A stretch of 64,000 bases of DNA. Origin: an uncultured Pelagibacteraceae bacterium. Lineage in GTDB: Bacteria; Pseudomonadota; Alphaproteobacteria; Pelagibacterales; Pelagibacteraceae. The position numbers were made by a program, and so were the translations under genes. The DNA is taken from NCBI GenBank assembly GCA_902538885.1, contig CACBGU010000003.1, positions 34,752-98,751 of the forward strand, written 5' to 3'. The notes beneath the pieces are model-generated. The model was not told where the DNA came from. It ran no database searches and saw only the letters and a program-made list of their open reading frames with translations. This document shows, piece after piece, positions 1 to 64,000 of this stretch (position 1 is the first letter of the stretch; every line of letters starts with the position of its first letter).

Positions 1-1668
1 GAAGCTGCTCCATTTAAAATAGTTAATTCCGAAAAAGGTGACGCTTGGATTGAAGCTAAGGGCGAAAAATATTCACCTTCTCAAATATCTGCATTCATTT
101 TACAAAAAATGAAAGAGACAGCAGAAAAATATTTAGGTCAAGCTGTAACAAAAGCTGTTATCACAGTACCAGCATACTTTAACGATGCTCAAAGACAAGC
201 AACTAAAGATGCAGGTAAAATTGCTGGGCTAGAAGTTTTAAGAATTATCAATGAACCAACAGCTGCATCATTAGCTTATGGTTTAGATAAAAAACAAAAT
301 AAAAAAATAGCTGTATATGATTTAGGTGGAGGAACATTTGATGTATCCATCTTAGAATTGGGTGATGGTGTTTTCGAAGTTAAATCAACCAATGGTGATA
401 CTTTTTTAGGTGGTGAAGATTTTGATAATGCTATTGTTGATTATTTAATTTCTGAATTTAAAAAAGATAATGGAATCGATCTTAAGTCAGATAAACTTGC
501 TTTACAAAGATTAAAAGAGGCTGCTGAAAAAGCAAAAATAGAATTATCATCTGCTGAACAAACGGACATAAATTTACCTTTCATTACAGCAGATAAAACA
601 GGTCCAAAACATATTAATCTAAAAATGACTAGAGCAAAACTTGAAGCTTTGGTTGAAGATTTAATTGCTAGAACGATGCCTCCATGCAAGACAGCTCTAA
701 AAGATGCTGGGATTTCTGCAAGTGAAATTGATGAAGTGGTTATGGTAGGTGGTATGACTAGAATGCCAAAAGTAATTGAAGAAGTAAAAAACTTTTTTGG
801 AAAGGATCCCAATAAGAGTGTAAACCCTGACGAGGTAGTTGCAATGGGTGCTGCTATTCAAGCTGGTGTGTTACAAGGTGACGTTAAAGATGTACTTCTA
901 TTAGATGTAACACCACTATCACTTGGTATCGAAACACTTGGAGGAGTATCTACAAAACTAATAGAAAAAAACACAACAATACCAACTAAAAAAAGTCAGG
1001 TGTTTTCAACTGCAGAAGATAATCAGCCAGCTGTATCTATTAGAGTTCTACAGGGTGAAAGAGAAATGGCTGCTGACAATAAAGCCTTAGGAAATTTTGA
1101 GTTAGTAGGTATTGCACCGGCACCAAGAGGAGTACCTCAAATTGAAGTTACATTTGATATTGATGCTAATGGTATCGTTAATGTTTCAGCAAAAGATAAA
1201 GGAACTGGTAAAGAACAAAAAATTCAAATCCAAGCTTCAGGTGGACTAAGTGATGAAGAAATTGAAAAAATGGTTAAAGATGCAGAAGCTAATAAAGAAG
1301 CTGACAAAAAGAAAAGAGAGTCTGTTGATGTAAGAAACCAAGCAGATACTTTAATTCACTCTACTGAAAAAAATTTAAAAGAGCACGGCTCTAAAGTTTC
1401 TGATGCAGAGAAAAAAGCTATTGAAGATGCATCATCTGCTGTAAAAGAAGCTTTAAAAGGTGAAGATATTGAAGATATTAAGAAAAAAACTGAAGCTTTA
1501 GTTCAAGCTTCGATGAAACTTGGAGAAGCAATCTATAAATCACAACAAAGTGCAAAACCTGAGTCTGGAAAAGATGATGGTGGAGATGATGCGGGTAAAA
1601 AAGACGAGAATGTTGTTGATGCTGATTTCGAAGAAGTAAAAGACGAGAATAAAGAAAAAAGCGCTTAA
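1..1668 (+). CDS. dnaK: Chaperone protein DnaK (Hsp70), 5' end outside window
   Basis: ATP-dependent cytosolic Hsp70 chaperone that works with DnaJ and GrpE. The frame is open from base 1, upstream of the tracked ATG at 109 (it reads [16 protein letters not shown] before that Met), so this is a partial gene lacking roughly the first 85-90 residues. Visible Hsp70 hallmarks are the phosphate-binding [13 protein letters not shown], the [10 protein letters not shown] signature and the interdomain linker followed by [14 protein letters not shown]. The substrate-binding domain is complete and the tail ends in the conserved [10 protein letters not shown]. dnaJ follows after 29 bases, the usual dnaK-dnaJ operon. 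The call is certain; only the N-terminus is unseen. Confidence 0.98.
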
Positions 1669-1697
1669 ACTGACATTTAATTGTCTGGGGTAATTTG

Positions 1698-2825
1698 ATG
1701 GCTAAAAGAGACTATTACGATGTCCTAGGCGTTAATAAAAGCGCAAGTCCTGAAGAATTAAAATCAGCTTACAGAAAATTAGCTGTCAAATATCATCCTG
1801 ATAAAAATCCAGGAGATTCCAAAGCAGAAGAAAAATTCAAAGAAGCCAGTGAGGCTTACGGAATACTTTCAGATAAAGAAAAAAAGCAAAACTACGATAA
1901 TTTTGGTCACGCTGCATTTGAAAACGGTGGTGGTAGACCAGGTGGTGGCTTTGGCGGTTTCAGTGGAGCGGATTTCTCAGATATTTTCGAGGATTTCTTT
2001 GGTGATTTTGGAGGAGGTGGAAGATCAAGAAGTAGAAAATCTAATAATAGAGGTTCTGATTTAAGATATGATTTATCTATTTCTCTAGAAGAGGCTTATC
2101 ACGGAAAAAAACAAGATATTAAATTTTCTACATCCGAACAATGTGGGACTTGTAAAGGAAATGGATCAAAACCGGGTTATTCCCCAGACAGATGCTCATA
2201 TTGTGGTGGGAGTGGTAGAATAAGATCCAATCAAGGATTTTTTACTGTTCAACAAACATGCCCTCAATGTAATGGAAATGGTGAGGAAATTACTAATCCC
2301 TGTAATGATTGTAATGGTCAGGGTAAAAAACAAGCTTCAAAAAGAATATCTGTAACAATTCCAAAAGGTGTAGATGATGGTACAAGAATAAGACTTGCTG
2401 GAAAAGGTGAGGCGGGAACCAGAGGTGGAGCAACGGGTGATCTTTATTTATTTATCAATGTTAACTCTCATAACTTATTCAAGAGATCAGATGAAAATTT
2501 ATTTTTTGAATTTCCACTTTCTTTTGCTGATGCTGCTTTGGGTACAACAATTGAAATACCTACCATTGACGGGGGAAAAGCGAAAATAAAAATTCCTGAT
2601 GGTACTCAAAATGGAAAACAATTTAGATTAAAAGGTAAAGGAATGCCGTTTATGAGAAGAGGTGATTTCGGAGACTTATATGTTCAAGTTAAAACAGAGG
2701 TACCTGTATATTTAAATAAAAAACAAAAAGATTTATTAGAACAATTTAGAGAAATTGAAAACGATAAGTCAAATCCAAGCATTAAGAAATTTTTTCAAAA
2801 AGCTAAAGATTTCTGGAAAAATTAA
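1698..2825 (+). CDS. dnaJ: Chaperone protein DnaJ (Hsp40)
   Basis: Co-chaperone that delivers substrates to DnaK and stimulates its ATPase. The tracked ORF starts at a TTG (1695), but the next codon is an ATG giving [11 protein letters not shown], the standard DnaJ start, so 1698 is chosen (375 aa, normal length). Domains in order: J domain (about 1-70) with the HPD motif in YHPDKNP; a Gly/Phe-rich linker (about 75-105); four CxxCxGxG zinc repeats ([32 protein letters not shown]); and the C-terminal substrate-binding domains. Cytosolic, presumably co-transcribed with dnaK. Confidence 0.98.
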
Positions 2826-2835
2826 TTAACGTCAG

Positions 2836-3687
2836 ATGATTATATGGCTAGCTTCTTATCCTAAAAGTGGAAATACTTGGATAAGATCATTTATCAGTGC
2901 GTTATTGTATACAAATGAGGGCCAAAATGACTTTTCTAATTTAAAAAAAATAAGACAATTTCCTGCTAGATCACAATTTAAAGATTTTGTTAAAGATTTA
3001 CAAGATCCAGAACAAATTTTCATGAACTGGACTATAGTCCAAAATTTTTTAAATCTTGATAAAAAAATTAAATTTTTAAAAACTCACCAAGTAAATTGTA
3101 TAATTGGAAAATATGAATTCACTAATGATGAAAATACCTTAGGGGTAATTCATGTAGTTAGGGACCCTAGGAACGTATTATTATCAATAAAAAATCACTT
3201 TTCATTAAATAATCATAATGAAGCTCTAGAATTTATTTCCAAAGAAAAACATTGGATTGGTATAGAGAATAGTGAAGACGATAAATTCAGAGATAACATG
3301 ATACCAACCTTAATAAGTTCGTGGAATATTCACTATCAAACCTGGAAAAATAAAACTAAAAATTATCTTTTAATTAAATATGAGGATCTACAAGAGAATC
3401 CAAAGAAAGAGTTTAAGAAAATAGTAAATTATCTGGAAAAATTAACAAAAAATAAATTTGATGAAAAAAAGATAAATAGAGCAATTGAATCAACTTCTTT
3501 TGAATACATGCAAAATTTAGAGGATAAAGGTTATTTTTCAGAAAATGCAAGAGGTCACAATGAAAATAAAGTAAAATTTTTCAACTTAGGTCCAAAAAAT
3601 GATTGGAAAAAACTTTTAAACAATGAAATTATTGAAAAGATGAATTTAAAATTTAATAAAGAAATGAAAGAGTTGGGATATTTATAA
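2836..3687 (+). CDS. Sulfotransferase domain protein
   Basis: Predicted PAPS-dependent sulfotransferase of 283 aa. The N-terminus carries the 5'-phosphosulfate loop YPKSGNTWIRSF (about residues 8-19), and HVVRDPRNVLLS (about 105-117) matches the 3'-phosphate-binding segment of the family. There is no signal peptide or membrane segment, so it is cytosolic. The acceptor cannot be read from sequence; a glycan, lipid or small alcohol is possible. It lies 10 bases after dnaJ and 4 bases before dapB, in operon orientation, so it interrupts the common alphaproteobacterial dnaK-dnaJ-dapB order and looks like an accessory insertion. It is more Lys/Asn-rich than its neighbours. Confidence 0.88.
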   Translation: MIIWLASYPKSGNTWIRSFISALLYTNEGQNDFSNLKKIRQFPARSQFKDFVKDLQDPEQIFMNWTIVQNFLNLDKKIKFLKTHQVNCIIGKYEFTNDENTLGVIHVVRDPRNVLLSIKNHFSLNNHNEALEFISKEKHWIGIENSEDDKFRDNMIPTLISSWNIHYQTWKNKTKNYLLIKYEDLQENPKKEFKKIVNYLEKLTKNKFDEKKINRAIESTSFEYMQNLEDKGYFSENARGHNENKVKFFNLGPKNDWKKLLNNEIIEKMNLKFNKEMKELGYL

Positions 3688-3691
3688 TTGA

Positions 3692-4468
3692 ATGAAAAAA
3701 ATTAACTTAGCTATTTCAGGATGTATGGGAAGAATGGGCCAACAACTAATTAGTTCGTCTAAAAAAAATAAAAATTTTAAATTGGTAGCGCTTACAGAAA
3801 ATAGACAAATTAATAAAAAATTTATTGGAATAAAGCCTGAGTTAAACTCAGATAAGGCCTTTAAAAAAGCTGATTTGATTATTGATTTTACTGTTCCTAA
3901 TTGCACGCTGGAGATATTAAAAATTGCATCCAAACTAAAAAAAAGGGTCGTAATTGGTACAACTGGCTTTAATAGAAACCAAGAAAATCAAATTAAAAAA
4001 TATTCGAAAAAAATACCCATTTTAAAAGCTGGAAATATGAGCTTAGGTGTAAATTTATTGATGTATTTAACTGAAATAGCATCAAAGTCATTAAATGAGC
4101 AATACTTAAGCAAAATATTTGAAGTACATCATAAACATAAAAAAGACTATCCATCAGGCACAGCTTTAATGCTTGGAAAAGGAATCGCAGATGGAAAGAA
4201 TAAAAATTTATATAATATGATTGGAAAAAAATTTTTAAATAAAAAAACCTTTCCTTATGGAAAAAAAATTAATTTTAATTCAATTAGAAAAGGTGAAATT
4301 ATTGGAGAGCATGAAGTAAAATTCTCAAGTGGAAAAGAAATAATTACATTAAATCATGAAGCTTTTGATAGAGCTCTTTATTCCGATGGAGCATTAACTG
4401 CATCCAAATGGTTGATGAAAAAAAAAGCTGGCCTGTACTCCATGAGAGATTTGCTTAACTTTTCGTAA
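3692..4468 (+). CDS. dapB: 4-hydroxy-tetrahydrodipicolinate reductase
   Basis: Second committed step of lysine/diaminopimelate synthesis: NAD(P)H reduction of (hydroxy)dihydrodipicolinate. The N-terminal Rossmann motif reads SGCMGRMGQQL (about residues 9-19). The catalytic/substrate loop EVHHKHKKDYPSGTAL (about 141-156) is the family signature E-x-HH-x-x-K-x-D-x-PSGTAL. 258 aa is normal. The start is the ATG 4 bases after the sulfotransferase stop. The stop overlaps the nth start by one base (TAATG), implying translational coupling. Confidence 0.96.
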   Translation: MKKINLAISGCMGRMGQQLISSSKKNKNFKLVALTENRQINKKFIGIKPELNSDKAFKKADLIIDFTVPNCTLEILKIASKLKKRVVIGTTGFNRNQENQIKKYSKKIPILKAGNMSLGVNLLMYLTEIASKSLNEQYLSKIFEVHHKHKKDYPSGTALMLGKGIADGKNKNLYNMIGKKFLNKKTFPYGKKINFNSIRKGEIIGEHEVKFSSGKEIITLNHEAFDRALYSDGALTASKWLMKKKAGLYSMRDLLNFS

Positions 4469-5121
4469 TGAATGAAAAACAAAAAGCAAAAATAATTATT
4501 AAAATACTTAATAAAATATATCCTAAAGCACCAGTGCCTCTTAAAAGTAAAAATACTTTTACACTATTAATATCTGTACTTCTTTCAGCTCAATGCACAG
4601 ATGTAAATGTTAACAATGTAACAAAAAATATATATCCAAAATTTTACAAACCGGAACACTTTGTAAAATTAGGAAGAAAGAAAATTGAAAAACTGATTAA
4701 AAAAATTGGTATTTTTAGGGTTAAAGCCAAAAGTATTTATTTAATGTCAAAGCAGATTATGGAAAAACATAACGGAAAAGTACCTAGAACTTTTGAAGAC
4801 CTGGAAAACCTACAGGGTGTAGGTCATAAAACAGCTAGTGTTGTGATGTCTCAAGGTTTTGGTTATCCAGCATTTGCAGTTGATACCCATATTCACAGAC
4901 TCGCACAAAGATGGGGTTTAACTAATGGGATAAATGTAATTCAAACTGAGAAAGATTTAAAACGAATATTTCCCAAAAAAACATGGTCTAAACTTCACTT
5001 GCAAATAATTTTCTATGGCAGAGAATATTGTAAAGCAAGAGACTGTTATGGTTTAAAATGCAAAATATGTACTACTTGCTACCCAAAAAGAAAAAAACCT
5101 GTTATTACAAAAAAAGCTTAA
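4468..5121 (+). CDS. nth: Endonuclease III (DNA glycosylase/AP lyase)
   Basis: Base-excision repair enzyme that removes oxidised pyrimidines and cleaves AP sites. The helix-hairpin-helix LQGVGHKTASVV (about residues 111-122) contains the catalytic Lys, and AVDTHIHRLAQRWG (about 132-145) contains the catalytic Asp. The C-terminus is Cys-rich (YCKARDCYGLKCKICTTC), expected for the [4Fe-4S] cluster, but the spacing differs from the classical C-X6-C-X2-C-X5-C. 217 aa is the usual length. It is coupled to dapB by a one-base overlap and followed by the PfkB kinase after one base. Confidence 0.95.
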   Translation: MNEKQKAKIIIKILNKIYPKAPVPLKSKNTFTLLISVLLSAQCTDVNVNNVTKNIYPKFYKPEHFVKLGRKKIEKLIKKIGIFRVKAKSIYLMSKQIMEKHNGKVPRTFEDLENLQGVGHKTASVVMSQGFGYPAFAVDTHIHRLAQRWGLTNGINVIQTEKDLKRIFPKKTWSKLHLQIIFYGREYCKARDCYGLKCKICTTCYPKRKKPVITKKA

Positions 5122-5122
5122 T

Positions 5123-6052
5123 ATGAAAATTTTAGGAATAGGAAACGCTATAGTTGATGTCATTTGTAAAGTGGATGACAGTTTTATTAAAAAAAATAAA
5201 CTTACGAAGAGCACAATGAAATTATTTTTTGACAATGAAGAATTTGAGAAATTATTTTCAAGTCTTAAAATTGAAAAAACTGTTTCGGGAGGATCCGTAG
5301 CAAACTCTATAGTTGGTATATCTCAGCTTGGTGATAAAGCTGGTTTTATAGGTAAAATTTCAGATGATGAATTTGGAAGCAATTACGAAGAAGGTTTAAA
5401 AAAAGAAAATGTAGAATATTTTTATTTAAAAAAGAAAGAGAAGCTACCAACTGGCACTTGTTTAATATTAGTTACACCAGACTCTGAGAGAACAATGTGT
5501 ACTTTTCTTGGAACTGCAGGAAAAATTAATGAAAATGATGTTAATATAGATGCGGTAAAAAAAAGTGAGATAATATTTTTAGAGGGTTATTTATGGGACG
5601 AAGGAGAACCAAAAAAAGCTTTTGAAAAGGCCATAAACAACGCAAACAAAGTAGCTATGTCACTTTCTGATCAGTTTTGTGTAGAAAGACATAAGCCCCA
5701 TTTCCTAGAATTAGTAAAAAATAAAATAGATATAACCTTTGCTAATGAACAGGAAATTACTTCTCTAATAGAAGCAAAAAATTTTAAAGAAGTTATCAAT
5801 TTTTCAAAACAACTTAATAAATTAATAATAATAACTAGAGGCGAGAAAGGTGCTATTGCGGTGAAAGGTGAAGAGATTTCGGAATGTGGAGTTGAACCGA
5901 ATCTTAATATAATTGATCTAACTGGGGCTGGGGATCTTTTTGCTGCTGGTTTTTTAAATGGTTACATCAATAACTTATCTATTAAAGAAAGTTTGGAAAA
6001 AGGCACAGAGATGTCATCAAAAGTAATTCAGCAAATTGGTGCTAGACTTTAA
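5123..6052 (+). CDS. PfkB-family carbohydrate/nucleoside kinase (adenosine kinase-like)
   Basis: Ribokinase-superfamily kinase of 309 aa. The N-terminal signature is GIGNAIVDV and SGGSVANSIVGISQLG (about residues 50-65, substrate binding). The C-terminal PfkB signature DLTGAGDLFAAGFLNGY (about 260-276) contains the catalytic Asp and the anion hole. Its length and the N-terminal GNAIVDV resemble bacterial adenosine kinase-like proteins more than fructokinases, but the substrate cannot be settled by reading. Last gene of the dnaK rightward run, one base after nth, with its 3' end converging on the ArfA-like ORF two bases away. Confidence 0.85.
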   Translation: MKILGIGNAIVDVICKVDDSFIKKNKLTKSTMKLFFDNEEFEKLFSSLKIEKTVSGGSVANSIVGISQLGDKAGFIGKISDDEFGSNYEEGLKKENVEYFYLKKKEKLPTGTCLILVTPDSERTMCTFLGTAGKINENDVNIDAVKKSEIIFLEGYLWDEGEPKKAFEKAINNANKVAMSLSDQFCVERHKPHFLELVKNKIDITFANEQEITSLIEAKNFKEVINFSKQLNKLIIITRGEKGAIAVKGEEISECGVEPNLNIIDLTGAGDLFAAGFLNGYINNLSIKESLEKGTEMSSKVIQQIGARL

Positions 6053-6054
6053 AA

Positions 6055-6171
6055 TTATTTTTTTTTCCTTTTAAAGCTTCCTTTTCCTTTCTTGGGCTTA
6101 ACTATTTTAGGTTTATATATTTTTGTAAAAAGTTTTTCTAAATATGGATTTTTTTTTTTTAAAATTTTCAT
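6055..6171 (-). CDS. arfA: Small ArfA-like ribosome-rescue protein (38 aa, not in ORF track)
   Basis: Read directly on the minus strand: ATG at 6171, stop TAA ending at 6055, giving a highly basic 38-residue peptide that contains NPYLEKLF and then KPKIVKPKKGKGSFKRKKK. The KKGKGSY/F-x-R-K segment is the hallmark of ArfA, which brings release factor RF2 to ribosomes stalled on non-stop mRNA. The E. coli protein has [21 protein letters not shown], so the preceding segment also lines up loosely. It is shorter than E. coli ArfA (about 55-72 aa), ending 6 residues after the motif. It converges on the PfkB kinase gene (2-base gap) and diverges from 6259. It is below the track's length cut-off. Homology is inferred from the motif only. 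Confidence 0.7.
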   Translation of the reverse strand: MKILKKKNPYLEKLFTKIYKPKIVKPKKGKGSFKRKKK

Positions 6172-6258
6172 ATATCTAAATATTTACTTTTATAATATTA
6201 AAAAAAATTAATCTGATATTGTAATTTTTAATACTGTAAGATAACATTAAAAATAGAA

Positions 6259-6873
6259 ATGATAGACAATAAAGAAACATTAAATTTTTTTCCTCAACCT
6301 GTATTCAAGTATAAAGTTGATGATTTTAAAGAATATAATAAGAAACTGTCTAAATATATATACGATTTGAAGGAAGAAGATAAAAGCGGCATATTGAGGT
6401 CAAATAGAGGTGGTTGGCACTCAAAACCGTTTAGCTTAAAAGATACAAATTCTATACAACATAAATTTCTATTAGAGACGACTAAATATGTTTTTGATTG
6501 TATTAAAACTCTTGGTTGGAAACTAGAACCTAATAAAGTTATTTGTACAGAAATGTGGGCTATAATTAATAAAAAAGACGATTTCAACATAATACACACC
6601 CACCCAAATTCCTACCTCAGCGCAGCATATTATGTTAAAGCTCCAAAAGATTGTGGTCAATTTACTATTGAAAATCCACACTCTATAAGCAGACATAGTT
6701 ATCCTGCATTAGAAAGAAAGACGGAATTTAATTTAAAAGTTGAAAGAATAGAAATTGAAGAAGGAGACTTATTGCTTTTTCCAGCTTATCTTCCACACGG
6801 AGTACAAGAAAATAAATCTAATGAAGATAGGATAGTTATAAGTTTTAATATTAATATTAACAACTTTAAATAA
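6259..6873 (+). CDS. Putative 2OG-Fe(II) oxygenase, TIGR02466-type
   Basis: 204 aa, resembling the TIGR02466 family of putative 2-oxoglutarate/iron oxygenases common in marine bacteria and phages. The core reads NIIHTHPNSYLSAAYYVKAP (about residues 110-129), supplying a metal-ligand His region. Downstream EEGDLLLFPAYLPHGVQEN gives the second His (LPHGV), and DRIVISFNI contains the Arg expected to bind 2-oxoglutarate. No signal peptide. The substrate is unknown. It starts 87 bases from the divergent ArfA-like ORF and converges on the winged-helix gene (stops adjacent, 6873/6874). Confidence 0.75.
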   Translation: MIDNKETLNFFPQPVFKYKVDDFKEYNKKLSKYIYDLKEEDKSGILRSNRGGWHSKPFSLKDTNSIQHKFLLETTKYVFDCIKTLGWKLEPNKVICTEMWAIINKKDDFNIIHTHPNSYLSAAYYVKAPKDCGQFTIENPHSISRHSYPALERKTEFNLKVERIEIEEGDLLLFPAYLPHGVQENKSNEDRIVISFNININNFK

Positions 6874-7449
6874 TTACGATTTTTTTAAATTTATTAAATA
6901 CCCCTCTTTTTTACTAATTAAAAAATTTTGATCACTAAAAATATTAAAAATTTTTTTTCTCAATCTATAAATATGAGTTTCAACTGTATGAGTCTCTATT
7001 TCAGATTGGTATTCCCAAACAGCTTTCTCTAATTCTTTAATACTTATAGGCTCTTTTTTTTTGGATAAATATAAAATTGTATTTATCTCCTTTTCAGTCA
7101 ATTTTAACTCTAAGTTATTAGATGAAATTTTCCTAGAATTTAAATCAATTATGTAATTGTTCAAATTGATTTTTGATTGTTGGTTAAATTTGATTTTCAA
7201 AAACTCAATGTTTAATTTTTCAATCAATTTATTTAATTTTAATGGAAATCTTTCTAAAAAAACCGAATTCTTTAAATTTGAATTATTATTTTTTGTAATA
7301 ATTAAATAATTCTCTAATTTTTTTATTTCTGAATTTAAAACTTTATCGTCTTTTATCTGCAATACTTTAAAATTTAAATCTTCATCAAGTTCTTTTAAAA
7401 TATGGTATAAAACATCAAATTTATAAATAATTAAATTTTGAATATGCAT
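6874..7449 (-). CDS. OmpR-like winged-helix protein with degenerate receiver region
   Basis: 191 aa. The C-terminal half (about 100-188) is a Trans_reg_C winged helix: KLTEKEINTILYLSKKKEPISI, then the recognition helix in TVETHIYRLRKKI and the wing KKEGYLI. The N-terminal about 95 residues have the size and alternating hydrophobic pattern of a shortened receiver domain (ENYLIITKNN at the beta3 position), but I find no Asp at the phospho-acceptor position. This suggests an atypical, phosphorylation-independent response regulator. It diverges from the L,D-transpeptidase 12 bases away, so the two may share control. No sensor kinase is nearby. Confidence 0.7.
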   Translation of the reverse strand: MHIQNLIIYKFDVLYHILKELDEDLNFKVLQIKDDKVLNSEIKKLENYLIITKNNNSNLKNSVFLERFPLKLNKLIEKLNIEFLKIKFNQQSKINLNNYIIDLNSRKISSNNLELKLTEKEINTILYLSKKKEPISIKELEKAVWEYQSEIETHTVETHIYRLRKKIFNIFSDQNFLISKKEGYLINLKKS

Positions 7450-7461
7450 TAGCTTTAGATT

Positions 7462-7956
7462 ATGACACTTTTATTAAAAAATAAACATTCTCTTAAAATA
7501 GATGATTTTAATTTTAGATGCTGCATTGGGAAAAATGGCGTAACAGCATTTAAAAAAGAAGGTGATTATAAGACACCTAAAGGGATTTTTGAAATCGGAA
7601 ATCTATACTATAGAAAAGATAGAATAAAAAAACCCAAAACAAAATTAAAGTGTATTGAAATTAAAAATAATATGGGTTGGTGTAATGATGTTAATCAACT
7701 GAAAAATTATAATAGATTAATTAATACTAAAAAAAATTTTAGGCACGAAAAACTTAAAAGAAAAGATTACAAATATGATTTATTAATACCTATTAAATAT
7801 AATTTCAAAAAACCTATCAAAAATAAAGGAAGCTGTATTTTTATTCATTTAACAAAACATTATAAACCTACCGCTGGGTGCATTGCTTTGAGTAAAAAGG
7901 ATTTTTTAATAATGTTAAAATTAATTAAAAAAAACTCTAAAATAAAAATAAATTAA
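7462..7956 (+). CDS. L,D-transpeptidase family protein (YkuD fold)
   Basis: 164 aa. The YkuD catalytic signature is present near the C-terminus as SCIFIHLTKHYKPTAGCIALS (His and Cys of the H-x(n)-GC motif, about residues 128-148). The N-terminal portion has GDYKTPKGIFEIG, the usual substrate-loop motif. These enzymes make 3-3 peptidoglycan cross-links or attach lipoproteins. Oddly, no signal peptide is visible before the domain, although the active site should be periplasmic; such short YkuD proteins are common in Alphaproteobacteria. Its 3' end overlaps yggS by 4 bases (convergent). Confidence 0.82.
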   Translation: MTLLLKNKHSLKIDDFNFRCCIGKNGVTAFKKEGDYKTPKGIFEIGNLYYRKDRIKKPKTKLKCIEIKNNMGWCNDVNQLKNYNRLINTKKNFRHEKLKRKDYKYDLLIPIKYNFKKPIKNKGSCIFIHLTKHYKPTAGCIALSKKDFLIMLKLIKKNSKIKIN

Positions 7957-8612
7957 ACTCTTTTTCCAAAAATATTTGAACCAATTCTTAAAAAAGTTGC
8001 ATGATTTTTTGTTGCTTCTAAAAAATCAGCAGACATACCCATGCTTAACTCTTCTAAATTTAAAGATTTATTTAATTCTAACATCTCTTTGAAATAATAC
8101 TCGGTATTCTGGTTAATAGGTGGAATACACATCAAACCAATTACATCTAAATTTATGCGTTTGCAATAATCGAACAGATCTAAGAGCTCATTTTTCTTTA
8201 CTCCAGATTTCTGTAATTCATCACCTATATTTACTTGTAAAAATATTTTTATTTTTTTATTTAGTTTAAATTGCTCATCAGAAATTTTCTTTGCTAATTT
8301 AGCATTATCAACAGAATGAATATAATCAAATATCTTTACTGCTAATTTAACTTTATTAGTTTGAAGTTTACCAATCATATGAAGTTTTAAATCTAAAAAT
8401 TTATCTTTAACACTAGACCACTTTTCGAATGCTTCTTGCACCTTGTTCTCTCCGAAATGAATGTGCCCATATTTAATTAAAGGCATTATTTTTTCTATTC
8501 CAAAAGTTTTTGAAACTGCAATAATAATTGGACTTTTATTAATTTTTAAATTTATTACATTTAAATCAATATTATTTTTAATATTAATAAGATTTTGTAC
8601 AGTATGATCCAT
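7953..8612 (-). CDS. yggS: YggS/PLPBP-family pyridoxal-phosphate homeostasis protein
   Basis: 219-aa fold-type III PLP protein without racemase activity, involved in vitamin B6 and amino-acid homeostasis. The PLP-lysine segment reads IIIAVSKTFG (about residues 29-38), HFGENKVQEA (about 51-60) is the family signature, and HMIGKLQTNKVK (about 78-89) and LMCIPP are conserved. The C-terminus has SMGMSADFLEA, the phosphate-binding region. Normal length. Its start codon lies inside the start region of the divergent ThiE-like gene. Confidence 0.93.
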   Translation of the reverse strand: MDHTVQNLINIKNNIDLNVINLKINKSPIIIAVSKTFGIEKIMPLIKYGHIHFGENKVQEAFEKWSSVKDKFLDLKLHMIGKLQTNKVKLAVKIFDYIHSVDNAKLAKKISDEQFKLNKKIKIFLQVNIGDELQKSGVKKNELLDLFDYCKRINLDVIGLMCIPPINQNTEYYFKEMLELNKSLNLEELSMGMSADFLEATKNHATFLRIGSNIFGKRV

Positions 8613-9134
8613 AATAAATTATACAAGAAGTATTACTTTATAAATAATTTTGATGCAAAAAATTTAAAAAAAATTGATAAAAACACATGTATTATTTATA
8701 GAAATTATAAGGATAAAATTGAAGAAAAAAAAATACGTGTTTTACAAACTTTTTGTAAAAAAAATCATTTCAAATTGTTTATTTCTAATAATATTAAGTT
8801 GGCAATGAAGTTAGATTTAGATGGAGCGTATATTCCATCATTTAATAAAAGTTTTGAACATTTATCTTTTAGTTTTAAAAAAAATTTTATCTTATTAGGA
8901 TCAGCACATAATCATAAAGAAATTAAAATAAAAGAGAGTCAGAAAATCAAATTAATATTTTTATCATCTTTATTTAAGTTAAATAAAAATTTTTTAGGGA
9001 TTAATAAATTTAATAAACTATCCACCCATACTTATTTAAATGTTATTGCCTTGGGCGGAATAAATAAACAAAATCGAAAAAAACTAAAATTAACTAAATG
9101 TTTAGGATTTGCTGGAATTTCATATTTTGAATAA
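8604..9134 (+). CDS. Thiamine-phosphate synthase/TenI-like protein
   Basis: TIM-barrel protein related to ThiE/TenI. Aligned features: DLDGAYIPSFN where ThiE has DGVHLGQ, LLGSAHNHKEI where ThiE has an IGxSxH segment, and VIALGGINKQN, the phosphate-binding loop. Several pyrophosphate/Mg-binding residues of true ThiE look absent, so a TenI-like or degenerate role is possible. The tracked start is TTG at 8595; I prefer ATG at 8604 (MIHNKLYKKYYF, 176 aa). Even so, the start overlaps the divergent yggS start by 9 bases. Followed by a strong terminator. Confidence 0.68.
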   Translation: MIHNKLYKKYYFINNFDAKNLKKIDKNTCIIYRNYKDKIEEKKIRVLQTFCKKNHFKLFISNNIKLAMKLDLDGAYIPSFNKSFEHLSFSFKKNFILLGSAHNHKEIKIKESQKIKLIFLSSLFKLNKNFLGINKFNKLSTHTYLNVIALGGINKQNRKKLKLTKCLGFAGISYFE

Positions 9135-9167
9135 AAAAAAGGCCCCATAATTATGGGGCCCTTTTTA
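9133..9167. terminator. Bidirectional Rho-independent terminator
   Basis: Perfect GC-rich inverted repeat GGCCCCATAA/TTATGGGGCC at 9141-9160 (8-bp stem, AATT loop), preceded by A8 and followed by CTTTTT. It can act for the ThiE-like gene (+) and the porin (-), whose 3' ends converge here. Confidence 0.93.
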
Positions 9168-9188
9168 TAATATTTGTATCTAAATTAA

Positions 9189-10151
9189 TTAGAATGCAAA
9201 TGAGATATTGAACTCGTAACCATCTCTATCAGCAGATGCATCATAACCAACGTTATCTACTGAGTTCATAGAACCAGCTACAGTAATACCACCTGAAGTG
9301 TATGAAGCACCAATTGCAGTTGCTTCTTGTACATCAGAGTCTGAAGCTTTGTCTGATTCAGAAGTACTGTAACCAATAGTGAAATCATCAGTTACTGCGT
9401 ATGTAATACCAGCAGCTGTGAAATCAATATCAGTTGCAGAAGTTGGTCCATCTGATTCGTTCATTTGGTAACCAACAGTTACTGAACCGTATGTGTACTT
9501 CACGTATAAAGCACTGTCATCGATCGCTGTACCATGAGTTTCCTCAGTTTCACCGAAACCATAACCGATTTCTAAACCTTCAACCATTTCTGGCTTAGCA
9601 ACAATTGAGAAGTCCATGTAAGACTTATCAGTTACAGCATCAGAAGCGTTTAGGTAAGCAACAGTTACAGTAGCACCACCTAGATCTGGAGATTTGTAAG
9701 TAAACATGTTGTCACCAGAAGAACCACCTACTAGTGTACCAGTTTCAGCACCTGTTACTACATCCCAAGACTCTTGGTAAGCATTTGGAGTTACGTCATC
9801 TAACGCACTCATTGCAGAACTTCCACCATGACCAGCGAACGTAATTGTTCCGAAGCCATTAGTGTCTAAAGTCATGCTGTGAGAGTCGTAAACATCTCCA
9901 CCACCTGTGTCATCGTTATCGATTTCGTAAGACACACTGATAGTCATTCCGTTGTCCATCTCACCAGAACCAGTCATAGTGATTGAATCACCCATAGTCC
10001 ACTGGTTACCTTCGTGAGTTAAACTTTTGTCATCACCATTAGAGAATGTTAAAGAAGCACCACCAGTTGCTGATAAAGAACCAGCATGTGCAGAGAATGC
10101 TACTAAAGATCCAGCTAATGCAGATAAACCTACTTTAGTAAATTTGTTCAT
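9189..10151 (-). CDS. Major outer-membrane porin
   Basis: 320 aa. N-terminal signal peptide MNKFTKVGLSALAGSLVAFSAHA with AHA|G cleavage. The mature part is acidic and rich in Gly/Thr/Asp/Ser with alternating beta-strand patterns, and it ends in FNISFAF, the terminal Phe required for BAM-dependent barrel insertion. This fits a general Gram-negative porin, the abundant SAR11 outer-membrane protein. Codon use is visibly different from neighbours (more GC, few AAA/ATA runs), as expected for a very highly expressed gene. A strong AAGGAG ribosome-binding site precedes the ATG, and a GC-rich terminator follows. No partner gene is apparent. Confidence 0.92.
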   Translation of the reverse strand: MNKFTKVGLSALAGSLVAFSAHAGSLSATGGASLTFSNGDDKSLTHEGNQWTMGDSITMTGSGEMDNGMTISVSYEIDNDDTGGGDVYDSHSMTLDTNGFGTITFAGHGGSSAMSALDDVTPNAYQESWDVVTGAETGTLVGGSSGDNMFTYKSPDLGGATVTVAYLNASDAVTDKSYMDFSIVAKPEMVEGLEIGYGFGETEETHGTAIDDSALYVKYTYGSVTVGYQMNESDGPTSATDIDFTAAGITYAVTDDFTIGYSTSESDKASDSDVQEATAIGASYTSGGITVAGSMNSVDNVGYDASADRDGYEFNISFAF

Positions 10152-10159
10152 ATTAATTA

Positions 10160-10165
10160 CTCCTT
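10160..10165 (-). promoter_or_regulatory. Strong Shine-Dalgarno site of the porin
   Basis: AAGGAG on the minus strand, 8 bases upstream of the porin ATG. It stands out because most genes in this window have weak or no recognisable Shine-Dalgarno sequence. Confidence 0.8.
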
Positions 10166-10327
10166 ATTTTAGTTGTTAATTATTAATAATAAACAGAGCT
10201 TAATTATCAGATTTTGCATCAAAAATAGGATAATTTAGTGCATTTTTTCTAAATTCTGAAAAATTGTTGTATTTTTGCAACATCAATATAATCGTTTAAA
10301 ATAAAGATTTTTTCACCATTTTATAGA

Positions 10328-10333
10328 TATAAT
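10328..10333 (+). promoter_or_regulatory. Candidate -10 element for the lipoprotein-leuS operon
   Basis: Exact TATAAT, 37 bases upstream of the DUF3576 ATG within the 219-bp porin/lipoprotein divergent gap. No good -35 hexamer is visible 16-18 bases upstream, and AT-rich sequence gives such matches by chance. Confidence 0.3.
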
Positions 10334-10370
10334 ATATAAGAAATTTCGACTTTTATTAAACAGACAAAAT

Positions 10371-10928
10371 ATGAAAAGCACAAAAACAATTTATATAATT
10401 TTATTTTTATCCTTTTTTCTAGCTTCATGTCAGCTAGCAAAAATGGGTGGTGATGCAAAAGAAAACCCACCTGATCCTCAACAACGTGTCAAAAAAAATC
10501 TCGAAGAAGGAAAGGGATTTAGACTCATGGATATGACAAAAAAAGGTGGTAGTGGCAAATTTGAGTTTGCTAGTTCAAACGAATTATGGAGGGCTTCATT
10601 AGATACTATTGATTTTATACCTTTAGCGTCTGTCAATTATAGTGGTGGTATAATAATTACGGATTGGTATTCAAGTGATAGTGAGTCAAATGAAGTCATT
10701 AAAATTTCAATAAGATTTTTAACAAACGAAATAAGATCCGATGCGCTTGATATTAAAATATTCACAAAAAAATGTGACTTACAAAATAAATGTACAATCT
10801 ATGAAAAAAGTGAAAATTTAATAATTGAGCTAAAAAAAGAAATATTAAAAAAAGCTGTTATTTATGAAAAAGATAACCCAGATAAAAAAATAGAACCTTA
10901 CGTACTTTCTGTTCCAGGTGACGGCTAA
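10371..10928 (+). CDS. DUF3576 domain lipoprotein
   Basis: 185 aa. Lipoprotein signal peptide ending in LASC (lipidated Cys at residue 20). The body contains ELWRASLDTIDFIPLASVNYSGGIIITDWY, the conserved core of the DUF3576 family found in Alphaproteobacteria, typically just upstream of leuS and lptE as here. Likely an envelope protein anchored to a membrane; its function is not known. It lacks a Shine-Dalgarno site and is followed by leuS after 19 bases. Confidence 0.85.
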   Translation: MKSTKTIYIILFLSFFLASCQLAKMGGDAKENPPDPQQRVKKNLEEGKGFRLMDMTKKGGSGKFEFASSNELWRASLDTIDFIPLASVNYSGGIIITDWYSSDSESNEVIKISIRFLTNEIRSDALDIKIFTKKCDLQNKCTIYEKSENLIIELKKEILKKAVIYEKDNPDKKIEPYVLSVPGDG

Positions 10929-10947
10929 ATAAAAAATAAATATTTTT

Positions 10948-13485
10948 GTGGATAGATATAATTTTAAATCTGTAGAAAGTAAATGGCAGAAATTTTGGGA
11001 TGAAAATAAAATATTTTCAACCAAAGTAGATAAAAATAAAAAAAAATTTTATTGTTTGGAAATGTTTCCATACCCATCTGGAAAAATTCATATGGGGCAT
11101 GTAAGAAATTATGCGATTGGAGATGTTCTAGCTAGATATAAATTGCTTCAAGGTTTTAATGTACTTCATCCTATGGGCTGGGACTCTTTTGGAATGCCTG
11201 CAGAAAACGCTGCAAAACAAAATAATCTTGATCCAAAAACATGGACCGAAAAAAATATATCTAAAATGAAATCGCAACTTAAGAAGCTTGGACTTTCAAT
11301 TGATTGGGATAGAGAAATTTCTACTTGTTCTGAAGAATATTATAAACACCAACAAGCCTTTTTTCTTGAACTTCTAGAAAAAAAGTTAGTCTACAGAAAA
11401 GAAAATTATGTAAACTGGGACCCTGTAGATGAGACTGTTCTCGCAAATGAGCAAGTCATAGATGGCAAAGGTTGGAGATCAGGTGCTGTTGTGGAAAGAA
11501 AAAAGCTAAGTCAGTGGTTTTTTAACATTTCAAAATTTTCTCAAGATCTTCTAGATGGCCTTGAAACTCTGGATTCATGGCCAAACAAAGTAAAAACAAT
11601 GCAAAAAAATTGGATTGGGAAATCATTTGGGAGTGAAATAAACTTTGAAATTGAAGGTGATTTATCTGTACGCAGCATAAAATGTTTTACAACAAGACCT
11701 GATACTCTTTTTGGTTTTTCATTTTTAGCTTTATCTCCTGATCATGAAATTTCAAAATTCTATAATCAAAATATTGATTTTATAAAGTTTAAAGAAGAGT
11801 GTTCAAAAACAGGCACAACTGAAGAAGCCATAGCAGTTGGTGAAAAAATTGGTTTTAAAACAAATCTTATTGCAATAAACCCACTAAACCCAAACCATAA
11901 AGTTCCTGTATATTTTGCTAATTTTGTTTTAATGGATTACGGTTTTGGAGCAGTATTTGGTTGTCCAGCACATGATCAAAGAGATTTTGATTTTGCAAAA
12001 AAATATAATTTAGATATTAAAACAGTTGTTAAACCTCACAATGAAAATGATAATTTTATTGTAAAAAATGAAGCTTATTCAGGACCAGGTAAAATAATTA
12101 ACTCTGATTTTCTAAATGGTCTTGATGCTCCAGAAAATTCAGTTTTTGAAACAATTAAAATTCTAGAAAAAAAGAAGCTTGGTCAAAGGCAAATTAATTA
12201 CAGATTAAAAGATTGGGGTGTTTCAAGACAAAGATATTGGGGGTGTCCAATACCAGTTGCTTATGATGAAGATGGAAAAGTTCATCCAATCCCAAAATCA
12301 ATGTTACCAGTAAAGCTTCCACAAAATATTGATCTAAAAGTTAAAGGTAACCCTTTGGATAGTCAAAAAAATTGGAAGGAAATTACGATTGATGGAAGAA
12401 AAATGATAAGAGAAACTGATACTCTTGACACTTTTGTCTGCTCTTCCTGGTATTTTTTAAGATTTTGTTCTCCTAAAGAAGATCAATATGCTTTCAAACA
12501 AAATGATATTGATTACTGGATGCCTGTAGATCAATATATTGGTGGTGTTGAACATGCAATTTTACACCTGCTCTATTCAAGGTTTTTTATGAGAGCAATT
12601 TCTTACGAAAATAAAAATTTTAAACTAGATGAACCATTTAATGGTCTTTTTACTCAAGGAATGGTTTGTCACGAAACATATAAAGATCCAGAAAATAATT
12701 GGGTAAGCCCAGAGGAAATAGAAACGGTAGAAGGAAAAAAATACCTTAAAAAAGATAAATCTAAACTAATCACTGTAGGACCATCAGAATCAATGTCTAA
12801 ATCAAAGAAAAATACAGTAGATCCAGAAAATATTATTTCAAATTATGGAGCAGATGCAGCGAGATTATTCATATTGTCTGATAGTCCACCTGAAAAAGAT
12901 GTACAATGGTCTGAAGAGGGTATTCTCTCTTCTTTTAAATTTGTGCAAAAATTATGGAATTTAAATTCTAAGATCTTAGAAGAGATAAAAAAAAATCATG
13001 AAAAGGATAGTGATGATGAGATTACTAAATATACGAATAAACTTATCAAAAAGGTGACAGAAAACTTAGAAGATTTTAGTTATAACAAAATTGTAGCCAA
13101 CTTACATGAAATGTACTCGTTTTTGTTTAAAAAATTGAACAATAAATATTCAAAAAAAACATTAGTTGAAAATTATCAAAAAATATTAATCTTAATGAGT
13201 CCAGTAATACCTCATTTTACGAATGAGTGTTTAGAAATTATCAAAATAAAAGATAAAATAATTTGGCCAAAATACAATGAAAACTTGATACAGGAAAATG
13301 AGGTTAATATTGTAGTTCAAGTTAATGGTAAAAAAAGAGGACTAATTAGATGTAAAAGAGATATAGACGAAAAAAATTTATTTGAGATAATTAAACAAGA
13401 AAAAAATATATATAAACACTTAGAAGGAAAAGAAATACGTAAAAAAATATTTGTATTAAATAAACTTATAAATCTACTTGTATAA
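10948..13485 (+). CDS. leuS: Leucyl-tRNA synthetase
   Basis: Class I aminoacyl-tRNA synthetase of 845 aa (normal length). The HIGH motif appears as [15 protein letters not shown] (about residues 42-56) and the KMSKS motif as [15 protein letters not shown]. The CP1 editing domain is present, with TTRPDTLFG and the downstream [14 protein letters not shown]. The start is GTG at 10948, giving [17 protein letters not shown], which aligns with other LeuRS N-termini; no ATG precedes it in frame. Followed by lptE after 5 bases. Confidence 0.98.
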
Positions 13486-13490
13486 AATAC

Positions 13491-13943
13491 ATGATTAAAA
13501 AATTTATTTTAAAAATAATTCTAATATTAATATTAACAGCTTGTGATTATACACCTATTTATTCAGCGAAAGATGGTCAATTAAATATTGAAATTTTAAG
13601 CTATGAGGGTGATAGGGAAATTAATTCAAAAATTCTTTCAAAATTTAGAATACATAAAAATACAAACTCTGAGTTAATTCAAATAAAGTTTAGTTCAACT
13701 TACCAAAAAAATGATGTTTCTAAGAACCTTGCTGGAAAAGCAGAAGAATATCTGCTCGAAGCAACAACAAATTATACGATAATTACTAGCAATTTAGAAA
13801 AAAATTTTATTATTAAAGAAAGTTTTAAAATGAAGAATTTTGAAGATGATTTTGAAGAAAGAAATTATGAACAGAGAATAAAAGAAAATATAGCTGACGT
13901 AAATTATGAAAAAGTAATTTTACAAATAAAAAAAATTAAATGA
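13491..13943 (+). CDS. lptE: LPS-assembly lipoprotein LptE
   Basis: 150 aa. Lipoprotein signal with LTAC (Cys at residue 18), then DYTPIYS, a frequent start of mature alphaproteobacterial LptE. LptE plugs the LptD barrel and helps place LPS in the outer membrane. Sequence conservation is low and the call leans on the lipobox, size and the leuS-lptE-holA order that is conserved across Proteobacteria. Its stop overlaps the holA start by 4 bases (ATGA at 13940). Confidence 0.8.
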   Translation: MIKKFILKIILILILTACDYTPIYSAKDGQLNIEILSYEGDREINSKILSKFRIHKNTNSELIQIKFSSTYQKNDVSKNLAGKAEEYLLEATTNYTIITSNLEKNFIIKESFKMKNFEDDFEERNYEQRIKENIADVNYEKVILQIKKIK

Positions 13944-14940
13944 TCTTAAAAAATTATGAAATAAATAAAATCAAATTAAATTCAAATCAACATTTATTGT
14001 TTTATGGAAATAATGAAGGTTTTAAAGATTAACACTGGAAATAATAAATAATTTAATTAAAAGTAAAAAATATATAAATAAATACGAAGAAAAGGAAGTT
14101 TTAACAAATCTTGAAAAATTTGTAGAAAATTTATTAAATAAATCACTTTTTGAGGATGAAAAAATAATTTTAATCAGAAGATCGACCGAAAAAATATTCA
14201 AAGTAATTGCGGAAATATTTGAAAAAAATTTGGATGGTGTGACAATTATAATTGAATCTGAAAATTTAGACAAAAAATCTAAACTTAGATCTTACTTTGA
14301 AAAAAGTAAAAGAGATATTGCTATGGCATTTTACCCAGACAACGAGCAAACTCTCGCAAGAATAGCTTATAACATTTTAAATACAAAAAAAATTTCAATT
14401 TCACCAAGCAACATAAATTTAATTGTTAATAAATGTGGTGGGGATAGAAAAAATTTAATTAATGAACTTGAAAAAATTGAATTTTACTCAAAAAGTGTAA
14501 AAAAAATAACTCAAGAAAATATAGCTAAATTGACCAATTTAAGCGAAAACCATAATATAGCAGAACTTATAGATAATTGTTTGGCAAAAAATAAAAGTAA
14601 AACAATTTACATATTAAATGAAAATAATTATACTAATGAGGATTGCATCCTAATATTAAGAACCTTCTTAAGCAAATCTAAAAAAATTCTTAAACTCTCA
14701 AATGAATACAAATTTAATAAAGATATAAATTTAACGATTTCATCAGCCAAACCTCCAATATTTTGGAAAGACAAAGAAATTATAAAAAAGCAATTAATGA
14801 ATTGGAGTCCCAGCAATATTAAAGAATTAATTTATAAACTAAATAATATTGAGCTGAATTTAAAAAAAAACATTAATAACTCTTTAAATTTAGTTTCAGA
14901 TTTTTTACTTGAGCAAGCGTCTTTAAGAACTAATAATTAG
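13940..14940 (+). CDS. holA: DNA polymerase III delta subunit, with apparent 1-base frameshift
   Basis: Clamp-loader delta subunit. The track shows only 14230-14940, which is the C-terminal part from an internal Met. A start overlapping the lptE stop (ATGA, 13940) opens a reading frame MILKNYEINKIKLN...LLFYGNNEGFKD that ends at TAA 14030-14032. The -1 frame is open from 14026 and continues as LEIINNLIKSKKYINKYEEKEVLTNLEKF into the tracked ORF. Adding one base near 14027-14032 joins both halves into about 333 aa, normal for HolA. LLFYGNNEG matches the typical N-terminal LLYGxDxG. The gene is expected to be essential, so a sequencing or assembly indel is the simplest explanation. The 3' end overlaps parB by 11 bases (convergent). 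Confidence 0.88.
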
Positions 14941-15772
14941 ATTTTATAATATCAATAATTTTATTTAATTGGTCTAAATCTTTATATTCAAAACTTATCG
15001 TACCTTTATTTCTTTTGTTATTTTTTATATCAACATTTAAACCAATCTTATTAGAAATAGATAATTCAAGAGCAGTGATATTTGTGTCTTTAGAAATTTT
15101 TGATTTTTGTTTTTTATTTTTAAATATTTTAACAAAATTTTCTGCTTGCCTAACAGACAGTTTCTTTTCAATAATTTTTGATGCTACAAAACTTGCATTT
15201 GTAAGACCGACCAAAACTTTTGCATGACCAGCAGTTAATTTTTGGGTTTCAATTAATTTGATTACATCATCTGGCAAAGTAAGTAGTCGCAAAGAATTAG
15301 TTATGTGGCTCCTGCTCTTTCCAATGAATTTTGACACTTTTTCTTGATCATAAGAAAATTCATCTATTAATCTTTTATATCCTTGTGCTTCTTCAAGAGG
15401 ATTTAGATCATGCCTTTGAACGTTTTCTACAATAGCAAATTCTAAAGATTTCAAGTCATCAGCTTCCGTTATAACAACAGGTACATTATGAAGGCCAGCT
15501 CTTTGTGCTGCTAACCATCTTCTCTCTCCAGCAATTATTTCAAACTTTGATCTATCATTATTTGAATTTCTAACGATTATAGGCTGTATCATTCCTCTTT
15601 CTTTAATTGAATTGGTTAGATCCTCTAAATTAGCTTCGTCAAATATTTTCCTTGGTTGATACTTATTTGGGACAAGATCACTAATTGATACTTGATTCTT
15701 TTGAGGTTCAATTTTTGTCTCACCAATCAGCGATGAAAGTCCTCTTCCTAATCCTTTTTTGATTTTATCCAT
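14930..15772 (-). CDS. parB: Chromosome partitioning protein ParB
   Basis: CTP-dependent clamp that loads at parS and helps segregate the origin region. 280 aa. N-terminal GLGRGLSSLIG (ParA-stimulating region), then the ParB/Srx domain with ISDLVPNKYQPRK and AGERRWLAAQRAG (GERRxxA, CTP binding), then the HTH FIGKSRSHITNSLRLL (about residues 138-153). The C-terminal dimerisation segment is short. Coupled to parA by a one-base overlap; a perfect parS lies 1.4 kb away in rsmG. Confidence 0.97.
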   Translation of the reverse strand: MDKIKKGLGRGLSSLIGETKIEPQKNQVSISDLVPNKYQPRKIFDEANLEDLTNSIKERGMIQPIIVRNSNNDRSKFEIIAGERRWLAAQRAGLHNVPVVITEADDLKSLEFAIVENVQRHDLNPLEEAQGYKRLIDEFSYDQEKVSKFIGKSRSHITNSLRLLTLPDDVIKLIETQKLTAGHAKVLVGLTNASFVASKIIEKKLSVRQAENFVKIFKNKKQKSKISKDTNITALELSISNKIGLNVDIKNNKRNKGTISFEYKDLDQLNKIIDIIKSNY

Positions 15773-16566
15773 TAAGCTGCACTTCCTATTGTTGACTCTT
15801 GATGAATAAATTCATCAGTGAAACTAAAGTAAGATTTGCTACCAGGACATGTTTTATCATAGATCAATACTGGCATTCCGTGTGATGGGGCTTCTGACAA
15901 TCTGACATTTCTTGGTATGACAGTTGAGTAAACTTTTTCACTAAAATAATCTCTAGCTTCTTTCTCAACTTGTGACGAAAGCTTATTTCTTTTATCATAC
16001 ATAGTTAAAAGTATGCCCCTGATTTTTAAATCTGGATTTAAACTTACTTTTATCCTTTCGATTGTTTTCATTAGCTGCGTTAAACCCTCTAAAGCAAAAA
16101 ATTCAGTCTGAAGTGGTACCAATAGTGATTTTGAGCTTACAAGTGCCATTACTGTCAATAAGCTTAATGAAGGTGGGCAATCGATCAAGACATAATCATA
16201 TAATCTTCTAGAATCATTTAAATATGCGGTTAATTTTGTCTTTAGTATAAAAGCCCTATTACTGTCATCAGCTGTCTCAACTTCTAAGCCCGATAAATCT
16301 ACATTAGATGTTATAACATCTAAATTTTCAAACTGTGTTTTTTTGATCACGTCACTAATTTCTCTAGTTCCATTCAAAACTCCATAAATTGTATCACTTG
16401 AGTTATCCATATTAGATAATCCTAGACCTGTGGTAGCATTACCTTGTGGATCTAGGTCAATTACTAAAATTTTTTTATCTATTTGAGATAAACCTGCTGC
16501 AAGATTTATCACCGTAGTAGTTTTTCCAACCCCACCCTTTTGATTTATTACTGAAATAATTTGCAT
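15772..16566 (-). CDS. parA: Chromosome partitioning ATPase ParA (Soj)
   Basis: 264 aa. Deviant Walker A NQKGGVGKTTTVINLAAGL at the N-terminus, Walker A' LVIDLDPQGNATTGLG and Walker B YVLIDCPPSLSLL. It forms ATP-dependent DNA-bound gradients that move ParB-parS complexes. Lies directly between rsmG and parB, in the same order as in Caulobacter and most Alphaproteobacteria. Confidence 0.97.
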   Translation of the reverse strand: MQIISVINQKGGVGKTTTVINLAAGLSQIDKKILVIDLDPQGNATTGLGLSNMDNSSDTIYGVLNGTREISDVIKKTQFENLDVITSNVDLSGLEVETADDSNRAFILKTKLTAYLNDSRRLYDYVLIDCPPSLSLLTVMALVSSKSLLVPLQTEFFALEGLTQLMKTIERIKVSLNPDLKIRGILLTMYDKRNKLSSQVEKEARDYFSEKVYSTVIPRNVRLSEAPSHGMPVLIYDKTCPGSKSYFSFTDEFIHQESTIGSAA

Positions 16567-17211
16567 TTAATTTTTTTTTTTAATTTTTTTAATATTTATT
16601 AAAAATGAGTCTTCACTTGTTAAACTTTTTTTTTCTATATACTCCAACTCCCAATTTTTTTTGGAATTTTCAAAAATTTTTTTTCCACTCTTCCCCATAA
16701 AAAAAATTAAATTTTTATATTTTGAAAAATTTTCATATACTAATTCTAAAACTACTGGCATTGGTTTAAATGCTCTGGACATTATCGTTCCTGTTTCTAA
16801 ATTTTTTATTTCAAAAATATTTTTTTGAAAAACCTTTGTGTTTAAATTTAATTTTTTTGAAACTTCCTTTAAAAAATGGCTTTTATGGTAACTTTTTTCA
16901 TAAAGGTGTACATTCATATTATTTTTCATATTTTTTAGTATAATTGCCACGATTATACCTGGCATACCCCCTCCTGAACCTATATCTGTGGTTGTATTGC
17001 TATTTAAGTCAACAAAATCAATTATTTGTGCAGAATCTATAATATGACGCTCAATTATAGCCTTTTTTGATGCTGTATTTTGGCTAATTATGTTGATTTT
17101 TTTATTTTTTTCAAGAATCATAGATATATAGTTTTCAAAGTCCAAAAATGTTTCACGTGAAACATTTAAGTGATTGATTCTTGAATAAGAATTTAAAATT
17201 TCCTGATCCAT
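16567..17211 (-). CDS. rsmG: 16S rRNA (guanine-527-N7)-methyltransferase RsmG
   Basis: 214-aa SAM-dependent methyltransferase (GidB). SAM-binding motif TDIGSGGGMPGIIVAI (about residues 75-90); MSRAFKPMP is the conserved downstream element. The N-terminus contains NVSRETF, whose codons are the exact parS palindrome. It overlaps the mnmG stop by one base and is followed at once by parA. Cytosolic. Confidence 0.95.
   Translation of the reverse strand: MDQEILNSYSRINHLNVSRETFLDFENYISMILEKNKKINIISQNTASKKAIIERHIIDSAQIIDFVDLNSNTTTDIGSGGGMPGIIVAIILKNMKNNMNVHLYEKSYHKSHFLKEVSKKLNLNTKVFQKNIFEIKNLETGTIMSRAFKPMPVVLELVYENFSKYKNLIFFMGKSGKKIFENSKKNWELEYIEKKSLTSEDSFLINIKKIKKKN
17149..17164. promoter_or_regulatory. 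parS centromere site (perfect 16-bp palindrome)
   Basis: TGTTTCACGTGAAACA, identical to the universal bacterial parS consensus. It lies within the 5' part of rsmG (encoding NVSRET), 1.4 kb upstream of parB and about 7.2 kb from the putative oriC, as expected for an origin-proximal centromere. Confidence 0.95.
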
Positions 17212-19082
17212 TAAGCTATATGCTTAATAGACTTTCTTTTGACATGTGACAACAAAATATATACAGCTGCAGGAGTTATTCCGTCAATTCTTAGGGCTTG
17301 ACCCATTGTTTTAGGCTTTATTTCTTTAAATTTTGCTTTTACCTCATTAGATAAACCTGATAGCCCGTCATAATTGATTTTATCTGGAATAATTAGGTTT
17401 TCGTCCCTCTTAAATGCTAAAATATCTGCTTTTTGTTTCTTTAAATATCCTCTGTAATGAGCGTTAATTTCCACCTGTTCATCAATTTCTTTGCTAAAAA
17501 AAGGTATATCGGACCATATTTCCCTAATTTTACTCATATTTACCCCTTTTTGAGTTAAAACTTCGCTAGATGATCTCAATATTCCATCTTTAGCTATTTT
17601 TATTCCAAATTTTTCGGCTTTTGATGGTGAAATCTTGGATACGCCCATTTTTATATTAATTTGGCTTATTTGTTCAAATTTCCTTAAATATATATCTTTT
17701 CTCTGATCACCAATTAAACCAATGTCTATTCCCTTAGCAGTTAATCTTTGATCAGCATTATCTGATCTCAAGCTCAATCTATATTCAGCTCTTGATGTAA
17801 ACATTCTATATGGCTCAGCTACCCCTTTGGTCACCAAATCATCAATCATTACTCCAATGTAGGCGTCAGATCTATCAAGTATAAATGGTTCTAATTTTTT
17901 AACGGACAAAGCAGCATTTATTCCTGCTATAAGGCCTTGCGCAGCAGCTTCCTCATATCCTGTTGTCCCGTTAATCTGACCGGCAAGATAAAGGTTACTT
18001 ATCTTCTTAGTTTCAAGGGTTAAAAATAGTTCACGTGGATCTACATAGTCATATTCTATTGCATATCCTGGTCTTAATATAGTAACATTTTCTAAACCAT
18101 TGATATTATTACATATTTCTTGCTGAACCCCGGCCGGAAGTGATGTTGAGATACCATTTGGGTAAATTGTGTGATCATTTAGACCCTCAGGTTCTAAAAA
18201 TATCTGGTGACGAACTTTATCTGCAAATTTTACTATTTTATCTTCTATTGATGGACAGTATCTTGGGCCTACTCCTTTTATACTGCCCGAGTACATAGCG
18301 CTCTTTGATAAATTCTTTTCTATAATTTTATGAACCTTGTCATTTGTATATGTCATTCTACATGACACTTGTTTATTTAAATTTTTTTTTGTTAAGAATG
18401 AAAAAAAATAAGGATCGTCATCTGCGAATTGTTCTTCTAAGTTTTCAAAATTAATTGTTCTTGAATCTAACCTTGGTGGTGTTCCCGTTTTTAATCTTCC
18501 AATTTTGAAATTATATTTTGCTAATTGTTCACTCAAACCTGTGGATGGTTTTTCGTCGTATCTACCTGCTGGAGTTCTTTCATCACCTATATGTATCAAA
18601 CCATTCAAAAAAGTCCCTGTTGTAAGTATTATCTTATTTGATAGAACTTTCTTTCCTTCTTTAGTTTGAAATCCACTTATTGAATTTTTATTAAAAATAA
18701 ACTTTATGACAGGATCAGAAAAAACGCTTAAATTACAGTAGTTTAGCAATATTTCTTGCATATATTTCCGATAAAGTGATCTGTCTGATTGAGTTCGTGG
18801 TCCCCTAACTGCCGGCCCTCTACTTCTATTTAACAATCTAAATTGTATACCTGATTTGTCTGCTACATCTCCCATAACACCATCAAGGGCATCTATTTCT
18901 CTAACCAAATGACCTTTACCCAAACCTCCTATTGCCGGGTTACAGGACATCTCACCGATAGTTTCTATTTTATGAGTAAATAGGGCAGTGTTCACTCCAA
19001 GACGAGCAGAAGCTGCTGCAGCTTCACATCCAGCATGGCCTCCTCCAATTACAACTACATCAAATGACAAATCATTTTTCAT
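17211..19082 (-). CDS. mnmG: tRNA uridine-5-carboxymethylaminomethyl modification enzyme MnmG
   Basis: FAD-dependent partner of MnmE that modifies U34 of several tRNAs (GidA). 623 aa. FAD motif [20 protein letters not shown] at the N-terminus; [22 protein letters not shown] and [17 protein letters not shown] are GidA signatures; the C-terminal tRNA-binding domain includes [13 protein letters not shown]. It shares a one-base overlap with rsmG and sits 117 bases from mnmE, as in many genomes. Confidence 0.97.
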
Positions 19083-19199
19083 AATCCAAATCTATATGTG
19101 ATTATATAATTTACAAGATAGGCTTAATTTTTTGTAAATAAGCCATATTTATCAACGTTTTTCGGTAAAAAAAGTGCAAAAAACCAGCAAAATAGGGTA

Positions 19200-20531
19200 T
19201 TACTTGCCTATACAAAAATCGTTGAAAATACTACCTAATATCTCCTCTACATCAACTTTTCCAACTATCATACCTAAATGTCTAGTAGCTAATCTTAAAT
19301 CTTCTGCAGCTTTATCAAAATCTTCGATTTCCTTTTTTTGATTAAAGTTATTTAGATTATCCAAACACTGTTGCAAATGTTGTCTGTGTCTCTCTCTTGT
19401 AATTAAAATATCATCACTTGTAATAAATTTATTTTTTAAATTATTTTTTATTTTTAATATTAATTCTTCAATGTTTTTATTTTCTTTAATAGAAATTAAA
19501 ACATGATTTGTTTTTTTAATTTCTGGATCAATATTTTTTTCTAAAAGATCAGATTTATTTATAACTAAAATTGCATTTTCATGTAACAAATCCTTCAAAA
19601 CATCAGTAAAATCAAGGCTTTTTGCATCAACCACAACAAGCTTTAAATCTGCTTCCTCAGCTTTATTTAGAGATAATTTAATTCCTTTTTTTTCTATCTC
19701 ATCTTGAGAATCTCTTATACCGGCTGTATCAGAGATTATAACTGGATAACCGTCTATATTCAAATGGGTTTCAATCACGTCTCTAGTTGTACCTGCAATT
19801 TCAGAAACGATTGCGACATCACGATTAGATAAGTGATTCATCAAACTAGATTTGCCAGCATTAGTTGGTCCTAAGATAGCAATTTTAAAACCTTCTCTAA
19901 TTCTTTCTCCAACTTTTTGATCGTTTAATATTTTTTTAATTTTAGTTATAACTTCATCTGAACTACTTTTGATTTCATCTAAAATATTATTAGGCAGATC
20001 TTCCTCTGGGAAATCAATTTTCGCCTCAACATGTGATAAAATTTTTAAAAGTTTTTCTCTTAGAAAATTAAATTGATCAGATGATTTTCCATTCATGATT
20101 TTGATTGCTTGTTGTCTTTGAATTTCTGTTTCTGACGAAATTAAATCTGCGATACTTTCTGCTTTAAGTAAATTTATTTTTCCATTTTGAAATGCTAGTT
20201 TTGTAAATTCACCAGGCTCAGCTAATCTACAATTTTCTATATCTGAAAGAGAGGAGTGCAGGGCATCCACAACGGCTTTACTGCCATGAACTTGAATTTC
20301 AGCCATATCTTCGCCTGTGTAGCTCTCAGGGCCAGGAAACCAAAGAATTAGTCCCTCATCAATCAGCTCAGAAGTGTTGATTTTATTAATTTTTCTTAAT
20401 GTTGCTACTCTTGGCTTTGGTGGTTCTTTGCCAGTTAAAAGCTTAATTGCTTTTGAGGTGCCTTGTCCTGAAAGTCTTATAACAGCAACACCTGATATTC
20501 CAGGACCAGTCGATAAAGCATAAATTGTCAT
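19200..20531 (-). CDS. mnmE: tRNA modification GTPase MnmE (TrmE)
   Basis: 443 aa. The N-terminal formyl-THF-binding domain begins MTIYALSTGPGISGVAVIRLSG. The inserted G domain has G1 GPTNAGKSSLMN (about residues 221-232), G3 DTAGIRDS and G4 NKSD, and the protein ends with the invariant CIGK. Together with MnmG it makes cmnm5U34 in tRNAs. The 117-base gap to mnmG holds a weak GGCTTA/TAAGCC inverted repeat but no convincing terminator. Confidence 0.97.
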   Translation of the reverse strand: MTIYALSTGPGISGVAVIRLSGQGTSKAIKLLTGKEPPKPRVATLRKINKINTSELIDEGLILWFPGPESYTGEDMAEIQVHGSKAVVDALHSSLSDIENCRLAEPGEFTKLAFQNGKINLLKAESIADLISSETEIQRQQAIKIMNGKSSDQFNFLREKLLKILSHVEAKIDFPEEDLPNNILDEIKSSSDEVITKIKKILNDQKVGERIREGFKIAILGPTNAGKSSLMNHLSNRDVAIVSEIAGTTRDVIETHLNIDGYPVIISDTAGIRDSQDEIEKKGIKLSLNKAEEADLKLVVVDAKSLDFTDVLKDLLHENAILVINKSDLLEKNIDPEIKKTNHVLISIKENKNIEELILKIKNNLKNKFITSDDILITRERHRQHLQQCLDNLNNFNQKKEIEDFDKAAEDLRLATRHLGMIVGKVDVEEILGSIFNDFCIGK

Positions 20532-20591
20532 TCAAAGATTATATCTTCAAATTTATGTCTCTGTAAAACTTAAAATTATAATGAAATAATT

Positions 20592-21860
20592 TTAGGCAGG
20601 CTTGTTCATTGAGTTAAAAAACTCAGCATTATTTTTTGTATCTTTTAATTTTGAGTTAATAAACTCTATAGCATCCATCGTTCCCATTGGAGCAATTATT
20701 CTTCTTAGCACGTTCATTTTTTGTAAATCATTTTTGTCAAATAATAATTCTTCTCTTCTTGTACCTGATTTTGTTATGTCAATTGCTGGATAAATTCTTT
20801 TGTCTGCAATTTTTCTGTCTAGTATTGTTTCACTATTACCTGTCCCTTTGAATTCTTCAAATATTACTTCATCCATCCTACTTCCTGTATCAATTAAAGC
20901 TGTAGAAATAATCGTTAATGAACCACCTTCTTCAATATTTCTTGCTGCTCCAAAAAACCTTTTAGGTCTCTGAAGTGCATTTGCATCAACACCTCCTGTT
21001 AAAACTTTACCTGAACTTGGTATTACAGCATTATAAGCTCTTCCTAGTCGTGTTATAGAATCTAACAAAATAATAACATCTTTTTTATGTTCGGTTAGTC
21101 TTTTGGCTTTTTCAATAACCATTTCGGCCACTGCTACATGCCTCTGAGCTGGTTCGTCGAAAGTAGAGCTAATTACTTCACCTTTTACTGTTCTTTGCAT
21201 ATCAGTTACCTCTTCTGGACGCTCATCAATCAGCAGCACCATAAGATAACACTCTGGATAATTTTTTGCTATTGAGTTTGCTATACTTTGCAAAATCATT
21301 GTTTTTCCAGCCTTGGGTGGAGAAATAATTATAGATCTTTGTCCTTTGCCAATTGGGCTAACTAAATCAATAAGTCTTGGAGTTAAATCTTGTTTTTTTT
21401 CAACTTTTGTAGTTTCTACTTCCATCACCAGCTGCTTATCTGGATATAGTGGTGTCAAGTTGTCAAATGCAATCTTATGTCTAGCCTTTTCTGGCTCTTC
21501 AAAATTTATTTTACTCACTTGCAATAATGCAAAATATCTTTCTCCTTCTTTAGGTGCTCTCACTGGTCCTTCAACTGTATCTCCTGTTCTCAAACCAAAT
21601 TTTCTAATTTGACTCGGACTCACATAAATATCATCTGGTCCTGGAAGGTAGTTTGACTCCATTGCTCTTAAAAAACCAAAGCCATCTTGTAATAACTGTA
21701 AAACACCTACACCAGTAATTTCCTCTTTTTCGGCAACCTTTTTTAGAATTGCAAAAAGTATTTCCTGCTTTCTTAGTGTGCTAGCATTTTCTATACCAAG
21801 CTCTTCTGCTTGAGTAATAAGTTGTTCAGATGATTTTAGTTTTAATTCTTGAATATTCAT
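20592..21860 (-). CDS. rho: Transcription termination factor Rho
   Basis: Hexameric RNA helicase/ATPase, 422 aa. N-terminal Rho domain ([18 protein letters not shown]) and the RNA-binding cold-shock-like domain ([30 protein letters not shown]). Walker [13 protein letters not shown] (about residues 175-186), then [14 protein letters not shown], and the Q/R loops further on. A short hairpin-forming palindrome lies in its leader. In Alphaproteobacteria rho commonly sits between mnmE and the hem genes, as here. Confidence 0.98.
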
Positions 21861-21871
21861 GATTAATTTTT

Positions 21872-21887
21872 TGATAAGGACTTATCA
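21872..21887. repeat. Inverted repeat in the rho leader
   Basis: TGATAAG-GA-CTTATCA, a perfect 7-bp palindrome, 12-27 bases upstream of the rho start codon. In RNA it can fold as a 6-bp stem with a 4-base loop. It could be an operator or an RNA element; too little is visible to decide. Confidence 0.45.
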
Positions 21888-21926
21888 GATGTGATTAATA
21901 TATATACTACTGCTATTATTTCAACC

Positions 21927-22361
21927 CTAGATTGGCTTAAAAATAGCTAAAAATACAACGATAATTAAGATAACCGTTGGTATTTCGTTAATAATCCTAA
22001 AAAATTTTGCAGATCTTGTATTTGTTGAATCTTTTAAAGTAGCAAGGCATTTTCCTAAAAAATCATTATAGGCTGATAACAAGATTACTAGAACGATCTT
22101 TATTTGAAACCATAATTGAGAGAAAATGTCTATTCCATTGATATAAATTAATACTAATCCGAAAACCCAAGTAAAAATCATTGCAGGACGCATAATGTAA
22201 AAAAATAATCTTTTTTCCATCACTTCAAATATATCGGTTGCTTCTTTTTTTTCTTTATTTTCAACATGGTAAACGAAAATTCTAGGAAGATATAAAAGGC
22301 CAGCCATCCAAGAAACAACAGCGATTAAATGTAAAGATTTAAATAATAAATACGAATTCAT
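21927..22361 (-). CDS. hemJ: Protoporphyrinogen IX oxidase HemJ
   Basis: 144-aa integral membrane protein with four predicted transmembrane segments. It starts with LFKSLHLIAVVSWMAGLLYLPRIFVYH, the HemJ signature carrying the conserved haem-ligand His and the W-AGLLYLPR motif; YNDFLGKCL lies further on. It carries out oxygen-dependent-independent oxidation of protoporphyrinogen to protoporphyrin. Located directly next to hemH and hemE, which supports the assignment. Confidence 0.93.
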   Translation of the reverse strand: MNSYLLFKSLHLIAVVSWMAGLLYLPRIFVYHVENKEKKEATDIFEVMEKRLFFYIMRPAMIFTWVFGLVLIYINGIDIFSQLWFQIKIVLVILLSAYNDFLGKCLATLKDSTNTRSAKFFRIINEIPTVILIIVVFLAIFKPI

Positions 22362-22364
22362 ATA

Positions 22365-23360
22365 TTAGATATTTCTTTCAATTAAGGATTTTAATAAAAT
22401 TATATGATCACTATTATCATTTAAACACGAGACCATATCAAAATTTTCTCCTCCTGAATTTAAAAAAATTTCTTTAGCTTGAATTTGTATTTCCTCTAAA
22501 GTCTCTACACAATCAGATGCAAACCCTGGACAAATTGTAAGCACATTTTTAGCACCCTCTTTAGGTAAATTTTCTAAAGTCTTGTCAGTATATGGTTGAA
22601 GCCATTCTTGTGGGCCAAATCTTGACTGAAATGTAGTTTTAATTTTAACTGAACTAAATTTTTCCGAAATTAGTCTTGTCGTTTTGTGACAGTAACAATG
22701 ATAAGGATCACCTTTATCAAAATATTTTTTTGGTATCCCATGATAAGAAGCTATCATTAGATCTGGTTTCCAACTGATTTCATTTATTTTTTTATTAATC
22801 GAATTCACAAGTGCATCAATATAAAGTGGGTCAGATTCGTAATGAGGGATTATTTTTAAAGAGGGTTGCCACCTCATTTTCATTAAAGTTCTGTATACCT
22901 CATCGCAAACTGTTGCTGTTGTAGCTGCTGCATATTGGGGATAAAGAGGAAGTATCACCAAATTTTCGCAACCCATTTTATGCAATTTATGAATTTTGCT
23001 TTTGATGCTCGGATTTCCATATCTCATGGCAAAATCTATGATGATATTTTCTTTTGATAGTAAATTTGAAATTTTCTCACTTTGCTTTTTTGTATAATAA
23101 AGAAGTGGCGATATATTTTCGTCCTTCATCCAAATCTCTTTATAAGCTTTAGCGGTTTTAGAGGGTCTAAAATTTAAAATGAACAAATTCAAAATTATTT
23201 GCCAAACTAAAGGATTTACCTCAATTACTCTTCTGTCAGAGAGAAATTCTTTTAAATATTTTCTTATATCAAACCAATTAGTAGAATCAGGTGTACCTAA
23301 ATTAACGATAAGTACTCCTGTGTTACCGTATTTTATGGGTGGGTGATTTTTTTCAATCAT
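22365..23360 (-). CDS. hemH: Ferrochelatase
   Basis: 331 aa; inserts ferrous iron into protoporphyrin IX, the last step of haem synthesis. GVLIVNLGTPDS at the N-terminus (about residues 15-26), SYHGIPKKYFDKGDPYHCYC with the catalytic-region His (about 207-226), TFQSRFGPQEWLQP and CPGFASDCVETLEEI with the conserved His-replacing/Glu residues. Its start overlaps hemE by 4 bases (ATGA). Confidence 0.96.
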   Translation of the reverse strand: MIEKNHPPIKYGNTGVLIVNLGTPDSTNWFDIRKYLKEFLSDRRVIEVNPLVWQIILNLFILNFRPSKTAKAYKEIWMKDENISPLLYYTKKQSEKISNLLSKENIIIDFAMRYGNPSIKSKIHKLHKMGCENLVILPLYPQYAAATTATVCDEVYRTLMKMRWQPSLKIIPHYESDPLYIDALVNSINKKINEISWKPDLMIASYHGIPKKYFDKGDPYHCYCHKTTRLISEKFSSVKIKTTFQSRFGPQEWLQPYTDKTLENLPKEGAKNVLTICPGFASDCVETLEEIQIQAKEIFLNSGGENFDMVSCLNDNSDHIILLKSLIERNI

Positions 23361-24361
23361 TTAAAATCTTTTACAATTTGAATTAAATTTTCAACCATTT
23401 CTGGATTTGTTTCAGGCAAAATACCATGACCGAGATTAAATATATACGGGTGATCTCGAAAAATTTCTAAATAATTAAAGGCTTCTTTTTTTAATGTTTC
23501 TTTATCTGTTAACAAAATTTTTGGGTCTAATCCTCCTTGTATGGGTATACTTATATCTCTAAGTATTTTTTTTGGATCAACATTGTAATCGATACTAACA
23601 GCATCAGGTTTGACAATATCACAAAACTCTTTATAATTTTTGATTTCTCTGGGAAAACATATAACTGGCACATTCAAAGATTTTACATAATTTACTAAAT
23701 TTAAAGTCGGAGAATAAACATAATTGGGTAAATCTTTTTCCTCTAATAAACCTGCCCAACTATCAAAAATTTGAATTACATTCGCACCGTTGTCAATTTG
23801 ATTTTTTATATGAACTTTTAAAAATTTTTCAATAATTAATAATATTCTGTTTATTAAAAACTCATCTTTAAAAAAATCTTTTTTCAAATTTTTTTTAGGT
23901 GATTGTTGATTAATCATATAAACTAGTAATGTCCATGGAGCACCGACAAATCCAATAGTATTTTTATTTTTTAAACTAAAGTCTGAGCTAACCTTTTTTA
24001 ATGCTTTGTACACGCGATGTATCTTTTCTACAAAGTCAATTTCATCAGTTTTAGCAATTTCATTTAGATTTAGTTCCCCTAATTTTGGCCCAAAATTTTT
24101 TTTAAATTCTACTTTTTGACCCAATCCATAAGGAAGCATTAAGATATCTGAAAATATTATTGCAGCATCTAGATCAAATCTTTTTAATGGTTGTAGAGTT
24201 ATTTCTGAAGACAAATCATCATTTAAACATAAATTAATAAAATTAGGATTTTCTTTTCTTATTTCTCTAAATTCTGGTAAATATCTACCAGCCTGTCTCA
24301 TAATCCATATAGGATTGAACGAAGTATCTTTGTTAATTATTACTTTGTTTAAAGGCTTCAT
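23357..24361 (-). CDS. hemE: Uroporphyrinogen decarboxylase
   Basis: 334 aa; removes four acetate carboxyls from uroporphyrinogen III. The N-terminal family signature is PIWIMRQAGRYLPEFRE (about residues 18-34), the second is GFVGAPWTLLVYM, and FNLGHGILPETNPE is near the C-terminus. First gene of the leftward hem-rho cluster. Its upstream region is the putative replication origin, matching the hemE-adjacent oriC of Caulobacter and Rickettsia. Confidence 0.97.
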   Translation of the reverse strand: MKPLNKVIINKDTSFNPIWIMRQAGRYLPEFREIRKENPNFINLCLNDDLSSEITLQPLKRFDLDAAIIFSDILMLPYGLGQKVEFKKNFGPKLGELNLNEIAKTDEIDFVEKIHRVYKALKKVSSDFSLKNKNTIGFVGAPWTLLVYMINQQSPKKNLKKDFFKDEFLINRILLIIEKFLKVHIKNQIDNGANVIQIFDSWAGLLEEKDLPNYVYSPTLNLVNYVKSLNVPVICFPREIKNYKEFCDIVKPDAVSIDYNVDPKKILRDISIPIQGGLDPKILLTDKETLKKEAFNYLEIFRDHPYIFNLGHGILPETNPEMVENLIQIVKDFK

Positions 24362-24399
24362 AAATAAGTATTATTAATTATTGTAGTTGTAATATATCT

Positions 24400-24408
24400 T
24401 GTGAATAA
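24400..24408 (-). promoter_or_regulatory. DnaA box
   Basis: Plus strand TGTGAATAA, which on the minus strand is TTATTCACA, an exact match to the TTATNCACA consensus, within the putative oriC. Confidence 0.65.
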
Positions 24409-24432
24409 AGGTGATTAATTTTTATAAACATT

Positions 24433-24441
24433 ATATTCACA
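24433..24441 (+). promoter_or_regulatory. Possible DnaA box
   Basis: ATATTCACA on the plus strand, one mismatch to TTATNCACA, 24 bases after the consensus box and in inverted orientation. Confidence 0.45.
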
Positions 24442-24627
24442 ATTTACCAACAAGTTATTTAAATAAAATTGTTTAAAATGAAGCTTTTTAACCATATTAA
24501 TTTTTGTGGATTGTTTTACCCTATTTATTATTAATGTTAATAAATAGTAGTTTTTACAAGGTTAATTTAAAAAATTTTAAATTGTGTAATTTGATAAAAA
24601 TATTACAAATTTATTAACAATTTATTC

Positions 24628-25455
24628 ATGAGTAATACATATCAAATATATTTAATTTCTGATTCAACAGGCGAGACTTTAGATAGAATATTTTTAGCCC
24701 TGAAAGCTCAATTTTTAAATATAGAATATAAGGTTCATTCTTACTCTTTTACAAGGACAGAAAATCAAATTTTAAAAATTCTAGAGGATGCAAAAAAAAA
24801 TGAAAATTCAATAATCTTGTATACAATCGTGGATAACAATTTAGCCAAATATCTTGCGAACGCGAGCGAAGATAAAAACATTCCATGTTTTGGCGTTTTA
24901 GGAAATTTAATTCTGAATTTTTCAAAAATATTAAATCAAAAAGCAACACATGAGCCAAGTGGTCAACATATGTTGAATGAAGAATATTATGACAGAATTG
25001 AAGCAATTCAATTTACAATGAATCATGATGATGGAAATTTAATAAACGAGGTAAACAAATCTGATATTATTCTTGTAGGCGTAAGTAGAACAAGTAAAAC
25101 ACCAACATCTATTTACTTAGCTAACAAAGGTTTTAAAACGTCAAACATTCCGTTAGTAAATGAAAATTCTTTGCCAGAGTCCCTTAAAAAAAATCCAAAA
25201 ATGACTTGTGTTGTTGGATTAAGCACAGAGCCAGAAAGGTTGGTTGATTTAAGAAAAAATAGAATGACTTCTTTAAAAGAAACAGAAAACATTCAATACA
25301 CAGATTTAGAAAATATAAAAAAAGAGGTGTTAGAGGCGAAAAAAACATTTCAAAAATATAAATGGCCGCTTATAGATGTAACGAGAAAGTCTGTTGAAGA
25401 AACAGCCGCTTCCATAATTAAAATTCGCGAAATATATTTAAACAATGCTAAATAA
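24628..25455 (+). CDS. Pyruvate,phosphate dikinase / PEP synthase regulatory protein (DUF299)
   Basis: 275 aa bifunctional kinase/pyrophosphorylase family that switches PPDK or PEP synthase by ADP-dependent phosphorylation and Pi-dependent dephosphorylation. N-terminal YLISDSTGETLDRI (about residues 8-21), P-loop GVSRTSKTPTSIYLA (about 151-165) and the C-terminal VTRKSVEETAASI are family signatures. It is the counterpart of the Caulobacter CC_0001/Rickettsia RP001 gene bordering oriC. Whether PPDK or PpsA is the target cannot be read here. Overlaps maf by 11 bases. Confidence 0.93.
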   Translation: MSNTYQIYLISDSTGETLDRIFLALKAQFLNIEYKVHSYSFTRTENQILKILEDAKKNENSIILYTIVDNNLAKYLANASEDKNIPCFGVLGNLILNFSKILNQKATHEPSGQHMLNEEYYDRIEAIQFTMNHDDGNLINEVNKSDIILVGVSRTSKTPTSIYLANKGFKTSNIPLVNENSLPESLKKNPKMTCVVGLSTEPERLVDLRKNRMTSLKETENIQYTDLENIKKEVLEAKKTFQKYKWPLIDVTRKSVEETAASIIKIREIYLNNAK

Positions 25456-26029
25456 AATTATTCTTGCTTCAAAAAGCAAGGTTAGAAAAGATATTTTAGA
25501 TAAAAATAATATCGAATGCATTGTTAAACAATCAAACGTAGATGAAGACCCTGTTAAAGAAAGCCTATTAAAAGAACATGCAAGCTCAGAAATAATTTCA
25601 AAAAATCTAGCAGAATTAAAAGCAAATAAAGTTAGCATGAAAAAGACTGAGGAAATAGTCTTAGGAGCAGATAGTGTAATAGATTTGGAAGGTGAACTAA
25701 TATCTAAACCAAAAAGTAGAAAAGAAGCCATGGGAATATTAAAAAAACTAAATGGTAAATCACATTTTTTAATAAGCTCTGTGTGTATATCAAAAAATGG
25801 TTCTATGATTTGGAACTATACTGATAAGGCAAAATTAACTATGAAAAATTTTTCTGATGATGAATTAAAAAATTACTTATCCAAAATATCTGATGAAACT
25901 CTTTATGCATATAATGTATACCAAATAGAAGGAGAGGGCAGAAGGTTGTTTGAAAGCATAGAAGGCGATGAGGACACTATTATGGGGCTACCTGTTAAAA
26001 AAATAAAGGAGTATCTAGAATCATTATAA
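25445..26029 (+). CDS. maf: Maf-family nucleoside triphosphate pyrophosphatase
   Basis: 194 aa house-cleaning NTP pyrophosphatase. The N-terminal substrate loop is IILASKSKVRKDIL (A-S-x-S-x-R-x-x-x-L), the catalytic Asp lies in VLGADSVIDLEG, and the Maf core SKPKSRKEAMGILKKLNGKSH follows. Whether it prefers dTTP/UTP or m7GTP cannot be decided by eye. Embedded in the conserved oriC-right order DUF299-maf-aroE-coaE-dnaQ; its stop overlaps the aroE start by one base. Confidence 0.92.
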   Translation: MLNKIILASKSKVRKDILDKNNIECIVKQSNVDEDPVKESLLKEHASSEIISKNLAELKANKVSMKKTEEIVLGADSVIDLEGELISKPKSRKEAMGILKKLNGKSHFLISSVCISKNGSMIWNYTDKAKLTMKNFSDDELKNYLSKISDETLYAYNVYQIEGEGRRLFESIEGDEDTIMGLPVKKIKEYLESL

Positions 26030-26823
26030 TGAAAAAATATTTAGTTATTGGAAATCCGATTAGTCATTCACTATCACCAAAACTCCATAATTATTGGCTA
26101 AAACAAAATAATATTGATGCTATTTATGATAAAATAAAGTTAGAGGAAGATGGAATTAATGCAATTATACAAGATATAAAAAAACAAAAAATTGCTGGTT
26201 GTAATGTTACCGTTCCATTTAAAAAAAAAATAATTCCTTTCTTAGATACATTAAGTTTTGAAGCAGAAAAAACTCAGTCGGTAAATACAATTATTTTTGA
26301 AAAAGGTAATTTGATTGGACACAATACAGATATTGTGGGTTTTCATAAAGCAATTAAAGCTTTAAATTTTAACATGAAAGATAAAAAAATTTTAATTTTA
26401 GGAGCTGGCGGTGTGGTTCCATCAATAATTTTTGCTCTTAAAAAAATGGATGTTTTAGAAATTACTATTAGCAATAGAACCAAAAAAAAAGCAGAAAATT
26501 TAAAAATTTTATTTAAAAACTTGAATGTTATAGAATGGGGAAATTTGTCTGAATTTGATGTAGTTATAAATGCCACAAGTCTAGGCCTGAATAATGAAAA
26601 AATAGATTTAAATTTTTCAAATGCTGGCACAAACAAATTATTTTATGATGTTATTTATAATCCATCTGAGACAATTTTTTTAAAAGAAGCAAAAAAATTG
26701 GGAAATAAAACTGAAAATGGGGGGTCAATGTTTATTTACCAGGCTTTCGAAGCATTTAAATTATGGCATGGTATAGAACCAAAAGTTAATTTTGAAACCT
26801 TAAAACTTTTAAAAAATGATTAG
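26029..26823 (+). CDS. aroE: Shikimate dehydrogenase
   Basis: 264 aa; NADPH-dependent reduction of 3-dehydroshikimate in aromatic amino-acid synthesis. Shikimate-binding VIGNPISHSLSPKLHNYW (about residues 5-22), catalytic Lys in NVTVPFKKKIIPFLD (about 59-73), NTDIVGF, Rossmann loop LILGAGGVVPSI and the C-terminal GGSMFIYQAFEAFKLW. Overlaps coaE by 8 bases. Confidence 0.96.
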   Translation: MKKYLVIGNPISHSLSPKLHNYWLKQNNIDAIYDKIKLEEDGINAIIQDIKKQKIAGCNVTVPFKKKIIPFLDTLSFEAEKTQSVNTIIFEKGNLIGHNTDIVGFHKAIKALNFNMKDKKILILGAGGVVPSIIFALKKMDVLEITISNRTKKKAENLKILFKNLNVIEWGNLSEFDVVINATSLGLNNEKIDLNFSNAGTNKLFYDVIYNPSETIFLKEAKKLGNKTENGGSMFIYQAFEAFKLWHGIEPKVNFETLKLLKND

Positions 26824-27388
26824 AATTGGGATTTTAGGCAATATTGGTTCGGGCAAGAGCTATGTTGCAAAAAATTTAGGCTACCCAGTGTTTGATGCAG
26901 ATTATGAAGTGACAAAACTTTATAAAAAAAACAAAAAAATTTTTTCAAAATTAAAAAAAATATTACCTCAAAACATAAAAACATTTCCTATAGAAAAAAA
27001 AGAGATTACTGAAGCAATATTACAAAAAAAAAATAATTTAAAAAAAATAATTAAGATAGTCCACGTAGAAGTAAGAAAAAAAATGAGTTTTTTCTTAAAA
27101 AAAAATAAAAATAAAAAATTTGTAGTATTAGATGTGCCCTTATTATTAGAGAATAAGCTTAATAAAAAAGGAGATGTTTTAATATTTGTAGATTCAAAAA
27201 AATCAGATATCTTAAAAAAATTAACAAAAAGAAAAAATTTTAATAAAAAATTATTTAATAAATTTAAAAAAATTCAACTTTCATCACAATATAAAATGAA
27301 GAAATCTCATTTTATAATTAAAAATGATTTTACCAAAAAAACAATTAATACTAATATCAAAGATATTCTTCAAAAGATAAAGCAATGA
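26816..27388 (+). CDS. coaE: Dephospho-CoA kinase
   Basis: 190 aa; last step of coenzyme A synthesis. P-loop ILGNIGSGKSYVAKNLG at residues 6-22, FDADYEV (conserved DAD), and VVLDVPLLLENKL (the DVPLLxE motif). The protein is extremely Lys-rich, typical of local AT pressure. Overlaps dnaQ by 4 bases (ATGA), so it is translationally coupled. Confidence 0.94.
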   Translation: MIRIGILGNIGSGKSYVAKNLGYPVFDADYEVTKLYKKNKKIFSKLKKILPQNIKTFPIEKKEITEAILQKKNNLKKIIKIVHVEVRKKMSFFLKKNKNKKFVVLDVPLLLENKLNKKGDVLIFVDSKKSDILKKLTKRKNFNKKLFNKFKKIQLSSQYKMKKSHFIIKNDFTKKTINTNIKDILQKIKQ

Positions 27389-28047
27389 AAGAAATAGTTC
27401 TTGATACTGAAACAACAGGTATATCCACTAAAGAAGGTCATAGAATAGTTGAAATTGGATGTATCGAATTAGACAATTTAATACCGACTAAAAATAAATT
27501 TCATTACTATTTTAATCCAGAAAGAAAAGTTTCAGACAAAGCATTTGAAATCCATGGTTATACAGATGAATTTTTAGCTAAACAAAAAAAATTTTATGAA
27601 GTTGTTGATGAATTTATTGAATTTGTTAAGAATAAAAGACTCATTATTCATAATGCTGAGTTTGATTTAGCACATTTAAATAATGAATTATCTTTAGTAG
27701 GTAAGGAAAAAATTCAAAATGAAATAATTGATACACTTCAAATAGCCAGAGATAAATATCCAGGCTCTTCCGCAAGCCTTGATGCTTTGTGTAAACGTTT
27801 CAGAATTGATAATTCAAAAAGAGTTAAACATACTGCTTTAATTGATTGCGATTTATTAGCTCGAGTTTATATTAATTTAATTGATCAAAAGGAACCCACT
27901 TTTGATTTAAACAACGTTATTGAACAAGATCTTTCATTGAATAATAAAACTAATCACTACTTTAAAAAAGTAATAAAACCATCTACTGAGGAATTAAAAC
28001 AACATAGTGATTATTTAAAACAGAACCTTAAAAAAAATTTTTTTTAA
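27385..28047 (+). CDS. dnaQ: DNA polymerase III epsilon subunit (proofreading exonuclease)
   Basis: 220 aa 3'-5' exonuclease of the replicative polymerase. ExoI motif VLDTETTGIS (about residues 5-14), ExoII LIIHNAEFDLAHLNNEL (about 90-106), and ExoIII HTALIDCDLLARVYINL (about 152-168; DEDDh class with the catalytic His). A C-terminal tail of about 45 residues (HYFKKVIKPS..) probably binds the alpha subunit. Ends the rightward run from oriC and converges on secB with a 4-base overlap. Confidence 0.95.
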   Translation: MKEIVLDTETTGISTKEGHRIVEIGCIELDNLIPTKNKFHYYFNPERKVSDKAFEIHGYTDEFLAKQKKFYEVVDEFIEFVKNKRLIIHNAEFDLAHLNNELSLVGKEKIQNEIIDTLQIARDKYPGSSASLDALCKRFRIDNSKRVKHTALIDCDLLARVYINLIDQKEPTFDLNNVIEQDLSLNNKTNHYFKKVIKPSTEELKQHSDYLKQNLKKNFF

Positions 28048-28472
28048 TTAAATTTTTGTTTATATAATTCTTCAAAATTTACTTTTTTTTCAAATTTTAT
28101 TCCTGGGTATCCTGAATTATGCAAAAGATCTAAGAGAGACTTCTCTAAATTTGGATATATTTCATTTTGAACATCAACTAATATGATTTTTTCTAATTCT
28201 TTTCTCTCTTTTATTTCGTCATTTACTCGAATTACTGTTGAATACAAAATTTCAAAATATGATTTTTTTTCGTTATTCTCTTTGTCAAGAAATTTAAATG
28301 TTGTAAAAATTTCTATCATTTTATTTTTTAATGCTTTTGATGTTATATCAATATCAAGCTGATATGATGAAATACGATCTCTAACAAATAAATATGTTTC
28401 TATATCTTTTGTTTCACTTGAAAGATCTTTTATATATTTACCTAGTATTTTATATTTTTCTGTCATTGTCAT
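28044..28472 (-). CDS. secB: Protein-export chaperone SecB
   Basis: 142 aa tetrameric cytosolic chaperone that keeps precursors unfolded for SecA. YIKDLSSETKD (about residues 13-23) matches the family start, and the C-terminal NSGYPGIKFEKKVNFEELYKQK corresponds to the G-x-P-x-x-L/F...DF-x-x-LY-x-x end of SecB. Identity elsewhere is weak. The position between dnaQ and fxsA/tim44 is the conserved alphaproteobacterial place for secB. Its start overlaps the fxsA end by 23 bases; the second ATG (28466) is an alternative start. Confidence 0.85.
   Translation of the reverse strand: MTMTEKYKILGKYIKDLSSETKDIETYLFVRDRISSYQLDIDITSKALKNKMIEIFTTFKFLDKENNEKKSYFEILYSTVIRVNDEIKERKELEKIILVDVQNEIYPNLEKSLLDLLHNSGYPGIKFEKKVNFEELYKQKFN
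28410..28425. promoter_or_regulatory. Degenerate parS-like sequence in secB
   Basis: TGTTTCACTTGAAAGA, 14 of 16 positions matching parS, with the central CG changed to CT and position 15 changed. It lies about 3.8 kb right of the putative oriC. Loss of the central CpG makes strong ParB binding doubtful. Confidence 0.3.
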
Positions 28473-28875
28473 CTTCTATATCCTCAAATTCTCCATCGAT
28501 AAAATTATTTTTTTTATTTTCTTTTTTTACAAATCTTTTTGCAAATAAGTTAAAAATAATTTTCCGACTTATTGGAAAAATTAATAAAAATCCTAAAATA
28601 TCTGTTGCAAAACCAGGTATTATTAACAACAGCGCTGCAAACGCAATTACTGTCCCAGATAAAACTTGATAAGTTGGAGTTTCATTTCTGCTTAATTGAA
28701 CAATTGCAGATTTAAGTGTGTTTAACCCTTCATATTTTGCATAATAAATTCCTACAATTGCAGTGGTAAAAATGAGTAAAATAGTCGTCATTGCTCCAAT
28801 TTGAGAGCCAATTTTAATTAAAAGATAGATTTCAATAATGGGTATTAAAATTATTGATAATAATATTGAGTTCAT
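28450..28875 (-). CDS. fxsA: FxsA family membrane protein
   Basis: 141 aa inner-membrane protein. Three to four hydrophobic segments (LLSIILIPIIEIYLLIKIGSQIG; TTILLIFTTAIVGIYYA; GTVIAFAALLLIIPGFATDILGFLLIFP), with the family signature PGFATDILGFLL. Ends in an acidic tail (GEFEDIEDDND). The E. coli homologue relieves F-plasmid exclusion of phage T7; the cellular role is unknown. Coupled to secB by a 23-base overlap. Confidence 0.9.
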   Translation of the reverse strand: MNSILLSIILIPIIEIYLLIKIGSQIGAMTTILLIFTTAIVGIYYAKYEGLNTLKSAIVQLSRNETPTYQVLSGTVIAFAALLLIIPGFATDILGFLLIFPISRKIIFNLFAKRFVKKENKKNNFIDGEFEDIEDDNDRKI

Positions 28876-28933
28876 TTGTCCTCAATCTAAATTGCTAGTT
28901 GAAATTAATCAACATAGTAATTACTATTAGAAT

Positions 28934-29530
28934 ATGAATTACAGTTTTGAGTATATCGATATTATTTTGCTAGCAATGATTGCTGGGTTTATTTTTTTAA
29001 GATTAAGAGGAATTCTTGGAAAAAGAACAGGCTTTGAGGGAAAATCACCAACTCAATTTAAAGAAGTTTTAAAAAATATTAAAGTAAATCAAGCGACCAA
29101 ACCAAAAGAGAAGTTTGATGATGAGGCCCAGAAAGAATTTTTAAAAGGTGCAAAAATTGCTTATGAAACAATTATTACAGATTTCAGTGATAATGATAAT
29201 AAAATCACAAATGCAAAACCTTTATTAAATAATGATATATATAATCAATTTGATGATGCGTTGAAAGAAAGAGTAAAAAGGGGTCATTTTGCAGAAATAA
29301 CATTTATTGGAATTAATAAAGCCGAAATTAAAGAGCATAAAAAAATTGGAAATATTTTAAACGTAACAGTGGATTTTATAGCAGAGGTTATAACTTGTAT
29401 AAGAGATAAAGATAAAAAAATTGTTTCTGGAGATCCTGAAAAGATTAAAAAAATTTATGATACGTGGATTTTTTCAAGAGATACTACGTCGGCAAATCCT
29501 AATTGGCAGCTAGTAAATATATTAACATAA
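28934..29530 (+). CDS. Tim44-like domain protein (TimA)
   Basis: 198 aa. One N-terminal transmembrane helix (YIDIILLAMIAGFIFLRLRGILGKRTG) followed by a linker and a Tim44-like domain (about 75-198) containing AYETIITDFSDND, ALKERVKRGHFAEITFIGI and DTWIFSRDTTSANPNWQLV. Alphaproteobacterial relatives of mitochondrial Tim44 are anchored to the inner membrane facing the cytosol, with a suggested role in membrane-protein biogenesis. Usual neighbour of secB/fxsA and smr. Confidence 0.92.
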   Translation: MNYSFEYIDIILLAMIAGFIFLRLRGILGKRTGFEGKSPTQFKEVLKNIKVNQATKPKEKFDDEAQKEFLKGAKIAYETIITDFSDNDNKITNAKPLLNNDIYNQFDDALKERVKRGHFAEITFIGINKAEIKEHKKIGNILNVTVDFIAEVITCIRDKDKKIVSGDPEKIKKIYDTWIFSRDTTSANPNWQLVNILT

Positions 29531-29953
29531 TTGAACGATAACATTTCAGATAAAGATAAAAAAGATTGGCACAAATTTATAAATAGTACTGAAAAATTAC
29601 CAAACAAAGATTTTAAATATCAAAAAAATAAAAATCTAAAAGTAAGATCAATAGATTTGCATGGTTATACTTTAGATGAAGCAAATAAAACTATAGAAGA
29701 TTTTATAAACAAAGCTTTTTCTGAAAATATCAATAAACTAATTATTGTTACAGGAAAAGGTCTTCATTCCGACAATGAAAAAGATCCATATGTTTCAAAA
29801 GACTTTGGTATCTTAAAATATTCTGTTCCAGAATTTATTACTAATAATGCCAGTTTAATGAATATGATAAATGAAATCACAGATGCTAAAATAGAAGATG
29901 GTGGTACAGGTGCATTTTATGTTTTTTTAAAAAAAAATAAAATTATAAGATAA
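29531..29953 (+). CDS. Smr domain protein
   Basis: 140 aa. Starts with TTG at 29531 immediately after the tim44 stop; no nearby ATG gives a comparable N-terminus. Smr domain (about 45-138) with [12 protein letters not shown] and [10 protein letters not shown], which in characterised Smr proteins bind or cut nucleic acid. The C-terminus ends with [12 protein letters not shown]. Conserved alphaproteobacterial neighbour of tim44 and hslU. Converges on hslU with an 11-base overlap. Confidence 0.9.
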
Positions 29954-31316
29954 ACTTAGAGAGATCTGTATCTTTTACTAAATTATCTAAGTTTTTATTA
30001 ATATATTCCTTATTAATAATTATTTTTTCGCCTGCTCTGTCAGTAGCTGTAAAGCTTATTTCATCTAAAATTTTCTCAATAATCGTATGCAATCTTCTGG
30101 CTCCAATATTTTCAACAGTTGCATTTACTTCAGAAGCTATATTGGCTATGGAGTCTATTCCATCATCTGAAAATTCAAGATCAACATTTTCCGTTTTTAA
30201 TAAAGCCACATACTGTTTAATTAAACTAAAATCTGGTTCTCTTAAAATTCTTTTAAAATCTTCACTAGTTAAAGCCTCTAGTTCTACTCTGATCGGCAAC
30301 CTTCCTTGTAACTCAGGTAGTAAATCCGATGGCTTCGCCAGTTGGAAAGCTCCTGATGCAATAAATAATATGTGATCTGTTTTTATTGGACCATGTTTTG
30401 TATTAACTGTTGTTCCTTCTATTAAAGGTAGCAAGTCTCTTTGAACTCCTTCTCTTGATACATCGCCTCCAACTCTGTCAGTTCTTGCTGAAATTTTATC
30501 TATTTCATCTAAAAATACTATACCGTTATTTTCTGTAGAAAGTTTTGCAGCTTTAATAATTTTATCTTGTTCAATTAATTTATCTGACTCATCATTTATC
30601 AAAATCTCATGAGATTCTTTTACTGTCATTTTTTTCTTTTTTTCTTTATTTCCCATTGATTTGCCAATCATTTCACCAATATTGATCATTCCAACATTTG
30701 CACCAGGCATTCCAGGTATTTCAAAAGAAGCACCACTAGAACCACTATCGCTTACAGCTATTTCAATTTCATTGTCATCTAAATCACCATTTCTTAATCT
30801 TTTTCTAAAACTTTCCCTTGTTGCCAGACTTGCTTTTTTCCCAACTAAAGCATCTAAAACTTTCTCCTCCGCAGCTTTTTGAGCTTGAGCAAAAACTTCT
30901 TTTCTTTTTTTAACTTTTTCCATTGAGATAGCTATTTCAATTAAATCTCTTACTATTTGTTCAACATCTCTTCCAACATAACCAACTTCTGTAAATCTAG
31001 TAGCTTCAACTTTTACAAAAGGTGCTTCTGCTAATTTTGATAATCTTCTAGAAATTTCAGTTTTACCAACACCAGTTGGCCCAATCATTAAAATATTTTT
31101 GGGCAAAACTTCATTTTTCATTTCACCTTTTAGAGCTTGACGTCTCCATCTGTTTCTTAATGCAACAGCAACAGCTCTTTTGGCTTTATTTTGTCCAACT
31201 ACAAATCTATCTAGTTCTGAAACTATTTCTCTCGGAGATAAAGAACTCACCAAAGAAGCTTCTTCTTTTTGATTTTTATCCTTTGGGTGTAGTTTTGTTA
31301 CGTTTGAATTATCCAT
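29943..31316 (-). CDS. hslU: ATP-dependent protease ATPase subunit HslU
   Basis: 457 aa AAA+ unfoldase that feeds Hsl[36 protein letters not shown] at the start, Walker [16 protein letters not shown] (about residues 73-87), the GYVGRDVEQ pore loop, the inserted I domain (about 120-250, variable), Walker [13 protein letters not shown], and the C-terminal DLSKFIL tail that docks into HslV. The start overlaps the hslV stop by one base. Confidence 0.98.
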
Positions 31317-31831
31317 TATATTTTTTCAATTTTAACATTATCGTTTGTAAACACACATATATCAGCGGCAACTTTAATCGCTTTTTTAGCAACTTCCTCG
31401 GCAGACATGTTACCTTCCATTAAAACTTTTCCAGCAGCTAGTGCATAATTACCACCCGAGCCTATTCCAATAACATCTCCTTCAGGTTCTAGAACATCAC
31501 CAGTTCCAGAAATAATGTAACTATTATTTTTATCACCTACTGCCATTAGCGCCTCTAATCTTCGTAAATATTTATCTGTTCGCCAATCTTTAGCTAATTC
31601 AACAGCAGCTCTAGATAAATTTCCTGCATGTTTTTCTAATTTACCCTCTAATCTTTCGAATAACGTTAATGCGTCAGCAGTCGATCCTGCAAACCCAGCT
31701 ACCACATCTCTTTTTTCAATTTTTCTGACTTTTGAAGCTGTGCTTTTAACAACAGTATTTCCCATACTGACTTGTCCATCACCAGCAACTACTACTTCGT
31801 TATTTTTTCTAACTAGTACAATTGTTGTCAT
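31316..31831 (-). CDS. hslV: ATP-dependent protease proteolytic subunit HslV
   Basis: 171 aa threonine protease. The initiator Met is followed by [28 protein letters not shown], so the catalytic Thr is residue 2 once Met is removed; [20 protein letters not shown] and [16 protein letters not shown] complete the signature. Forms the HslUV complex with the downstream gene. Divergent from hisB across 89 bases. Confidence 0.97.
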
Positions 31832-31880
31832 ACCTAATAAATGGTAACTATTTTTGATACTTCAAGTGTTCAGACTGATA

Positions 31881-31909
31881 TTGATATAGTGGGATTATGT
31901 ATGTATACC
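31881..31909 (+). promoter_or_regulatory. Candidate sigma-70 promoter of the his operon
   Basis: TTGATA (31881-31886), 17-base spacer, TATACC (31904-31909): 5/6 and 4/6 matches. A start site 6-7 bases downstream would leave a leader of only about 5 bases before the hisB ATG at 31921, i.e. nearly leaderless. Confidence 0.35.
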
Positions 31910-31920
31910 ATTAAAAATAT

Positions 31921-32511
31921 ATGGCTAGAAAAGGAAAAGTATCTCGAAAAACAAAAGAAACCAGCATCAATGTTGAAGTAAATATTGATGGCAAGGGAAA
32001 ATACCTAATTGACACTGGCATAGGTTTTTTAGATCACATGCTTGAGCAATTATCAAAGCATTCATTGATTGATTTAAAAGTTAAAGCTAAAGGAGATACT
32101 CATATCGATCTTCACCACACAACTGAAGATACTGGAATTGCAATTGGAGAAGCTTTAAAAAAAGCAGCAAAAAAATTTGTGGGAATAAAAAGATATGCAC
32201 ATACAGTTATTCCGATGGATGAAACATTAACAAGAGTTGCTATCGATGTTTCAAACAGACCTTACTTGATTTGGAAAGTAAAATTAAAAGTTGAGAAACT
32301 TGGTGAGATGGATACAGAGCTGTTTAAAGAATGGTTCCAAGCTTTCTCTCAATCTGCGGGTATTACAATGCACGTTGAAAATATTTATGGTGATAATAGT
32401 CACCACATAATTGAATCTTGTTACAAAGCATTAGCAAGATCGTTAAGAGCTGCATTAGAGATGGATCCAAGAAATAAAAAAAGCATTCCATCCACTAAAG
32501 GCTCATTATAA
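31921..32511 (+). CDS. hisB: Imidazoleglycerol-phosphate dehydratase
   Basis: 196 aa monofunctional HisB; dehydrates IGP in histidine synthesis. Mn-binding His motifs [14 protein letters not shown] (about residues 36-49), [14 protein letters not shown] (about 63-76) and [16 protein letters not shown] near the C-terminus. No phosphatase domain is fused. First gene of the hisB-hisH-hisA-hisF-hisE run, separated from hisH by 5 bases. Confidence 0.97.
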
Positions 32512-32516
32512 GATTA

Positions 32517-33143
32517 ATGAACGTCACAATTGTTGATTATAATTCGGGCAATATAAGCTCGGTAATAAACTCTTTTAAGGAAGTTGCTAAAGATAAGGTA
32601 AAAATCGAGGTAACATCAGATTTAAATAAGATCAAATCATCTGATAAAGTAGTTTTACCAGGGCAGGGTTCGTTCAAGAGTTGTGTAGATGCCTTAAATA
32701 ATATCAGTGGTCTGGTAGATACTTTAAATGAGTTTGCCATAAATAATAAAAAGCCACTTCTAGGTATTTGTGTTGGTTTGCAAATGTTTGCAGATGTTGG
32801 TTATGAGGAGACTGAAACTAAGGGTCTTGGTTGGATATCTGGTAAAGTATCAAAAATAGATAACCAAAATGGAAAATATAAACTTCCTCATATTGGCTGG
32901 AACCAAATTGACATTATTAAGGATAGTAAAATTTTTAAAGGTATAGAAAATAATTCTCACATGTATTTTGTACATAGTTATAAATTTATACCTGAAGATA
33001 AATCTATAATTTCAGCAACAACAGATTATTCTTCAAATATTGTTTGTTCTGTTGAAAAAGAAAATATTTTTGGGACTCAATTTCATCCTGAAAAGAGTGA
33101 TAAAATTGGATTACAAATCATTAAAAATTTTATAAATTTATAA
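32517..33143 (+). CDS. hisH: Imidazole glycerol phosphate synthase, glutaminase subunit HisH
   Basis: 208 aa class-I glutamine amidotransferase supplying ammonia to HisF. N-terminal VDYNSGNISSV, oxyanion/nucleophile loop LLGICVGLQMF (catalytic Cys about residue 80), and FGTQFHPEKSDKIG with the catalytic His and Glu. The 123-base gap to hisA is unusually large for this operon. Confidence 0.96.
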   Translation: MNVTIVDYNSGNISSVINSFKEVAKDKVKIEVTSDLNKIKSSDKVVLPGQGSFKSCVDALNNISGLVDTLNEFAINNKKPLLGICVGLQMFADVGYEETETKGLGWISGKVSKIDNQNGKYKLPHIGWNQIDIIKDSKIFKGIENNSHMYFVHSYKFIPEDKSIISATTDYSSNIVCSVEKENIFGTQFHPEKSDKIGLQIIKNFINL

Positions 33144-33161
33144 CTTAATATTGATAGAAAA

Positions 33162-33239
33162 ATGAAAGTAAACTTTACAAAAAGAATCAAAAGAATTTAT
33201 TTTTTAATTATCTTTATTTTGGATGGTTTTAAGGATTAA
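33162..33239 (+). CDS. Possible 25-aa membrane peptide ORF between hisH and hisA
   Basis: ATG at 33162 to TAA at 33239 encodes a basic N-terminus followed by a hydrophobic stretch (RIYFLIIFIL). It occupies most of the 123-base hisH-hisA gap. No recognisable family and no clear Shine-Dalgarno site. It may be chance in AT-rich sequence or a remnant. Confidence 0.15.
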   Translation: MKVNFTKRIKRIYFLIIFILDGFKD

Positions 33240-33266
33240 TATATTTATCAAATCTTTCAAAAAAAT

Positions 33267-33992
33267 ATGAAAATATTTCCTGCAATAGATATTAAAGATA
33301 AAAAGTGTGTGAGATTAGTTAAAGGAGACTTTGATAATAAAACTGAATACGGAATGTCACCTGTTGAACAAGCAGGCAAATACAAAGATCACGGTTTTAA
33401 AAACCTACACATAGTTGATTTAGATGGAGCTTTAACTGGTGAAACAGTTAATTTGGATATTATTCAAGAAATAGTCACAAAATTTGATCTTAAAATTGAA
33501 ATTGGTGGAGGTATCAGAAATTTTGAAAGTATTCAGAAATATACCGATGCTGGTGTTGAAAAAGTTATTTTAGGAAGTGCTGCCATAAAAGATAAAAATT
33601 TTTTAAAAGAAGCTTGTGAAAAATTTCCAAATAAAATTGCCCTAGGGTTAGATGCTAAAGATGGATATTTATCGGTTTCAGGTTGGAAGGAAAATTCCAA
33701 TCAATTGACTTTAGATTATTTGAAAGAAGTTAATGATTATGGTGCAAGCAGATTAATTTACACTGATATAAATAGAGATGGGATGAAGCAAAGTCCAAAT
33801 TTCGATGAGACAACAAGGGTTGCAGATACTTCTAATTGCCCGGTAATTATATCTGGTGGAGTTTCTTCAATTGATGACATTAAAAAGGCCAAAGAATTAA
33901 ATAATAATAACATTGAAGGTATTATAGTTGGAAAAGCTATCTATGATGGTGATATTAAATTAGAAGAATTATTGAAAGAATTAGATGCTTAA
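33267..33992 (+). CDS. hisA: ProFAR isomerase HisA
   Basis: 241 aa (beta/alpha)8 barrel converting ProFAR to [26 protein letters not shown] with the first catalytic Asp (about residue 8), [21 protein letters not shown] (phosphate loop), the second catalytic Asp in [10 protein letters not shown], and [11 protein letters not shown]. Overlaps hisF by 8 bases. Confidence 0.96.
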
Positions 33993-34740
33993 AAACAGAA
34001 TTATACCATGTTTAGACGTTAAAAATGGACGTGTTGTAAAAGGAATTAACTTTGTTGATTTACAGGACGCAGGTGATCCCGTCGAACAAGCTAAAATTTA
34101 TTCAGACGGTGGAGCAGATGAAATTTGTTTTTTAGATATTACTGCATCAAATGAAAATAGAGATACTATTTACGATGTAGTAGAGAAAACGTCGAAGAAA
34201 TGTTTTGTTCCTTTGACAGTTGGAGGTGGTGTTAGAAGTGTTGAGGATATCAACAAACTACTTAACTGTGGTGCAGACAAAGTATCAATTAATACTGCTG
34301 CAGTTCAAAATCCAGAAGTAGTAATAGAAAGTTCCAAAAAATTTGGGTCACAATGTATTGTGGTAGCGATAGATGCTAAAAAAAGTGGGGACAAATGGGA
34401 AATATTTACCCATGGTGGAAGAAACAATACTGGAATTGATACCATAGAATTTGCAAAAAAAATGGAAGATAGTGGAGCAGGCGAGCTTCTAGTTACTTCT
34501 ATGGATCGGGATGGTACCCAAGTTGGTTATGATATAGAGCTTATGTCTAAGATATCTTCTATGGTAAATATTCCAGTTATTGCTTCTGGTGGCGTTGGAA
34601 ATTTGGATCATTTGGTAGATGGAATTAAATTAGGAAATGCTAGTGCAGTTTTAGCAGCATCAATATTTCACTATGGCAAACATTCTGTAAAAGAAGCTAA
34701 GGAGTATTTGGATTCAAAAGGAATTCCTGTTAGAATTTAA
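33985..34740 (+). CDS. hisF: Imidazole glycerol phosphate synthase, cyclase subunit HisF
   Basis: 251 aa barrel that pairs with HisH to make IGP and [23 protein letters not shown] with catalytic Asp about residue 11, [18 protein letters not shown], catalytic [14 protein letters not shown] (Asp about residue 130 region in the family is nearby) and [11 protein letters not shown]. The AICAR product is consumed by PurH (44.5 kb in this window). Confidence 0.97.
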
Positions 34741-34741
34741 T

Positions 34742-35014
34742 ATGCTTAACACATTAGAAAACCTAATCAAACTTGCAAGAGATAGAAAGTCTTCACCTGT
34801 TGAAGGTTCGTATACTAATAAGTTGCTTACAGATAAATCACTAAGTAAAGCAAAAGTTTTAGAAGAAGTTGATGAATTAATTGAGGCTGTAGAAAAAAAT
34901 TCTAATAAAATTCATGAAGCTGCAGATGTATTTTACCACTTGCTAATGTATTTAGAGGCTAATGATGTAAAAATTGAAGAAGTAATGTCAGAGCTAGAAA
35001 AAAGAAAAAAATGA
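34742..35014 (+). CDS. hisE: Phosphoribosyl-ATP pyrophosphatase
   Basis: 90 aa all-alpha MazG-like enzyme, second step of histidine synthesis. KVLEEVDELIEAVEKN (E-x-x-E-x-x-E-A metal site, about residues 39-54) and EAADVFYHLLMYLE (the E-x-x-D motif). Stop overlaps the HIT gene start by 4 bases (ATGA). Confidence 0.94.
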   Translation: MLNTLENLIKLARDRKSSPVEGSYTNKLLTDKSLSKAKVLEEVDELIEAVEKNSNKIHEAADVFYHLLMYLEANDVKIEEVMSELEKRKK

Positions 35015-35376
35015 GTTACGACGATAATAACATTTTTGCAAAAATTTTACGTGGAGAGATCTCTTGTAATAAAATTTATGAGGACGATTTTGTTTTATCA
35101 TTTCATGACATTAATCCTCAAAAAAAAATTCATGCACTAGTAATTCCTAAAGGAAAATATGTTGACTTAGATGATTTTAGTTTAAACGCTTCTTCTGAGG
35201 AAATGGTTGGTTTGATAAAAGGGATTAATATAGTTGCTAAAAAGCTTGGTATTTCAACAGAAGTAGGTAAGGGATATAGAGCTTTAGCAAATATAAGTGA
35301 TTACGGTGGCCAAGAGGTTCCTCATTTACACTTTCATCTGTTTGGAGGTGAAAGAGTAGGAAAAATGGTGGTGTGA
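35011..35376 (+). CDS. HIT-family nucleotide-binding protein
   Basis: 121 aa HINT-like hydrolase/transferase. NIFAKILRGEISCNKIYEDD at the N-terminus and the histidine triad VPHLHFHLFGGERVG (about residues 104-118). The frequent position at the end of alphaproteobacterial his operons (hisE-HIT) is conserved. Substrate probably a nucleoside phosphoramidate. The stop overlaps the GNAT start (GTGA). Confidence 0.94.
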   Translation: MSYDDNNIFAKILRGEISCNKIYEDDFVLSFHDINPQKKIHALVIPKGKYVDLDDFSLNASSEEMVGLIKGINIVAKKLGISTEVGKGYRALANISDYGGQEVPHLHFHLFGGERVGKMVV

Positions 35377-35876
35377 CCGAGGAAGTTAAAAGAAGTTATC
35401 TCGAAATAAACTCACTTCAAGACCTTAAAGAGGGGGACAAACCCTCAGAAGATTATTCCTTAAATTTAATTGATCCAATAAATTTTCAATTGAACAAATT
35501 TTTTTATAAGAATATCGGAAAAAAACATAAATGGATAGACAGACTGTCGTGGTCAGAAGAAAAATGGATAAATTATGTTTCGTCAGAAAAAGTTAAGACA
35601 TATGTATTTAAATTTAAAGATGATTTGGTAGGTTTTTTTGAATTAATCTTACATCCAGAAAAAAATGAAACTGAAATTGCTTATTTTGGAATATTGGAAG
35701 AATATCAAAATAAAAAATTAGGCTCTTATTTATTAACTGAAGCAATTAAAAAATCTTTTCAAAATAATGTTAGTCGAGTTTGGGTTCACACCTGCTCATT
35801 AGATCACAAAAATGCTTTAAATAATTATGTTTCGAGAGGAATGAAAGTATTTAAAACTGAAATTTTAAATATTTAG
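35373..35876 (+). CDS. GNAT-family N-acetyltransferase
   Basis: 167 aa. Starts with GTG overlapping the HIT stop by 4 bases. Acetyl-CoA motif A region is AYFGILEEYQNKKLGSYLLTEAIKKS (about residues 107-132; Q/N-x-x-K-x-G-x instead of the classical Q/RxxGxG/A), followed by RVWVHTCSLDHKNALNNYVSRGMKVFKTE, the typical GNAT end. The acceptor is unknown. Converges on lolA with a 4-base overlap. Confidence 0.85.
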   Translation: MTEEVKRSYLEINSLQDLKEGDKPSEDYSLNLIDPINFQLNKFFYKNIGKKHKWIDRLSWSEEKWINYVSSEKVKTYVFKFKDDLVGFFELILHPEKNETEIAYFGILEEYQNKKLGSYLLTEAIKKSFQNNVSRVWVHTCSLDHKNALNNYVSRGMKVFKTEILNI

Positions 35877-36421
35877 TTTTGAGAAGGAATTTTAAATAGG
35901 TTTTTTGGAAGAATACGATTTTTTCTTATTGAACTAAGAAAAGTTATGTTAAAATTTTGGTAAATATCTGTATTTTGCCAACCAATTAAATCATATGTCT
36001 CATTATTAAAAAAAATTTCTATTTCATTATCTTTCTCAATAATTGTGAAATTTACCAAATTATTGTCAATTATCCTTTCATTTAGACTTTTAATTTTATC
36101 AATAAGATAATTTTTATCTAAAATTAAATTTAATGGAGTTTTTTCTAACGGATATCGATAATAGCTAGTTCTAGTTTTGATAACAAGTGATCTGCCATTT
36201 GACACTAAGATTTTATTATTGCTTCTTGCATATTCACAAAAAATTTTTTTTGGGTACTCAACGGTACAATTTCCATTTTCAATTTTCCCATTTATGTTCT
36301 GTTCAAATTTAAAGTCTAAATTATTTGTATTTATTAAATTTTCTATAACTTTATTTTTTATGTCAGCATTACTATTAGAAATAAGTATATATAAAAAAAA
36401 AATTGTTAAATATTTTAACAT
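35873..36421 (-). CDS. lolA: LolA-like outer-membrane lipoprotein carrier
   Basis: 182 aa from ATG 36421 (the tracked TTG at 36424 is one codon earlier; TGATG coupling to the ftsK stop favours the ATG). Signal peptide MLKYLTIFFLYILISNSNA, then LDFKFEQNINGKIENGNCTVEYPKKIFCEY, a LolA pattern (F-x-Q..G...YP-x-K-x-x-x-Y). Periplasmic shuttle for lipoproteins. The ftsK-lolA order is widely conserved. Two Cys in the mature N-terminus are a detail of alphaproteobacterial forms. Confidence 0.85.
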   Translation of the reverse strand: MLKYLTIFFLYILISNSNADIKNKVIENLINTNNLDFKFEQNINGKIENGNCTVEYPKKIFCEYARSNNKILVSNGRSLVIKTRTSYYRYPLEKTPLNLILDKNYLIDKIKSLNERIIDNNLVNFTIIEKDNEIEIFFNNETYDLIGWQNTDIYQNFNITFLSSIRKNRILPKNLFKIPSQN

Positions 36422-38505
36422 CAAAGAACTTCTCGTTTACCAACATGATTTGCCTTACTTACCACTCCATCAGCTTCCATCATATCTATTATTCTAGCAG
36501 CTCTATTGTAGCCAATTTGTAGCTTTCTTTGTAAAAAAGATGTTGATGCTTTACCTTCAGATCTAATTATCTCTAAAGCTTGTTGATACAATTCATCTTT
36601 TTCTCCTTGGTCTGGGTTGTCTCCAATTTCTTTTTCATCTGTAAAGTTTAATATCTCATCTACATAATCAGGTTCTGCTTGAGATCTCAGAAAATTATTT
36701 ATTTTTTCAATTTCAGTATCTGAAACAAAAGGGGCATGTATTCTTATTATTCGGTTAGCTGACGACATATATAGCATATCTCCCTTACCAAGTAATTGCT
36801 CAGCGCCTTGTTCTCCTAGAATAGTTCTACTATCTATTTTGGATGTAACTTGAAAAGAAATTCTGGTTGGAAAGTTTGCTTTAATCGTCCCCGTAATTAC
36901 GTCAACGCTAGGTCTTTGAGTTGCCATAATAATATGAATTCCAGCTGCTCTGGCCATTTGAGAGAGTTTTTGAATGTAATTTTCAATTTCTTTACCAGCC
37001 ACAAGCATTAAATCAGACATTTCATCAACAACTACAACAATGTAAGGCATTGGAAGTTTATGTTTAGCATTGTAGCTATCTATATTTCTAACCCCCTCTT
37101 TAGTCATCAATCTATATCTGCTCTCCATTTCTTTAACTACCCAACCTAGTACAGATGCAGCCTTTTTTGCTTCAGTTATTACTGGGCAGAGTAAATGCGG
37201 AATACCTTCATAAGTTGAAAGCTCAAGCATTTTTGGATCAATTAAAATAAATTTACATTTATCTGGTGTGTGTCTATAGAGCAGAGATAAAATGATGGTA
37301 TTTATACAAACTGACTTTCCAGATCCAGTTGTTCCTGCGATAAGCAAATGGGGCATGGAGGAAAGATCTCCAACTATAGGTTTACCAGAAATACTTTTTC
37401 CTAAAGCAATTGGTAGTTTGATTTCCTTTTTTCTAAAATCAGGATTATTCAATATCTCACCAAGGTAAACATTTTCTCTAATATCATTAGGAAGTTCAAT
37501 TCCAATAGTGTTGCTACCAGGTATAGTAGCTATTCTAGCAGACTCCGAGCTAGTATTTCTTGCAATATCGTCTGATAAATTAATTATTTTTGATACCTTA
37601 ACTCCAGCAGCTGGTTCGAATTCGTTTAGTGTAACGACGGGCCCATGACTAACTTTTTTAATATTTCCATTGACACCAAAATCTAGCAATATTTTCTCTA
37701 AAAACTCTGGATCATGACTTTCACTTTTGTCCAAATTTTCTTTTTCTTTTTTTGTAGGTAATTCAAGTAATTCTAGAGAAGGTAGTTTAAATTTAATTTT
37801 ATTGTCAGATTTATTTTCTGCTTTTATAAATGGTAAATCTTCTTGAATAAGATTTTTAATTTCTTCTTGAGGAATATATTCGTTGATAACTTCACTTTTG
37901 TCTGTGTAATTTTTACTGTTTCTTTTAATAAATACATAAAAAATTTTTTTAAATTTTTTATAAAAATTAGTTGGATGAAAATTAATACTTAATAAAAATA
38001 ATAATAATATAATAACAATCAGAGTATAATAAGACAGTATTTCATTAAATTTAATTATAGAACTTATAAACGTGCCGCTTAAGTAAGATCCAACAAAGCC
38101 ACCATTACCATTAATAAATAAAGTAAAATCATCTGGGTAAAAATAAGATAGAAATAAAGTACCAAAAACTGTGTAGATTGTAGCAAAAAAAATATTTTCT
38201 ATAATAAGAAAAATTTCTTTATTTCTTAATATATTCATACCTGTAATAATTAATGTAAAAGAGATTAAAAAAGAAACCAAACCCACTGACTGAAAAAATA
38301 AGTCTGAAACAAAACTTCCTTTAAATCCTAAAATATTATTTATCTTAACATTATCAGGAAAAATAAAATTTGGGTCATCAGGCGAGTAGGTAAATAATGA
38401 AATAAATAATAAAACACCTGATAGAAATACTATCAATCCAAAAGTTTCAGCAATTCTTTTAATTGTGAAATTTAGAAGTAAATTTGATACTTTTTTAATA
38501 TCCAT
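36421..38505 (-). CDS. ftsK: DNA translocase FtsK
   Basis: 694 aa from ATG 38505 (MDIKKVSNLLLNF; the tracked TTG at 38517 adds four codons). Four N-terminal transmembrane segments (about 20-180), a short Lys/Glu-rich linker, then the motor: GKSISGKPIVGDLSSMPHLLIAGTTGSGKSVCINT (Walker A) and VVVDEMSDLM (Walker B). The C-terminal gamma winged helix (KASTSFLQRKLQIGYNRAARIIDMMEADGVV) reads KOPS sites. Handles terminus segregation at division. Confidence 0.97.
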   Translation of the reverse strand: MDIKKVSNLLLNFTIKRIAETFGLIVFLSGVLLFISLFTYSPDDPNFIFPDNVKINNILGFKGSFVSDLFFQSVGLVSFLISFTLIITGMNILRNKEIFLIIENIFFATIYTVFGTLFLSYFYPDDFTLFINGNGGFVGSYLSGTFISSIIKFNEILSYYTLIVIILLLFLLSINFHPTNFYKKFKKIFYVFIKRNSKNYTDKSEVINEYIPQEEIKNLIQEDLPFIKAENKSDNKIKFKLPSLELLELPTKKEKENLDKSESHDPEFLEKILLDFGVNGNIKKVSHGPVVTLNEFEPAAGVKVSKIINLSDDIARNTSSESARIATIPGSNTIGIELPNDIRENVYLGEILNNPDFRKKEIKLPIALGKSISGKPIVGDLSSMPHLLIAGTTGSGKSVCINTIILSLLYRHTPDKCKFILIDPKMLELSTYEGIPHLLCPVITEAKKAASVLGWVVKEMESRYRLMTKEGVRNIDSYNAKHKLPMPYIVVVVDEMSDLMLVAGKEIENYIQKLSQMARAAGIHIIMATQRPSVDVITGTIKANFPTRISFQVTSKIDSRTILGEQGAEQLLGKGDMLYMSSANRIIRIHAPFVSDTEIEKINNFLRSQAEPDYVDEILNFTDEKEIGDNPDQGEKDELYQQALEIIRSEGKASTSFLQRKLQIGYNRAARIIDMMEADGVVSKANHVGKREVL

Positions 38506-38562
38506 TATATGAATCAATTATATCACTTTGTATCATCTAATTTTTGTTGTTAAAATTAAAAT

Positions 38563-39633
38563 ATGAGAGTTTGTATTTTAGGTAATGGTTTGTCTAGTCT
38601 AGCATTAAGTAAAGCCTTGGTTAATGAAAAAATCTATGTTGATCTTTTTTATACAAAAAAAATTCAAAAAATAAGTCAATCAAGAACGATTGGTATTTCA
38701 AAAAAAAATATAAATTTTTTTAATAAACATATAATAAATATTGATAATTTTATTTGGAAACTAAACGAAATACATATTTTTTCTGATAATTTGAAAAATG
38801 AAAAATTACTTAATTTTAAAAATAATAATGATCAACTTTTTTCCGTTATAAGAAACCATCAATTACACGAAATTTTAGAAAAAAATTTAAAAAAAAATAA
38901 ATATTTTAAAAAACTAAAATTTAAAGAAAAATCCAATTTTTTTGATAAATACAATATTGTAATCAATACTGATCATTTTAATTTAATTACTAAAAAACAC
39001 TTTAATAAAAAAATTATAAAAAAATATAACAGTTTCGCATATACTTGCATTTTAGATCATCAAACTATTTCAAATAATATTGCAACTCAAATATTTACAA
39101 AAAAAGGACCATTAGCTTTTTTACCCATATCAAATGAAAAAACTTCAGTGGTATACTCATTTAAAAATTATAAAAAAAAAGAAGATCAAGTAATTATTGA
39201 TTTAATTAATCAATATAATTTTATGTATAAAATAAACAAAATAAACAAAATTGAATCTTTTGAACTAAAGTCGTTAAATTTAAGATCCTATTATCACAAT
39301 AAATTTTTAGCGTTTGGTGATTTGCTACACAGAATACATCCTCTTGCTGGACAAGGTTTTAACATGACTCTTCGTGATATAAAAATTTTTTTGAATATTA
39401 TAAAAAAAAAGAAGGAATTAGGACTACCAATAGATAATTCAGTTAATAGGGAATTTGAAGAAAAAATTAGACATAAGAATTTTATTTTCTCTAATGGAAT
39501 AGATTTGATTTATGAATTTTTCAATTTAGAAAGTAAACTTAAAAGTACTTTTTTAAGTAAATCAATACAGTTTGTCGGAAGTAACCCAAAACTAAATAAA
39601 TTTTTTTCTAATATAGCTGATAAAGGTTTTTAG
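38563..39633 (+). CDS. UbiH/UbiF/Coq6-family FAD monooxygenase
   Basis: 356 aa. Rossmann start VCILGNGLSSLALSKAL (G-x-G-x-x-x), RTIGISKKNINFF as in the UbiH family, and the second FAD motif AFGDLLHRIHPLAGQGFNMTLRDI (about residues 248-271; GD-x-x-H-x-x-x-P-x-x-GQG-x-N). This would hydroxylate a ubiquinone precursor ring. The middle is strongly Lys/Asn-drifted and shorter than E. coli UbiH (392 aa), so the hydroxylation position is not assignable. Divergent from ftsK. Confidence 0.85.
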   Translation: MRVCILGNGLSSLALSKALVNEKIYVDLFYTKKIQKISQSRTIGISKKNINFFNKHIINIDNFIWKLNEIHIFSDNLKNEKLLNFKNNNDQLFSVIRNHQLHEILEKNLKKNKYFKKLKFKEKSNFFDKYNIVINTDHFNLITKKHFNKKIIKKYNSFAYTCILDHQTISNNIATQIFTKKGPLAFLPISNEKTSVVYSFKNYKKKEDQVIIDLINQYNFMYKINKINKIESFELKSLNLRSYYHNKFLAFGDLLHRIHPLAGQGFNMTLRDIKIFLNIIKKKKELGLPIDNSVNREFEEKIRHKNFIFSNGIDLIYEFFNLESKLKSTFLSKSIQFVGSNPKLNKFFSNIADKGF

Positions 39634-39640
39634 ATTCAAT

Positions 39641-40285
39641 TTACTGAAGTGTATTGTTATCAAATACATCGTATGTATAAGTTTTTAATATTTCTGAAAT
39701 TTTATTTTTCCTAACATCAAGATTTTTTGTTTCCAATAAAATTTGTTTTTCTTCTAATGTAAATGGGGATGCCATAGCTAAAGCATTTATAGTTTCATCT
39801 AGACTTTGTTTTTCTAAAGCTTTCCAATTGATTATAAATCCTTTTTTTTCAAACAGTGATTTTAAATCCTTAAAAATAAGTTCTAGATCACTAAATTTCA
39901 AATCCTCTTTTTCATTATTTAGGTCATGATAATAGTTATTATAATCTACTTCTAAAGACCTATATTTTTTATCAGAGTTTATCTCTATTATTTTTTTAAA
40001 TCTTAAAATTCCTTTTAATTCTATCAAAAATCTTCCGTCCTCTGTTTCCTTAAAGCTTGTAATTTTTCCTAAACATCCAACTTCATGTAGGTCGGATTTA
40101 GTTTTTTTAATATTTGATGCTTTAGGCTGTATCATTCCAATTATTTTATTTGATTTCATGCTGTCATTAATCATATCTATGTATCGTGGTTCAAATATAT
40201 TCAGTGGAACTGTAGTTTTTGGAAATAATATAAAGTTGCTTAAAGGAAAGATTGGAATAGTTTTTGGTAATTCTTCTTTTTTCAT
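39641..40285 (-). CDS. LON substrate-binding domain protein
   Basis: 214 aa. The N-terminus reads PKTIPIFPLSNFILFPKTTVPLNIFEPRYIDMI, the LON N-domain signature, followed by GMIQP and VGCLGKITSFKETEDGRFLIELKGILRF. There is no AAA+ or protease domain, so this is the stand-alone form (YcfZ-like) common in Alphaproteobacteria, function unknown. Converges with the UbiH-like gene and diverges from the TPR-sulfotransferase. Confidence 0.9.
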   Translation of the reverse strand: MKKEELPKTIPIFPLSNFILFPKTTVPLNIFEPRYIDMINDSMKSNKIIGMIQPKASNIKKTKSDLHEVGCLGKITSFKETEDGRFLIELKGILRFKKIIEINSDKKYRSLEVDYNNYYHDLNNEKEDLKFSDLELIFKDLKSLFEKKGFIINWKALEKQSLDETINALAMASPFTLEEKQILLETKNLDVRKNKISEILKTYTYDVFDNNTLQ

Positions 40286-40334
40286 TATTATTAAGATAGT
40301 AATAAATTTAAAAATAACAATATGTTAAATATCA

Positions 40335-41702
40335 ATGAATTTGAATGAAGGTAGAAATCTTATAAAGCAAAAAAAATTCAGTGAAGCTTTGGTCGTTTTT
40401 TTAAATTTAAAAAAACAAAAAAATTTTGATTATAAAATTTATTTTTATTTAGGATTAGCTAATTTTGAGCTAAATAATTTTAATAATAGTATAAACTATT
40501 ATGAAAAATTTTTAAAAAAAGAACCTCATTCAATAAGTACTCTTATAAATTTAGCAATTGTTAAGCAGACAATAGGGGATTTAAATTCTGCAAAAAAAAT
40601 TTATAAAAAAATTATTCAAATTAATAAATTTAATTTAAGAGCATATTATGGACTTTATTTGTTAGATGAAAAGAATTTTTCTAACAAAATTTTTGACACT
40701 CTGTTAGAAATTGAGAAAAACCAAAAGTTAACATTGTATGACAAAGGAATTTTAAATTTTTTATTATCCAAAAAAGAAAAAAGAAAAGGTGATCTTAAAA
40801 ATGAAATTTATTATCTTGATAAATTTCATTCAAATATTTTTGACTCAAACAAGCAATATAATAACTCTTCACAATTTTATTATAATGAAATAGCTAGTAA
40901 TTTTTTTGATAAAGTAAAAATTATTCATGATAAAAAAAATTTTATAAAAAATAATGATATTAACCCAATATTTATTATAGGTTTACCCAGATCAGGTTCA
41001 ACTCTAGTAGAATCAATTTTAACTTCAGGATCTCAAGAAATTACCTCCTTTGGTGAAAGTCATATAGTCAATGTTTCTATACTTGATGAAATTGGTCCCA
41101 AAATTTATAAGAATGATTTTAATATTGGTGAATTTAAATTTGAATTGAATTTAGAAAATATAAATGAAAAAGTTATTAATAAATATTCTCAGCTTTTAAA
41201 AAATGGCAAAAAAAAAAATCAAATATTTATTGATAAATCCCTAGAAAATTTCTTCAACATTGAAACTATAATCTATCTTTTTCCTAAAGCAAAATTTTTA
41301 CACACATTTAGAAATACACAAGATTCTATAATTTCCATTTATCAATCTATGCTACCCGAATTATCTTGGGCTCATGATATCAATGATATACTAGAATACA
41401 TTAATAATTATCTTAATATTATTAATCATTTTAAAGTTAAGTATCCTAACTTTATTTTTGATATAAGTTTGGAGCATTTGACAAAAGACACTGAAAAAAT
41501 AACAAAAAAAATTTTTGAGTTTTGTGATTTAACTTGGGAAGCACAAATTTTAAATTTTTATCAAAGAAAAAATTTATTTAGCAAAACGCTGAGTTTTAAT
41601 CAAATTAGATCGAAAGTAGTAAAGTATAATTTTAATAAATATAAACCATACTATAGTTTATTGGATAGACACAAAAGCAATTATAAATGGTTAAATATTT
41701 AG
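40335..41702 (+). CDS. TPR-sulfotransferase fusion protein
   Basis: 455 aa. The N-terminal half (about 1-165) is TPR-like: IYFYLGLANFELNNFNNSINYYEKFLKKEP and STLINLAIVKQTIGDLNSAKKIYKKIIQIN are clear repeats. The C-terminal half is a Sulfotransfer_3/TPST-like domain: PIFIIGLPRSGSTLVESIL (5'-phosphosulfate loop, about 213-231) and LHTFRNTQDSIISIYQSM (3'-phosphate segment). Such fusions are frequent in marine Alphaproteobacteria; the acceptor is unknown, perhaps a protein or glycan. No signal peptide. Part of the accessory-looking block around tRNA-Gly. Confidence 0.87.
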   Translation: MNLNEGRNLIKQKKFSEALVVFLNLKKQKNFDYKIYFYLGLANFELNNFNNSINYYEKFLKKEPHSISTLINLAIVKQTIGDLNSAKKIYKKIIQINKFNLRAYYGLYLLDEKNFSNKIFDTLLEIEKNQKLTLYDKGILNFLLSKKEKRKGDLKNEIYYLDKFHSNIFDSNKQYNNSSQFYYNEIASNFFDKVKIIHDKKNFIKNNDINPIFIIGLPRSGSTLVESILTSGSQEITSFGESHIVNVSILDEIGPKIYKNDFNIGEFKFELNLENINEKVINKYSQLLKNGKKKNQIFIDKSLENFFNIETIIYLFPKAKFLHTFRNTQDSIISIYQSMLPELSWAHDINDILEYINNYLNIINHFKVKYPNFIFDISLEHLTKDTEKITKKIFEFCDLTWEAQILNFYQRKNLFSKTLSFNQIRSKVVKYNFNKYKPYYSLLDRHKSNYKWLNI

Positions 41703-41712
41703 CGTTATTAAT

Positions 41713-42987
41713 TTAAAAATTATTCTTCCTGAATTCGATTTGATTCTCTAAGGCCTTTTTTAAAAAATTGGTTTGAATTTTTTTCTCAAAAATTTCCTTA
41801 TAACTAAAATCTCCAATTATATCTGCATAGTTTATCCAATTATTTATAATCAAAATATCGGAAAGGTTTATACCTTTTACATATTTGCCCCAAACTTTTT
41901 TATCATTATCATTTCTTTTAGGAACTCTTTCATCGATTAACTTTTCTTTTGTTGACCATTTTTCATTATATTTCATGACTTGTTCTCCATCAAAATTTAT
42001 TTTTTCATATTCAGGATATAATTGATAAAATTCTGAACAACCATGTTTAATTATAATTTTAAACCTACTTAAGTTTGCAATTTTAATTTCCTGATTGATT
42101 ACTTCTAGAATATTTTTTGCCTCTTCTATCCCTGTACAATAAATATATCCCTTGTAATTTCCTTTAATTTGATTTCTGGTCTCGACCATACATTTTCTCA
42201 TATTATTTTTTGTTAAACTGATATTATCGAAAATAAAATATAACTTAATTAAATCTATAACAGTAAATAAATTTATTTGTATTTTGTAACAACCGAAGCA
42301 GAATTTTGGTATAATATTAAACTCATTAAACACTTTAAAATGTCTTAAACAATTTAAGTTGTTAGAATTTTTTCTAAAAATTTGAGTTTCATTAAAAATC
42401 AAATCATTTTTAAAATTTTCAATTAGATTATTACATAAATATAAAATTTCCTTAATATTTTTTGAATCAAAATAATTTTTTATATTAAGTTTCTTAATTT
42501 CCGAATTAATTCTGTAATTTAAGTTAATTATACTTTCATTATTGTTATATTTTGGCTGTATTAAATTTAATATATTAATTAAATGTTTTTGTGCATTAAG
42601 ATCGTTTTTATCTAATTTAAAAGCTATTTCAAAATTTTCTGCTGCTTTTTCAAACATACCTATTTCAAAGTACGAAATAGCAAGATTATTATAAGCTAAA
42701 CTAAAGTTTGGATTATCTTGGATTGAAAACTTATAAAAATTTATAGATTTAGTTATTTTTCCTAATTTAAAAAAAATTACACCAATATTTGTGAATAGTT
42801 TAAATTTATTTATTTTTATTTGAAAATTATTTTCATAAATATCAATTTGTTTTTTCCAAAATTCAAAATTTAAATATATTTTTTCTTCAGAGATAAATTT
42901 AAGCTTTTTTGTTACTTTCTCAAAATTTTTGTTATTTAAATCATTTATGATTTCCTGAATATTTTTAGCATTATGTATTTCGTTCAT
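41713..42987 (-). CDS. TPR protein with unrecognised C-terminal domain
   Basis: 424 aa. Residues about 60-150 contain TPRs (FTNIGVIFFKLGKITKSINFYKFSIQDNPNF; LAYNNLAISYFEIGMFEKAAENFEIAFKLDKND). The C-terminal about 230 residues form a domain I cannot name, with FCFGCYKIQI, MRKCMVETRNQ, YKGYIYCTGIEEAKNIL and IIKHGCSEFYQLYP, i.e. several spaced Cys. No signal peptide or catalytic motif. Tail-to-tail with the TPR-sulfotransferase (10-base gap), suggesting a functional pair, and 160 bases from tRNA-Gly. Very AT-rich. Confidence 0.7.
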   Translation of the reverse strand: MNEIHNAKNIQEIINDLNNKNFEKVTKKLKFISEEKIYLNFEFWKKQIDIYENNFQIKINKFKLFTNIGVIFFKLGKITKSINFYKFSIQDNPNFSLAYNNLAISYFEIGMFEKAAENFEIAFKLDKNDLNAQKHLINILNLIQPKYNNNESIINLNYRINSEIKKLNIKNYFDSKNIKEILYLCNNLIENFKNDLIFNETQIFRKNSNNLNCLRHFKVFNEFNIIPKFCFGCYKIQINLFTVIDLIKLYFIFDNISLTKNNMRKCMVETRNQIKGNYKGYIYCTGIEEAKNILEVINQEIKIANLSRFKIIIKHGCSEFYQLYPEYEKINFDGEQVMKYNEKWSTKEKLIDERVPKRNDNDKKVWGKYVKGINLSDILIINNWINYADIIGDFSYKEIFEKKIQTNFLKKALENQIEFRKNNF

Positions 42988-43147
42988 TAAAATTATATTA
43001 ATTTATTTTAGCATTTTGTCTTTAATTTTACTCTATAAAGCTATTTACATCTTAAGATATGATATCACTAATTATTTGTAATATTTTTCATCAATTTAAT
43101 TATTGCTTACAATTTAAAAACTAGTTATCTATATTATTTAATTAAAA

Positions 43148-43222
43148 GCGGGCATAGCTCAGTGGTAGAGCGTCTCGTTGCCAACGAGAAGGTCGAGGGT
43201 TCGACCCCCTTTGCCCGCTCCA
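43148..43222 (+). tRNA. tRNA-Gly(GCC)
   Basis: 75 bases with encoded CCA. Acceptor GCGGGCA/TGCCCGC, D arm GCTC-AGTGGTA-GAGC, anticodon arm TCTCG-TTGCCAA-CGAGA with anticodon GCC, variable AGGTC, T arm GAGGG-TTCGACC-CCCTT, discriminator T. All four arms pair. The 160 bases upstream (42988-43147) are featureless AT-rich sequence; no GC-rich terminator follows, and the FkbM gene starts 8 bases after it. Confidence 0.97.
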
Positions 43223-43229
43223 AAAAATA

Positions 43230-44144
43230 GTGATTAAATCAGATTATTTAACTTTCATTTTTCAAAAATATTTAAAAAAAAAAGATATTAGAGAGTTAAA
43301 AAATAATTTTTTTTATTATTTCATTTTTAGAATTGTTAGAAATTTTTTATCTAGAGATTTAATTATTCAAATATATGATTTTAAAGTCTATGGAAGTATT
43401 AAAAAAAATAAAACTTCACATTTTTTACTAAAAAAATGTGAGTTTGGTGATTATCATGAATTAAGTATAATCAAGAAATTCTCCAAGAATAAAAAAATAT
43501 TATTTATTGATTGTGGATGCAATTATGGATTTTATTCTCTTTATACAGCTTCTTTATCTGAAAAAAATAAAATCATATCTATTGAAGCATCAAAAAATAC
43601 TTCAGGTGAATTTTTTAAAAACTTAAATTTAAACAACTTTAAAAATGTTGATTTTTATAATAATGCAGTATCAAATTCTAGTGGTGAAAATATTTCATTC
43701 AATGAAAGTACAAACGATTGGGAGAGCTCTCAAACACACAGTAGTTTTAAATTAAGCAGTAAATTAAAAATTAAATCAATTAGAATTGATAGTTTATTAG
43801 AGAATTATTTTTTAAAAGAATATCTTGTAATTATTAAGTTAGATATAGAAGGCAATGAAGTTAATGCTATTAAAGGTGCCTTAGAAACAATAAACAAATC
43901 AAAACCTCTTATTATAATAGAGTTTTCAAAATATATTTTTGAAAATATGGACAATATTTACTATTTAAAAGAATTTTTAATTAAATATGATTATTCTATT
44001 TATGATACTAATTATAAAAAAAAAAATATTGAAGATATTTTAAGTATGTTAAAAAACTTAAAAAAAAGATACAAAACAATTGGCAATTTTTATTTAATTA
44101 AAAATAATTCAAATAACTTAAAAATTTTTCTTTCTAATGAGTGA
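43230..44144 (+). CDS. FkbM-family methyltransferase
   Basis: 304 aa. SAM motif I FIDCGCNYGFYSLYTA (about residues 92-107), IISIEASKNTSGEFFKNL, and the FkbM signature VIIKLDIEGNEVNAIKGAL (about 203-221). These enzymes usually O-methylate sugars or polyketides; in this setting a surface glycan is plausible. Start is GTG at 43230, 8 bases after the tRNA 3' end, so the true start could be somewhat downstream. Overlaps the pterin dehydratase by 8 bases. Confidence 0.85.
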   Translation: MIKSDYLTFIFQKYLKKKDIRELKNNFFYYFIFRIVRNFLSRDLIIQIYDFKVYGSIKKNKTSHFLLKKCEFGDYHELSIIKKFSKNKKILFIDCGCNYGFYSLYTASLSEKNKIISIEASKNTSGEFFKNLNLNNFKNVDFYNNAVSNSSGENISFNESTNDWESSQTHSSFKLSSKLKIKSIRIDSLLENYFLKEYLVIIKLDIEGNEVNAIKGALETINKSKPLIIIEFSKYIFENMDNIYYLKEFLIKYDYSIYDTNYKKKNIEDILSMLKNLKKRYKTIGNFYLIKNNSNNLKIFLSNE

Positions 44145-44481
44145 TCTAGTAAATAAAAAGTGTGTTCCTTGTGAAGGCAATATTCCTCCATTTAATGCGG
44201 AGGAGATACATAAATATCTTAAAAAAGTTGATGGTTGGGAAGTTTTAGAAGATAAAATTGATGGTTTTCATTTAATAAAAAGTTTTAAATTTGATAACTT
44301 TTTAAAAAGTCAGGAATTTGTAAATAAAGTTGGAGAAATAGCTGAGTCCGAAGGTCATCACCCTGACCTATGGTTTGGATGGGGTTATGCTAGAATTAAA
44401 ATATTCACACATGCAATTAAAGGTCTAGCAGAAAGTGATTTTATTCTTGCCGCAAAAATAGATCAAATACCTAATGCCTAA
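44137..44481 (+). CDS. Pterin-4-alpha-carbinolamine dehydratase
   Basis: 114 aa (PCD/DCoH fold). Active-site signature AESEGHHPDLWFGWGYARIKIFTHAIKGLAESDFILAAKID (about residues 67-107), with the His-His-Pro and the later His of the family. An N-terminal Cys pair (KKCVPCEG) is typical of bacterial forms. It recycles pterin cofactor for aromatic hydroxylases or acts in pterin metabolism; no hydroxylase lies in this window. Converges on purH with an 11-base overlap. Confidence 0.94.
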   Translation: MSDLVNKKCVPCEGNIPPFNAEEIHKYLKKVDGWEVLEDKIDGFHLIKSFKFDNFLKSQEFVNKVGEIAESEGHHPDLWFGWGYARIKIFTHAIKGLAESDFILAAKIDQIPNA

Positions 44482-46009
44482 AGTGTCTTGTATTTGAGAA
44501 AAGAAGCACGGTATCTGTTTCATTTGCAAAGTTAATTATTTCTTTATCTCTTATTGATCCAGAGGGCTGAACTACTGCTCTAACACCAGATTGGACTAAT
44601 TTTTCAATACCATCTACAAAAGGAAAGAATGCATCAGAGGCAGCAACTAAATTATCATTCTGAAGATTAAATTTTTTCATTTTATTTATTGCTATTCGAC
44701 AACTATCTAATCTGCTTGGTTGACCAGAACCAATACCAACAGTTGTTTCGTTTGATGCTAAGACTATTGCGTTTGATTTGACATACCTGCATACATTGAA
44801 AGCAAAAATAAGATCTTTAAGTTGTTTTGATGTTGGTTTTCGTTTTGAAACAATTTTAAAATTTTTAGTTGAAAATAAATTTAAGTCCTCTGATTGTATC
44901 ATTATATTTTGGTTGAATGATACAAATTTAAGAAGTTCTTCAGATGAGTAATTTGTTCCATCAATTAGTCTTAAGTTTTTTTTAGCTTTTAATATTTTGA
45001 TAGCACTACTTTCAAATCCATTTGCGATAATCACTTCTAAAAATAATTTATTTAGTTCTAAAGCTAAATTTTTAGTAATTTTAAAATTACAAGAAACTAT
45101 TCCACCAAAAGCACTTATGGGATCACAAGAAAGAGCAGATTTATAGCTTTCTAAATGATCATTTTTAGTAGAAACACCACATGGGTTTGCATGTTTAACT
45201 ATGACTGTTCCTTTACCTTTTGGTAAAGATCTTGAAATAGTTAAAGCGCTAAATATATCATTATAATTGTTGTAACTAAGTTGTTTTCCATGAATTTGTT
45301 TTAAATTTGTATTCAAATTACTCGAATAAATTGCACTTAGTTGATGAGGATTTTCTCCATATCTAAGTTGTTCTTTAAGATTTCCATGCAAAATTTTTTT
45401 CTTAGGGAAAATAGTATTTGTTTTTTTATTAAAATAGTCAGAAATAACGGAGTCATAATAAGCTGTTTCAGTAAAAGCTATCCTTGATAGCTTTTCCCTA
45501 AAACTTAAGGAAGTAGATCCTTTGAACTTTTTTAATTCTTCAATTAATTCCTCATACTGATCTGAAGAAGTTATTACAGTCACATCATTATAGTTTTTAG
45601 CTGCAGACCTAACCATTGTGGGACCACCTACATCAATATTTTCTATAATTTTTTTATGGTCTTTTGTTTTTTTAAGAGTGTTCTCAAATGGATAAAAATT
45701 AACTATGACTAAATCAATATTCTCAAAACCATTATCTTTTAAATCTTTTAAGTGAGATTTTTTCTCTCTCTTATTTAAAATTCCCGCATGGATTTTTGGA
45801 TGAAGAGTTTTTACTCTACCCTCCAAAATCTCAGGTGAATTGGTAAAATCAGACACTTCTAAACAATTAAATTTTAATCTTTTAATTTCTTTATAAGTAC
45901 CACCCGAGCTAATGATTTTAATTTTGTTTTTTTTTAAAATATTTAATAATGGTTTTAAGTTATTTTTATCAGATACAGAAATGAGAGCTGTTTTGATTTT
46001 TTTCTTCAT
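44471..46009 (-). CDS. purH: Bifunctional AICAR transformylase/IMP cyclohydrolase
   Basis: 512 aa, last two steps of IMP synthesis. N-terminal MGS-like cyclohydrolase domain (ALISVSDKNNLKPLLNIL; SSGGTYKEI; LEGRVKTLHPKIHAGIL; GGPTMVRSAAKN), C-terminal transformylase with LRYGENPHQLSAIY (about residues 215-228), KHANPCGVS and PSGSIRDKEII. Uses the AICAR that histidine synthesis releases. Shares one base with the heparinase-like gene. Confidence 0.98.
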   Translation of the reverse strand: MKKKIKTALISVSDKNNLKPLLNILKKNKIKIISSGGTYKEIKRLKFNCLEVSDFTNSPEILEGRVKTLHPKIHAGILNKREKKSHLKDLKDNGFENIDLVIVNFYPFENTLKKTKDHKKIIENIDVGGPTMVRSAAKNYNDVTVITSSDQYEELIEELKKFKGSTSLSFREKLSRIAFTETAYYDSVISDYFNKKTNTIFPKKKILHGNLKEQLRYGENPHQLSAIYSSNLNTNLKQIHGKQLSYNNYNDIFSALTISRSLPKGKGTVIVKHANPCGVSTKNDHLESYKSALSCDPISAFGGIVSCNFKITKNLALELNKLFLEVIIANGFESSAIKILKAKKNLRLIDGTNYSSEELLKFVSFNQNIMIQSEDLNLFSTKNFKIVSKRKPTSKQLKDLIFAFNVCRYVKSNAIVLASNETTVGIGSGQPSRLDSCRIAINKMKKFNLQNDNLVAASDAFFPFVDGIEKLVQSGVRAVVQPSGSIRDKEIINFANETDTVLLFSNTRHFRH

Positions 46010-47634
46010 TATAATTTACTTATCTCCCACTTAATTATCTGTTCTTTTTCATTATTTATACCTGAGATAAAAATATTTTGGTTTTCTTTATATGAATTTT
46101 TATTACCGAAATATAAACCATTATCAATATCAATTTCAAAGTTATCACAACTAAATTTCCAACCTTCATCATCTAATTCAATTAGTATAGATTTATTATC
46201 TTGTGTTTTCATCACTTTTGAGTTTGGATCTAGATGAAATCTAATATCAAATTTAATTTCTCTATTTGAATTTTTTCTAAATAACTTATCATAGCCAATA
46301 AATTTCATTTGTTCTGGGTAGAACTCAATTTCTCTCTCATAAATGGTTCCAAATTTAATTAAATATCCATCATGTGTACCTGATATTTTCCAATAATTAT
46401 TTTCAAAAACTACATTTTTTTTTGATATTTTTAGTCCTTTATCAGTAATCAAATTTTGTTGATGCTTAACAAAATTACAAGAAGAATAATCCTCAATTGT
46501 TAAAGCACAATGAAGAGATGTGCTTCTTGATAATTTATTAAATTTATTATTTCTATCTGAGTAATAACCAGCATTTGAAATTAATTTTTTATCATTTGAA
46601 AAAATTTCAAATGATAAAGCTCCTGCTTGATAGTCGTTGGAAAAAGTTTTATTAGGACTAGAACCTATGTCAGCAGCGAGAATTATTTTTTTATTTTTAA
46701 GAATTGCATATCCACCAAGTTCATTAATTTGGTTTTTGAAAGTATAACCAAACCTTTTTAAATATTGATCAAATTCTTTATTTTCAGAGGAAAAATTACC
46801 ATTAAAAAAAATATCTTGCTTTATATTTTGCCAAACAAAAGCATAACTTGATCCTAAATAATAAATGGTCTCATCAATATACTCAGGAATTAAACTTTGA
46901 GATTCTTTAAACCACTCCCTAATAATTATAAAATATTTTAAATAAAATATAAGTTGTCGAATATTTCTTGATTTTGGAAAGCCTTGATTATCAATTGAGG
47001 ATTTAATAATATTTTTTAATAAATTCAATCCATTTAAAAGATATTGTTTTTCATTTTTGTAAGCTAATCCAGTTAAAATTATTGCAGCGCACCCAATCAA
47101 CTTATTTTCTACTTCTTTTGAGTTTTTGATTTCATTTAATAAATGATTAGTTTGTTTTTGAATCATATGATCAAAAGTAGATCTGTATGCTTGGTCGCTG
47201 TCCTCGTAAGTAAGTTGATGATTTGATAACCATGAAATAATTCTTTTTGCTGTCAAATCAAACTCCCAGCTTTTTTTTTGAAATTTATTGTTATTTGAAA
47301 TCCAATTTTTAATGACAGTTTGTGTAGTTTTTTTTGAGGATTTTAAATCTAAGCTGAAAAACCAAAAAAAATTATTTAATTTTTCGTAATCTTTAGGATT
47401 TAAATTATTTTGCCAAATTGACTCAATAGCAAAATCTTCAATTTTATATTTTTTATTTTGATATTTAATTATAGATGAAAGTAAGTGAGGACTAGGTTTG
47501 TATTCAAAACTATTTTCAAAAGTTTTTGATATTTTTTTTTCGTAAAAATTTGAATTTTGATAAATTGATTTAAAGCTATCTTTTACATTAAAATAAAATT
47601 GACCTAAAATGCCTAAGGAACTTGTGTTAATCAT
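46009..47634 (-). CDS. Heparinase II/III-like family protein
   Basis: 541 aa. An alpha-helical toroid N-terminal half (WIWS/RIISWLSNHQLTYED...; NHLLNEIKNSKEVENKLIGCAAIILTGLAY) and a beta-sandwich C-terminal half starting near GGYAILKNKKIILAADIGSS, with SLHCALTIED and KISGTHDGY, the Hepar_II_III pattern. No signal peptide, so a cytosolic role rather than secreted polysaccharide lyase is likely. The purH/heparinase-like pairing is conserved in Alphaproteobacteria and its role there is unclear. Confidence 0.85.
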   Translation of the reverse strand: MINTSSLGILGQFYFNVKDSFKSIYQNSNFYEKKISKTFENSFEYKPSPHLLSSIIKYQNKKYKIEDFAIESIWQNNLNPKDYEKLNNFFWFFSLDLKSSKKTTQTVIKNWISNNNKFQKKSWEFDLTAKRIISWLSNHQLTYEDSDQAYRSTFDHMIQKQTNHLLNEIKNSKEVENKLIGCAAIILTGLAYKNEKQYLLNGLNLLKNIIKSSIDNQGFPKSRNIRQLIFYLKYFIIIREWFKESQSLIPEYIDETIYYLGSSYAFVWQNIKQDIFFNGNFSSENKEFDQYLKRFGYTFKNQINELGGYAILKNKKIILAADIGSSPNKTFSNDYQAGALSFEIFSNDKKLISNAGYYSDRNNKFNKLSRSTSLHCALTIEDYSSCNFVKHQQNLITDKGLKISKKNVVFENNYWKISGTHDGYLIKFGTIYEREIEFYPEQMKFIGYDKLFRKNSNREIKFDIRFHLDPNSKVMKTQDNKSILIELDDEGWKFSCDNFEIDIDNGLYFGNKNSYKENQNIFISGINNEKEQIIKWEISKL

Positions 47635-47638
47635 TAAC

Positions 47639-48298
47639 TTATTTTAATTTTAATAAATTAATATTTTTTTTAATATCTCCATCATTACTTTTGAATACCG
47701 TAGTACCAGATACAAGAATGTTAGCGCCGGCATCAATTGCACTTTTGCAGTTATCAAAATTGATTCCACCATCAATTTCAATGTCAAAATCTAACTTCTT
47801 TTGCTCTCTTATTTTTATTAATTCTTTAATTTTATCTAAAACTTCTGGCATAAATTTTTGCCCTCCAAATCCAGGATTTACACTCATAATTAGGACTAAA
47901 TCTATTTGATCTAATAAATCTAATATTAAATCAATTTTAGATTCAGGATTAAGCGAAACTCCAACTTTTTTATTTTTTTCTTTTATTTTTTTAATTGAAT
48001 TTTCTAAATTATCGGTTGCCTCAGGATGAATAGTAATAATATCTGCTCCTGCATCAGCATAAGCATCTATATATTTATGCACTGGTGATATCATCAAGTG
48101 TACATCAAATTTTAATGAACAATGCTTTCTAAGAGCTTTAATTACAGGAGGACCTATTGTTAAGTTAGGAACAAAATGACCATCCATTACATCTACATGA
48201 ATCATATCAGCCCCACCTGCTTCAAGTCTTTTTATTTCTGAGCCTAACTGACTGAAGTCAGCTGATAAAATTGATGGAGAAATTTGTATATTTTTCAT
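47639..48298 (-). CDS. rpe: Ribulose-phosphate 3-epimerase
   Basis: 219 aa TIM barrel interconverting ribulose-5-P and xylulose-5-P. Metal/catalytic motifs: SPSILSADFSQLG, HVDVMDGHFVPNLTIGP (about residues 34-50), VHLMISPVHKYID, MSVNPGFGGQKFMPEVLDKI and EIDGGINFDNC, all canonical. Part of the purH-heparinase-rpe leftward run. Confidence 0.97.
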   Translation of the reverse strand: MKNIQISPSILSADFSQLGSEIKRLEAGGADMIHVDVMDGHFVPNLTIGPPVIKALRKHCSLKFDVHLMISPVHKYIDAYADAGADIITIHPEATDNLENSIKKIKEKNKKVGVSLNPESKIDLILDLLDQIDLVLIMSVNPGFGGQKFMPEVLDKIKELIKIREQKKLDFDIEIDGGINFDNCKSAIDAGANILVSGTTVFKSNDGDIKKNINLLKLK

Positions 48299-48326
48299 TG
48301 ATTACTAGATTAACTAGTATCAATTT

Positions 48327-48683
48327 TTAAAATCTAAATGAATTAAAAAATTGATAAATTTGTCTAGAAATTTCACTCTCGAGAGGAAATGATAACATTC
48401 CCATGACTGAATAACCTAAGATCCAAGGCATCAGATAAAATCTGATCATGTAGAAAAACCAAGCAACATATAAAGGCACTAATGGCCCAATAATAAAAGA
48501 TGGAGTTATTGGTTTAAATAATTTTATTAAAGGATTGGTGTATTTTACAAATACTCTCATGAAAAAGAATTGAGAATCTTCTCTTTGAAAAATATTCATT
48601 GCCACCCTTCCAATCAGAGTCCACATTATTACTCCAAGTACATAATCTATAAAATAAACTAAAGGATGAAAATTTGCTGACAT
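48327..48683 (-). CDS. Small integral membrane protein, YggT-like
   Basis: 118 aa with about three hydrophobic segments (VYFIDYVLGVIMWTLIGRVAMNIF; IIGPLVPLYVAWFFYMIRFYLMPWILG). The stretch KYTNPLIKLFKPITPSFIIGPLVPLYV recalls the YggT repeat, but with a single copy and weak similarity. Unknown function. Located 28 bases upstream of rpe in the same direction; 68 bases downstream of the symporter, across its terminator. Confidence 0.6.
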   Translation of the reverse strand: MSANFHPLVYFIDYVLGVIMWTLIGRVAMNIFQREDSQFFFMRVFVKYTNPLIKLFKPITPSFIIGPLVPLYVAWFFYMIRFYLMPWILGYSVMGMLSFPLESEISRQIYQFFNSFRF

Positions 48684-48715
48684 TCAAAATTTATATTGGA
48701 AAATGTATTGAAATA

Positions 48716-48741
48716 AAAGGGGCGAAATTAATCGCCCCTTT
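48716..48741 (-). terminator. Rho-independent terminator of the symporter operon
   Basis: AAAGGGGCGA-AATTAA-TCGCCCCTTT, perfect 10-bp stem and 6-base loop. On the minus strand it follows the symporter stop and runs into TTTTATTT. Confidence 0.9.
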
Positions 48742-48751
48742 AAAAGATTAT

Positions 48752-50566
48752 TTAGTGTGATTTACCAAGAATTGTTTTACCACTTGGTACACGTACTTCA
48801 TCAACCATTTTTTGAGTAGCTTTATCTGGTTCTGCAGTCATTAAACTAACTACTACCATTAAAACTAAACTAACAGCTGATCCGAAGATACCAAATGTTA
48901 ACTGAGTAATTCCTAAGAATCCACTTCCACCAGTTCGTACCCAAACTAAGTACCAAGCACCGGCGATTAGACCTCCTAGCATACCAGCAATCGCACCTTG
49001 TCTATTAGCTCTCTTCCACCATACACCAAGTACAAGTGGGAAGAACAATCCAGACATCGCAAAATCAAAAGCCCATATAACCGAACCTAAGATTCCTTGA
49101 ATCTCCATTGCTGCAATAGTTGCTCCAGCAAAACCAATTACTACAAGTAATACCCTTGCAACAAGTAGTCGTTTTGCAGTTTCCGCTTTTGGATCAATGA
49201 TCTTATAGTAAACATCATGTGATATAGCGTTTGCAATCGCTAGAATCAAACCATCTGCAGTAGACATGGCAGCTGCCATACCTCCAGCAGCAACTAGACC
49301 TGAAATTACATAAGGTAATCCAGCTATCTCTGGTGTTGCTAATACAACGGCTTTACCACCCATGAAGAACTCATTTAATTCAACAGTTCCATTTCCGTTA
49401 AAGTCGCTGATAAACAATAGGTTTGCTTGGTTCCAGTTTTGGTACCAATCTATCGCTTCCACTTCTGCAAATGTCTTACCGATAATACCAGTTGGTAAAT
49501 TCGGGTCGATCAATGATAACTTAGATAATGTAGCTAACATTGGAGCAGAAGAGTAAAGTAGGAAGATAAAGAATAATGACCAACCTACTGATTTTCTAGC
49601 TGCTTTTACACTTGGAGTAGTAAAGTATCTCATCATCACGTGCGGTAATGAAGCTGTTCCCATCATCATCGCTAATGCTAATGAAATAAATGCCCAAGGT
49701 GTAGCGTTAACTGCAGAGTGAGCTTTAGTTATTCCTGCTAAGCCTTTAGGTACGTTTGCTAGATCCGCAGCAGAATTTTTAACAAATCCATACTGTTGTT
49801 CTAACTCAGCAATTCTAGCTACTTCATCAGCTAACATAAAGTGAGGAAAGAAACCTGCGCCTATTTTGTTACTGATCCAGAATACTGGAAGTAAGTAAGC
49901 TATAATTAGTACGATATATTGTGCAACCTGTGTCCAAGTTACCCCTCTCATACCACCTAACATCGAACATAATAAGATACTTATTAGTCCAATATAAACT
50001 GCGTATTGGAATGGGATATCTAGTGCAACAGATGCAATAGTACCTGTAGCGTTAATTTGTGCAGTCACATAAGTAAATGAAGCAACAGTTAAAACTACCA
50101 CTGCGCTAAATCTAGCTAAATTACCACCGTATCTAGTACCTATAAAATCTGGAACTGTATAACAGCCAAATTTTCTTAAGTATGGTGCTAATAAAGATGC
50201 AACAAGCACGTAACCACCAGTCCAACCTACAAGTAGCGCCATATATCCGTAACCTTTAAAGTAAATACCACCTGCCATTGCAACGAATGAAGCACCAGAC
50301 ATCCAGTCTGCTGCAGTCGCCATTCCGTTGAAGACTGTTGGTACTTGCCTTCCAGCTACGTAATACGCATCTGCTTGGGCTGTACGTGATAGGTAACCAA
50401 TTAATGCATAGATGAATACAGTAAATGCAACGAAAGCAATACCTATTGCTTTTGCAGACATACCCATCTGTTCAGCAATTGCCATGATGATTATGAAACC
50501 TATAAATCCTCCTGTATAGATCCCGTAAACTCTAGGCAAGTTGTCTATAAAATTACCTTTAATCAT
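48752..50566 (-). CDS. Sodium:solute symporter, large subunit (VC_2705/ActP-like)
   Basis: 604 aa SSS-family transporter with about 13 membrane spans. YYVAGRQVPTVFNGMATAADWMSGASFVAMAGGIYFKGYGY is the typical substrate/Na region, and GGMAAAMSTADGLILAIANAISHDVY is the SSS signature. It matches the TIGR03648 class that pairs with a DUF4212 small subunit and is related to acetate permease ActP. Codon use is visibly richer in GC than neighbours, as in the porin, implying high expression. Proximity to acs supports acetate or another short organic acid as substrate. Confidence 0.92.
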   Translation of the reverse strand: MIKGNFIDNLPRVYGIYTGGFIGFIIIMAIAEQMGMSAKAIGIAFVAFTVFIYALIGYLSRTAQADAYYVAGRQVPTVFNGMATAADWMSGASFVAMAGGIYFKGYGYMALLVGWTGGYVLVASLLAPYLRKFGCYTVPDFIGTRYGGNLARFSAVVVLTVASFTYVTAQINATGTIASVALDIPFQYAVYIGLISILLCSMLGGMRGVTWTQVAQYIVLIIAYLLPVFWISNKIGAGFFPHFMLADEVARIAELEQQYGFVKNSAADLANVPKGLAGITKAHSAVNATPWAFISLALAMMMGTASLPHVMMRYFTTPSVKAARKSVGWSLFFIFLLYSSAPMLATLSKLSLIDPNLPTGIIGKTFAEVEAIDWYQNWNQANLLFISDFNGNGTVELNEFFMGGKAVVLATPEIAGLPYVISGLVAAGGMAAAMSTADGLILAIANAISHDVYYKIIDPKAETAKRLLVARVLLVVIGFAGATIAAMEIQGILGSVIWAFDFAMSGLFFPLVLGVWWKRANRQGAIAGMLGGLIAGAWYLVWVRTGGSGFLGITQLTFGIFGSAVSLVLMVVVSLMTAEPDKATQKMVDEVRVPSGKTILGKSH

Positions 50567-50826
50567 TAGTCGTCCTCTCTTTCGCTAAAGCCGAACTCTT
50601 CATCGATTTTTTCTTGCCTATTCGCAAACCAGAAAATTAGGATTACGAAAGCGCCAAGAGATCCCTGACATGTAAACCAATATGTCCATGGATAACCGAA
50701 AGGTCCTGTGACCTCGTTCATTTCAGCTCCAAAGAGAAAGATGCCAATTGAGAAAACAAACCAAATTGCCAATGTTATAAATAACAATGACCTAGTTTTT
50801 TCCCAGTGTTTTTGTTGATTTGACAT
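50566..50826 (-). CDS. DUF4212 sodium:solute symporter small subunit
   Basis: 86 aa with two membrane spans (LLFITLAIWFVFSIGIFLFG; YWFTCQGSLGAFVILIFWFANRQEKIDEEFG). Matches the TIGR03647/DUF4212 small subunit always found upstream of the TIGR03648 transporter. Its stop overlaps the large-subunit start by one base. A strong GAGAGG ribosome-binding site precedes the ATG, and that site can pair with an upstream complement. Confidence 0.92.
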   Translation of the reverse strand: MSNQQKHWEKTRSLLFITLAIWFVFSIGIFLFGAEMNEVTGPFGYPWTYWFTCQGSLGAFVILIFWFANRQEKIDEEFGFSEREDD

Positions 50827-50830
50827 TTAT

Positions 50831-50880
50831 ACCTCTCTATTTAGTTATAACTGGGTAAAACCATAACCATTATGAGAGGT
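50831..50880 (-). promoter_or_regulatory. Candidate Shine-Dalgarno-sequestering leader hairpin
   Basis: On the minus-strand transcript ACCTCTC (50880-50874) is exactly complementary to GAGAGGT (50837-50831), which contains the ribosome-binding site 4 bases before the DUF4212 ATG. Inside lie two further nested helices, GTTAT/ATAAC (50867-50863 with 50848-50844) and GGT/ACC closing a 3-base loop. This could be a riboswitch-like, protein-bound or temperature-sensitive translational switch; no known class is recognised. Confidence 0.5.
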
Positions 50881-50961
50881 TTGAAAACCCTTAAAATTGA
50901 TCATATTAGGTACTTATTTACTTACTTTTTTAAGATATAATTGGCGCAGTCAATAAAAATC

Positions 50962-51585
50962 ATGGCAAAATACAAATTAACTTGGAGAGATTTAAAACTT
51001 GAAGATTTAAAAACATATTTGTTCGCTATGTTTAAGGTGTTCATTCCAAAGAAAAAAATTAAAAATTTAGATGAATTAGAACGCTTTATTCAAACTAAAT
51101 CTGCTTGGGTCACTCAAGTTACTTTATATAATTATTTAAAAACTCGTATGGGAACAAGATATGTTCTTCATTTTGATAATGATGTGTTTATGTCCTCTGT
51201 TAATCTTGCGAAATGGAATATCTATTCCGTCTCATTACAAGATTTAACATTTTATACATTTTCAAATTTAAAAGTAAATTTTAATTTTCAAGATATAGAA
51301 AAAGCAAGAGAGATTTTTAATAAAATATTAGATGATGAGATCTCAAATAAGATGCCTTTAGATATTATAGAGGAAGCTAGAAAAAATTTTGATGAAAGAT
51401 TAGAGAAAATTAATTGGGATATTTATTATCAAGACTTGCCTTTTAATCCTAGTGCACTTTCATTATATAAGTGGGCTCCTATAGCTGAAGAATTAAAAAC
51501 TTTAGATCGGAAGATTGTTTTAAACTCTATGATTTTAAAGTGGGATGTTATTAAACAAGAGTTTAATGATTTAATTCAGTTTTAA
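50962..51585 (+). CDS. Conserved hypothetical alphaproteobacterial protein
   Basis: 207 aa from ATG 50962 ([17 protein letters not shown]); the tracked TTG at 50941 would add seven codons without support. No signal peptide, membrane span or catalytic motif. Notable segments are [47 protein letters not shown] and [25 protein letters not shown], which look like a strongly conserved core. I do not recognise a named domain. Divergent from the symporter operon and convergent with acs (4-base overlap). Confidence 0.75.
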
Positions 51586-53678
51586 ATATTTTTTCTATTT
51601 TCAACTAAACTATCTACAACACTTGGGTCAGCTAGAGTTGTGGTATCACCTAATTGACCATGTTCATTTGCTGCAATTTTTCTTAAAATTCTTCTCATTA
51701 TTTTTCCAGATCTTGTTTTTGGAAGTCCTGGAGTGAAATGAATTAGATCTGGAGTTGCTAGAGGTCCTATTTGTTTTCTTACCCAAAGCTTAAGATCTCT
51801 CTCGAGTTCTCCAGTTTCGGTTTCTCCAGCATTTAAAGTAACATAACAATATAAACCATTACCTTTAATATCATGAGGGTAACCAACTACAGCGGCCTCA
51901 GCTACTTTTGGATGAGCAACAAATGCACTCTCGATTTCAGCTGTTCCAAGATTATGTCCTGAAACAATAATTACATCATCTACACGACCTGTGATCCAGT
52001 AATAACCATCTTTATCTCTTTTACATCCATCACCGGTAAAATATTTTCCGTTGAATTGAGAAAAATATGTATCGATAAATCTTTGATGATCTCCATATAC
52101 TGTTCTCATCTGGCCAGGCCAAGATTGAGCTATACAAAGTCTTCCTTCACCAGCACCTTTTATCTCTTTGCCGTTTTTATCAACAAGGACAGGCTTAATT
52201 CCGTAGAAAGGTTTTGTTGCAGAACCAGGTTTTAGAGGAATAGCCCCTGTTTGAGGAGCAATCATTATTCCTCCAGTTTCTGTCTGCCACCAAGTATCTA
52301 CAATTGGGCATTTAGAATTACCTACAGTTTTGTAATACCACATCCAAGCCTCTGGATTTATGGGTTCTCCCACCGTTCCTAAAAGCTTAAGTGATTTTCT
52401 AGAAGTTTTTTTAACAGGCTTATCTCCTTCACGCATCAAAGCTCTTATCGCAGTCGGAGCTGTATAGAAAGTATTTACTTTATATTTGTCAACTATCTGC
52501 CACCATCTAGAACTATCAGGATAATTTGGAATTCCTTCAAACATGATAGTAGTAGCACCATTCGCTAGGGGTCCATAAATAATATAACTATGTCCAGTTA
52601 CCCATCCAATATCTGCTGTACACCAATAAATATCTTTTGGTTTGTAGTTGAAAATATATTGATGGGTCATTGATGCGTAAACCATATAACCACCAGTCGT
52701 GTGAAGAACTCCTTTTGGTTTACCTGTAGAACCTGATGTATATAAAATAAACAAAGGATCTTCAGCGTTCATTTCCTCTGGTTCACAGTGACTAGGAACA
52801 TCATTAATTAAATCATGGTACCAAACATCTCTACTTTGATCCCAGTTGATATAATTACCTGTTCGTTTAACAACTATACATTTTTTGACGTTTGGACAAC
52901 TCATAAGAGCTTCATCAACAGTATCTTTAAGAGGAATCATTTTTCCACCTCTAACGCCTTCATCAGCGGTTATGATGTATTCAGACTCGCAATCATTAAC
53001 TCTTCCAGAAATAGAGTCTGCTGAAAAACCTCCAAAAATAATTGAATGCACCGCACCAATTCTTACACAAGCTAACATTAAAATTGCTAACTCTGGTATC
53101 ATTGTTAAATAAATTGTTACTCGATCTCCTTTTTTAATTCCTAATTTTTTTAAACCATTTGCTGCTTTTGAAACTTTTTGGTGAAGTTGTTTATAAGAAA
53201 TTTTTTGACTATCTTTTGGATCATCTCCTACCCAAATAATTGCAGTTTTATCTTTTTTATCTTTTAAATGTCTATCAATACAATTTGCTGAAGCATTTAA
53301 AGTACCATCTTCAAACCATTTAATTTTGACTTCTTTAGTACTGTATTTTACATCTTTAATTTTTTTATAAGGTTTGATCCAAGTAATTCTTTTTCCTTCT
53401 TTTCTCCAAAACTCATCATTACTCTTTATAGATTGAGAATATTTTTGTTGGTACTTACTTTTGTTTGCTAAGCTGCTTTTAATCCATTCTGGTTTTGTTT
53501 TAATAACAATTTCAGGAGGCGTATTTCCATTTTCTTTTATTGCTTTAGATCTTTTTTTTACCTTTTTAGAGGACTTTTTTCTGACTTTAGATCTTTTCTT
53601 AACTTTTTTTGAGGTTTTTTTTCTAACCTTTGTTCTTTTTTTTCTTACTTTGCTTTTTTTCTTTTTTTTCTTTGGCAT
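51582..53678 (-). CDS. acs: Acetyl-CoA synthetase with Lys/Arg-rich N-terminal extension
   Basis: 698 aa AMP-forming acetate:CoA ligase. ADEQ-type core motifs: [22 protein letters not shown] (P-loop), [55 protein letters not shown] and the C-terminal [20 protein letters not shown], whose Lys is the acetylation-regulated catalytic residue. The normal Acs N-terminus ([20 protein letters not shown]..) begins only at about residue 60. It is preceded by about 48 residues of tandem basic repeats ([19 protein letters not shown]). There is no alternative in-frame ATG before the core. Confidence 0.96.
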
Positions 53679-53693
53679 GAGATAATTTTTTTT

Positions 53694-54107
53694 TTAAATC
53701 TTACTCATGTTATTTATAATTTTCCAGCTTTTATAATCAACTGGCATTACAGAAAGCCTACTTTGCTTTATCAGAGCTAAATGGCTTAAATCCTTATTTT
53801 TTTTAATATTTTCGAGCGTTATAGGCTTTGAAAATTTAGACTTAAATTGAACAGTAACCGCAACAAATCTCCCTGTCTTGTCTGTTTTATCTATATAAGA
53901 TTCTTTAATAACTTTTACTATTCCAACTATCTCTTTTCCTATGTTTGAATGATAAAAAAAACATAAATCTCCTTTCCTCATACTTTTTAAATTTTTTGCA
54001 GCTTGATAATTTCTGACACCATCCCAAGGTGCACCTTTAATCCCAGCTTTTTTTTGCTGATCAATCGACCAAACATCTGGTTCAGATTTCATTAACCAAT
54101 ATTGCAT
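53694..54107 (-). CDS. EVE domain protein
   Basis: 137 aa, a single EVE (PUA-like) domain: YWLMKSEPDVWSIDQ at the N-terminus, WDGVRNYQAAKNLKSMRKGDLCFFYHSN (about residues 28-55) and EIVGIVKVIKESYIDKTDKTGRFVAVTV. EVE domains bind modified bases in RNA or DNA. Alphaproteobacterial copies often sit beside tsaD, as here (one-base overlap). Confidence 0.95.
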   Translation of the reverse strand: MQYWLMKSEPDVWSIDQQKKAGIKGAPWDGVRNYQAAKNLKSMRKGDLCFFYHSNIGKEIVGIVKVIKESYIDKTDKTGRFVAVTVQFKSKFSKPITLENIKKNKDLSHLALIKQSRLSVMPVDYKSWKIINNMSKI

Positions 54108-55180
54108 TATAATTGAACTCCAGCACCTTTGAGAAAAGCTGCATCTTCATCTAAAGGCCATCTAGGTTTTGCTGGATAATCTAAATTATTAAATTGATTT
54201 ATTTTAAATTTTTCCAAACCTACCATTGCAATCATTGCTGCATTATCTCCACAAAACTCTATAGGAGGAAAAATACTTTTATAATTATTTTCTTCACATA
54301 GATTAATTAACATTGACCTAATTTTTTTATTTGCCGCAACCCCTCCAGCAACAACGAAAATTTTTTCATTTAATTTATTTATTTTTTCAAATTCAGTAAA
54401 GGCAATCTTAGTTTTTTTATATAAAATTTCCTCAATTGTTTTTTGAAAAGATGCTGCAAGATCATATTTATCTTGATCTGATTTAATTGTTTTGCTTATT
54501 TTCAATACAGCAGTTTTTAAACCTGCAAAAGAAAGATTGCATCCTCCTTTACTGAAAATTGGTTTTGGTAAATCATATTTTTCTGGATCACCTTTTTTAG
54601 CTAAAATTTCAATTTGAGGTCCACCTGGAAATTCTACTCCTAAAAGTTTTGCTGTTTTGTCAAATGCCTCACCTAATGCATCGTCAATAGTTGTTCCTAA
54701 TCTTTTATATTTTCCAAGATTTTGAACACTTAAATATTGTGAGTGCCCACCTGAAATCAAAAGAAGCAAATATGGATAATTTAAATTTGAATTTAGTTTT
54801 GGACTTAAAGCATGTCCCTCTAAATGATTAATAGCAATAAAAGGTTTATTCATTGCTGTTGCAAAAGCTTTACCAAAACTTAATCCAACTGATAGACAAA
54901 CAATTAATCCAGGACCAGCGGTAGAAGCAACCGCATCTATTTCTTCAATTTTTCTTCCACTCTCATCAATAGCTTTTTTGACAATCCAATCAATTTTTTC
55001 AATGTGTGAACGAGCTGCTAGTTCTGGAACTACACCACCAAACTCCTTATGAACCTCCACTTGACTAGAAACAATATTAGACAAAACTACTGGGAATCCT
55101 TCTTCATTTTCAGTTATTAAAGAAGCTGCAGTTTCATCACAGCTAGATTCTATTCCAAGAATTAAGGGTTTTTTGCTCAT
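54107..55180 (-). CDS. tsaD: tRNA N6-adenosine threonylcarbamoyltransferase TsaD
   Basis: 357 aa; transfers threonylcarbamoyl to A37 of ANN-decoding tRNAs. LGIESSCDETAASL (ASKHA phosphate loop), GGVVPELAARSHIEKID with metal His, NHLEGHALSP (His-x3-His metal site, about residues 114-123) and LLISGGHSQYL, all typical. Divergent from hemC across 54 bases. Confidence 0.97.
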   Translation of the reverse strand: MSKKPLILGIESSCDETAASLITENEEGFPVVLSNIVSSQVEVHKEFGGVVPELAARSHIEKIDWIVKKAIDESGRKIEEIDAVASTAGPGLIVCLSVGLSFGKAFATAMNKPFIAINHLEGHALSPKLNSNLNYPYLLLLISGGHSQYLSVQNLGKYKRLGTTIDDALGEAFDKTAKLLGVEFPGGPQIEILAKKGDPEKYDLPKPIFSKGGCNLSFAGLKTAVLKISKTIKSDQDKYDLAASFQKTIEEILYKKTKIAFTEFEKINKLNEKIFVVAGGVAANKKIRSMLINLCEENNYKSIFPPIEFCGDNAAMIAMVGLEKFKINQFNNLDYPAKPRWPLDEDAAFLKGAGVQL

Positions 55181-55234
55181 TAAAATAGTTTTTAATAATT
55201 GTACAATCTTAATACAAGTAAGAAATAAATTTTT

Positions 55235-56152
55235 ATGAATAAAAAAATAATAATTGGATCTAGAGGTAGCAAGCTTGCCTTACTTTATGCTCAACAAGCT
55301 AAAGATAAAATTATCAAAAATACCGACCTTGGTAATGATGATATTTTAATTAAATCAATTACAACTAAAGGTGATGAGGTGCAGAATATAAGATTATCTG
55401 AGGTTGGTGGTAAAGGTTTGTTTTCAAGCAATATTGAAAAGGAACTTCAGTTAAAAAATATTGATATTGCAGTTCATGCACTGAAAGATATGCCCGCTAA
55501 CGAGACAGAAGGATTAAGGACAGATTCTTTTCTTGAAAGAAATGACCCTAGGGAAATTTTAATTACAAAGGATAAAAAGAAACTTAAAGACTTAGATGAA
55601 AAGTCAATTGTTGGAACCTCATCATACAGAAGAGAATTTCAAATAAAAAAAATTAGACAAGATTTAAACTGCAAATTAATTAGAGGAAATGTAGATACTA
55701 GAATTAGAAAATTAAATGAAGGAATGTATGATGCAATTATACTATCTTATGCAGGTATTAAATTTTTAAGTTTTGAAAATGAAATCTCTGAAATTTTTTC
55801 TGCTGAAGAAATAATTCCTAGCGCAGGACAGGGTGTAATTGCTCTTCAGTGCAGAGAGAATGATGAGGAGACGATTTCTATTTTAAATAAAATTAACCAT
55901 GAGGAAACATATAAAAGAGCTCACCTTGAGAGAAATATTTTAAAAGTTTTAGATGGAGATTGTGAAACAGCAATTGGTGCTCATTCAGTGGTTGATGGAG
56001 AGAAGATTATAGTAGAGGCTGAACTTTTTTCTTTAGATGGTAAACAAAGGTTTTATGAAAAAAAAGTTGGTAATTTGAATGAATTTAAAGAACTTGGTAA
56101 AGAAGTTGGGATACTTTTAAAAACAAAATCAAATAATTCATATAAAAGATAG
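55235..56152 (+). CDS. hemC: Porphobilinogen deaminase (hydroxymethylbilane synthase)
   Basis: 305 aa. IGSRGSKLALLYAQQ (N-terminus), KDMPANETEGL, GTSSYRREFQIK, RGNVDTRIRKL, and the dipyrromethane-carrying Cys in VLDGDCETAIGAHS (about residue 240). Assembles four porphobilinogens into hydroxymethylbilane. Followed after one base by hemD; the product passes to the hemE-hemH-hemJ steps encoded near oriC. Confidence 0.97.
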   Translation: MNKKIIIGSRGSKLALLYAQQAKDKIIKNTDLGNDDILIKSITTKGDEVQNIRLSEVGGKGLFSSNIEKELQLKNIDIAVHALKDMPANETEGLRTDSFLERNDPREILITKDKKKLKDLDEKSIVGTSSYRREFQIKKIRQDLNCKLIRGNVDTRIRKLNEGMYDAIILSYAGIKFLSFENEISEIFSAEEIIPSAGQGVIALQCRENDEETISILNKINHEETYKRAHLERNILKVLDGDCETAIGAHSVVDGEKIIVEAELFSLDGKQRFYEKKVGNLNEFKELGKEVGILLKTKSNNSYKR

Positions 56153-56153
56153 T

Positions 56154-56852
56154 ATGCATATTTTATTAACTAGACCATTGGAAGATTGTTCAGAAATGAT
56201 ATTGAAATTTCAATCGTTAGGACATCAGATATCTCATCTTCCATTAATAAGAATTGAAAAAGTTAATTATGAAGAAATTAACTTTTCTGAATATGATGGA
56301 ATTGTTTTTACTAGTGCAAATGCAGTAAAATTTTTAAGCACAGAAAGATTAGATAAAAATATTAAATGCTTTTGTGTTGGTAACGCTACAGAAAAAAAAG
56401 TAAGAAGTGTTGGCTTTCAAAATACAATTGCAGCTGAAGGAAATGTTGCAAACTTAAAGGAGTTAATAATACAAAGTTATGATTCTAAAAATAAAGAATT
56501 ACTTTACGTTAGTGGTGAAACAATATCAGTTGATTTAGATCAAAAGTTATTAAGTGAAGGTTTTAACGTAAAAAGAATTATTAATTATAGAGTAGATCAT
56601 AACCAAAAGTTTGATGACAAATTTGTTAATGAATTAAAATTAAATATGCCTGATATTGTCTATGTTTACTCTCAAAATAGTGCATCAAGTTTCTTAAATT
56701 TCATAAAGATTTACCAAACTGAAAATTTATGGATGAATACAAATTTGATGTGTATAGGCGAAAAAACCTCGTCAATATTGAACGAAATCAAATGGAAAAA
56801 GATTTTTCTTTTTAATCCTGGAGAAGAAGAGTTTTTGTTATATAAAATTTAA
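56154..56852 (+). CDS. hemD: Uroporphyrinogen-III synthase
   Basis: 232 aa, low-similarity family. MHILLTRPLEDCSEMILKFQSLGHQISHLPLIRIE at the N-terminus, YDGIVFTSANAVKFL (conserved TSxNAV, about residues 43-57), CVGNATEKKVRSVGF and the later IVYVYSQNSASSFLNFI support HemD. Immediate linkage to hemC (1-base gap) settles the assignment. Cyclises hydroxymethylbilane to uroporphyrinogen III. Confidence 0.92.
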   Translation: MHILLTRPLEDCSEMILKFQSLGHQISHLPLIRIEKVNYEEINFSEYDGIVFTSANAVKFLSTERLDKNIKCFCVGNATEKKVRSVGFQNTIAAEGNVANLKELIIQSYDSKNKELLYVSGETISVDLDQKLLSEGFNVKRIINYRVDHNQKFDDKFVNELKLNMPDIVYVYSQNSASSFLNFIKIYQTENLWMNTNLMCIGEKTSSILNEIKWKKIFLFNPGEEEFLLYKI

Positions 56853-56855
56853 AAA

Positions 56856-57941
56856 ATGGAATTAATTAATAATTTTTCTGAGATATTTTTATCAGTATGG
56901 AATAAAGGAATTCTTGGTGTTGATATTTTTCAAATATTAATTGGTATTGGAATATTTTTACTATTCTTAATTTTTAGAGGTCTAATAAGCAAATTAGTTA
57001 TTAAAAAATTAGAAATCATCTCGAAAAGAACAACTAATAAATTAGATGATACTTTTGTTCAATCACTTGTAGGCCCAGCAAGATTTTTACCTATTGTATT
57101 AGGATTTTTTATTGCAAGCTACTACATGACTTTCTCAATAGAAGGAAGAGAAGTGGTAGATACAATTAATAGAACTTTGATCACTATATTGATTTTTTGG
57201 GTAATTCACCAAATCATAGAACCAATCTCATACATACTTAGTGGTTTAGATAAATTATTAACAAGAGAACTTATTGGCTGGATAATTAAATCATTAAAAA
57301 TTTTAATTTTTATTTTAGGTTTAGCAGCAGTTTTAGAATTGTGGGGAATTAAAATAGGTCCAATTATTGCAGGTCTTGGACTGTTTGGTGTTGCTGTTGC
57401 ATTAGGCGCACAAGATTTATTTAAAAATCTAATTTCAGGAATTTTAGTTTTAGTTGAAAAGAGATTTAAAATTGGAGACTGGATTGCAGTTGAGGGGATT
57501 ATTGAAGGTATAGTAGAAAAGATTGGATTTAGATCAACAACGATTAGAAAGTTTGATAAGTCTCTTGCAATTATCCCAAATTTTCAGTTTGCAGAAAATG
57601 CAGTAGTAAACGTAAGTGAAACTTCCAATTGGTTGATTAGTTGGATTATCACACTTCAATATGACACTACAGTAGATCAATTGAAAAAGATTAGAGATGA
57701 AATAGAAAATCACATTAACTCAAGTGAAGATTATAATACTTCAATTGGAGTTGCGGTAAGAGTTGATAAATTTTCTGATAGTTCGATAGATATGTATGTT
57801 AGGTGTTTCACAAAATCAGGAAGTTGGAATAATTGGCTAGATGTTAAAGAAAGGTTAGCAATTGCGATTAAAGAAATCGTAGAAAAAAATGGTGCTTCAT
57901 TTGCGTTCCCAAGTCAGTCGATTTATGTTGAGAAAAAATGA
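56856..57941 (+). CDS. Mechanosensitive ion channel, MscS family
   Basis: 361 aa. Four to five membrane spans in the first about 190 residues; the pore helix/beta region reads IIAGLGLFGVAVALGAQDLFKNLISGILVLVEKRFKIGDWI, the MscS signature. Cytoplasmic alpha/beta vestibule follows (RSTTIRKFDKSLAIIPNFQFAENAVVN). Inner-membrane release valve for osmotic downshock. Overlaps yggT by 4 bases. Confidence 0.95.
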   Translation: MELINNFSEIFLSVWNKGILGVDIFQILIGIGIFLLFLIFRGLISKLVIKKLEIISKRTTNKLDDTFVQSLVGPARFLPIVLGFFIASYYMTFSIEGREVVDTINRTLITILIFWVIHQIIEPISYILSGLDKLLTRELIGWIIKSLKILIFILGLAAVLELWGIKIGPIIAGLGLFGVAVALGAQDLFKNLISGILVLVEKRFKIGDWIAVEGIIEGIVEKIGFRSTTIRKFDKSLAIIPNFQFAENAVVNVSETSNWLISWIITLQYDTTVDQLKKIRDEIENHINSSEDYNTSIGVAVRVDKFSDSSIDMYVRCFTKSGSWNNWLDVKERLAIAIKEIVEKNGASFAFPSQSIYVEKK

Positions 57942-58228
57942 TAGCTATTTTTTATTTAGTTTTACAAATTTTAAAATTGTATTCTTACGTAGTGATTGCC
58001 AATGTTATTGTAAGTTGGCTAATTGCATTTAATGTTCTTAATACTCAAAATAGATTTGTTTATGCAATTTTAGAGTTGAGTTACAAATTAACTGAACCTT
58101 TCCTGAATAAAATAAGACATTTTTTGCCAAATTTAGGCTCACTAGATATTTCTCCAATCATTCTTCTTTTATTGATTTGGTTTATCGAAATGTGTATGAA
58201 GCTGTACATTGCACCAATGATTTTTTAG
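57938..58228 (+). CDS. yggT: YggT family membrane protein
   Basis: 96 aa, two main membrane spans (LQILKLYSYVVIANVIVSWLIAFNVLN and ISPIILLLLIWFIEMCMKLYIAP) and the family motif LTEPFLNKIRHFLPNLGSLDISPIILL (P-x-LN-x-I-R-x-x-x-P-x-x-G-x-LD-x-SP). Osmotic/division-related in some bacteria, molecular role unknown. ATGA-coupled to mscS. Confidence 0.93.
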   Translation: MIAIFYLVLQILKLYSYVVIANVIVSWLIAFNVLNTQNRFVYAILELSYKLTEPFLNKIRHFLPNLGSLDISPIILLLLIWFIEMCMKLYIAPMIF

Positions 58229-58237
58229 AAAAGAAAT

Positions 58238-59083
58238 ATGATTTTAATTGATGGAAAAAAAGCAGCTGCAGAATTAAGAGCAGAGTTAAAGGAAGAAGTC
58301 GCAGGGTTAAAATCAAAACATAATAAAGTACCAGGTTTAACAGTTATACTTATTGGTGATTTAACACCTAGTCAGATTTATGTGAGAAACAAAGAGAAAT
58401 CAGCAAATGAGGTAGGATTAAAATCTGAAGTTATAAAATATCCAGATTCAGTTGAAGAAAAGACGGTTCTAGAAAAAATTAAAGAACTTAACAGTGATGA
58501 AACCGTTTCAGGAATTTTAGTTCAACTTCCTTTACCTAAGCATATTGATAAACAGAAAGTTATTGAAGCTATTAATCCTTCAAAAGATGTGGATGGATTT
58601 CATCCAATGAATGTAGGCAATCTTTCATCTGGTTATGAAAGTTCAATACCTTGTACGCCACTTGGTTGTTATTTATTAATAAAAAAAATTGAACCTAATT
58701 TAAGTGGCAAAAAAGCTGTAGTTGTGGGTAGATCGAATTTAAATGGTAAACCAATGACACAACTTCTTTTAAAAGAAAATTGCACTGTAACTATAACTCA
58801 TTCAAAAACTAAAGATTTAAAAGCTGAATGTTTAGAGGCAGATATAATTGTTGCAGCTGTAGGTATACCCGAACTTGTTAGAGGAGACTGGGTAAAGAAA
58901 GATGCTATTGTTATTGACGTTGGTATAAATAAAACTGATAACGGTATAGTTGGTGATGTTCATTTTGATGAAGTTTCAAAAAATGCAAAAGCACTTACCC
59001 CAGTTCCTGGCGGTGTAGGTCCAATGACAATTGCTTGTTTATTAAAAAATACTATTGAGTGTTTTAAAAGATCACAAAAATAA
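58238..59083 (+). CDS. folD: Bifunctional methylenetetrahydrofolate dehydrogenase/cyclohydrolase
   Basis: 281 aa. VILIGDLTPSQIYVRNKEKSANEVGL (catalytic Tyr and Lys, about residues 35-60), GILVQLPLPKHID, VVGRSNLNGKPMTQLLL (NADP-binding, about 160-176) and the C-terminal PVPGGVGPMTIACLLKNT. Central one-carbon enzyme, important in SAR11 methyl/serine metabolism. The 79 bases after it are AT-rich with no clear terminator. Confidence 0.97.
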   Translation: MILIDGKKAAAELRAELKEEVAGLKSKHNKVPGLTVILIGDLTPSQIYVRNKEKSANEVGLKSEVIKYPDSVEEKTVLEKIKELNSDETVSGILVQLPLPKHIDKQKVIEAINPSKDVDGFHPMNVGNLSSGYESSIPCTPLGCYLLIKKIEPNLSGKKAVVVGRSNLNGKPMTQLLLKENCTVTITHSKTKDLKAECLEADIIVAAVGIPELVRGDWVKKDAIVIDVGINKTDNGIVGDVHFDEVSKNAKALTPVPGGVGPMTIACLLKNTIECFKRSQK

Positions 59084-59162
59084 ACACTTTTTCTTATAAG
59101 TTTAATTGTCTCAAGGTTATTTAAATCAATTTAATTTTAATTGTATTTGATAAGCTTAACTA

Positions 59163-59378
59163 ATGAAAAAACCGAAATATGAATACAGGATTGCAATAAT
59201 AATGATTTTGTTAACTGCAATACCAATTGGTGCGACCCAATTAGGGTGGTATTTATATGGTAAACAAGTTGGTTTTGATTATGGTATGATTGCAGGAATT
59301 TTTTCTGTTATCCTAGCAGGGTATTTAATGTACAGAAAAGGTTGGAGAAACGAAGAAGAGGACGAGGACGAGGATTAA
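59163..59378 (+). CDS. Small two-span membrane protein with acidic tail
   Basis: 71 aa. Two hydrophobic segments (IAIIMILLTAIPIGATQLGWYLYG; YGMIAGIFSVILAGYLMYRKG) and a strongly acidic end (NEEEDEDED). I do not recognise a family. Its stop is one base before the SHOCT-domain gene, so the two are probably co-expressed. Confidence 0.7.
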   Translation: MKKPKYEYRIAIIMILLTAIPIGATQLGWYLYGKQVGFDYGMIAGIFSVILAGYLMYRKGWRNEEEDEDED

Positions 59379-59379
59379 T

Positions 59380-59652
59380 ATGGAAAAAGTAATTTTTTTT
59401 GCACTTGCTGTACCAATACTAGGTTTTGTATTTTACTTAGGTGGCACAGCTATAATGAAAGGTTTCAAAGCAAAAGTTGAAAACAAACCATCCAAACCAG
59501 AAGAAAAAGAAGAAGAAAATGAAACTCAAGTTTCTTCATCAAGCAGTAATGATCTTAGCAGCGAAATTACAAAATTAAACGAACTACACAAAAGTGGAGT
59601 TTTAACCCAAGAAGAGTTCGAAAAGGCAAAAAATAAACTATTAAATAATTAA
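59380..59652 (+). CDS. SHOCT-domain membrane protein
   Basis: 90 aa. One N-terminal transmembrane helix (VIFFALAVPILGFVFYLGGTAIMKG), a low-complexity Glu/Ser linker (about 33-60) and a C-terminal SHOCT motif: EITKLNELHKSGVLTQEEFEKAKNKLL (L-x-x-L-x-x-x-G-x-LT-x-EEF-x-x-x-K). SHOCT domains mediate oligomerisation in many small bacterial membrane proteins. Follows the two-span protein after one base. Confidence 0.85.
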   Translation: MEKVIFFALAVPILGFVFYLGGTAIMKGFKAKVENKPSKPEEKEEENETQVSSSSSNDLSSEITKLNELHKSGVLTQEEFEKAKNKLLNN

Positions 59653-59662
59653 TAGTTTAATC

Positions 59663-60550
59663 ATGTTCAGTGGATTTAAAAAAAAATTTATAAAAGTAAA
59701 TAAAGGGAAAATTTTTTGTAGATTTAAAGGGAATGGTCCTCCCTTATTGCTTCTTCATGGATACCCTCAAACCCATGTAATGTGGCACAAAACTGCCCCA
59801 GAGCTTAGTAAATATTTTACTGTAGTTGTCGCTGATCTAAGGGGGTATGGAGATAGTTTTGTTTTACCTGGTGGAATTAATCATAAAAATTATTCTAAAA
59901 AAGAAATGGCCAAAGATATGGTTCAGCTAATGAGTAAACTGAAATTTAAAAAGTTTTGTGTTGCAGGTCATGATAGGGGTGGGAGAGTAGCTCACCGAAT
60001 GGCAAGAGATTATAGAAATAAAATTATGGCTTTAAGTGTATTAGATATTTGTCCAACTCTGGATATGTACGAGCATACAGATATGAAATTTGCAAAAGGC
60101 TATTTTCATTGGTTTTATTTAATACAGCCAGCACCTCTTCCAGAGAAAATGATAATGTCAGATCCTAAAAGATGGTTAAAAAGCCGTTTTAACAGGTCAT
60201 CCAAACTTGCGGTTGGAAGAGTTGAGGAAGAGTATTTTAGAGCCTTTAAACAAAAAAAAAGAATTCATGCAACCTGTGAAGATTATAGGGCTGCGGCTAC
60301 CATAGATTTAAAGCACGATAAAAAAGATCGGAAAAAAAAATTAAATATTCCAATACAAGTTTTGTGGGGAAAAAGAGGAGTTGTTGGAACGCAATTTAAA
60401 TCAGTTAAAATTTGGCAAAAATACACAAACAAAAAAGTTTATGGAGCAGAAATTAATTCAGATCATTTCATTCCGGAGGAAAGTCCAAAACAAACGATAA
60501 ATCACTTAAAAAAATTTTTTTTAAAAAATGCTAAAAATAATACCAAATAA
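59663..60550 (+). CDS. Alpha/beta hydrolase, haloacetate (fluoroacetate) dehalogenase-like
   Basis: 295 aa. Oxyanion LLLLHGYPQTHVMWHKTAPELS, nucleophile elbow VAGHDRGGRVAHRMARDY (Asp and the two halide/carboxylate Arg of FAcD dehalogenases, about residues 105-122), the FHWFYLIQPAPLPEKMI segment with the halide-binding His-Trp, CEDYRAAATIDLKHD, and the catalytic His in NSDHFIPEE. These match characterised fluoroacetate dehalogenases rather than general epoxide hydrolases. It would give glycolate and halide. Cytosolic. Overlaps the TauD-like gene by 23 bases. Confidence 0.87.
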   Translation: MFSGFKKKFIKVNKGKIFCRFKGNGPPLLLLHGYPQTHVMWHKTAPELSKYFTVVVADLRGYGDSFVLPGGINHKNYSKKEMAKDMVQLMSKLKFKKFCVAGHDRGGRVAHRMARDYRNKIMALSVLDICPTLDMYEHTDMKFAKGYFHWFYLIQPAPLPEKMIMSDPKRWLKSRFNRSSKLAVGRVEEEYFRAFKQKKRIHATCEDYRAAATIDLKHDKKDRKKKLNIPIQVLWGKRGVVGTQFKSVKIWQKYTNKKVYGAEINSDHFIPEESPKQTINHLKKFFLKNAKNNTK

Positions 60551-61319
60551 AAAAAATATTGGCGCAGAAATAAATGTAAATTTAAAAGAAATTACAAATA
60601 AAGATATTTTTAAAATTAAAAAAGCACTTAATAAATATGGAATGCTATATTTTAAAAAACAAAAATTAACTCCTAAACTTTATATAAAGTTTGCAAAGTA
60701 TTTTGGAAAATTAGCCAACTATCCAAGATTGAAAGGTTTAAATAAAAAATTTCCTCAAATTACTGTAGTGCAAAGAAAATCAACTGATAAAGGACCAAGT
60801 TTTGGTGAGCAATTTCATACCGACTCAATTTATACAAAAAAGCCACCAAGATTTACAATGTTGCTTTCAAAACTTGTACCAAAAAAAGGAAAGGCTAACA
60901 CAGAATTTTGTTCTCAATACCTTGCTTATAAAGAATTACCAAATTCAATAAAAAGAAAATTTAGAAATATTAAAGCTAAATATTCTTCTGAGGGTCCAAT
61001 TTCGGTTACAACAAAAGAAAGAGTAAAAGAAAAAGGAAAAAATATTAAAGAACTTAAATCTTCACATAAAATAATTAGAAAAATTAGTACAAATTATTCG
61101 ATTTATTGTAGCCCAGGACATTTTGTTGGTCTTAGTTCAAAAATAAAAAATGAGGAAAAATTAAAAAAATTTTTATTTAACCATCAAATTAAGAAGAAGT
61201 TTAAATTTTCATTGCCTTGGGAAAAAAACCAATTGGCTATATGGGATAACAGATCTATGCTTCATCAGGCAACACCTTTCAAAGGAAATAGAATTATGCA
61301 TAGAATAACAATTAAATAA
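60528..61319 (+). CDS. TauD/TfdA-family 2-oxoglutarate dioxygenase
   Basis: 263 aa. Fe(II) ligands in EQFHTDSIYTKKPPRFTML (His-x-Asp, about residues 94-112) and RSMLHQATPF (distal His), with 2-oxoglutarate Arg in MHRITI at the very C-terminus. N-terminal IGAEINVNLKEITNKDIFKIKKALNKYGMLYF is typical. The substrate is unknown. The 23-base overlap with the dehalogenase gene implies a common operon function. Confidence 0.88.
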   Translation: MLKIIPNKKNIGAEINVNLKEITNKDIFKIKKALNKYGMLYFKKQKLTPKLYIKFAKYFGKLANYPRLKGLNKKFPQITVVQRKSTDKGPSFGEQFHTDSIYTKKPPRFTMLLSKLVPKKGKANTEFCSQYLAYKELPNSIKRKFRNIKAKYSSEGPISVTTKERVKEKGKNIKELKSSHKIIRKISTNYSIYCSPGHFVGLSSKIKNEEKLKKFLFNHQIKKKFKFSLPWEKNQLAIWDNRSMLHQATPFKGNRIMHRITIK

Positions 61320-61322
61320 TTT

Positions 61323-62249
61323 ATGTTCACAATTTTTTTAGGACTTACTCCATTTATATTTATTACTTTTTTAGGGTTTGTATTTGGTAAGTTGAAAGTC
61401 TTAGACCTTAGTCATGCTAAAATTTTAAATCTTTTCTTGTTCTATATCGCAGTCCCAGCATTGATAATTAAGCTAATAGCACAAAATGAAATTGGACAAG
61501 TGGATTTCAAACAAATTTTCTCTTATTTAATTATGCAATCGATATGTGGAATTATTGCTTACTTAATTACTTCAAAATATTTTAAAAGATCAATCCCAGA
61601 GTCAATTATTTGGGCTTTAACAGTCGCATTATCAAACCACGTGACTTTGCTTTTGCCAATAACAGAAATTTATTTTCAACAAAATGTAATTACACAAGTT
61701 GCAAGTATTATATTAATGGATGGGATAATTTTATTATCTGTAATCGCTTTTTTTCTCGAATTATCTACAAAAAAAAATGTAAATTTATTTAATTTTATTA
61801 AAAATTTATTTTTAAACCCATTTATTCTTTCAATAATTATAGGTCTATTATTTTTATTATTAAATTTTAATATTGATCAAACTCCGATCGAATACACTTT
61901 GTCTAAACTTGCGGCATGTGTTTCGCCAGTTGGATTGTTTGCAATTGGTATAACTCTTTCATTTTATACTAAAAATGTAATTAACAAATTATCCGTATCT
62001 ATTTCAGTTTTAAAATTAGTTATTTCCCCGATAATTTTATTGTTAATTGGATTAGTGTTTTTTAATGCAGGATTGCCAGCAGAAATACCAGGTGCTTTCT
62101 TTGTGAGTGTTGCACCTTGCGGAGTTACTTCTATAGTTTTATGTGCTGCTTATAATGTAAGTCCCGAAAATATAATTAAAGCAATTTTTGTTTCTACATT
62201 TGCATCAATAGGGACTATATTTTTTGCAATTAAGTATTTAACTCTATAA
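61323..62249 (+). CDS. AEC-family transporter
   Basis: 308 aa auxin-efflux-carrier-type (MdcF/malonate) membrane protein with about ten spans in two halves. The start FLGLTPFIFITFLGFVFGKLKVLD and the mid segments ALSNHVTLLLPITEIYFQ and CVSPVGLFAIGITLSFY, with APCGVTSIVLCAAYNVSPENI near the end, fit the family. Follows the TauD-like gene after 3 bases. Its direction and substrate (organic acid likely) are not deducible. Overlaps the convergent MBL gene by 6 bases. Confidence 0.88.
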   Translation: MFTIFLGLTPFIFITFLGFVFGKLKVLDLSHAKILNLFLFYIAVPALIIKLIAQNEIGQVDFKQIFSYLIMQSICGIIAYLITSKYFKRSIPESIIWALTVALSNHVTLLLPITEIYFQQNVITQVASIILMDGIILLSVIAFFLELSTKKNVNLFNFIKNLFLNPFILSIIIGLLFLLLNFNIDQTPIEYTLSKLAACVSPVGLFAIGITLSFYTKNVINKLSVSISVLKLVISPIILLLIGLVFFNAGLPAEIPGAFFVSVAPCGVTSIVLCAAYNVSPENIIKAIFVSTFASIGTIFFAIKYLTL

Positions 62250-63227
62250 CAATTTATCTAGAGGACTAATTTCTCCAATTTTAAAAATAATTGCATCTTC
62301 TTTATCAAATCCATATTTCTCAGCACTATCTTTAAATCTAACTGGAGGTTCCATAATCGGCTCTAATGACAAAACAAATGTTCCCCAATGCATTCCTAAT
62401 ACTTTTTTACTTTTTAGGTCTTGTGCAACATTCAAGGCTTCTTCTGGTGTAGTATGATAAATAGTTTTATCAAACATTGGTTTGAAATTATAAGCCCCAA
62501 TATTAATCATCGTCAGATCTATAGGACCATATTTTTCACCTAGTTCTTTGTAGACTTTCCCATATCCAGTGTCACATGCGAATAAAATTTTTTTATTCTT
62601 ATATTCTATAAGAAAATTACCCCACAAAGTTTTATTAGTGTCTGTTAAACTTCTCTTTGACCAATGAACTGCAGGAAGTAAAGAAATTTTCAAATCATCA
62701 TTTATAATTATTTGATCATACCAATCCATTTCGTTTACATCTTTATATCCTTTAAAATATTTACCAAGGTTTAGTGGTGTTAATACTTTTGCACTCTTAA
62801 AAGGAAAATTTCTAATTGTTGACATGTCCTGATGATCGTAATGATTATGAGTGAGTAAAAATATATCCGTTTTAGGTATCTCATTTAATTTTATTGCAGG
62901 ATTAGTAAATCTTTTTGGACCAAAGATTAGTGGTCCAGCGTTCTTTGAAAATACAGGATCTGTTATAATTGTAGTTTCACCTAATTTTATAAGATATGTC
63001 GCGTGACCTATCCAAGCAATATAATCATTATCTTTATATTTTTCTAAATCAGCTAATACTTTTTGTTTTTCAATAACATGTTCTTTTGGATAAGATAAAT
63101 CAACTTTTTTTCTCAATTTACTAAAAGTTCTATAAGAAAATTTTCCTGACTTAGATATTATTACTGGAGATCCTTTTGGATTTCTGAAAGTGCCATCAGG
63201 CAAATGATGATAAGGTCTTTCTTTCAT
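62244..63227 (-). CDS. Metallo-beta-lactamase-fold hydrolase (NAPE-PLD/RomA-like)
   Basis: 327 aa. IAWIGHATYLIKLGETTIITDPVFS (about residues 70-94), metal site LLTHNHYDHQDMST (H-x-H-x-D-H, about 126-139), LPAVHWSKRSLTDTN, FACDTGYG and MHWGTF give the complete MBL ligands of the N-acyl-phosphatidylethanolamine phospholipase D/UlaG-like group. The lipid or phosphodiester substrate cannot be assigned. One base separates it from the sugar dehydrogenase stop. Confidence 0.88.
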   Translation of the reverse strand: MKERPYHHLPDGTFRNPKGSPVIISKSGKFSYRTFSKLRKKVDLSYPKEHVIEKQKVLADLEKYKDNDYIAWIGHATYLIKLGETTIITDPVFSKNAGPLIFGPKRFTNPAIKLNEIPKTDIFLLTHNHYDHQDMSTIRNFPFKSAKVLTPLNLGKYFKGYKDVNEMDWYDQIIINDDLKISLLPAVHWSKRSLTDTNKTLWGNFLIEYKNKKILFACDTGYGKVYKELGEKYGPIDLTMINIGAYNFKPMFDKTIYHTTPEEALNVAQDLKSKKVLGMHWGTFVLSLEPIMEPPVRFKDSAEKYGFDKEDAIIFKIGEISPLDKLL

Positions 63228-63228
63228 A

Positions 63229-64000
63229 TTATTTTTTTTTCTCCATTAACCATAAGCTATTTCCTGCAAGAAAATATATTTTTCCATTAATAGGGTGAAC
63301 TTGTATATCTCTTATTCTTCCAATTTTATCTTTGAAAATAATTGTTTCTTCTATCTTGGATAAATTTTGAAATTTTAATTTTCTCATTGATTTATCTTTT
63401 AAAGAAGTAATTAGCGCCTCGCCGTTCCACTCTTTAAATTCATTTCCCTTATAAATAGTTATGGCACTTGCAGCTATTGAAGGTACCCAGTATTGGATTG
63501 CCTTTGTAAAACTTGGTTTCCATTTAGGTCCGATCTTTGAGCCTGAATAATTTGTTCCACCCCAACCTAAAATTTTCCAACCATAATTTTCTCCCTTTTT
63601 AATCTCACCAAACCAATCACCACCTTTTGCACCATGGTTGCTAGCATAAATTTTTCCATCAAAAGAGGAATAGGTTAGACCTTGCGGATTACGAACACCA
63701 ATTTGATAAATTTCTGGTAACCAATTTGATTTTCCTTTAAACTTAGGGTTATCTTCTGGAATACTACCGTCTAAATAAATTCTGATAATACTTCCAGGAT
63801 GGTTTGTTGGATCTTGAGCAATCATACCACCACCTCTTTCACCAGCAGATGCAAAAAGATAATTGTCTTTTATAGCCAGTCTTGAACCGAAATGATAACC
63901 AGATTCTATTGGTGGTTCAGCTTGAAATATATTTTCGAAATTTAAATTTTTTTTATTCAATTTAGCTTTTGCAATCGAGGTGCTTGTTTTCCAATTCCCT
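63229..64000 (-). CDS. PQQ-dependent sugar dehydrogenase, 5' end outside window
   Basis: The frame is open to the right edge (the codons before the tracked TTG at 63960 read ..TSIAKAKLNKKN), so at least 257 codons are present and the N-terminal part is missing. SGYHFGSRLAIKDNYLFASAGERG, GVRNPQGLTYSSFDGKIYASNHGAKGGDWFGEI and YGWKILGWGGTNYSG are the soluble aldose sugar dehydrogenase (GSDH) six-bladed propeller motifs including the catalytic-region His. Members are usually periplasmic; the signal peptide would be upstream of this window. Confidence 0.9.
   Translation of the reverse strand, partial: GNWKTSTSIAKAKLNKKNLNFENIFQAEPPIESGYHFGSRLAIKDNYLFASAGERGGGMIAQDPTNHPGSIIRIYLDGSIPEDNPKFKGKSNWLPEIYQIGVRNPQGLTYSSFDGKIYASNHGAKGGDWFGEIKKGENYGWKILGWGGTNYSGSKIGPKWKPSFTKAIQYWVPSIAASAITIYKGNEFKEWNGEALITSLKDKSMRKLKFQNLSKIEETIIFKDKIGRIRDIQVHPINGKIYFLAGNSLWLMEKKK

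Follow-up and report, generated by a model that had tools for sequence, protein, structure and literature searches.

In Caulobacter crescentus, the origin Cori is an AT-rich gap with DnaA boxes, flanked by hemE and the COG1806 (DUF299) gene; CtrA has five sites in it and IHF one, and the origin of Rickettsia prowazekii lies between the same pair of genes (PMC1914354). Some origins of this alphaproteobacterial class are reported to lack CtrA sites, which are therefore not obligatory for it, and the ori of Wolbachia kept one ancestral neighbor after rearrangement, hemE without DUF299 (PMC1914354). A basal origin-unwinding system (BUS) has been described in Bacillus subtilis and other bacteria as a DnaA box, a short spacer, and 3'-GAT-5' triplets on the 5' tail strand; the trio signal of Escherichia coli is weak (PMC8287927).

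SAR11 is among the most abundant groups of ocean bacteria, and origin-to-terminus coverage is used to estimate marine growth rates. A V-shaped coverage profile with one origin is reported for SAR11 (PMC9589681), and at least one recent study began its SAR11 alignments at DnaA (PMC12421898). The accessible portions of the open literature yielded no statement of where the SAR11 oriC lies, and prediction databases such as DoriC may well list a position.

A sequence-only reading of a 64-kb stretch of DNA (the window) had proposed that the gap between hemE and the DUF299 gene is the oriC of a SAR11-like genome, and had named GC skew and alignment among relatives as checks. The DUF299 protein is 91 to 97% identical to its closest named records, which come from uncultured Pelagibacteraceae, and the genome is thus SAR11. 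The gap is almost certainly its chromosomal replication origin, with origin activity predicted from the features collected in Table 1. Because the same gene pair flanks the origins of Caulobacter and Rickettsia, as the earlier reading correctly stated, the gap belongs to a known kind, and it is a compact but ordinary addition to the hemE-linked alphaproteobacterial type. An oriC placed here, about 63 to 66 kb from dnaA in the two relatives tested, would provide a fixed anchor for coverage estimates and genome rotation, and a compact alphaproteobacterial origin in which to test how little control a free-living cell needs.

Table 1. Coordinates of the predicted origin and associated features in the window
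Feature	Position	Strand	Remarks
Predicted oriC element, hemE-DUF299 intergenic	24362..24627	.	266 bp; backed by synteny, clustered DnaA boxes, the skew flip of relatives, and persistence despite flank change
hemE (URO-D), left flank	23357..24361	-	PF01208, E 2.1e-84
DUF299 (Kinase-PPPase) gene, right flank	24628..25455	+	PF03618, E 1.6e-89
Putative DNA-unwinding side with DnaA-trios	24362..24395	+	TAN triplets in register across 30 genomes of the genus; several family f2 members have (TAG)3-4
Window trios TAG-TTG-TAA-TAT	24384..24395	+	TAG 24384-24386, TAA 24390-24392, TAT 24393-24395; in-frame TTG at 24381 and 24387
Spacer, trios to box	24396..24399	+	4 bp, from alignment; ATCT here, xxCC in most of family f2
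Main DnaA box TTATTCACA (TGTGAATAA on +)	24400..24408	-	Faces the trios; no other exact box in the window; top 9-mer of the gap in conservation
DnaA-like box TTATAAACA, array unit 1	24422..24430	+	At most one mismatch; 11-bp phase
DnaA-like box ATATTCACA, array unit 2	24433..24441	+	At most one mismatch; 11-bp phase
Weak DnaA-like box TTACCAACA, array unit 3	24444..24452	+	Two mismatches; exact 11-bp phase
Weak DnaA-like box CAATCCACA	24505..24513	-	Two mismatches
DnaA-like box TTATTAACA	24535..24543	-	At most one mismatch
Right-end DnaA-like box TTATTAACA	24611..24619	+	Conserved genus-wide and in sister genus G143
Perfect palindromic parS TGTTTCACGTGAAACA	17149..17164	.	Inside rsmG; 7.2 kb from the gap
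parA	15772..16566		Beside parS
parB	14930..15772		Beside parS

Both flanking genes are identified by their Pfam families, which places the gap between hemE and COG1806/DUF299 as in the hemE-linked origins. To the left of hemE follow hemH, hemJ, rho, mnmE, mnmG, rsmG, parA, and parB, and to the right of the DUF299 gene maf, aroE, coaE, and dnaQ (hemJ, rho, mnmE, mnmG, coaE, and dnaQ were named from their sequences). With open reading frames of at least 60 aa kept, the gap is the longest noncoding stretch of the window, as had been claimed, and gene polarity does switch at it, but many further switches occur elsewhere in the window. It had also been called very AT-rich. Its GC content of 15.8%, against 20 to 36% in 2-kb stretches of the window, does give the above-average AT content of a hemE-linked origin, but other 266-bp stretches reach 13.2% GC, and its duplex stability ranges by position from about the 61st to the 98th percentile of the window. 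Since other stretches match the gap in both respects, AT-richness and duplex stability were dropped as evidence. No Rfam family matched in the gap region.

The DnaA boxes set the gap apart. Its exact TTATNCACA is the only one in 64 kb, and four further 9-mers in the gap come within one mismatch (24422 and 24433 on the plus strand, 24535 on the minus strand, and 24611 on the plus strand). These five boxes compare with 0.86 expected from dinucleotide shuffles of the gap (P = 0.0015). The sequence-only reading was right about the exact box but undercounted in listing three, and its description of the boxes as fewer and weaker than usual should be revised: the gap has at least five, ordered in part as an 11-bp array, with a genus consensus of TTAT[T/A][A/C]ACA and with trios that had gone unseen. 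Across 30 same-genus gaps, 132 boxes with at most one mismatch were found against 26 in shuffled sequence, and 24 exact boxes against 1.1, although shuffle statistics overstate independence because the sequences are related to each other; reversing the same gaps left 31 boxes with at most one mismatch and no exact box. Over the whole window, exact boxes are rarer than chance predicts (1 against 3.9), and therefore only their clustering counts. The cluster score per 266 bp is 7 in the gap and at best 3 elsewhere in the window. In the complete same-genus relative G012, the homologous gap is likewise the top cluster (score 9, with the next at 6 in 800 kb sampled), and among the 54 exact boxes of that whole genome the sole pair less than 260 bp apart sits in the gap. 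The dominant same-strand spacings in the genus are 11 and 22 bp, and TTATTCATG lies at +11 bp after the right-end box at 24611, overlapping the start codon of the DUF299 gene. Domain IV of DnaA carries the usual RDHTT signature.

In the oriC of E. coli, the unwinding side lies to the left of the TGTGNATAA box R1, an opposite-facing box, R4, occupies the far end, and weaker boxes lie between. The gap resembles this plan in having its putative unwinding side to the left of an TGTGNATAA box, an inverted box at the far end, and weaker boxes between, but it differs in its unrelated flanking genes and in showing no IHF site by consensus.

The 11-bp repeats could also be read as CtrA sites (TTAA-N7-TTAA) instead of DnaA boxes, which would make the gap a CtrA-controlled origin. 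The 30 genus gaps do contain 40 copies of this motif, whereas shuffled sequence has 17 ± 7. Yet an 11-bp array of TTATTAACA boxes yields TTAA-N7-TTAA automatically, the units ATATTCACA and TTATAAACA retain ACA rather than TTAA, and the window's own gap contains no full CtrA site at all. The genus-wide excess may be a by-product of the box array, and we consider it unlikely that the repeats are CtrA sites. The 266-bp gap differs from Cori in this respect and in two others. It has no strict IHF consensus, by a consensus scan that a diverged site could escape (3 matches genus-wide against 2.5 shuffled), and it has no GANTC, which occurs 4 times genus-wide against 9.7. SAR11 appears to be treated as exceptional regarding the CcrM methylase (PMC3973325). 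GcrA is encoded in five of the six genomes tested, the source genome among them.

We aligned the gap at 110 loci with both flanks read, own copies included; its length varies from 261 to 284 bp among the same-genus loci measured. The alignment check supported the earlier proposal, in that the boxes are conserved and the exact box TGTGAATAA is the top 9-mer of the gap, at 99.9% over 82 close sequences. Overall conservation is 0.92, against 0.76 to 0.81 at third codon positions, but control intergenic gaps of the same genomes are equally conserved (0.895 to 0.957). Overall conservation was therefore dropped as evidence, and the motif pattern alone is informative. The equality also fits a rival explanation, in which the gap is only a double promoter for hemE and the DUF299 gene, divergent genes that need promoters, and its DnaA boxes are regulatory or due to chance.

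Exchanges of the neighboring genes bear directly on this promoter explanation. The element is flanked by hemE and DUF299 in the genus of the window, by hemE and maf in another family (f2), and by rho and DUF299 in a sister genus. The DUF299 gene was not found in any of the 24 genomes of family f2 (G037 to G060); maf takes its place beside the origin in all 12 loci read, and the hemE-maf gap, at 271 to 281 bp, keeps trios and boxes. In the sister genus G143, hemE, hemH, and hemJ form a block about 580 kb distant, and the gap, about 353 bp long, lies between rho and DUF299. It retains TAT-TAG-GTCA-TGTTTATAATGG and, at the start of DUF299, the two end boxes, TTATAAACA and TTATGAACA. Retention under both flank swaps makes the element independent of either flanking gene and more than a promoter gap; the double promoter, which also offers no account of the box enrichment or of the skew flips described below, is very improbable. 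As in Wolbachia, the rearranged origins keep one ancestral neighbor, but unlike Wolbachia the SAR11 relatives show both partner swaps, maf for DUF299 and rho for hemE. Among hemE loci across the class, 16 of the 29 read face DUF299 and several others face maf, with DnaA boxes between in most. The hemE of G143 is very divergent, at 30% identity.

Because the source assembly is fragmented (41 contigs) and 74% complete, strand skew was assessed in relatives, from sampled stretches of G012 and of G037, a member of family f2, at 20-kb resolution. In G012 (1,343,202 bp), where the homologous gap occupies positions 1,261,949 to 1,262,209, two-switch fits locate the origin at 1225 to 1245 kb when based on GC skew, AT skew, or gene strand, and at 1250 to 1265 kb when based on T/A skew at 4-fold sites. 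At these sites T exceeds A in eight consecutive sampled stretches to the left of the gap and A exceeds T in eleven to the right. Four measures thus place the switch within 0 to 37 kb of the gap, in agreement with the proposed SAR11 origin; 4-fold GC skew dissents with a switch at 1055 to 1145 kb, so that the skew measures of G012 do not all agree. To the left of the hemE-maf gap of G037, 9 of 10 stretches have a positive 4-fold GC skew; to the right, all 10 have a negative one. Two families therefore show a flip of neutral-site skew at the homologous gap.

These data also bear on whether the true origin lies elsewhere, near dnaA or the raw skew minimum, with the gap serving to titrate DnaA or persisting as a relic. 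At 20-kb resolution, raw GC skew and gene strand in G012 switch 17 to 37 kb to the left of the gap, its raw cumulative skew minimum, without mean removal, falls at 1305 kb, and dnaA lies about 63 to 66 kb from the gap in the two complete or near-complete relatives tested (G012:C1:1198936; G037:C1:489333). But dnaA is found on opposite sides of the gap in these two genomes (hemE side in G012, maf side in G037), without following the skew flip, and therefore marks the SAR11 origin poorly. No comparable DnaA-box cluster turned up in the 800 kb of G012 that were sampled, and trios mark an unwinding site rather than a titration site. An origin outside the gap is accordingly hardly credible. As a separate observation, the stretches sampled along the arms of G012 and G037 tend to have a 4-fold GC skew of the opposite sign to that of the whole sequence, with a leading strand that tends to be rich in C at 4-fold sites; this mutational pattern is unusual.

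Beside the most conserved box, the gap has a layout that matches the basal origin-unwinding system, with a putative function in opening the duplex: a box, a 4-bp spacer, and, on the TGTG-reading strand, TAN triplets that lead away from the box. With this spacer, the 30 genus genomes carry a mean of 3.27 TAN triplets out of 5, against 0.23 to 0.63 in the neighboring frames and at most 1.3 in any other frame. BUS is defined by at least three in-register NAN triplets within 16 bp of a DnaA box, and the genus-wide mean agrees with this definition. The window itself is a weak example, with TAG, TAA, and TAT and one break; its imperfect trios are interrupted, unlike those of BUS, and the spacer in its genus is not GC-rich. 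Several members of family f2 carry TAG-TAG-TAG-(TAG)-TTG-NNCC ahead of TGTG.

From this anatomy we infer a plausible course of initiation. DnaA would bind the invariant box (24400-24408) and the plus-strand array phased at 11 bp (24422/24433/24444), which would stabilize the complex, and the boxes at 24535 (minus strand) and 24611 (plus strand) would form its other half. A DnaA filament starting at the main box would then grow leftwards over the plus-strand TAN triplets and open the AT-rich stretch 24362-24399, where the helicase may load. Next, ParB at the single parS, 7 kb from the gap, would capture the nascent origin. It is possible, though we hold the idea only tentatively, that SAR11 origins in general are streamlined alphaproteobacterial origins run by DnaA alone. 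They would combine a box-plus-trio module with relaxed boxes (TTAT[T/A][A/C]ACA) arrayed every 11 bp and with one parS. Control by IHF, CcrM, and possibly CtrA would have been shed, and the module would persist while its neighbors swap.

Many bacteria carry several parS sites. The candidate partition site of the window is the only parS, allowing up to one mismatch, in the 74% complete source assembly. Of the 13 genomes tested, 12 have exactly one parS when one mismatch is tolerated, always near the oriC locus at about 7 to 11 kb; the one parS of the sister genus G143 lies 19.5 kb from its origin gap. A single perfect parS per genome, inside rsmG and adjoining parA-parB, was observed in both SAR11 families tested. 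A parS-like site with two mismatches lies at 28410-28425, on the opposite side of the predicted oriC, and few relatives have it.
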